A DNA stretch of 26,081 nucleotides. Origin: a virus. Positions within the stretch are counted from its first letter, which is position 1, and each line of letters starts with the position of its first letter. The stretch is taken from the IMG/VR virus record IMGVR_UViG_3300045967_000068, positions 1-26,081 of that record. The stretch is one strand, 5' to 3'. Under the pieces are notes generated by a model. That model saw only the letters and a program-made list of their open reading frames with translations, was not told the DNA's origin and did no database searches. A program made the translations under genes and the position numbers. Positions 1 to 26,081 of the stretch are shown here, one piece after another.

Positions 1-1
1 G

Positions 2-175
2 TCGGTGGGGAAGGCGCCGGCCATTGTTCCTACCCCACCCCAACGCGCGAAAACTCTGTGCAGGTGCACACAGGCAGGTGAGTGCGAACAACATGACCAT
101 ACGATCACCGAGCACGAGAGCGAGCCCGAGCGCTTGGCCCACTGCCACCCTCATGCTCACTGGCACGAGGGGTAG
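2..175 (+). CDS. C-terminal end of a Cys/His-rich protein of unknown function (truncated by window edge)
   Basis: The frame is open from the left edge to TAG at 173-175 and would encode the last 57 or so residues of a protein. The tail is unusually rich in Cys and His, with C-x-C and later spaced Cys residues and an ending like HCHPHAHWHEG, which could bind a metal. Third positions are mainly G/C, better than in the other two frames. The stop lies 7 bases before the next ATG and just upstream of its ribosome binding site, matching the tight packing seen elsewhere. The start is outside the window. The competing frame with a GTG at 78 looks less protein-like. Function is unknown and the call is tentative. 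Confidence 0.35.
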   Translation, partial: SVGKAPAIVPTPPQRAKTLCRCTQAGECEQHDHTITEHESEPERLAHCHPHAHWHEG

Positions 176-182
176 GGGGGGT

Positions 183-524
183 ATGGCGAAGCAGCACTCC
201 ACCAACCCCAAGGCCATCCGCGAGATGCGACACCGTCATGCCCGCATGGACCGGGCGGAGAGGATGGGGGCACGGCGCAATGGGGGGGTGGGTGAACAGC
301 GGGGGCGTGGGGTGCATGAGCACGGCGCCTCCTGCCTCACGCGGTTCATGCTTCTGCAGCACGAGCTGGACCCGTACTACCTGTGCACGGCGGAGCAGGT
401 GCCCGAGGGTGGGAGCTGGGGGCCGGGGTGCACGAGGAGGGCAGGGCATCCGGGCACCCTCCACATCGCACGCACCTACAGCAGGGCCGAGGTCGTAGCG
501 CGCTGGCACGGGGGTATGGGATGA
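183..524 (+). CDS. Small hypothetical protein with Cys/His motif
   Basis: A 113-residue protein. I chose the ATG at 183 because a purine-rich Shine-Dalgarno stretch (GGGGTAGGGGGG) lies directly before it; an upstream in-frame GTG at 78 would add a low-complexity head. The first half is basic. The second half has the string LDPYYLCTAEQVP, then GPGCTRRAGHPGTLHIA, and ends in ARWH. The Cys...Cys-x4-GHPG-x-H arrangement resembles short Cys/His proteins often seen in actinobacterial phages, which may bind zinc. It overlaps the next gene by 4 bases (ATGA). No function can be assigned. Confidence 0.6.
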   Translation: MAKQHSTNPKAIREMRHRHARMDRAERMGARRNGGVGEQRGRGVHEHGASCLTRFMLLQHELDPYYLCTAEQVPEGGSWGPGCTRRAGHPGTLHIARTYSRAEVVARWHGGMG

Positions 525-736
525 TCCGGGGCAAGGGCAGCAGCCGACCAGCGTGGCATGACGCCATGCGCAGCGAGCATCCAGAAGACTACGGACTCGA
601 GCCCGAGTACCGCGAGCCCCTCGCCACGCCAGCTCCAGCGCACACGCCCGAGGAGCTGGCCCTGCAGCTCGCAGGCGATCCAGAGTTCCAGCAATGGGCC
701 TATGAGATCCGCCACACCATGCGCCGTGTACCCTGA
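521..736 (+). CDS. Small acidic hypothetical protein
   Basis: A 71-residue protein starting at an ATG that overlaps the preceding TGA (ATGA), so it is probably translationally coupled. It has a basic start (MIRGKGSSRPAWHD), a Pro/Glu-rich middle, and a likely amphipathic helix near the end (EELALQLAGDPEFQQWAYEI). There are no Cys residues or recognisable motifs. It sits in the run of small genes before the terminase genes. Function is unknown. Confidence 0.55.
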   Translation: MIRGKGSSRPAWHDAMRSEHPEDYGLEPEYREPLATPAPAHTPEELALQLAGDPEFQQWAYEIRHTMRRVP

Positions 737-740
737 GCCC

Positions 741-917
741 ATGAAACTAGCCCGCCTCGTGCTGTGCCAGCTCCTGGGCTCTCACCATGAACAGCCCGTC
801 ACAGCCACGACCAAGCGCGGCGCCTACGTGCTGCTGCGGTGCACACGCTGCCCCCACGAGCGGGCCCTGATCGGGCGACAGGCCGAGGAGTGGATCGCGA
901 GGTATCTGCGAGGGTGA
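741..917 (+). CDS. Small CxxC protein, possible zinc-ribbon fragment
   Basis: A 58-residue protein from the ATG at 741, four bases after the previous stop. It contains a C-x-x-C knuckle (LLRCTRCPHERALIG) preceded by two adjacent His and an isolated Cys near the N-terminus, and it ends in a helix-like stretch (AEEWIARYLRG). The pattern resembles half of a zinc ribbon, where a small beta-hairpin carries the metal ligands. The stop overlaps the next start as GTGA. Many phages carry such mini-proteins near terminase genes; a role in DNA or RNA binding is possible but not shown. Confidence 0.55.
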   Translation: MKLARLVLCQLLGSHHEQPVTATTKRGAYVLLRCTRCPHERALIGRQAEEWIARYLRG

Positions 918-1135
918 GCACCAATGGCCGCGAGGAGCTGGCGCGCCGCCTGCAGCGTATCTTCCTCGCCAATGCCGACACCGGCGAGGAGGTGCAGGAG
1001 GCCACGCTGCTAGGCTTCGCAGACGACATCCTCGCCGGCGACTACACCGACCGGCGAACAGGCCCGCGCAAGGGCGACGGTGGGCCACCGATGGCCCTCG
1101 TGCCCGAGCGCTCACAGAGTGGGAGCGCGCACTAG
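914..1135 (+). CDS. Small acidic hypothetical protein upstream of small terminase
   Basis: A 73-residue protein read from the GTG at 914, which overlaps the preceding TGA. The N-terminal two thirds looks helical and acidic (REELARRLQRIFLANADTG, then ATLLGFADDILAGDY); the end is Gly/Pro-rich and probably disordered. Its TAG stop at 1133-1135 directly abuts the ATG of the small terminase gene, so the two are probably cotranslated. There is no recognised domain. A packaging accessory role is only suggested by position. Confidence 0.55.
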   Translation: MSTNGREELARRLQRIFLANADTGEEVQEATLLGFADDILAGDYTDRRTGPRKGDGGPPMALVPERSQSGSAH

Positions 1136-1741
1136 ATGCCTCGCACCGCCACCCAGGGCCGCAAGCCTCGCACGATCGAGGAGCGCCGGGCTGCCGGCGA
1201 GCCCGTAACGGTGCTGCCCATGGTGGTGGGTGGCCGCCCTGCCGAGGGCGAGATGGACACGCCTCCGGCCAACCTCGACAAGTGGGCGAAGGCCGCATGG
1301 CGCGAGGTGGTGCCGCACCTCATCGCGGGCAAGCTCATCGACCGCGTGGACCGGCAGGCCCTGGAGGCCTACTGCCTCCACGTGGGGCGCGCTCGGGCCC
1401 TGCGCGAGGAGATCGAGTGGGTCCACGAGCAGCCCCGCTGGGACGAGGAAGGCCAGCTCGAGAACGCCAAGACGGTGGGGCGCCGGCTCCGCCACCGCAC
1501 GCTGTCCGAGCAGTTCACGGCCGTTACGGCGCGTGGCTTCACCTCGAACCCGCTGCTGAGCCAAGAGCGCGAGGCCCTGCGCGAGGCGCGTATGGCCGGC
1601 GAGCTGCTCGGGCTCAACCCTGTGGGCCGTACCCGGCTCGTGGGCAAGAACCCCAAGGGCAAGGGCGTGGGCCTGGGCGCGCTTACGGCCGGGCTGCCGC
1701 CCCTGCGCGTCGTGCCCCCGGAGGGCGAGGAGGAGCTATGA
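1136..1741 (+). CDS. terS: Terminase small subunit, P27 family
   Basis: A 201-residue protein with the layout of P27-type small terminases: a basic, Pro-containing N-terminus (QGRKPRTIEERRAAGEP), a Trp/Ala helix (LDKWAKAAWREVVPHLIAGK), the typical 'DRQALEAYCLHVGRARALREEI' region, and a C-terminal part ending in NPLLSQEREALREAR and the helix GELLGLNPVGRTRL. In this family the subunit recognises phage DNA and hands it to the large subunit. The ATG directly follows the previous stop; GGGAG lies about 12 bases upstream. The last codons overlap the next ATG (ATGA). Family assignment is by motif reading. The large subunit follows about 800 bases later, after three small genes. Confidence 0.85.
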   Translation: MPRTATQGRKPRTIEERRAAGEPVTVLPMVVGGRPAEGEMDTPPANLDKWAKAAWREVVPHLIAGKLIDRVDRQALEAYCLHVGRARALREEIEWVHEQPRWDEEGQLENAKTVGRRLRHRTLSEQFTAVTARGFTSNPLLSQEREALREARMAGELLGLNPVGRTRLVGKNPKGKGVGLGALTAGLPPLRVVPPEGEEEL

Positions 1742-1938
1742 CCAAGCGCAGCAAGCGCACCGAGGGCTACGCCATCGAGCTGGAGGAGGGCTCGGCCATA
1801 CCCGAGGCGGAGTTCCGCGAACTCCTCGACCGGGTGGCCGCGAACATCGGGCTCGACCGCATGTTCGCGCAGGGCCCCGAGCTGCCCCTGTACGACCACA
1901 ACCAGCATCAGGTGGGCGTGGCCCGGAGGAACGGCTAG
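1738..1938 (+). CDS. Small acidic hypothetical protein
   Basis: A 66-residue protein coupled to the small terminase by an ATGA overlap, with its own TAG overlapping the following GTG (TAGTG). It has a basic start (MTKRSKRTEGYAI), an acidic middle with a predicted helix (EAEFRELLDRVAANIGLDRMF), and the tail YDHNQHQVGVARRNG. There are no Cys residues and no known motif. Its place between the two terminase subunits suggests a packaging-related or accessory job, but nothing in the sequence proves it. Confidence 0.6.
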   Translation: MTKRSKRTEGYAIELEEGSAIPEAEFRELLDRVAANIGLDRMFAQGPELPLYDHNQHQVGVARRNG

Positions 1939-2102
1939 TGCCCTACGACGTGCAGCGCGACCACCCGCAGTGCCCCTCGGGCAAGAAGGTGGCCCTCGTC
2001 AAGCGCGACGACGGCAAGGTGATGGGCTGCCACCCCAATGAGGTGATGGCCCAGCGCCAACGCGCCGCGATCGAGGCCTCCGAGGCCCGCCGTGGGGGCT
2101 GA
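1938..2102 (+). CDS. 54-residue CPSGK...GCH mini-protein
   Basis: A short gene starting at a GTG that overlaps the preceding TAG and ending at TGA 2100-2102, inside the start of the next gene. It reads roughly as DHPQCPSGKKVALV, KRDDGKVMGCHP, then a helix of Ala/Arg/Glu. The paired Cys residues flanking a beta-hairpin (C...VALVKRDDGKVMGC-H) match a mini-domain I recall from phage proteins near portal or capsid-maturation genes (motif form C-x-x-G-x-x-A-V-V-x-D-x-G-x-x-x-G-C-H). Role unknown. Its overlaps on both sides and G/C-rich third positions argue that it is real. Confidence 0.65.
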   Translation: MPYDVQRDHPQCPSGKKVALVKRDDGKVMGCHPNEVMAQRQRAAIEASEARRGG

Positions 2103-2532
2103 GCCCTTCGCAGACAACGCCCCAGGCGCCATAACCGAGGAGCAGGCCGAGGCCATCCAGCGGTGGTGCGAGGACGCCTCCGCCCGCCTGGGGCTGCGCG
2201 ACTGGCGCTGGAGGGTGAGCACCCACGAGGCCGAGCCCAAGGCCTACGCCAGCAGCTATGTGCTCGACCAAGGCGACGAGTCGGTGGTGGCGGTGTCGAG
2301 CGACTTCACTTCGCGGCCCGAGCCCGAGCAGCGCCACAGCCTCACCCACGAGGTGCTCCACCCGCACTTCTACCGCGTAACGCGCCTGTTCGACAAGCTC
2401 ATCGAGCGCGAGCTGGGCAACCGCACCGAGGCGGTCATCATGGCCGCCGTGCACGAGGCCGAGGAGCAGGCCATCGACCGCATGGCCTACGCGGTCGCGC
2501 GCATGCTGCCCCCGCTGGAGCTGCCCGAGTAG
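2092..2532 (+). CDS. HExxH zincin-like metalloprotease/structural zinc protein
   Basis: A 146-residue protein from the GTG at 2092, overlapping the previous gene by 11 bases. Residues 86-90 are HEVLH, a canonical zincin motif with two His ligands and the catalytic Glu, embedded in a hydrophobic helix (HSLTHEVLHPHF). About 35 residues later the stretch HEAEEQAIDRMAYAVA offers a Glu as third ligand, as in gluzincins. Residues 36-72 form a likely beta-sheet (WRWRVSTHE..., then ESVVAVSSDF), the order found in SprT-like and related phage peptidase families. It could be an active protease or an inactive zinc-stabilised fold. It lies between the terminase subunits, far from the capsid gene, so a prohead protease role is not obvious. 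Confidence 0.65.
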   Translation: MGAEPFADNAPGAITEEQAEAIQRWCEDASARLGLRDWRWRVSTHEAEPKAYASSYVLDQGDESVVAVSSDFTSRPEPEQRHSLTHEVLHPHFYRVTRLFDKLIERELGNRTEAVIMAAVHEAEEQAIDRMAYAVARMLPPLELPE

Positions 2533-2533
2533 C

Positions 2534-4213
2534 GTGCTCGCCACTCACGAGGAGATCGCACCCGGCATAGCGTGGCTCGCCCACGAGCGGCCCACCCTCG
2601 GACCCAGGGTAGGCGCGTTCTGCTACCACAATGTGCGGCAGACCAAGGGCCGCTGGGCTGGCCACCCGCTGCTGTTCGAGGAGTGGCAGCAGGCGTTCCT
2701 GAACGAGGCATTCGAGGTCGACCCGCTAACCGGCCTGCGCATCTACACCGAGGTGCTCCTGGGCATCCCGCGCAAGAACGGGAAGAGCACCATGGCCTCG
2801 GGGCTGAGCCTCTACCTGCTCGTGGCCGATGGCGAGGCCGGCCCCGAGGTGTATAACGCCGCGGCCGCCAAGGACCAAGCTCGAGTCGTGTTCCAGCAGG
2901 CGAAGCAGTTCGTGGAGGCCTCGCCCACGCTGGAGGACTTCCTGCTCGTCAAGCGCTCCGAGATCGAGAGCCCCGAGAACATGGGCGTGCTCCGGGTGCT
3001 CTCCTCGCGCTCGGATCTGCAGCACGGCTCCAACCCCTCGGGCAACGTCATCGACGAGCTGTGGGCGCACAAGACCAACGACCTCTATGTGGCGCTCACC
3101 ACCGGCACGGCGGCCCGCGAGCACCCGTTCACCCTCACGATCACCACGGCAGGCTTTGACGAGGAGAGCCCGCTGGGGGAGCTATACACCAAAGCCCTGA
3201 AGCTGGAGGTGGAGCGGCCCACCCCGTTCCTCACGATCGCCCGCGACCGCGAGAACGGCTTCCTGATGTACTGGTATGGGGTGCCCGAGGACTCCGCCTA
3301 CGACGTGCACGACCCCGAGGTGGTGAAGCAGGCCAACCCGGCCTCGTGGGTGACGGTGCCCTACCTCCGGCGCGAGATGAACAAGCCCAGCATGCGCTTC
3401 ATCGAGTACCGCCGCTGGCACGCCAATCAGTGGACCGCGGCCGAGGATGCGTGGGTGGAGGGCAGCGTGTGGGACTCGTGCAAGGCGCCCCAGCTCCAGC
3501 TCCGCCCCGAGCTGCCGATCGGGGCCGCGGTGGACATGGGCGAGGTGTACGACTCCACGGGCGTGGTGTGGGCCCAGCGCCAGCGCGGGCTGCCATGCAA
3601 GAACGAGGCCTGCCACGTGCAGGTGGCGCCAGCCGTGGGCCGCCGCAAAGCCCGCTTCGAGTGGCAGCACGGGCAAGCCGGCTGCACCGCCGACCGGGTG
3701 GTGGTGCGCAGCAAGCGCTGGAGCAACCCCTACCCGCCAGGGCACGCCCTGCGCGAGCACTGGCGCGTGAACACAGAAGAGGTGCGGGGGCACGTGCGCG
3801 GGCTCCGCGAGCGCTACCCGGTGGCCATGGCGAAGCGCGACAAACGCACCATGCCGGGGCCGGCCGTGGGGTATGACCCGTGGCACTTCCGCGAGAGCGC
3901 GGAGATGCTGGAGGAGGAGGGCCTGAACATGGTCGAGTTCCCGCAGAACGCGGCACGCATGGGCCCTGCCTCCGAGCAGCTACTGGAGCTGGTCAAGGCC
4001 GGCCGGCTCGCCCACAATGGCGACCCCCAGCTCCGGCAGGCCGTAACCTCGGCCATCGCCAAGCGCACCCGCCGGGGGTGGGTCATCGACAAGCCCAAGG
4101 GCTCGACCAAGCTCATCGACCTCGCGGTGGCTTGCGCCATGGCCGTCTCGATGGCTATGCTGGAGCCGCCGAAGCCGCGCGAGCGCAAGCCTGGGCGAGC
4201 GGTAGGCTTCTGA
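2534..4213 (+). CDS. terL: Terminase large subunit (HK97-type ATPase/nuclease)
   Basis: A 559-residue packaging motor. The N-terminal ATPase has a deviant Walker A at residues 77-86 (GIPRKNGKST) and a Walker B with catalytic Glu at 171-175 (NVIDE). The RNase H-like nuclease follows: D334 in AAVDMGEVYDSTGVVW, D448 in AVGYDPWHF, and D529 in KLIDLAVACAMA. In this family the ATPase drives DNA into the prohead and the nuclease cuts the concatemer. An insertion at about 351-413 carries C355, C360, H361, H379 and C384 and may bind zinc; I do not recall this as standard for the family. Translation starts at GTG 2534, one base after the previous stop. The portal gene follows, as usual. Confidence 0.95.
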   Translation: MLATHEEIAPGIAWLAHERPTLGPRVGAFCYHNVRQTKGRWAGHPLLFEEWQQAFLNEAFEVDPLTGLRIYTEVLLGIPRKNGKSTMASGLSLYLLVADGEAGPEVYNAAAAKDQARVVFQQAKQFVEASPTLEDFLLVKRSEIESPENMGVLRVLSSRSDLQHGSNPSGNVIDELWAHKTNDLYVALTTGTAAREHPFTLTITTAGFDEESPLGELYTKALKLEVERPTPFLTIARDRENGFLMYWYGVPEDSAYDVHDPEVVKQANPASWVTVPYLRREMNKPSMRFIEYRRWHANQWTAAEDAWVEGSVWDSCKAPQLQLRPELPIGAAVDMGEVYDSTGVVWAQRQRGLPCKNEACHVQVAPAVGRRKARFEWQHGQAGCTADRVVVRSKRWSNPYPPGHALREHWRVNTEEVRGHVRGLRERYPVAMAKRDKRTMPGPAVGYDPWHFRESAEMLEEEGLNMVEFPQNAARMGPASEQLLELVKAGRLAHNGDPQLRQAVTSAIAKRTRRGWVIDKPKGSTKLIDLAVACAMAVSMAMLEPPKPRERKPGRAVGF

Positions 4214-4222
4214 GGAGGGCCG

Positions 4223-5812
4223 GTGGCACTCGCACCCAACCTGCTACCACTGAGGGCGCCGGGCGCCAACGCCAAGCCCGAGGTGGGCAGCCCCGAGTGG
4301 TGGGCCCTGCGCCTGCTGCGCCGGCTCGAGACTCGAGCAGCCACCCTCGCCAAGTGGGACCGTTACTACGAAGGCGACCAGCCCCTAGCCTTTGCCAGCC
4401 AGAAGTTCGAGGAGGCGTTTGGCGATCGCTTCCCCGCGTTCACGAGCAACTTCTGCCAGCTCGCGGTGGACGGCATCGTGGAGCGCCTAGAGGTGCAGGG
4501 CTTCCGCTTCAATAGCCCCGAGGGCGACTCCGACCTGTGGGAGGTGTGGCAGGAGAACGACCTGGACGCCGGCTCGCAGCAGGCGCACACCGAGGCCATG
4601 ATCATGGGCATGGCCTACGCGCTCGTGGAGCCCCAGGGCGAGGGCGTGCCGCTCATCACGGTGGAGAGCCCGCTGCAGGCGATCGTGGCACCCGACCCGA
4701 GGCGCGCGACCAAGCGCTCGGCCGGGCTCAAACGGTGGATCGATGACGAGGCCCGGTGCGTGCTCGTGGTGTACCTGCCCGAGGGCGTGTATAAGTTCCG
4801 GAGCGCCAAGGCCTGGGCCGACCATTACAGCCACTACGGCGATTTCGGGCGGCCGCCCGCCGGCGAGCTGGAGCCCGGCGAGTGGACCGAGCAGATGAGC
4901 CACCTCTGGCACGGCGCAGGCTTCGAGCCCTACCAGCCCACGGGCGATGATGAGTGGCCGCTGCCCAACCCCATGGGCGTGGTGCCCCTCGTGGAGCTGG
5001 CCAACCGCCCACGGATCAACCGCCCAGGGCAGAGCGAGATCAAGCCCATCCAGAGCAATCAGGACGCGGTCAATAAGTACCGCACCGACGCCCTCATCAC
5101 CTCGGAGTTCGCAGCCTACCCGCAGCGCTACCTGCTCAACTATGAGCCCGAGACCGACGAGGCTACCGGGCGTGCTCGTGAGCCGTTCCGCACGGCCATC
5201 GACCGCCTGTGGACGGTGCCGCCGGCCGATCCCGACAACCCCGACGCCCCCGAGCCCAAGATCGGCAGCCTGCCGGCGGCCAGCCTCGAACCGTATGAGC
5301 GCATGATCGCCATGGAGGTGGGCCACCTCTCCAGCATCTCGGGCCTGCCCTACCACTACTTCCTGAGCACCCCCACCGCCGTGCCGCCCTCGGGCGAGAG
5401 CCTGAAGAGCAGCGAGGCCCGGCTGGTACGCAAGATCGGGCGCGCGCAGCTCCACCTGGGCGAGGGCTGGGAGGAGGTCATGCGCGTGGCGCTGCGGGCC
5501 CGCCGCGATGCGAGGGCCGAGCTGCGCACCGCCGAAACGATCTGGCAGGACACCGAGACGCGGAACGAGGCCACCCGCACCGATGCCGTGGTCAAGCTCC
5601 ACACCCAAGGGATCATCGACGACGAGCTGGCGTGGGAGATGCTCGGGCTCTCGCCGGCACAGATCGAACGCATCCAGGAGCGCATGGCCAAGGCCGAGGA
5701 GGAGGCCGAGGCCGAGCAGGCGGAGGCGCCCCCAGCTCCGCCTGCTGCTCCGCCCGAGGTGGTGCCGGCCCCGACGGGCCCGCGCATGGGTGCTACAGTA
5801 CCGAACGCATAG
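4223..5812 (+). CDS. Portal protein, SPP1 gp6-like
   Basis: A 529-residue portal protein. The N-terminus holds the helix WWALRLLRRLETRAATLAKW followed by YYEGDQPLAFAS, and then FTSNFCQLAVDGIVERLEVQGFRF, typical of the SPP1 gp6-like portal family. The clip/stem region includes PIQSNQDAVNKYRTDAL and GLPYHYFLS...SGESLKSSEARLVRKI. The C-terminal 50 residues are acidic then Pro/Ala-rich and probably disordered. Twelve copies are expected to form the ring through which DNA is packaged and to which the neck attaches. GTG 4223 has GAGGAGG at 4212-4218 just upstream, overlapping the TerL stop. A strong hairpin begins at the last base of the stop codon. Confidence 0.92.
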   Translation: MALAPNLLPLRAPGANAKPEVGSPEWWALRLLRRLETRAATLAKWDRYYEGDQPLAFASQKFEEAFGDRFPAFTSNFCQLAVDGIVERLEVQGFRFNSPEGDSDLWEVWQENDLDAGSQQAHTEAMIMGMAYALVEPQGEGVPLITVESPLQAIVAPDPRRATKRSAGLKRWIDDEARCVLVVYLPEGVYKFRSAKAWADHYSHYGDFGRPPAGELEPGEWTEQMSHLWHGAGFEPYQPTGDDEWPLPNPMGVVPLVELANRPRINRPGQSEIKPIQSNQDAVNKYRTDALITSEFAAYPQRYLLNYEPETDEATGRAREPFRTAIDRLWTVPPADPDNPDAPEPKIGSLPAASLEPYERMIAMEVGHLSSISGLPYHYFLSTPTAVPPSGESLKSSEARLVRKIGRAQLHLGEGWEEVMRVALRARRDARAELRTAETIWQDTETRNEATRTDAVVKLHTQGIIDDELAWEMLGLSPAQIERIQERMAKAEEEAEAEQAEAPPAPPAAPPEVVPAPTGPRMGATVPNA

Positions 5813-5830
5813 GTGGCAACCCTTGCCACC
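5812..5830 (+). other. Intercistronic hairpin between portal and scaffold genes
   Basis: GGTGGCAA (5812-5819), loop CCC, TTGCCACC (5823-5830): a perfect 8-base-pair stem beginning on the last base of the portal stop codon. There is no U-tract after it, so classical intrinsic termination is doubtful. It more likely protects or processes the downstream scaffold-capsid message, or reduces read-through from the portal gene. The scaffold start follows 20 bases later. Confidence 0.6.
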
Positions 5831-5850
5831 ACACGTTCTAGGGGTATAGG

Positions 5851-6480
5851 GTGAGCGAGAGAGCAGAGACGGGTGCAGCCGGGGCCCAGGCGGCCGCCGG
5901 CGCACAGCCCCAGGAGGGCGCCAAGCCTACCGGCCAGGAGCCGGCCGCGGCACAGGGCCAGGAGCCCGCCGCTGGAGCAGCAGGCGCGGCCGAGGAAAGC
6001 CCCGAGGAGCGGGCCGACCGGCTGGAGCGTGAGCTGAAAGAGACCCGAGCCGAGGCGGCACGCAACCGCCGCAAGGCGCAGGATCTCGAGACAGCCCAAG
6101 CCAAGGCCGCCGAGGCCGGCATGTCGGAGCTGGAGCGGGCCCAGGCGGCACAGCGGGCCGCGGAGGAGCGAGCAACCGCACTGGAGGCGCAGGTGCGCAC
6201 CCAGGGCATCCGATCGGCAGCCCTCACGGCTGCCACGAAGCTCGGCTTCCGCAACCCCGAGGTGGCCTACCGGCTGCTGGACCGAGACGAGCTGGAGTTC
6301 ACCGACGAGGGTGAGCCCAAGAACGTGGAGGCCCTGCTGCGCAAGCTCGCCACGAGCGAGAGCTACCTAGTCAAGGGCGCCGCTGCAGGCGACTACGGCG
6401 GAGGCAACCGGGGCGGCCAGCAGGAGCCGGCCCAGCCCGGAATGAACGAACTCATCAAAGCGGCCATCCGCGGGGGCTGA
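5851..6480 (+). CDS. Capsid scaffolding protein
   Basis: A 209-residue protein with the composition of phage scaffolds. Residues 1-50 are Ala/Gly/Pro/Gln-rich and disordered. Residues 51-115 form a long charged coiled coil (ERADRLERELKETRAEAARN and onward). Then comes a compact segment (SAALTAATKLGFRNPEVAYRL) and a Gly-rich linker leading to the C-terminal helix MNELIKAAIRGG, the usual place for the capsid-binding motif. Scaffold directs prohead assembly and is later lost. It starts at GTG 5851 with AGGGG nearby and precedes the major capsid gene. I see no separate prohead protease in the window, apart from the distant zincin, so scaffold may exit intact. Confidence 0.88.
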   Translation: MSERAETGAAGAQAAAGAQPQEGAKPTGQEPAAAQGQEPAAGAAGAAEESPEERADRLERELKETRAEAARNRRKAQDLETAQAKAAEAGMSELERAQAAQRAAEERATALEAQVRTQGIRSAALTAATKLGFRNPEVAYRLLDRDELEFTDEGEPKNVEALLRKLATSESYLVKGAAAGDYGGGNRGGQQEPAQPGMNELIKAAIRGG

Positions 6481-6504
6481 GCCCACGAGGCGCCGCTGCC
6501 ACAC

Positions 6505-6519
6505 GAGGAGCACCACTTG
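6505..6519 (+). promoter_or_regulatory. Strong ribosome binding site with TTG start of capsid gene
   Basis: GAGGAG at 6505-6510 is followed by six bases and TTG at 6517-6519. No ATG or GTG lies between this Shine-Dalgarno and the conserved capsid sequence, so TTG is the only plausible start. The same GAGGAGCAC leader precedes the gene at 7552. Confidence 0.7.
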
Positions 6520-7473
6520 GTCACTCGCACGGAGGCGCTGAGCCTCATCAACCGGCAGGACGCGACGGAGATCTGGCAGGCCGCACCCGAGTTCAGTGCA
6601 GCCCTCCGCACGTTCCGCACGGTCAACATGGGCAAGAAGCAGACGCGGTACCCGGTTATCGCAACCCTGCCCAATGCCGAGTTCGTGACCGGCGAGAACC
6701 CGCCGGACAGCCAGAAGCCCAGCGTCAACGTGACGTGGGGCGACCGGTATCTCGAGGCGGAGGAGATCGCGGGCATCGTGGTGATCCCCGAGAACGTGAT
6801 CGACGACGCCGAGCCCGAGTTCGACCTGTGGGCGGAGATCCGCCCGCGGATCATCGAGGCCGTGGGGTACGCCATCGACGCCGCCGTGTTCTTCGGGGTG
6901 AACGCGCCGGCCTCGTGGATCACCAACGGGGCCATCGGGCTGGTGCCGGCCGCCATTGCGGCGGGCAACACCTACGTGGAGGGCACCTCCGGGGTGGACC
7001 TCGCGGAGGACATCAACCAAACGATCGGCCTCGTCGAGGACGACGGCTACGACGCCCCGGTGGGCTACTCGCGGCGGAGCCTCCGCCGGCGGGTGCGAGG
7101 CCTCCGCGACGACAACGGCCAGCCGATCATCCAGCGGCCCCAGGACGGGAGCAACATCCCGAGCATCTACGGGGCCGACTGGCAGGTGGTGGGGAACGGC
7201 GCCTGGGACAACGACGAGGCCACGGCTCTCTTCGGAGACCCGCGGTACGCGGTGCTCGGGCTCCGGCAGGACATCACCTACAAGTTCCTGACCGAGGCCA
7301 CGGTCACCATGCTCGTGGAGGGCACCCCCACCCTCGTGAGCCTCGCGGAGAACGACCTGATCGGGCTCCGCTTCAAGATGCGGGTGGGTTTCCAGACCGC
7401 CGAGACGATCACTCGCGACGGAGGGGCCGACGCCTTCCCCTTCGCGGTGCTCCGACCGGTGGGCGCGAGCTAG
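6517..7473 (+). CDS. Major capsid protein, HK97 fold
   Basis: A 318-residue capsid protein. The short N-arm (TRTEALSLINRQDATEIWQ) leads into FRTVNMGKKQTRYPVIATLP, then the E-loop and the P-domain helix EFDLWAEIRPRIIEAVGYAI, followed by DAAVFFGVN. The C-terminal part shows GNGAWDNDEATALFGDPRYA and an ending of the type LRFKMRVGFQTAETITRDGG...FAVLRPVGA, typical of HK97-fold major capsid proteins in actinobacterial siphoviruses. There is no N-terminal delta domain, consistent with a separate scaffold. It starts at TTG behind a strong ribosome binding site. Codon choice differs slightly from its neighbours, with Val-Thr pairs written GTSAC rather than GTWAC, as expected for a highly expressed gene. 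Confidence 0.93.
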   Translation: MVTRTEALSLINRQDATEIWQAAPEFSAALRTFRTVNMGKKQTRYPVIATLPNAEFVTGENPPDSQKPSVNVTWGDRYLEAEEIAGIVVIPENVIDDAEPEFDLWAEIRPRIIEAVGYAIDAAVFFGVNAPASWITNGAIGLVPAAIAAGNTYVEGTSGVDLAEDINQTIGLVEDDGYDAPVGYSRRSLRRRVRGLRDDNGQPIIQRPQDGSNIPSIYGADWQVVGNGAWDNDEATALFGDPRYAVLGLRQDITYKFLTEATVTMLVEGTPTLVSLAENDLIGLRFKMRVGFQTAETITRDGGADAFPFAVLRPVGAS

Positions 7474-7493
7474 CCCGCCGGGCACCACATGGA

Positions 7494-7524
7494 GCAGCGG
7501 CCCTGCCTCACCCAGGGCCGCTGC
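7494..7524 (+). terminator. Strong hairpin after the capsid gene (terminator or mRNA stabiliser)
   Basis: GCAGCGGCCCTG (7494-7505), a 7-base loop CCTCACC, then CAGGGCCGCTGC (7513-7524): a perfect 12-base-pair GC-rich stem 21 bases after the capsid stop. There is no T-run, so it may be a U-less terminator of the kind proposed in actinobacteria, or a 3' end protector for the abundant capsid mRNA. Downstream genes probably still need some read-through, as no promoter is visible before 7552. Confidence 0.6.
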
Positions 7525-7551
7525 ACCACCTAGCGACGAGGAGCACGAGCA

Positions 7552-7824
7552 ATGGCAGCACGCAACCGCGAGAACAGGTGGACGAGCGGCGCGCGCGTCC
7601 AGCTCCAGCACCCAGGCGGCTACACCGTGGAGGTGAGCGAGCGCCGGGCCGAGACGCTGGAGGCGCGCGGCTACACGAGGCTCGCCAGCACCGAGCCCAG
7701 CGCCCCGAGCTACAGCAGCATGCGGAAGGCCGAGCTGCAGGCCGAGCTGGAGAGCCGCGGCCTCGACACTGAGGGCACCGTGCCCGAGCTGGTCGAGCGC
7801 CTGCAGGCCGACGACGAGGAGTAG
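7552..7824 (+). CDS. Small head protein with C-terminal SAP/HeH-like helix-extension-helix
   Basis: A 90-residue protein from ATG 7552 with GAGGAG at 7538-7543. The N-terminal 45 residues look like a small beta-domain (WTSGARVQLQHPGGYTVEVS...LEARGYTRL). Residues 58-85 (MRKAELQAELESRGLDTEG, then TVPELVERLQ) match the helix-extension-helix pattern of SAP/HeH/Rho-N-type nucleic-acid-binding motifs, often found at the ends of small phage proteins just after the capsid gene. It may bind packaged DNA or help head completion. The next gene starts 5 bases after its stop. Confidence 0.7.
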   Translation: MAARNRENRWTSGARVQLQHPGGYTVEVSERRAETLEARGYTRLASTEPSAPSYSSMRKAELQAELESRGLDTEGTVPELVERLQADDEE

Positions 7825-7829
7825 CGCCC

Positions 7830-8201
7830 GTGGCAAACGACTACGACACCACCGCCCGCAACGCCATGGTCGACGGGCTGGCCGCGCTGGCCACCCGCTG
7901 GGCGTGCCACACGGGCGACCCAGGAGGCGCGAACAGCGCGAGCAATGAGGTGACGGGCGGCTCGCCCGCCTACGCTCGCAAGGCCGTGGCGTGGAACGCG
8001 GCCAGCGGTGGCGTGGCCACGCAGAACGGCGATGTCGTGGTCGACATCCCGGCCGGCACCACCGTGAGCTGGGTCAGCCTGTGGAACACCGCGGGCACCG
8101 TGCGCTACCTCAAGAAGGACGTCACCGACGAGGTATTCGGCGCCCAGGGCACGTACACGATCAAGGGCACCACGAGCACCCTCGACCTCAACGACGCCTA
8201 A
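7830..8201 (+). CDS. Small beta-rich virion protein (tail-fibre-like/decoration family)
   Basis: A 123-residue protein from GTG 7830. It follows a pattern I recognise from phage proteins usually labelled tail fibre or minor structural: a short helix (TTARNAMVDGLAALATRWA), HTGDPGGANSASNEVTGGSP, AYARKAVAWNAASGG, then strands VVVDIPAGTTVSWVSLWN and a GTYTIKG ending. The fold is probably a small beta-sandwich. Its position just after the capsid gene suggests a head decoration or accessory subunit rather than a true tail fibre. It precedes the repeat protein by 6 bases. Confidence 0.7.
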   Translation: MANDYDTTARNAMVDGLAALATRWACHTGDPGGANSASNEVTGGSPAYARKAVAWNAASGGVATQNGDVVVDIPAGTTVSWVSLWNTAGTVRYLKKDVTDEVFGAQGTYTIKGTTSTLDLNDA

Positions 8202-8207
8202 CCGCTC

Positions 8208-9800
8208 GTGGCTCTGTCCAAGGTTGCAGACGGGCAGGCCGCAGCCGCCACGATATCGCTCGCGGGGGTGGGCATCACCACGGGCGATATCGTGCTCGTG
8301 CACGCATACCGCAACGGCTCCACCACCGTGCCGAGCAGCCCCGGCGCCTCGTGGACCGACATCGCCACCTCGGGCGGTGCCAATACGAACTCGCGGAGGA
8401 TCGGCTACCGCGTCATCCAGGCCGGCGACAACCTCGCCACGATCGTGGGCACCTGGACCAACGCCACCGGCATCCAGTTCATCGCCCTGCGCGGCCAGCG
8501 CGTAACCTCCCCCATTGGCGGCTCGGCCTCGGGCGGCACGAACACCTCCACGCTCACCACCCCAGCCGTAACCCTCACCGACGCCGCGGGCACCTCGTGG
8601 GTGGTGGCCTTTGCGGGCTCCAAGGCCACGAACGCCAACGGGGTCACGCTCTCGTCGACCACCGACGAGGGCAGCAGCGTGGGCGCGCTCAACCTCGCCA
8701 CCGGCCGCAACGTCACCGCCTACGCCAGCCGGAACTACTCGGCCACCGTCAACGCCTCGGCCAACCGCATGGATGCGGTGGAGGTGCGCGCCGAGCCGCC
8801 GCCCAATGCCAACGCCTCCATCACGGCGACCGGCGGAGGCGTGGCCACCGTTACCCAGGCCACCGCGCGCAACCGTTCGGCCACGGCCACGGGCGGAGGC
8901 GTGGCCAGCGTGGCGCCGACGAGCGCGCGGAGCACCTCGGCCACCGCCACCGGCGGAGGAGCTGCTGCTGCTGCCGGGCTCGCCGGGCGCCAGCTCGACC
9001 TCGTGGCCACCGGCGGAGGCGTGCTCACCCTCGACTATGAGCGCAGCGCCGACACCGAGAACCATGATGCGGTCGTAACGGCCACCGGCGGAGGCGTGGC
9101 CACTGTGGCGGCCAGCGGCCAGCGGGCCACGAGCGCGAGCGCCACCGGCGCCGGCGCCCTCACCCTCGCGGCCACGAGCGACCACACCGCGAGCCCCACG
9201 GCCACCGGCGGAGGCGTGGCCAGCGTGCAGCTCGCCACGGCTCGTGCCGCAGTTCTCGGAGCCACGGGCGGAGGCGTGGCCGCGGTGCAGGCCGAGAGCG
9301 CACGCCAGCTCGCGGCGCTCCTCTCGGGCGGAGGCGTGCTCACCCTCGCCCAGGCCACGGCTCGGCTGGCCGCCGTGGGTGCCACCGGAGGCGGTACCGC
9401 CGTGGTGGATGGCACCCAGGAGGAAGTGCACGACGCGCACATCACGGCCACGGGCGGAGGCGTGGCAACGCTCACCACCACGACCGGGCGCAGCAGCAGC
9501 CCCACGGCCACCGGCGGAGGTGCCGCGGCGCTCGGGCTCACAGGTGCCCACGCGGCGGCCGTCGTGGCCACAGGTGGCGGGCAGGCGAGCCCGAGCTGGG
9601 CGGGCGCCCACGCGGGTGCCGTGCAGGCCACAGGCGGAGGCGTGCTCACCCTCGTGGCTGGGCCCTCGCGCCGCGAGCAAGGTGGTACTGTGGCGCTGGC
9701 CGAACTATCGGGAGGCGCAACGGTGCAGGATCGGGCCGGAGGCTCTGCAGTGAGTGATCGAGCGAGCGCCACGTCCGTGAACGACGAGGGGCCCGCATGA
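8208..9800 (+). CDS. Repeat-bearing virion surface protein (14 x 20-residue ATGGG repeats)
   Basis: A 530-residue protein from GTG 8208. Residues 1-206 look like a beta-sandwich (ATISLAGVGITTGDIVLVHA, SWTDIATSGGANTNSRRIGY, FIALRGQRVTSP, TSWVVAFAG), similar in style to phage jelly-roll or Ig-like virion domains. Residues 207 to about 493 are fourteen repeats of the form ATGGGVxTLxxxxARxxxxT, exactly 20 residues apart except where short acidic linkers break the array into 4, 6 and 4 units. The tail (VALAELSGGATVQDRAGGSA and onward) is Ser/Ala/Asp-rich. There is no signal peptide or membrane segment. Position between capsid and head-completion genes suggests a head fibre or decoration. Its Thr/Ser-rich repeats are possible sugar acceptors for the downstream glycosyltransferases (inference). 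Confidence 0.75.
   Translation: MALSKVADGQAAAATISLAGVGITTGDIVLVHAYRNGSTTVPSSPGASWTDIATSGGANTNSRRIGYRVIQAGDNLATIVGTWTNATGIQFIALRGQRVTSPIGGSASGGTNTSTLTTPAVTLTDAAGTSWVVAFAGSKATNANGVTLSSTTDEGSSVGALNLATGRNVTAYASRNYSATVNASANRMDAVEVRAEPPPNANASITATGGGVATVTQATARNRSATATGGGVASVAPTSARSTSATATGGGAAAAAGLAGRQLDLVATGGGVLTLDYERSADTENHDAVVTATGGGVATVAASGQRATSASATGAGALTLAATSDHTASPTATGGGVASVQLATARAAVLGATGGGVAAVQAESARQLAALLSGGGVLTLAQATARLAAVGATGGGTAVVDGTQEEVHDAHITATGGGVATLTTTTGRSSSPTATGGGAAALGLTGAHAAAVVATGGGQASPSWAGAHAGAVQATGGGVLTLVAGPSRREQGGTVALAELSGGATVQDRAGGSAVSDRASATSVNDEGPA
8826..9686 (+). repeat. 60-bp in-frame tandem repeat, 14 units
   Basis: The core GGCGGAGG or a close variant recurs at 8832, 8892, 8952, 9012, 9087, 9147 (variant), 9207, 9267, 9327, 9387 (variant), 9453, 9513, 9573 (variant) and 9633. 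The spacing is exactly 60 bases, except 75 between units 4 and 5 and 66 between units 10 and 11. The surrounding consensus is GCCACCGGCGGAGGCGTG. Every spacing is a multiple of three, so copy-number change by slippage or recombination would keep the reading frame. Confidence 0.9.
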
Positions 9801-10114
9801 CCAATACCTACGACCCCGGCGATGGCGTGACGCTCCTGTTCACGTGCCGCGATGAGGCCGGCGAGCTGGGCGATCCAGATGACGTGTACCTCGATGTGCG
9901 CCAGCACGACGCGCTCGGGCCCACCACGTACACCTATGGCGTGGACTCTGAGGTGGTGCGCACGAGCGAGGGCACCTACAGCGCGCTCCTCCTGCCCGAC
10001 GAGCCCGGCCTGTGGCACTACGGCTGGCGCGGCGAGGGCGGCATCAATACCGCGGAGCAGGGCTCGTTCCTCGTGCGGCCATGGCGCCCCGGCAGTGAGG
10101 AGGCAACCTCGTGA
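9797..10114 (+). CDS. Small Ig-like/beta-sandwich virion protein
   Basis: A 105-residue protein whose ATG overlaps the previous TGA (ATGA). The sequence alternates in beta-strand fashion: GDGVTLLFTCRDEAGELGDP, DVYLDVRQHD, TYTYGVDSEVVRTSEGTYSA, LLLPDEPGLWHYGWRGEGG, GSFLVRPW. This is the pattern of a single Ig-like or BppU-type domain, common among small genes beside head-tail connectors. Its last four bases overlap the next GTG. It may be an accessory head or neck subunit; the exact role is unknown. Confidence 0.65.
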   Translation: MTNTYDPGDGVTLLFTCRDEAGELGDPDDVYLDVRQHDALGPTTYTYGVDSEVVRTSEGTYSALLLPDEPGLWHYGWRGEGGINTAEQGSFLVRPWRPGSEEATS

Positions 10115-10680
10115 GCCTGCTACTCCCCACCGAAGCCCAGGCCGCGAACATTGGACTCGAGCTGAGCGTCGAAGCGCTGCAGGATGCGATCGACGAGGAG
10201 GAGGCGTGGCTGGCCCGGCGCATTGGCCCGCTGGAGGGCGAGCGCACCCAGCGCTTCCCCCTCTCGGGGCTCTCGCCCACCTCCAGCGAGGTGCGCCTGC
10301 GCCGGCCAACCGCGGAGATCGTGGCCACGCTCGACGGGGTGGCGCTCACGACCGTGGAGCTGCGCCCCGACGGCTACACGGTGGCGCGGCTGCCCGAGGG
10401 CACCCACTACGGGGGCATCGTGGCAATCACGTACACGCCCACCGACCGCCTGGAGGTGAAGCGCGCGCTGCGCGAGCTGCTGAGCCTCACCCTGGGCATG
10501 CAAGCGAGCGGCGGGCTGCAGGCCGAGATCATGGGCAGCTACAGCTACACGAGGGCCGCCGGCTCCGCCACGCGCCGCCGGCGCTCGATCGTGCGCGAGC
10601 TACTCGGCACCGGGCAAGCCGGCAGCACGCGGCTCCTCTCCAGCGTGCACCACGGCACCGCCGGCGCCCTCGGCCGATGA
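10111..10680 (+). CDS. Head-tail connector (adaptor) protein, HK97 gp6-like
   Basis: A 189-residue protein starting at GTG 10111 (GTGA overlap). The N-terminal helix ALQDAIDEEEAWLARRIGPL and the following beta-region (EVRLRRPTAEIVATLDG, TVELRPDGYTVARL, GGIVAITYTPTDRLEVKRAL) followed by the helix RELLSLTLGM fit the adaptor proteins that form the ring under the portal. Residues from about 125 onward are Gly/Ser/Arg-rich. Position between virion genes and the head-closure protein supports the call. The end overlaps the next ATG. Confidence 0.72.
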   Translation: MSLLLPTEAQAANIGLELSVEALQDAIDEEEAWLARRIGPLEGERTQRFPLSGLSPTSSEVRLRRPTAEIVATLDGVALTTVELRPDGYTVARLPEGTHYGGIVAITYTPTDRLEVKRALRELLSLTLGMQASGGLQAEIMGSYSYTRAAGSATRRRRSIVRELLGTGQAGSTRLLSSVHHGTAGALGR

Positions 10681-11045
10681 GCTTCGATAGCCTGCTCCGC
10701 CACACGGTCACGATCTACCGCGATGTGGCGGTGCTCGACGCCGGCGAGCCCACCTACGACGAGCTGGGCCACCCCGTCACCTCCTCCACGGCCGTGGGCA
10801 CGTGGCAGTGCCGTATCCAGCAGCTCACCGCCCGCGAGGTGGCGCAGTTCAGCCAAGCCGGGCCGGCCCTCTCCGACCACCGGATCTTCGGGCGCATAGC
10901 CGACGTGCGCGCCTCCGACCGGCTCGTGGCCACCGATGGGCGCGAGTATGAGGTGCAGGCCGTGCCGGCCGACGCCGGCGGCCAGGGCCACCACTTCGAG
11001 GTACTCGCGAAGTACATCGAGAGCGAGAGCCCGGCCGAGGCCTGA
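10677..11045 (+). CDS. Head closure / head-tail joining protein (SPP1 gp16-like)
   Basis: A 122-residue protein from ATG 10677 (ATGA overlap). It shows the family signature: FDSLLRHTVTIYRDVAVLDA near the start, then TWQCRIQQLTAREV, DHRIFGRIADVRASDRLVAT, GREYEVQAVPADAGGQGHHF and EVLAKYIE at the end. This is the small beta-barrel that plugs the connector after packaging. It is the last head gene before the glycan cassette; its TGA overlaps the ATG of the GT-B gene (TGATG), so the cassette is translationally joined to the head operon. Confidence 0.85.
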   Translation: MSFDSLLRHTVTIYRDVAVLDAGEPTYDELGHPVTSSTAVGTWQCRIQQLTAREVAQFSQAGPALSDHRIFGRIADVRASDRLVATDGREYEVQAVPADAGGQGHHFEVLAKYIESESPAEA

Positions 11046-11968
11046 TGCGCCTCGATGTGCTCGCCACGCGCGAGCACTACTGGCACCACCTGGGCCCCGT
11101 GTGGGAGGCGCTGCCCGAGGAGCTGCGCGGTGCCCGCCACTACGCGCTATCGCCAGCCGTGCGCCCCGAGAACAGGCCACAGCGCGCGGTCCTGCTGTGC
11201 AGCGCCCACGACCTCACCCAGGCGGTACGGGCCGGCTATGAGCGCGTGGCCTATCTCGAGCACGGCATAGGCCAGCCCTACAGCGGGGCCGCCGGCTACC
11301 CAGGCGGAGCTGGGCGCGATCGGGTGGGGTTGTTCCTCTCGCCCAATGCCACGAGCGCGGCGGCCGACGCGGCGCGCTACCCGGAGGCGCACGTGGCAGT
11401 GGTGGGCGACCCAGCGCTGGAGCACCTGCCCCACCGCGAGGCCGGCCAGCGCCCGGTGGTGGCCGTGAGCTTCCACTGGGATGCACTGGGGGCACCCGAG
11501 ATGCGCTCCGCCTACACCCACTACCGCACCGCCCTGCCGGCGCTGGCCGAGCGCTACACGCTCATCGGCCACGGCCACCCGCGCGCCTGGGCGCGACTCG
11601 AGCGCGTGTGGCGCAAGCTCGGGGTGGAGCCCGTGGCGCGCTTCGAGGAGGTGTGCCGGCGAGCCGCCCTGTATGTGGCCGACAATACCTCCACGCTGTA
11701 TGAGTTCGCGAGCACCGGCAGGCCGGTGGTGGTGCTCAACGCGCCGTGGTACAGGCGCAGCGTGGAGCATGGCCTGCGCTTCTGGCAGGCCTCGGGCGTG
11801 GGCGTGCATGCGAACGAGCCCGGCCAGCTCCTCGGGGCGGTGGCGGTGGCCATGGATGACCCAGGCTGGCAGCGCGAGCTGCGCGAGCGAGCCCTGCGCC
11901 TCGTGTACGCTAATCGCAGGGGTGCGGCCGAGCTGGCCGCCCAAGCTCTGGAGGAGTGGCTGGCATGA
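11045..11968 (+). CDS. GT-B transferase, CDP-glycerol glycerophosphotransferase/glycosyltransferase-like
   Basis: A 307-residue protein with two Rossmann-like halves. The N-terminal half includes RAVLLCSAHDLTQAVRAG and EHGIGQPY (72-79). The C-terminal half has VVAVSFHWDA, GHGHPR (175-180) and ADNTSTLYEFASTGRPVVVL (212-231), the nucleotide-donor signature of TagB/TagF-like and related GT-B enzymes. It may transfer a sugar or a glycerol-phosphate-like group from a nucleotide donor. Start and stop overlap both neighbours. The context with another glycosyltransferase and two methyltransferases suggests virion glycan synthesis rather than host-wall metabolism, but acceptor and donor are unknown. 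Confidence 0.75.
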   Translation: MRLDVLATREHYWHHLGPVWEALPEELRGARHYALSPAVRPENRPQRAVLLCSAHDLTQAVRAGYERVAYLEHGIGQPYSGAAGYPGGAGRDRVGLFLSPNATSAAADAARYPEAHVAVVGDPALEHLPHREAGQRPVVAVSFHWDALGAPEMRSAYTHYRTALPALAERYTLIGHGHPRAWARLERVWRKLGVEPVARFEEVCRRAALYVADNTSTLYEFASTGRPVVVLNAPWYRRSVEHGLRFWQASGVGVHANEPGQLLGAVAVAMDDPGWQRELRERALRLVYANRRGAAELAAQALEEWLA

Positions 11969-13272
11969 AGGTGGTGCGGCTCGTGCCGCGGCGCGACGGC
12001 TTCCGGCACCGTGACCGCATCCGGGCGTGGACGCATGAGTGGTGGGAGCGCAACCTGCCCGAGGTGCCCACGCACTACGGCTACCACACGAGCGGGCTGT
12101 TCAACCGCTCGGCCGCGATCAATGCGGCCAGCCGCGAGGCCGGCGACGACTGGGATGTGGCGCTCATCGTGGACACCGATGTGATCTGCGACCCCGGCAA
12201 GGTGCGCGAGGCGGTGCGGCAGGCTGCCGAGCTGGGGCAGGTGGTGGTGCCGTTCACCGTGCGCCACAACCTCAACCGCGAGGGCTCCGAGCGCGTGATG
12301 GCCGGCGAGCAGGGCCCCTGGGAGCGGTGGATCGCACAGAACTACTACGACCAGCACTCCAGCGTCATCGCGGTGCCGCGCGGAGCCTGGGAGACCGCCG
12401 GCGGCTTCGACGAGACGTTCGCGGGCTGGGGCATGGAGGACACCGCGTTCGCGATCACCGTTACCACCCTCGTGGGGCCGCTCGTGCACATGGAGGGCGA
12501 GTGCTGGCACCTGTGGCACCCGCCGGCACCCGAGGGCCACATCAATACCCCGAGCGCCAACGCCAACCGGAGCCGCGGCGCGCGTTATCAAGCGGCGCTG
12601 GGCAACCCCGAGGCCATCCGGGCCCTGCTCGCGGAGCAGACCACCGGCGCCAGCGAGCAGGGCATCCCGCGGATCTTCCACCGGGTGGTGCCCGAGCACA
12701 CGAGCCCCGAGGTGGAGGCGTGGTGGGAGCGCCTGCAGGAGCTGCACCCAGGCTGGCGCTTCCTCACCCACCGCGACCCGCTCACGGCCTCGGAGTGGCC
12801 CGAGACCAGCCGCCACTGGCGCCGCTGCAAGACCGGCGCCTCACTGGCCGACCTCGTGCGACTCGAGGCGCTCTGGCGCTGGGGCGGCATCTACGTGGAC
12901 TCCGATGTGGAGCCCTACCGCAGCTTCGAGCCGCTGCTACCGCTGGAGGCGTTCGCGGCCTGGGAGGATGCGCGGGTGGTGCCCAATGCCGTGATGGGCG
13001 CGCGGCGCGAGCACCCGGCCATCCGTGAGTGCATCGACCTCGCGGTCAAGCGCGTGAGCCGGGGCACCTGGGAGGGCGGCCCCGGAGTGACCACCCGCGT
13101 GCTCGTGGGCCGCCCGGATGTGCTGCTCCTGCCGCCCGGCAGCTTCTACCCCTACCACTACACCGAGAAGGAGCAGCGCCGGAGCGAGGACCACGCCACC
13201 GCCCAGCCCTGGGCGTTCGGCGCCCACCACTGGCACGCCTCATGGCTGCAGCCCAAGGCGCGCCGGCCATGA
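11965..13272 (+). CDS. Two-domain glycosyltransferase (GT-A, GT7/27-like + GT32-like fusion)
   Basis: A 435-residue protein; I chose ATG 11965, overlapping the previous TGA, over the in-frame GTG at 11956. Domain 1 (about 1-215) is GT-A: ALIVDTDV with the metal-binding DTD at 70-72, GGFDETFAGWGMEDTAF at 146-162 as in GT7/GT27 galactosyl- or GalNAc-transferases, and an HLWH motif. Domain 2 (about 232-435) begins IPRIFHRVV and carries LADLVRLEALWRWGGIYVDS at 294-313, followed by DV, the DXD signature of GT32-type enzymes. One chain could thus add two successive sugars. Linker around 216-231. It overlaps the methyltransferase gene by 4 bases. Substrates are not deducible. Confidence 0.85.
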   Translation: MKVVRLVPRRDGFRHRDRIRAWTHEWWERNLPEVPTHYGYHTSGLFNRSAAINAASREAGDDWDVALIVDTDVICDPGKVREAVRQAAELGQVVVPFTVRHNLNREGSERVMAGEQGPWERWIAQNYYDQHSSVIAVPRGAWETAGGFDETFAGWGMEDTAFAITVTTLVGPLVHMEGECWHLWHPPAPEGHINTPSANANRSRGARYQAALGNPEAIRALLAEQTTGASEQGIPRIFHRVVPEHTSPEVEAWWERLQELHPGWRFLTHRDPLTASEWPETSRHWRRCKTGASLADLVRLEALWRWGGIYVDSDVEPYRSFEPLLPLEAFAAWEDARVVPNAVMGARREHPAIRECIDLAVKRVSRGTWEGGPGVTTRVLVGRPDVLLLPPGSFYPYHYTEKEQRRSEDHATAQPWAFGAHHWHASWLQPKARRP

Positions 13273-13856
13273 CCGGAGTGTTCAGCCGTATCTATCGCCG
13301 GAACGAGTGGAACGGCACCGCCACGCGCTCGGGCCCAGGCTCCAACCTCGAACCCACCGCGCGCGTGCGCGAGGCGCTGCAGCAGCTCGTGGAGTGGCTC
13401 GACCTGCAGAGCGTGGTGGATGCGGCCTGTGGCGAGGGCCTGTGGCAGCCCGAGCTGCCGGGCTACCTGGGCCTGGACGTGGCACCCGAGGCCATCGAGG
13501 CGGCCCGCCGCAATCACCCCGAGCGCGAGTACCGCGTACATGACGTGCGCCGCGGTTGCCCCACGGCCGACCTCGTGCTGTGCCGCGATGTGATCCAGCA
13601 CCTGAGCCTGCGCGACGGCCGGGCGGTGCTCGGGGCGATCCGCGAGAGCGGGAGCCGGTGGCTGCTGGCCAGCACCTACGTGGGCACCCGCAACCGCGCC
13701 ATCAGCTCCGGCGGCTACTATTCGCCCAATCTCGAGGCCGCCCCGTTCGAGCTGCCGCCGGCGCTGCTGCTCCTCCACGACGGCTACGACTACGGCGCCG
13801 GCACCACGCTGCGCGATCCGACCAAGATGCTGGGGCTCTGGAGGCTGCCATGGTGA
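13269..13856 (+). CDS. Class I SAM-dependent methyltransferase
   Basis: A 195-residue protein (ATGA start). The N-terminus IYRRNEWNGTATRSGPGSNL is a variant of the W-x-G...SGPGS lead found in a family of small methyltransferases linked to sugar modification. SAM-binding motif I is VVDAACGEGLW (49-59), the acidic end of strand 2 is GLD (68-70), then HDVRRG (91-96) and DLVLCRDVIQHLS (101-113) as the post-I/motif IV region. It likely O-methylates a sugar placed by the upstream glycosyltransferases. Its stop lies inside the next gene's start (overlap of 7 bases). Confidence 0.82.
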   Translation: MTGVFSRIYRRNEWNGTATRSGPGSNLEPTARVREALQQLVEWLDLQSVVDAACGEGLWQPELPGYLGLDVAPEAIEAARRNHPEREYRVHDVRRGCPTADLVLCRDVIQHLSLRDGRAVLGAIRESGSRWLLASTYVGTRNRAISSGGYYSPNLEAAPFELPPALLLLHDGYDYGAGTTLRDPTKMLGLWRLPW

Positions 13857-14473
13857 GCGTGCGAGGCGTGGAGCTGCGGCTGCACGGCATGGGCGACTAC
13901 CTGTCGGATGAGGTGCGCCGCACGGGCGACTTCTATGAGGCTGCGGTGCTCGACGAGGTGGCCCACCGGCTCGCCGGCATGGGCCCCGGCACGCTCGTGG
14001 ATGCCGGCGCCCACGTGGGCAATCACACCGCCTACCTCGCAGCGTTCGTGCCGTACACCACCATCCATGCGTTCGAGCCACTGCCGGCGCACCTGCCGCT
14101 GCTACTCGACAACGTGTTCGCCTACCAGCGCGTGCTCGTGCACCCGGTGGCGCTCTCCGACCACGTGGGCGCGGTGCCGTGGCGGCCCGAGCCCACCAAC
14201 CTGGGCCACTCGCGCGTGGCCGAGGGCGCGGAGCACGAGGTGGCCGCCGTAACCCTCGACAGCGTGGGGCTCCAGCGCGTGCGCCTCATCAAGCTCGACG
14301 TGGAGGGCCACGAGCCCCAGGTGCTCGCCGGCGCCAAGACCACCCTGGAGCGCTGGCAGCCGCTCGTGGTCATCGAGGACTGGGAACAGGCCTACGCGGA
14401 GCTGCTGCCCGGCTACCAGCTCCTCGCGGAGTGGGGCACCCAGCACCAAACGTACCTGTACGGGCCGGCATGA
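13850..14473 (+). CDS. FkbM-family methyltransferase
   Basis: A 207-residue protein starting at ATG 13850. It has the FkbM signature: TLVDAGAHVGNHTAYLA (SAM motif I, 48-64), TIHAFEPLPAH (71-81), VALSDHVG (100-107) and VRLIKLDVEGHEPQVLAGAK (144-163), followed by VVIEDWEQ. FkbM-type enzymes methylate hydroxyl groups, often on sugars or natural-product scaffolds. It is the last gene of the cassette; its TGA at 14471-14473 is followed directly by a promoter and a non-coding structured stretch. A second sugar methylation or a different acceptor are both possible. Confidence 0.9.
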   Translation: MVSVRGVELRLHGMGDYLSDEVRRTGDFYEAAVLDEVAHRLAGMGPGTLVDAGAHVGNHTAYLAAFVPYTTIHAFEPLPAHLPLLLDNVFAYQRVLVHPVALSDHVGAVPWRPEPTNLGHSRVAEGAEHEVAAVTLDSVGLQRVRLIKLDVEGHEPQVLAGAKTTLERWQPLVVIEDWEQAYAELLPGYQLLAEWGTQHQTYLYGPA

Positions 14474-14477
14474 GAAT

Positions 14478-14519
14478 GTGGATAACCCACTTGCAATCGC
14501 GGGGGTGAGCCGCTAAGCT
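14478..14519 (+). promoter_or_regulatory. Promoter P1 (TTGCAA-N17-TAAGCT), duplicated element
   Basis: -35 TTGCAA at 14491-14496, a 17-base spacer, and -10 TAAGCT at 14514-14519, giving an expected start near 14526. The upstream part GTGGATAACCC (14478-14488) is shared with the copy at 25959. Conservation extends across the spacer (TCGCGxGGGTG), which suggests an additional bound factor or a specific sigma/activator. It lies 4 bases after the FkbM stop and drives the structured RNA and/or the tail genes. Local A/T content stands out against the surroundings. Confidence 0.75.
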
Positions 14520-14525
14520 CCTCGA

Positions 14526-14728
14526 TGTACTGGCCTCGCGCCTCGGGCCACTCGCCACCGGGCAACCGGAGACGGCGAGGCCCCCGAGGGCAGGCCCGCA
14601 CCGCACCGCTAGGGTGGCTGGCAAAGCGCTGCAGCGCCGACCAGCTCACGGCTCGCAAAGCGAAGACCGGGTGTAGGGCTCGGACCCCTAGCAGCACTGG
14701 CGCTGGGCTTGATCTCCCGGCGCCAGTG
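14526..14728 (+). ncRNA. Structured RNA: non-coding RNA or long 5' leader of tail operon
   Basis: About 230 bases lie between promoter P1 and the next clear start with no convincing gene. One frame is open but is Arg/Pro-rich, with visibly lower G/C at third positions than real neighbours. Hairpin I (14532-14596): stems 14532-36/14592-96, 14541-47/14583-89, 14551-56/14574-79 and 14558-61/14566-69, 22 pairs capped by a GCAA tetraloop. Hairpin II: 14617-21/14641-45 enclosing GCGC-TGCA-GCGC. Hairpin III: 14649-51/14667-69 and 14653-56/14660-63. Hairpin IV: TAGGG/CCCTA (14674-78/14686-90). Hairpin V: 13 pairs (14695-14707/14716-14728). The GNRA loop and the G-U pairs fit transcription of the + strand. 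It could be a free small RNA, an antitermination leader or a translational regulator; no known family is recognised. Confidence 0.55.
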
Positions 14729-14758
14729 GCGGTCTACGGCCGTGCTACTCTGCCGGCC

Positions 14759-15184
14759 ATGGCGCGAACCCAGCGGCTGGGCAAGAAGGTGGTGCTGTAC
14801 CGCGAGACGGTGGATGCGCTCGTGCTGGGCTACGCGGACGGCCAGCAGGAGGTGGGCGAGCGGATCATCGAGCGCGTGGACCCAGGCGTGCCCGACCGTG
14901 AGCCCTACGGGCGAGGCCTCGTGCAGAGCGGCGCCGCCGTTACCTACCTCAAAGGCCAGAAGGTGGCGGGCCGTGGCACGGCACCTCGTGGAGCCCAGCT
15001 CAAACGTGCTACCGTGATGACTGTGGTGGGCTACGGCTTCCCCGGTCGGTTTCTGGAGGAGGGCACCATCTACATCTCGCCTGGGCAGCTCGGGCTCACC
15101 CAGGGCGCCATGGCCGAGGTGAACGGCGCCGGCGCCGTGGTGGCGCCGGCCATTGCCCGCCGGCTCGCCAAGGTGCGCACGTGA
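14759..15184 (+). CDS. Neck/tail completion protein (HK97 gp10-like position)
   Basis: A 141-residue protein from ATG 14759 (MARTQRLGKK). There is no obvious Shine-Dalgarno, so translation could depend on the upstream RNA structure; an alternative in-frame GTG at 14726 lies inside hairpin V. Content is mixed: VVLYRETVDALVLGYADGQQ, IIERVDPGVPDREPYGRG, TVMTVVGYGFPGRFLEEGTI, and a basic helix at the end (APAIARRLAKVRT). The slot between the head genes and the tail terminator is normally held by HK97 gp10-type proteins, but sequence motifs alone do not prove this. GTGA overlap with the next gene. Confidence 0.6.
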   Translation: MARTQRLGKKVVLYRETVDALVLGYADGQQEVGERIIERVDPGVPDREPYGRGLVQSGAAVTYLKGQKVAGRGTAPRGAQLKRATVMTVVGYGFPGRFLEEGTIYISPGQLGLTQGAMAEVNGAGAVVAPAIARRLAKVRT

Positions 15185-15636
15185 GCGAGCCGCGCCAGAG
15201 CTGGGACCCGATCGGGCGGTTCGTTACCGAGCTGGGGCAGGATGCCCGAGTGGCCCCGATCGTGAGCACCAACCCCACGAGCCACCCGCGGGTGCGCGGG
15301 CAGGAGCCGGGCCCAGGCGATGCCCAGGGGCCCGACCGCTACCGGGCCTTCATCGTGATCGTTACCCTCGCCACCACGCCCCACCCCCAGGTGCCCATCG
15401 CGCGCTGCAGGCACCTCGTGCGCTGCTACGGCCGCACGAAGCAGGAGGCGGCCGACCTCGCCATGGCGGCAAGCGATGCAATCCACGGGCTCGGGCCGAG
15501 GGTAACGGGCGCCGCCAATGGCATCTACGTAACGCACGACGACACAGGTTCCGCGTACAGTACCGATCCAGACACCAAGCAACCGCAGTACAACTTCACC
15601 ATCGAGTCCGTCGTCACCGCCCAGGCGGTGGCGTAA
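15181..15636 (+). CDS. Tail terminator protein
   Basis: A 151-residue protein from GTG 15181 (GTGA overlap). It shows the tail-terminator pattern: an N-terminal helix region (DPIGRFVTELGQDARVAPIV), a strand after a loop (DRYRAFIVIVTLATTPHPQV), the central helix TKQEAADLAMAASDAIHGLG, and paired beta-strands near the end (PQYNFTIESVVTAQAVA). Such proteins form a ring that stops tail-tube growth and joins the tail to the neck. Its position, followed within about 550 bases by the major tail protein, supports the call. A hairpin follows its stop. Confidence 0.78.
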   Translation: MSEPRQSWDPIGRFVTELGQDARVAPIVSTNPTSHPRVRGQEPGPGDAQGPDRYRAFIVIVTLATTPHPQVPIARCRHLVRCYGRTKQEAADLAMAASDAIHGLGPRVTGAANGIYVTHDDTGSAYSTDPDTKQPQYNFTIESVVTAQAVA

Positions 15637-15642
15637 GAGCTG

Positions 15643-15664
15643 CGCCGGCGGCACGCTGCCGGCG
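15643..15664 (+). other. Intercistronic hairpin after tail terminator gene
   Basis: CGCCGGC at 15643-15649 pairs with GCCGGCG at 15658-15664; with a G-U and a G-C pair inside, the stem reaches 9 pairs around a CACG loop. There is no T-run. It lies between the tail terminator stop and a strong ribosome binding site (GGAGGAG, 15672-15678), so it may mark an mRNA processing boundary before the highly expressed tail genes. Confidence 0.5.
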
Positions 15665-15680
15665 AGCGATCGGAGGAGCA

Positions 15681-16181
15681 ATGGGCGCCGTGAGCCCGAG
15701 CCGCCGGCCGGCCGAGGCCGAGTTCACCACCGTGGCCGACGGCGTGCGAGCCCAGGTGGTGCGCGGGCAGCAGCTCCTCCCCCCACACCTCACGAGCAGC
15801 GCCCACGAGGGCCGCAGCGCGGCCTGCCGGTGCCGGCCGCTTCTCGAGCAGCTCACCACCGTGCAGCAGTGGCCCGTGGTGCCCCGTGGGGCGCGCGAGG
15901 CCTGCACCCAGGAGGCCTCGGCACTCTCCGAGGAGCACGACATGCGGCCACTGCGCCTCGCGCGCTGGCCGGGCGCGCCGGCGGCCCTCGCCGGGCAAGC
16001 GTGGCAGGGGCTCGTGGAGCTGGCCCTGACCATGTGTGGCTTCTGTGGCGCCGTGGAGGTGCGCGACATCAGCTTCAACGCAGCCGCCGGGCTCCGCCGT
16101 GGAGCCCTCGCACCCAGGCGCCGCTCGCGCATCCTGGGCTGGTACTCTGGCAAGCGGCCGGCAGGCCGCATCTACCTGTAG
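15681..16181 (+). CDS. Cys-containing hypothetical protein upstream of major tail protein
   Basis: A 166-residue protein from ATG 15681, 8 bases after GAGGAG. It has scattered Cys (AACRCRPLLEQL near 48-59 and EACTQ) and a C-x-x-C knuckle late (LTMCGFCGAVEVRDISF), with a basic tail (APRRRSRILGWYSGKRPAGR). The CGFCG knuckle followed by VEVRD looks like half of a zinc ribbon. There is no recognised family. It is an unusual insertion between tail terminator and major tail protein, which are normally adjacent. Its leader and first codons (GAGGAGCAATGGGCGCC) are nearly identical to those of the next gene. Confidence 0.65.
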   Translation: MGAVSPSRRPAEAEFTTVADGVRAQVVRGQQLLPPHLTSSAHEGRSAACRCRPLLEQLTTVQQWPVVPRGAREACTQEASALSEEHDMRPLRLARWPGAPAALAGQAWQGLVELALTMCGFCGAVEVRDISFNAAAGLRRGALAPRRRSRILGWYSGKRPAGRIYL

Positions 16182-16191
16182 AGGAGGAGCA

Positions 16192-16725
16192 ATGGGCGCC
16201 ACCGCGCAGACTCCGGCGAACCTCGTGATCGGTGCCGGCGACGTGCTCGTCGATACCGCCGATCAGGGCGTGACCGCCGACGACAATACCTACCGGGTGG
16301 AGCAGGAAATCTTCACCCCCGACAACCTCAACGGGGTGCCGGGCATCCTCCGCGACACGCACTACAAGACCCGCGAGGAGGCGGTCTTGGAGGTGACGTG
16401 GCCGGAGATCTCCCCCACCACCGCCGGCCTCATGTGGCCGGGCTCGCAGAGCGCGACCGTGGGCGAGGACACCACGATCGACAGCGATGGCAGCGTGCGC
16501 CGCATCCCGAGCGACGACTACCACGACTATGAGCTGCGCGTGCCGGGCCTCAATGGCAAGCAGTTCAGCTTCTTCGCCGATGGCGCGCTCAATCAGGCCG
16601 CCATCGAGTTCAACGGCCAGAACGCGGGCATGATGAGCCCGCGACTCGAGCTGCACTCCACCTGGGATGCGGCCGATCTCACCACGAGCCCCCACCGGAT
16701 CGTGATCACCGTCCCGGCGAGCTGA
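16192..16725 (+). CDS. Major tail (tube) protein
   Basis: A 177-residue protein from ATG 16192 with GAGGAGGAG at 16181-16189. Features: an early beta-region (ANLVIGAGDVLVDTADQGVT), TYRVEQEIFTPDNLNGVPGI, the strand EEAVLEVTWPEISPTTAGL, and a C-terminal sheet (AAIEFNGQNAGMMSPRLELH, then HRIVITVPAS). This matches the beta-barrel tube proteins of actinobacterial siphoviruses, many copies of which stack to form the tail tube. Position directly before the frameshifted chaperones is diagnostic. The strong Shine-Dalgarno fits its high copy number. Confidence 0.85.
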   Translation: MGATAQTPANLVIGAGDVLVDTADQGVTADDNTYRVEQEIFTPDNLNGVPGILRDTHYKTREEAVLEVTWPEISPTTAGLMWPGSQSATVGEDTTIDSDGSVRRIPSDDYHDYELRVPGLNGKQFSFFADGALNQAAIEFNGQNAGMMSPRLELHSTWDAADLTTSPHRIVITVPAS

Positions 16726-16738
16726 GCGAGCCGAGCAG

Positions 16739-17368
16739 GTGAGCCGAACCGCCACAGGGGCGGCCGCGGAGGAGCCGCGGCGCCCAGCCAATGGAGCCGA
16801 GGCTGCCGCCGAGATTGCGGCAGCCGCCGGCTCGGCACCCGAGCCCCAGGGCCTCGGCCTCCTCGGGGGTCTCGACTTTGGCAAGCTCATCGCGCGCCGC
16901 ACCTCCACCGATGTGCTGGCAGGCGTGGTGCGCCTCCGCCTCGCCCGGCGCGAGTACGTGCTGCCGGTGCTGCCCATCCGCCCCAACCGCGAGTGGAAGG
17001 CCGAGCTGGAGAACAACCTAGTCGGGCTGCTCGCCCAGGTGGAGCGCTCGGGCGATGACCTGGGCGCGATCCTCGCAGCGTTCAGCACCCAAACGGAGCC
17101 CATGCTGCAGGCGCTCTACAGCTACGACCGCACGGGCGTGCTGCCCGCGCGCGAGGAGCTGGAGGAGCAGGCCACCGACATGGAGGTGCTGCTGGCCACC
17201 CTGGAGGTGTGGCAGGTGGCCAACCCTTTCGCAGCCGTCGCGCTCGGGCTCATGGGGGAGGCGGAGCAGGTGGAGCTGCCACAGATCCAGACACCGCAGC
17301 CGCCGGCGCCTACGAATTCGCGGCGGCCGAGTACGGGTGGAAGCCGCAAGAGATCGAGGCAGAGCTAA
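16739..17368 (+). CDS. Tail assembly chaperone, upstream (G-like) product
   Basis: A 209-residue protein from GTG 16739. After a 50-residue Ala/Glu-rich head it contains STDVLAGVVRLRLARREYVL, PVLPIRPNREWKAELENNL, a helical core (LGAILAAFSTQTEPMLQAL) and ATLEVWQVANPFAAVALGLM. The last 30 residues are Pro/Ser/Arg-rich and unlike the core. Two-frame chaperones coat the tape measure during tail assembly. A -1 shift at CCCTTTC (17224-17230) would join residues 1-164 to the downstream frame. Start choice is moderate because the Shine-Dalgarno is weak. Confidence 0.85.
   Translation: MSRTATGAAAEEPRRPANGAEAAAEIAAAAGSAPEPQGLGLLGGLDFGKLIARRTSTDVLAGVVRLRLARREYVLPVLPIRPNREWKAELENNLVGLLAQVERSGDDLGAILAAFSTQTEPMLQALYSYDRTGVLPAREELEEQATDMEVLLATLEVWQVANPFAAVALGLMGEAEQVELPQIQTPQPPAPTNSRRPSTGGSRKRSRQS
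17224..17230 (+). promoter_or_regulatory. Probable -1 ribosomal frameshift site CCCTTTC
   Basis: In the chaperone frame the codons read AAC CCT TTC, so CCCTTTC fits the X-XXY-YYZ slippery rule exactly: P-site CCT to CCC and A-site TTC to TTT. The -1 frame is open from here to 17634. GGGGGAG at 17254-17260 is a weaker alternative, because the A-site re-pairing is poor. Confidence 0.6.
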
Positions 17369-17634
17369 CCGATGAACAGCTCCTCGTGTACCTCGACCGA
17401 GCCGAGCACCGACTGGCCGAGCGCTTCTCCGAGGCGGTGGAGGCTGCACGAGCGGGCGTCATCTTCGCCCATGAGCCCAAGGCCTACCAGCGCTGGGCCA
17501 ATGAGCGCCGGCGCGCGCTCGCGGCCGCCGGCGGTGGCGGGCTCACCGGCGAGGAGCTGGAGGCTGCAGTGCTGACGCTGCTCTCCACGAGCCCCGATAT
17601 CGTGGCCGTGCGCTACTCGCGGGCGGTGCACTAA
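17230..17634 (+). CDS. Tail assembly chaperone, -1 frame extension (T-like)
   Basis: The -1 frame relative to the upstream chaperone; the fusion would be about 298 residues (164 upstream plus 134 here). After a Gly/Ala/Arg linker comes a real-looking domain: AYEFAAAEYGWKPQEIEAEL, TDEQLLVYLDRAEHRLAERF, KAYQRWANERRRALAAAGGG, ending in LLSTSPDIVAVRYSRAVH. There is no good start or Shine-Dalgarno at its head, as expected if it is made only by frameshifting. The TAA directly abuts the GTG of the tape measure gene. The exact junction is inferred, not shown. Confidence 0.75.
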   Translation, partial: RSRRARAHGGGGAGGAATDPDTAAAGAYEFAAAEYGWKPQEIEAELTDEQLLVYLDRAEHRLAERFSEAVEAARAGVIFAHEPKAYQRWANERRRALAAAGGGGLTGEELEAAVLTLLSTSPDIVAVRYSRAVH

Positions 17635-20178
17635 GTGGCCACGCTGTTCGACGTCTTCGGCCGGCTGCTGCTGGAGGGCGAGGGCAAGCAGTTCGTGGCC
17701 CAAGCCGTCAAGGCCGGCGAGAAGGCGGGCGACCAAGCCGGGCAGACCATGGGCCAGCGCCTCGCCAAGGGCGTGCGCTCGGCACTCGGGCCTGGGCTCA
17801 AAGTGGCGGCCGCCGGCGCAGCCGCCGTGTTCGGGGTGGCCACTCGCGGCGCCATCGAGATGGAGGACGCCATGGCCCGCTACCGGGCCGAGACTGGCGC
17901 CACCGCGGAGGAGGCCAAGCGCGCCCTGGGCGCCGTCAATCAGATCGCCGGGCGGCAGCAGCAGAGCCTGGAGGCCGTAACCGACGTAGCGATCCGGGTG
18001 AAGCGCGACCTCGGGGCGGTGGGCGAGGAGGCGGACAAGCTCACCGAGGATTTCACCCGCTTTGCCCGCGTAACGAGGCAGGACGCCGCGGGCGCTGTGA
18101 GCGAGTTCGACGACATCCTCGACTCGTGGGGCCTCACCACAGCCGATGCCGCTGGGCTCATGGACCGGCTGCTCGTGAGCCAGCAGAAGTTCGGCGGCTC
18201 GATCACCGATAACCAGAAGACGCTGGCCGCACTCGCGCCGGCGCTCCGGGCCGCTAACTTCGAGGTGGACGACGCCATCAGCCTGCTCGGGCTGTTCGGC
18301 GCCAAGGGCCTGGACGCGGCCTCGGGCAGCGCGGCCTTCGCCAAGGCCCTGACCAAGGTGGAGAGCCCCGAGGAACTGCAGCGGCTCATCGCAGACATCA
18401 GTGCCACCGAGGATCCGTTCGAGCGAGCCCGCAAGGCCGCCGACCTGTTCGGCGCACGGGCCGGTGCCAAGCTCGCGAACGCCCTCGCCGGGGCCAACCT
18501 CGACGACTACGCAGTGAGCATGGACGAGGCCGCCGGTGCCACGACCAAGGCAGCCGACGCGCTCGACTCGAGCTTCGGTGGGCGGTTCCGCAAGCTCATG
18601 TCGGAGGCCGGCGCCGCGGTGCGTGGCTTTGGCTCCGAGCTGGGGCCGGCGCTCACAGGCGTGGCGGCCCTCGCCAGCCTGGGCGGCACGCTCGGGCTCG
18701 ACAAGGTGCTGGGCAAGGGCTTCGCCAAGCTCGCCGGCTCCGCCCTCGTGCGCGGTGCCGCGAGCAAAGCGGGCTTTGCGATCGGGCTCATCTTCACGGG
18801 TGCAATGTTCGCGGCCGACAAGCTCGGCTCCGCCCTCTCGGTCGGGCTCAACGCACTGCCCGGCTCCGCCCTCGTCAAGGGCGCGGCGGGCAAGGTTGGC
18901 GCGCTCCTCGGCACCAACCTGGGCAAGGCCGGCGCTGCCGCCTTCGCGGCCTTCATGGTGGTGGAGGTGGTGAACACCTACAACCAAGTCAAGGCCGGGC
19001 TGGCCGAGCAGAACGCACAGATCAGCAAGGACGTGGCCAACCAAATCGCCACCGGCACCACCTCGCAGCTCCAGCAGACCAAGGCCGCCCTGGAGAGCGG
19101 CCTGGAGGAGCTGAGCGGGGTATGGGACGCTGGCCTGTTCACGAACGAGACTCGAGCTAAGCTCCAAGCCGACCTCGCGGCCACGAGCGCGGAGCTGGAG
19201 CGCCGCGCTGCGCAGATCCCCGGAGGGGTGGCCGCCGGGCTGGAGGCCGGCCAGGGCGAGGTAACGGGCGCGGCCGACGAGATGGTGGATGGTATCCCCG
19301 GCGAGGTGGAGGAGGCCAACGCCGAGGCAGCCGCCGAGGCAGCCAAGACACCCCAGGAGATCGCGGCCGGCATCCTCTCCACCCAGGGCGCCGTGGGCGA
19401 GGCCATGGCGGCTCTCACCAATCAGATCGAGAACGAGAAGACGCGGGCCCAGGAGATCGCCTACCTGATTGGCGTGCTCACCTCCACCGAGCTGGCGAAC
19501 GGGCTCAAAGACAAGCGGCCCGGAGTACGCGCCCAGGCCGAGGCCACCCGCCAGATCGCGGAGGCCCGGCTGGCCGAGCTGCAGCCGGCCTCGGGCAAGA
19601 TCGGGCGCAAGAGTAACGACGCCCTCGCGGCTGGCATGAAAAGCAAGGATCCCGCGGTGCGCGCCCAGGCCAAACGGACCAAGGGCATCGTGGAGACGAG
19701 CATCAAGCCGAACACCGCGCCAGCCGGGCAGCGCGCGATCAATACCATGAACACCCAGCTCCGCAAGGGCTCCGGGCGCCTGGGCGCCACGGCGGCCGCC
19801 CTCGCCCGCACGATCGTTACTCGGCTCATGGCCACCGTCCAGGCCGGCCTCAACACCCCCGGCCGTTACGGCTACAGCGAGAAGGGCAGGGCCGCCGGCG
19901 GGCGAGTGTATGAGGGGCAGGCCTACATCGTGGGCGAGAACCGCCCGGAGCTGTTCGTGCCCGACGTGACCGGCACGATCATGCCCCGTGTGCCACCGGC
20001 GACCCAGCCGGCGCCCTACGCGAGCGGCAGCAGCCGTACCGAAATCAACCTGCAGACCTACGGGCTGCCCATGCGAGCCGAGACGCCGGCGCAGGTGGTG
20101 CGGCGCATCAAGCGGGCCTCGCGCCTCGGCACGGTGGCCCCGAAGCCCCGCGTGCCGGGCTGGGAAGGAGCGGGCTAG
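17635..20178 (+). CDS. Tape measure protein
   Basis: An 847-residue protein from GTG 17635, adjoining the chaperone stop. It is Ala-rich and helical with hydrophobic stretches near 55-75 (LKVAAAGAAAVFGVATRG), 375-405 (AIGLIFTGAMFAADKLGSAL) and 435-450. Residues 80-330 fit the phage minor tail/TP901-type tape measure domain (EMEDAMARYRAETGATAEEA, TLAALAPALRAANFEVDDAI, KVESPEELQRLIADI). Near the C-terminus GENRPELFVPDVTGTIMPR (about 767-785) is the common GxxxPELxxP motif of tape measures. The protein sets tail length and is ejected ahead of the DNA. At the usual 0.15 nm per residue the tail would be about 125 nm (family rule of thumb). Confidence 0.93.
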   Translation: MATLFDVFGRLLLEGEGKQFVAQAVKAGEKAGDQAGQTMGQRLAKGVRSALGPGLKVAAAGAAAVFGVATRGAIEMEDAMARYRAETGATAEEAKRALGAVNQIAGRQQQSLEAVTDVAIRVKRDLGAVGEEADKLTEDFTRFARVTRQDAAGAVSEFDDILDSWGLTTADAAGLMDRLLVSQQKFGGSITDNQKTLAALAPALRAANFEVDDAISLLGLFGAKGLDAASGSAAFAKALTKVESPEELQRLIADISATEDPFERARKAADLFGARAGAKLANALAGANLDDYAVSMDEAAGATTKAADALDSSFGGRFRKLMSEAGAAVRGFGSELGPALTGVAALASLGGTLGLDKVLGKGFAKLAGSALVRGAASKAGFAIGLIFTGAMFAADKLGSALSVGLNALPGSALVKGAAGKVGALLGTNLGKAGAAAFAAFMVVEVVNTYNQVKAGLAEQNAQISKDVANQIATGTTSQLQQTKAALESGLEELSGVWDAGLFTNETRAKLQADLAATSAELERRAAQIPGGVAAGLEAGQGEVTGAADEMVDGIPGEVEEANAEAAAEAAKTPQEIAAGILSTQGAVGEAMAALTNQIENEKTRAQEIAYLIGVLTSTELANGLKDKRPGVRAQAEATRQIAEARLAELQPASGKIGRKSNDALAAGMKSKDPAVRAQAKRTKGIVETSIKPNTAPAGQRAINTMNTQLRKGSGRLGATAAALARTIVTRLMATVQAGLNTPGRYGYSEKGRAAGGRVYEGQAYIVGENRPELFVPDVTGTIMPRVPPATQPAPYASGSSRTEINLQTYGLPMRAETPAQVVRRIKRASRLGTVAPKPRVPGWEGAG

Positions 20179-20646
20179 ATGCCGGTGGTGGTGCGTGGCG
20201 TAACGTACCGGGGCACGAATTGCGTCCAGTTCGACGGGGCACAGTGCCGCATGGTGCTGCGCCTCGTGCGTGGCCTCGACGAGGGCTCGCGGGTGCGCGG
20301 GGTGGACACCATGATCCCCGGCGCCGCTGGGCGGATCGCGGAGGAGCGCGTAGGCGATGGCCGCACCCTGGAGGGCATAGGCTGGGTCGCTGGCACCGGC
20401 GGCACCCCGGCCGAGCAGGCGGCCGACTTCGAAGCCGCCATGGCCGAACTGCGCGCGCTCTTTGACCCCACCCTCGACCCCGGCACGCTGGAGGTGCTGC
20501 TGGCCGATGGCAGCACCGCGAGCATCCAGGCCCGCACCATGCCCGAGGAGCCCGAGTGGGGCGACGATAAGAACCCCCTCTACCGCGAGTTCAACGTGGA
20601 GTGGGAGGCGGTAGACGGGGCCGACTGGAGCTTCGAGGCCTCGTGA
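20179..20646 (+). CDS. Distal tail protein (Dit-like) / minor tail protein
   Basis: A 155-residue protein whose ATG directly follows the tape measure stop. It shows a short beta-rich design: VVVRGVTYRGTNCVQFDGAQ, RGVDTMIPGAAGRIAEERVG, GRTLEGIGWVAGTGGTPAEQ, a helix AADFEAAMAELRALFDP, then LEVLLADGSTASIQARTMPE and a final strand YREFNVEWEAVDGADWSFEA. This pattern (radical engineering of arginine or charge aside, 'R...G...I P G A/G G R') is that of small Dit-like minor tail proteins next to the tape measure, which form the hexameric ring on which the tip is built. Stop overlaps the next GTG. Confidence 0.72.
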   Translation: MPVVVRGVTYRGTNCVQFDGAQCRMVLRLVRGLDEGSRVRGVDTMIPGAAGRIAEERVGDGRTLEGIGWVAGTGGTPAEQAADFEAAMAELRALFDPTLDPGTLEVLLADGSTASIQARTMPEEPEWGDDKNPLYREFNVEWEAVDGADWSFEAS

Positions 20647-20828
20647 TCGAGGTCGGCGCTCGCGTGGAGGTGCTGGCCGGCCGCCTCCGGGGCAAGAACG
20701 GCACCGTCGTGGCCGAGTGGCAGGAGCGCGGCTGTGGGTGCCGGAGCGTGATCGTGCGCCTTGACAGCGGCCACGAGTGGGCGGGCAAGCCCGAGGAGCT
20801 GCGCCAGCTCGAGACGGTGCCGGCATGA
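20643..20828 (+). CDS. KOW-like mini-protein
   Basis: A 61-residue protein from GTG 20643 (GTGA overlap), ending in an ATGA overlap with the tip gene. The core VGARVEVLAGRLRGKNGTVV resembles the KOW beta-hairpin (V-x-V...G-x-x-x-G-x-x-G-x-V) found in ribosomal proteins and NusG, followed by a CGC pair, VIVRLDSGHEWAGKPEELRQ and LETV. It is oddly placed between two tail-tip genes. It may be a small structural SH3-like barrel in the tip or an RNA-binding regulator. Function unknown. Confidence 0.6.
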   Translation: MIEVGARVEVLAGRLRGKNGTVVAEWQERGCGCRSVIVRLDSGHEWAGKPEELRQLETVPA

Positions 20829-23800
20829 CCGAGCGCTTCTACTTCGATGTGTGGCCGGCCTCCGACCTCAACGGCACCGCCCTGGGCGAGCTAACGGAGG
20901 CCTTCGACCGGCACGTGCGGGTGGCCGATAACGCGATCGGCAACGGGCAGTTCAGCATCAACCGCCACAGCTCGCAGGCCGCATGGTGCGTGCCCGACAA
21001 CCTCGTGCGCGTGCGGCGCGAGGCCGGCGGCCCGTTCGACTACGACGACGACCGCTACTTCTACGCCTTCATGATCGAGGAGGGCTCCGATGTAGTGGTG
21101 AGCACTGAGGAGGCCGGGGGCGAGACGATCACGCGCGGCGGCCGCGATGCGGTGCCCGTGATGCTCTCGCGGGCTCGGATCTACCCGTTCAGCACCCACC
21201 CCGACAATGGCGTGTACTGGCGCCGGGCGCTCAAAGACGGGGTGGTGCGGATCAACGAGACGAGCGGCGGCCTGCAGCGCCACCCCGGCACCGCCTTCCG
21301 CATCTGCTTCCGCGATGCCGAGGCGCGCACGCCCAACCCGCTGGCGCCCATGAACGACACGTTCAACTTCGACCACGACTCCAACGGCACGAACTGGACC
21401 GAGCAGGGCCCCGGCGACTGGGAGTTCGCGGTCGGCATCACACTGCTGGAGCTGCTGAGCCTGCTCGTGGCCCAGGGCCTCTACACGCGCTGGGACGCCA
21501 AGCTCCTCCTGTACGCCTACGACACCACCCAGGGCGACGACCTCTCGGGCTCGATCACGTTTGGCAAGGGCGACAACATCCGCACGAGCGCGGAGCGCAC
21601 GATCCACGCCAGCCCGGCCGTTAGCCGCACGATCGTGAAGGGCACCACCGCCGACGGCACGCTCAAATACCGCGAGGTGGTGCACCCCACCCTGCCGGCA
21701 CAGATCGGCCGGCGCGAGGGCTACACCGAGTACGAAGCCACGCCCACGAACGCGATCCTCGACCGGGCTGGCCAGAAGTACATGAACAAGCTCGCCAATC
21801 AGCACGAGGGCCCGGTCTCGATTGGCGCCAAGGACAAGCCGGGGCGCACCGCCTTTGCGGACTACTTCCCCGGCGACACCGTAGGGGTGGATGTGCCCGG
21901 CGAGTATGAGGAGGAGCCGGCCCGGATCATCGCCATCAACCTCGACGAGGAGGCTAACGGCACCTACCACCCGACGCTGGAGTTCACCGAGTCGCAGTGG
22001 GATGGCAGCGAGGGCACCGATGCCACGAGCCCAGGCCTCGGCACAGACCCGCCCGGTGGAGGTAACGGGAACTGCCGCGACTGCCCGCCGCTGGAGCCCT
22101 ACGTACCGCCTCCCGACGAGGTGGTGTGCAACGGCGACCCGGAGATCGTGCCGTTCGCCGGCGCGCAGAACGACACCACCCAGCCGAGCGCATTCGTAGA
22201 TGCGCCCCTCGCGGTGGACGGCAACATCGCCACCACCGCCAGCCGCAACTCGGGGGCCGGCGGAGGGAACCAGCACTGCGCGATCATCTTCGATATGGGC
22301 TCCACCGTGTTCCTCGAGTCGTTCGACGTGTGGGGCAACGTAGCCGGCCTCTCGATCTTCGAGGGAGGCGACCCCGACACGGTGGTGCAGGTGGGCCCGA
22401 GCGCCGGCGGCCCGTGGACCGCCCTCACTGGCACGTTCAATACCGCCACCTCCCCCGAGTCGTTCACGCGCACCGGCTCGGCCGTGGCCGGCCGCTACCT
22501 GCGCCTGTACTTCGAAGACCCGAACGCCGGCCTCCACTTCTGGCCGTGGATCCAGGTGCACGAGATTGGCAACCTCATGGCGTGCGTGGGCGACGTCATC
22601 ACCGGCAGCCCGGTGGTGGGCCAGCGGGCCCAGGAGGAGCTGCCGGGCGACTCCGCGGGCGACACCCTCACCACGAACTACCCCTACCAGGAAGGCAGCC
22701 TCGTGGTGACGGTGGAGGGCGTGGCGGTGGTGGCCACCCAAACCGACCCGGCCGCCGGGGAGTTCACGCTGCCGATCGACACCACGGGCAAGACGGTGCG
22801 CGTGAGCTACACGGTGGCCTCCACCACGGGCACGGGGGCCACCAACGACCCGTGGAGCCCCGCGAGCGATGACCATGTGAGCGACTCGAGCGGGGCCCAC
22901 GCGGCCAGCGCCGTCTCGTTCTCGCCCACCGGCACCATTGCGGCCACCAACGTGCAGGCCGCCATAGCCGAGGTGGCCTCCGAAAACGACCTAGCAGGGC
23001 ACACAGGCGACACCACCGACGCCCACGACGCCTCGGCCATCAGCATCGCAGACGCCGGCGCGTACTACTCCGGCAGTGATGTGGAGGCCGCCCTGCAGGA
23101 GATTGGCGCCGGCGGCATCGGCGGTGGAGGAGGTGGCGGAGACGGCGTCGGTATCGCAGGTGTCGTAACGCCCACAGCCGTGGCGTACATCGACTCGCAG
23201 AACGTGACCGGCAACTTCAACGGTAGCCAGCCAATCCTGGGCAATACCTGGGGCACCGCCGCGTTCACGCGGTTCGTGATCGTGGATATTCCGACCGCCC
23301 CGTATGTGGGGCTGGATGTGGTGCTGGCCGAGCTGCACCTGTATCGCATCGACACGAACAATGCGGGCGCCACCGACCGCGTGCTGGAGGCCCGGCGCAT
23401 CCTCCGGCAAGACCTCGTGATGAGCGAGGTAACGTGGAACGTCTATAAGTCGGGCTCGAACTGGACCACCGCCGGCGCGCGGAGCGTGGGCAACGATATC
23501 GACACCGAGCGCACGAAGGGCGACCAGATCGGGGCCGCTGCCGACGCCGACCAATGGCACCGAGTCGATGTGACCAAGCTCCTGCGCGATGCGCTCGCAG
23601 CGGGCGACTCGCGCCTGCTCGTGATCGTGAGCAGCAGCGTAGATGGCTTCGGCTCCAACCTCGTGCGCTTCGAGGATGTGGCCGATGCCAACGGGCCCAA
23701 GCTCCACGTGCTCACGAACGTGTCGAACGGGCTCTCCAGCCAAGGCGTGGGCGCCAAGCTCTATAAGAGCGGCACCCAGGCCGTAACGATCGGCACACCG

Positions 23801-24580
23801 GTCATCCTCTCCTGGACCGACGCGCTCAAAGACACCGGAGGGTACTGGTCGGCCGGTGCCCCGACGCGGCTCACCGTGCCGCCCGGCATGGGCGGCTGGC
23901 ACTTCCTCCGGGGCTTCGTCTACCACAGCGGCAACGCCGGGGCCGAGCTGGTCCGGTTCAAGAAGGGCGGCACGTCCTACCTCCACGGCGGGAACGTCTA
24001 CACCGCGAGCGCCGGCACCGAGTCGGTCATGCTGGCCTACCTCGAAGCTGGCGAGTATCTCGAGCTGGAGCTAGTGCCGGGCAGCACCTCCAACATTGGC
24101 CACGCCTCGGCCGTCGAGGCCTTCCCCGTGTTCGAGATTGCACGGCTCGGCATGGGTGCACCCGCCTCGAAGCAGATCCGGTGCGCCGACGCCACCCTGA
24201 GCGTGACCAACGCAACGTGGACCGCCGTTACCCCCTCCGATGCCGAGGAGACGTTCGACGATGGCGGCTGGCACTCGGGCACCTCCTCCACGTTCACCGT
24301 ACCGGCCGGCATCACCCGCGTGCGCGCGATGGGCGCGTTCCGCACCTCGGGCGTTACGGCAGGCCACCGCTACATCCGGTGGATCAAGAACGGCACACAG
24401 ATCGGCGGCTCGTTCTCCATGGCGGGCAGCGTGGCCGGTGGCAACGGCGCACAGATCAACTTCAGTGATTGGTTCGTGGTGGCGCCGGGCGACACAGTGG
24501 GCATGGAGGTGTACCAGGACTCCGGCGGCACGGTGGCCAACGCTGGAGCCGAGGTGTCATTCGAGGGCAAGGCAGCATGA
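20825..24580 (+). CDS. Multidomain tail-tip/receptor-binding protein (Tal-like hub plus carbohydrate-binding-type domains)
   Basis: A 1251-residue protein from ATG 20825. Residues 1-400 look like the baseplate hub/minor tail proteins of actinobacterial siphoviruses (FYFDVWPASDLNGTALGELT; RTIVKGTTADGTLKYREVV; FADYFPGDTVGVDVPGEYEE). After a Pro/Cys linker, about 430-590 resembles a discoidin/CBM32 fold (FVDAPLAVDGNIATTAS; RYLRLYFEDPNAG; WIQVHEIGN). About 684-764 are tail-fibre repeats of the type HDASAISI...DVEAALQEI. A poly-Gly hinge follows near 770. About 780-965 resembles a DNRLRE-type beta-sandwich (LHLYRID; EVTWNVYKSGSNW). Two jelly-roll domains of C1q style end the protein (966-1112, 1113-1251). 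It probably binds host surface glycans. It overlaps the next gene by 4 bases. Confidence 0.82.
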   Translation: MTERFYFDVWPASDLNGTALGELTEAFDRHVRVADNAIGNGQFSINRHSSQAAWCVPDNLVRVRREAGGPFDYDDDRYFYAFMIEEGSDVVVSTEEAGGETITRGGRDAVPVMLSRARIYPFSTHPDNGVYWRRALKDGVVRINETSGGLQRHPGTAFRICFRDAEARTPNPLAPMNDTFNFDHDSNGTNWTEQGPGDWEFAVGITLLELLSLLVAQGLYTRWDAKLLLYAYDTTQGDDLSGSITFGKGDNIRTSAERTIHASPAVSRTIVKGTTADGTLKYREVVHPTLPAQIGRREGYTEYEATPTNAILDRAGQKYMNKLANQHEGPVSIGAKDKPGRTAFADYFPGDTVGVDVPGEYEEEPARIIAINLDEEANGTYHPTLEFTESQWDGSEGTDATSPGLGTDPPGGGNGNCRDCPPLEPYVPPPDEVVCNGDPEIVPFAGAQNDTTQPSAFVDAPLAVDGNIATTASRNSGAGGGNQHCAIIFDMGSTVFLESFDVWGNVAGLSIFEGGDPDTVVQVGPSAGGPWTALTGTFNTATSPESFTRTGSAVAGRYLRLYFEDPNAGLHFWPWIQVHEIGNLMACVGDVITGSPVVGQRAQEELPGDSAGDTLTTNYPYQEGSLVVTVEGVAVVATQTDPAAGEFTLPIDTTGKTVRVSYTVASTTGTGATNDPWSPASDDHVSDSSGAHAASAVSFSPTGTIAATNVQAAIAEVASENDLAGHTGDTTDAHDASAISIADAGAYYSGSDVEAALQEIGAGGIGGGGGGGDGVGIAGVVTPTAVAYIDSQNVTGNFNGSQPILGNTWGTAAFTRFVIVDIPTAPYVGLDVVLAELHLYRIDTNNAGATDRVLEARRILRQDLVMSEVTWNVYKSGSNWTTAGARSVGNDIDTERTKGDQIGAAADADQWHRVDVTKLLRDALAAGDSRLLVIVSSSVDGFGSNLVRFEDVADANGPKLHVLTNVSNGLSSQGVGAKLYKSGTQAVTIGTPVILSWTDALKDTGGYWSAGAPTRLTVPPGMGGWHFLRGFVYHSGNAGAELVRFKKGGTSYLHGGNVYTASAGTESVMLAYLEAGEYLELELVPGSTSNIGHASAVEAFPVFEIARLGMGAPASKQIRCADATLSVTNATWTAVTPSDAEETFDDGGWHSGTSSTFTVPAGITRVRAMGAFRTSGVTAGHRYIRWIKNGTQIGGSFSMAGSVAGGNGAQINFSDWFVVAPGDTVGMEVYQDSGGTVANAGAEVSFEGKAA

Positions 24581-24963
24581 GCGAGTTCACCTACCCGCTA
24601 CCGCCGGCGCTCAACGGCGACCGCCTGGAGGAGGAGCTGGCCGCGGCCGGGCTCGTGGCCCAGGCGGTCGTGGTGGCCGGCCAGCTCGTGGTGCGCATGG
24701 TGCCCGACCCCGAGGAGCCCGAGGCGGTGGAGCCCCAGGTGGCCGCCGTCGTGGCTGCCCACACGGGCGAGCCCACCGCCGCGCATGCGGCCGAGCTGGC
24801 CCTGCGCGACGACGGGCGTGCTGCCATGCAGGAGCTGCGCGCCCTGCGGCAGCTCGGGCGCAATGCGTTCATGGCCGAAACGGCAGCCGAGCGCGACCGC
24901 CGCATCTACGACGCGCTCGTGGCCGTAACCCGCGTGCTCATCGAGACCCGCCGCGACCTGTAG
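24577..24963 (+). CDS. Small tail-associated accessory protein
   Basis: A 128-residue protein from ATG 24577 (ATGA overlap with the tip gene). It has a short beta-part (FTYPLPPALNGDRLEEELAA, AQAVVVAGQLVVRMVPDP) and then a long acidic helix region (EPTAAHAAELALRDDGRAAM) ending in AERDRRIYDALVAVTRVLIE. Small proteins of this shape often follow tail-fibre genes and may be tail-fibre assembly factors or minor virion parts. No specific family is recognised. A 49-base gap without overlap follows. Confidence 0.6.
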   Translation: MSEFTYPLPPALNGDRLEEELAAAGLVAQAVVVAGQLVVRMVPDPEEPEAVEPQVAAVVAAHTGEPTAAHAAELALRDDGRAAMQELRALRQLGRNAFMAETAAERDRRIYDALVAVTRVLIETRRDL

Positions 24964-25012
24964 CGGCTGCTAGGCTGAGACTCGAGCGCGGGCAACGAAA
25001 CGGGGCAGGGGC

Positions 25013-25351
25013 ATGCAAGTGGATATCATTGCGCTGGCGCAGCTCGGAGGCTTTGCCACGCTGGGCATCGTCATGACGCTGGCCGCGCGCATGGTGTTCG
25101 ACGCGTGGAAGAACGGCGACCTCGTGAGCCGTGGCGTGTGGGAGCGCACCGAGCAGCGAAGCGACACCATGGCCGTGCAGCTCGAACGCAATACCGACGC
25201 GCTCGTCAAGCACACTGCTACCATGGAGCGAGCCGTGGCCGCGGCGGAGCGACAAGCTAAGGCCAGCGAGGTGCAGGCCCAGGCACTCCAGCGGCAGGCG
25301 GATGCACTGGAGCGGCTGGCCGCACCTGGGCCAGCCGAGACTGGCAAGTGA
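25013..25351 (+). CDS. Membrane-anchored coiled-coil protein (holin-region)
   Basis: A 112-residue protein from ATG 25013 with GGGGCAGGGG just upstream. One N-terminal membrane segment (about 6-27, LAQLGGFATLGIVMTLAARM) is followed by a long charged coiled coil (residues 45-105, e.g. ERNTDALVKHTATMERAVAA, QAQALQRQADALERLA). Such single-span plus coiled-coil proteins are common in the lysis region of tailed phages. It could be a holin partner, spanin-like or antiholin factor, or a superinfection protein. Stop overlaps the next GTG. Confidence 0.65.
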   Translation: MQVDIIALAQLGGFATLGIVMTLAARMVFDAWKNGDLVSRGVWERTEQRSDTMAVQLERNTDALVKHTATMERAVAAAERQAKASEVQAQALQRQADALERLAAPGPAETGK

Positions 25352-25566
25352 CAGGACGGATACGCGAATGGCTGGAGCGGATGCGCTGGCGCCCACCTGA
25401 GCCCGAGCAGCGGGCAAAGGACCAGCGGGCCGAGAACGCCCACCAAGCGGCAATCCGGGCACGGCAGGCGCATGAGCGCTCTCTAGGGCGCCTGGAGCCA
25501 CGGGTGGCCCGCGTGGAGCGGCTGGCAGCGGCTACCGAGCGCGCCAGCCGGCACATCCGCCTGTGA
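25348..25566 (+). CDS. Small basic coiled-coil protein
   Basis: A 72-residue protein from GTG 25348 (GTGA overlap on both sides). It is almost entirely Arg/Glu/Ala/Gln helix (REWLERMRWRPPEPEQRAKD, HQAAIRARQAHERSLGRLEP), with no hydrophobic segment and no Cys. It may partner with the adjacent membrane proteins through a coiled coil. Similar short Arg/Glu-rich proteins occur in actinobacterial phage lysis regions. Function unknown. Confidence 0.55.
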   Translation: MTGRIREWLERMRWRPPEPEQRAKDQRAENAHQAAIRARQAHERSLGRLEPRVARVERLAAATERASRHIRL

Positions 25567-25946
25567 GGCACTACGCGCTGCTGGGGGCCAGCCTCACCGC
25601 GGCCACAGTGGTGCTCGACCGCCTGGGGGTCGCGGAGGCCTACGACACCCTGAGCGTGATCGCCATCGGGCTGTGCGTGGCCTCGTGGTGGGCGTGGTGG
25701 CTGTGGCGCCGTGCCGCGCGCGCTCGCCCGAACCCGATCGTGCGTGAACGTGCGCTCGTGGCCGGCCGCGATGCGGTGGTGGCCACCCTCGTGGGCTTTG
25801 TGGGGGTGCGCCGGCTGCTCGACATCAGTGGCGTGCCGGGCGAGGCCATCACGGTGGTGCTCGTGGCCGCCCTCCTCGCAGTGTGCATCTACCCGCTGCG
25901 CCTGCTCGTGTGGTACTACCGGGGCGAATTCGAGGAGCCACACTAG
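25563..25946 (+). CDS. Multi-span membrane protein, holin candidate
   Basis: A 127-residue protein from GTG 25563 (GTGA overlap). I see three or four hydrophobic segments: about 4-19 (YALLGASLTAATVVLD), 29-47 (TLSVIAIGLCVASWWAWWLW), a weaker one near 70-83 (AVVATLVGFVGVRR) and 94-118 (AITVVLVAALLAVCIYPLRL). The loops are basic (RRAARARPNPIVRERA) and the tail is short and acidic (GEFEEPH). Size and topology fit a phage holin, which forms membrane lesions at lysis. No endolysin is visible in the window; it may be the next gene. Confidence 0.65.
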   Translation: MRHYALLGASLTAATVVLDRLGVAEAYDTLSVIAIGLCVASWWAWWLWRRAARARPNPIVRERALVAGRDAVVATLVGFVGVRRLLDISGVPGEAITVVLVAALLAVCIYPLRLLVWYYRGEFEEPH

Positions 25947-25958
25947 GCCGCAAGTTTT

Positions 25959-26000
25959 GTGGAAAACCCTCTTGCAATCGCGTGGGTGTACCCCTAATGT
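25959..26000 (+). promoter_or_regulatory. Promoter P2 (TTGCAA-N17-TAATGT), second copy of duplicated element
   Basis: -35 TTGCAA at 25972-25977, 17-base spacer, -10 TAATGT at 25995-26000; start expected near 26007. From GTGGAAAACCC (25959) to the end of the -10, 34 of 42 positions match P1 at 14478-14519. The leader to the next ATG is short (about 25 bases), unlike the roughly 230-base structured leader at P1. Confidence 0.75.
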
Positions 26001-26031
26001 ACGTTCTACCAGCGACGAGAGGAGCACCCAC

Positions 26032-26081
26032 ATGACGCAGCAGCAGATCGCAGCCACCATCGCCTACAGCCTCGATGCCAT
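26032..26081 (+). CDS. N-terminus of a gene driven by P2 (truncated by window edge)
   Basis: ATG 26032 follows AGAGGAG at 26018-26024 with ideal spacing and lies about 25 bases after the predicted P2 start site. Only 16 complete codons are visible (MTQQQIAATIAYSLDA), too few to name. Having a dedicated promoter and a strong Shine-Dalgarno suggests a well-expressed product. An endolysin would fit the neighbouring holin-like genes, but this is a guess from position. Confidence 0.7.
   Translation, partial: MTQQQIAATIAYSLDA

Follow-up and report, generated by a model that had tools for sequence, protein, structure and literature searches.

The stretch of DNA that separates the glycan cassette from the tail genes in the virus described here is best read as a real, lineage-specific noncoding unit which is autonomous and is not a leader of the tail operon, and we give roughly even chances to the more specific proposal of an RNA “moron”, a noncoding transcription unit complete in itself that inserted at that site. 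The features that can be read directly from the DNA are an insertion, a noncoding composition, a repeated promoter, two exceptional hairpins, and the lack of both a Shine-Dalgarno sequence and a gene behind the promoter copy at 14477. An earlier note on this DNA had proposed either a phage small RNA or a leader controlling expression of the tail genes; the small RNA stays the best reading, while the leader has lost ground.

The window (the whole stretch of DNA that was analysed, 26,081 nucleotides) is a fragment from a virus record, with a GC content of 67-74% along its length. The nearest counterparts of its portal protein are the portals of Thermobifida, Streptomyces and Arthrobacter phages, at 33-36% identity, and the virus is an uncultured phage whose host is probably an actinobacterium. 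The genes follow the order terminase, portal, scaffold, capsid, a block containing glycosyltransferases and two methyltransferases, the stretch at 14474-14758, a 141-aa structural gene, tail terminator and tape measure. A 530-aa frame of unassigned function that precedes the glycan cassette contains degenerate repeats at multiples of about 60 bp (8820-9655; GGCCACCGGCGGAGGCGTG and others).

Table 1. Coordinates of the insert, its predicted parts and the related features (positions in the window unless another genome is named).
Feature	Position	Strand	Remarks
Insertion, whole noncoding unit	14474..14740 (breakpoints approximate)	+	absent from two syntenic relatives
DnaA-box-like 9-mer TTATCCACA	14477..14485	-	5 bp upstream of the -35
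Promoter, -35 TTGCAA, 17-bp spacer, -10 TAAGCT	14491..14519	+	member of the phage promoter set
Predicted noncoding RNA, ~205 nt	14525..14731	+	-10 used to place the start, last hairpin to place the end
Hairpin 1, 24 pairs, GCAA tetraloop at 14562-14565	14532..14596	+	fold z -4.15 (post hoc)
Middle region, predicted three-hairpin junction closed by GCTAGG/CCTAGC	14598..14692	+	z 0.04, as shuffles
Hairpin 5, 13 pairs, 8-base loop, no U tract	14695..14728	+	probable 3' end/terminator
Candidate extended -10 (TGCTACTCT) before the tail gene	14743..14751	+	motif only; spaced as for a leaderless start at ATG 14759
Downstream structural gene, 141 aa	14759..15184	+	start backed by homologues
Second promoter copy with DnaA-like box	25958..26000	+	before a Shine-Dalgarno-led gene starting at 26032
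Post-capsid hairpin	7494-7524		counterparts in G001 and G003
98-aa gene of L056	L056:3149-3445	-	own TTGACA-17-TACGCT promoter and GC hairpin

The evidence for insertion comes from two relatives whose capsid and tail genes are shared with the window and which both lack the insert. In the first (G001), where the whole glycan cassette and the tail genes are also present, the methyltransferase stop codon comes a few bases before the tail gene begins; in the second (G003) the stop of a glycosyltransferase-like gene overlaps the tail gene start. Because the stretch is missing from both of these syntenic relatives, its approximately 280 bp are most simply explained as a gain in the lineage of the window. 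The flanks of the insert, TACGGGCCGGC (14459) and TACGGCCGTGC (14736), contain TACGG and match a single stretch of G001. The same phage is present in a public contig (L004) at 99.93% identity; with 8 mismatches to the window in 11.9 kb, 0 of them in the insert, it is too close to show that the insert is conserved.

The site itself accepts morons, since a more distant relative (L056) carries a promoter-bearing gene there, between a homologous glycosyltransferase and a homologous tail gene; the 98-aa product of this gene has no confident Pfam match. The insert resembles a moron in that it lies between genes which abut in relatives (G001 and G003), has a predicted promoter of its own (TTGCAA-17-TAAGCT, a repeated phage motif), and finishes in a terminal hairpin, a candidate terminator with 13 pairs and no U tract whose like is seen after the capsid gene of three phages. 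It is unlike a moron in that its putative terminator is without a U tract and that it holds no gene of its own, which in classical cases encodes a protein; since no coding signal is present on either strand, only a noncoding analogue of a moron is claimed. A decayed protein moron can be dismissed, as the insert has neither a match to the 98-aa moron of the distant relative nor a Shine-Dalgarno-led ORF.

The promoter that had been noticed before the stretch is real as a repeated motif. It belongs to a set of at least four members, which comprises TGTGGATAACCCACTTGCAATCGCGGGGGTGAGCCGCTAAGCT (14477-14519), the copy at 25958, copies at 26241 and 28005 of G001, and a copy at 5989 of G002 that consists of the core only. 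The other full copies agree with TGTGGATAACCCACTTGCAATCGCGGGGGTGAGCCGCTAAGCT at 31, 31 and 27 of the 31 fixed positions, against a background of about 18. DnaA boxes have the form TTWTNCACA in E. coli and TTGTCCACA in actinobacteria. At 5 bp from its -35, every full copy of the promoter has, on the minus strand, one of TTATCCACA, TTTTCCACA and TTGTCCACA, and these 9-mers, which differ only where DnaA boxes vary, are found in the window and in G001 only at promoter copies (the window's sole two lie at 14477-14485 and 25958-25966), with 0.06-0.07 expected per shuffled genome. Host DnaA may tune the promoter at 14491-14519, to judge from the DnaA-like box next to its -35. The other copies are followed within 20-60 nt by a Shine-Dalgarno sequence and a start codon, whereas the copy at 14477 has neither such a leader nor a Shine-Dalgarno sequence downstream. 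The copy in G002 lies upstream of a replication and recombination block with genes for endonuclease VII, topoisomerase, RecE, RecT and a methyltransferase, and the motif would be an early-type phage promoter.

The predicted RNA at 14526-14731 folds with an energy of -114.1 kcal/mol and a z of -3.16, a value that 0 of 200 shuffled sequences equalled, and for the looser stretch 14500-14740 z is only -1.87. The earlier note had described five successive hairpins. This description holds for hairpins 1 and 5, which are exceptional and are the only parts of the RNA that fold better than shuffled sequences, but it does not hold for the three in the middle region, which fold as shuffled sequences do. 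Hairpins 1 and 5 each have a z of -4.15, in both cases a post hoc value. The first of them (-45.6 kcal/mol) is the most stable 69-nt stretch among the windows of the + strand that were sampled, and it has the GCAA loop that had been reported, with 24 pairs counted in five runs in place of the 22 pairs in four stems. The 13 pairs and 8-base loop of hairpin 5 are as first given; it is the sole perfect 13-pair hairpin in 26 kb, and hairpins with at least 13 pairs (at least 12 of them Watson-Crick) arise at a mean of 0.12 per shuffled genome. The preference for the + strand that had been claimed is modest overall, since hairpin 5 is more stable there by about 3.6 kcal/mol and hairpin 1 is about equally stable on both strands. 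When z is scanned with shorter windows the insert is not the top region, and some 90-nt windows elsewhere score lower. In a genome of 71% GC in which lower z values occur elsewhere, structure alone is therefore not decisive.

The 3' end of the RNA is a matter of the geometry of hairpin 5. This hairpin has no U tract, and a scan for standard terminators found none. In 3 of 3 phages a U-less hairpin of 12 pairs, with a loop of 7-8 bases and a wholly different sequence, comes after the capsid gene, and the retention of this structure while the sequence changes identifies these hairpins as functional punctuation. Hairpin 5 has the same geometry as these post-capsid hairpins, and according to a survey a poly-U tract is unnecessary for intrinsic termination in many bacterial genomes (PMC8355165); on these two grounds hairpin 5 is taken as the probable 3' end of the RNA. 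Since it has no U tract, readthrough into the tail genes is possible. The post-capsid hairpins of the three related phages lie at 7494-7524 of the window, after 8384 in L042 and after 7827 in L044, and hairpin-like inverted repeats occur between portal and scaffold in each of these phages.

An alternative that we consider unlikely is that the stretch is the 5' leader of the tail operon. Its promoter would then drive the tail genes, and its hairpins would stabilise the message or regulate translation or, in the manner of put, elongation, which would make up for the glycan cassette and for the coupling that the methyltransferase and tail genes have lost. This is consistent with the position of the stretch directly upstream of the tail genes on the same strand, with the fact that the insert parts genes which abut and are probably coupled in relatives, and with a hairpin 5 that has no U tract and is not a standard terminator. 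It agrees poorly with a promoter from the set that precedes right-arm and replication genes and not from a late set, with relatives that have the same cassette and have tail genes without the element, and with a 13-pair hairpin that would hinder elongation unless antiterminated. The ATG at 14759, moreover, has no Shine-Dalgarno sequence before it. The put RNA of HK022, which the earlier note had offered as a model, consists of hairpins directly behind a phage promoter; its two stem-loops act on the elongating polymerase, which then reads through terminators. The comparison is weakened by the non-late promoter set, by the relatives whose tail genes do without the element, and by the second strong hairpin of the insert, which is end-like; the other promoter copies, which should then also have put-like elements downstream, have none, and no Rfam family of any kind matches the insert at the gathering threshold. 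Finally, the tail gene may have an extended -10 of its own, TGCTACTCT, with 7 nt between the end of this motif (14743-14751) and the ATG at 14759. A TAGGCT stands at the same spacing before the tail gene of G001, and the motif is a candidate leaderless promoter from which the tail gene may have its own start.

It is distinctly improbable, in our estimation, that the insert has no RNA function and is a DNA-level or passive element, in which a promoter and palindromes were inserted as recombination debris or as a DnaA-binding or origin-like site. The near symmetry of both main hairpins on the two strands, the DnaA-like box, the restriction to a single lineage and the lack of evidence for conservation would all suit such an element, but a complete promoter faces the hairpins, the transcribed sense folds better than shuffled sequences, and there is one box and no iterated array of DnaA boxes as in origins.

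The noncoding character of 14474-14758 is established by base composition. The GC content by codon position is flat over 14525-14758 (0.69/0.74/0.73, against about 0.7/0.5/0.9 in the neighbouring real genes), and codon scores are negative in 6 of 6 frames, so that there is no coding signal on either strand. An open frame which the earlier note did not mention nevertheless spans the stretch, from an ATG at 14525 to 15184. In L021 and L023 the homologues of the protein encoded downstream start with Met-Ala-Arg, as at the ATG of 14759, and the extension from 14525 therefore lies outside the conserved gene. The earlier claim that the stretch holds no credible gene is thus borne out by the flat composition and by the homologue starts.

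Several points speak against an RNA unit: the searches found no homologue of the RNA, diverged or otherwise, beyond the near-identical contig, the middle region is unremarkable, hairpin 5 has no U tract, complementarity to the phage genome is no more than chance, and the ATG at 14525 falls exactly at the expected transcription start, which is an awkward coincidence. If transcription began at A14525, a leaderless message would add 78 codons to the tail protein, for a total of 219 aa, and the apparent RNA would be coding sequence or would restore translational coupling. The ATG follows the -10 by 6 nt, the chance of an in-frame open ATG at the start site is by a rough estimate below 1%, and leaderless messages are common in mycobacteria (PMC3898074). 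We still regard a leaderless frame as very improbable, because the codon score of the extension is -0.33, against +0.53 in the core, with no periodicity in its codon-position GC, because the homologues begin without it, and because it is rich in Arg and Pro and no homologue of it was seen.

Searches for relatives of the RNA gave no family to which it could be assigned. No Rfam family matches the predicted RNA at either curated or lax thresholds, in accordance with what had been said of it, and ARAGORN reports 0 tRNA or tmRNA genes in spite of a cloverleaf-like middle with a 7-pair closing stem. A comparison of the insert by blastn with phages and plasmids returned chance pieces only. The covariance model R1, searched against the relatives and 299 genomes of one actinobacterial class, found nothing outside the window, although a model of this kind, built from a single sequence, is weak and gives poor evidence of absence. 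In 396 genomes of the phylum, blastn found four short matches over hairpin 1. These loci have 70-74% GC, none of the four folds like hairpin 1, and the two that were checked for genes both lie within long reading frames; on these grounds all four are taken as chance. A search of the phage genome for an antisense target gave longest complements of 14 and 13 nt, which are within the distribution for shuffled sequences; the 13-nt complement pairs the loop of hairpin 5 with the portal mRNA at 5036.

We infer the transcription and function of the proposed RNA unit as follows. Host RNA polymerase would start at about 14525, together with the other promoters of the phage's set, which precede right-arm genes and in one case lie upstream of the replication and recombination block. 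The 5' end of the resulting RNA of about 205 nt would be protected by hairpin 1, and its 3' end would be set by hairpin 5, acting as a terminator or a decay barrier without a U tract. The RNA would accumulate and act in trans early in infection, as a small RNA or as a decoy that binds a protein; this function in trans is the least certain step of the explanation.

Known systems offer partial parallels to such a unit. Lambdoid prophages have small RNA genes at a moron site, which encode anti-sRNAs such as AsxR (PMC4104026), and these are likewise small noncoding RNA genes at a site of moron insertion. They differ in that they are 51-60 nt long, bound by Hfq, and located behind PR' in E. coli prophages, while the RNA of the insert is predicted to be about 205 nt long, has strong hairpins, and lies among the head and tail genes of a GC-rich actinophage-like virus. 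The cluster A mycobacteriophages L5, D29 and StarStuff produce abundant noncoding RNAs at the right end of the genome, from the early lytic promoter Pleft (PMC5712189). The likeness is one of kind only, in that these RNAs are noncoding, arise in an actinobacterial host from an early lytic promoter and have no assigned function; they have been measured and lie at the right genome end, and no sequence match to the insert was found in the phage collection.

A more elaborate form of the explanation, which we hold to be a long shot, is that the RNA is an early small RNA expressed from a DnaA-box promoter, with host DnaA timing both the promoters of the replication genes and an RNA that has effects in trans on the host or rival phages. 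With its DnaA-like box beside every -35, the promoter set would tie the timing of phage genes to the host replication initiator. If the insert is transcribed, it would be a small-RNA gene that a phage lineage has acquired as a unit, at a site where a distant relative has a protein moron, and the evolution of morons in actinophage-like viruses would then include noncoding RNA.
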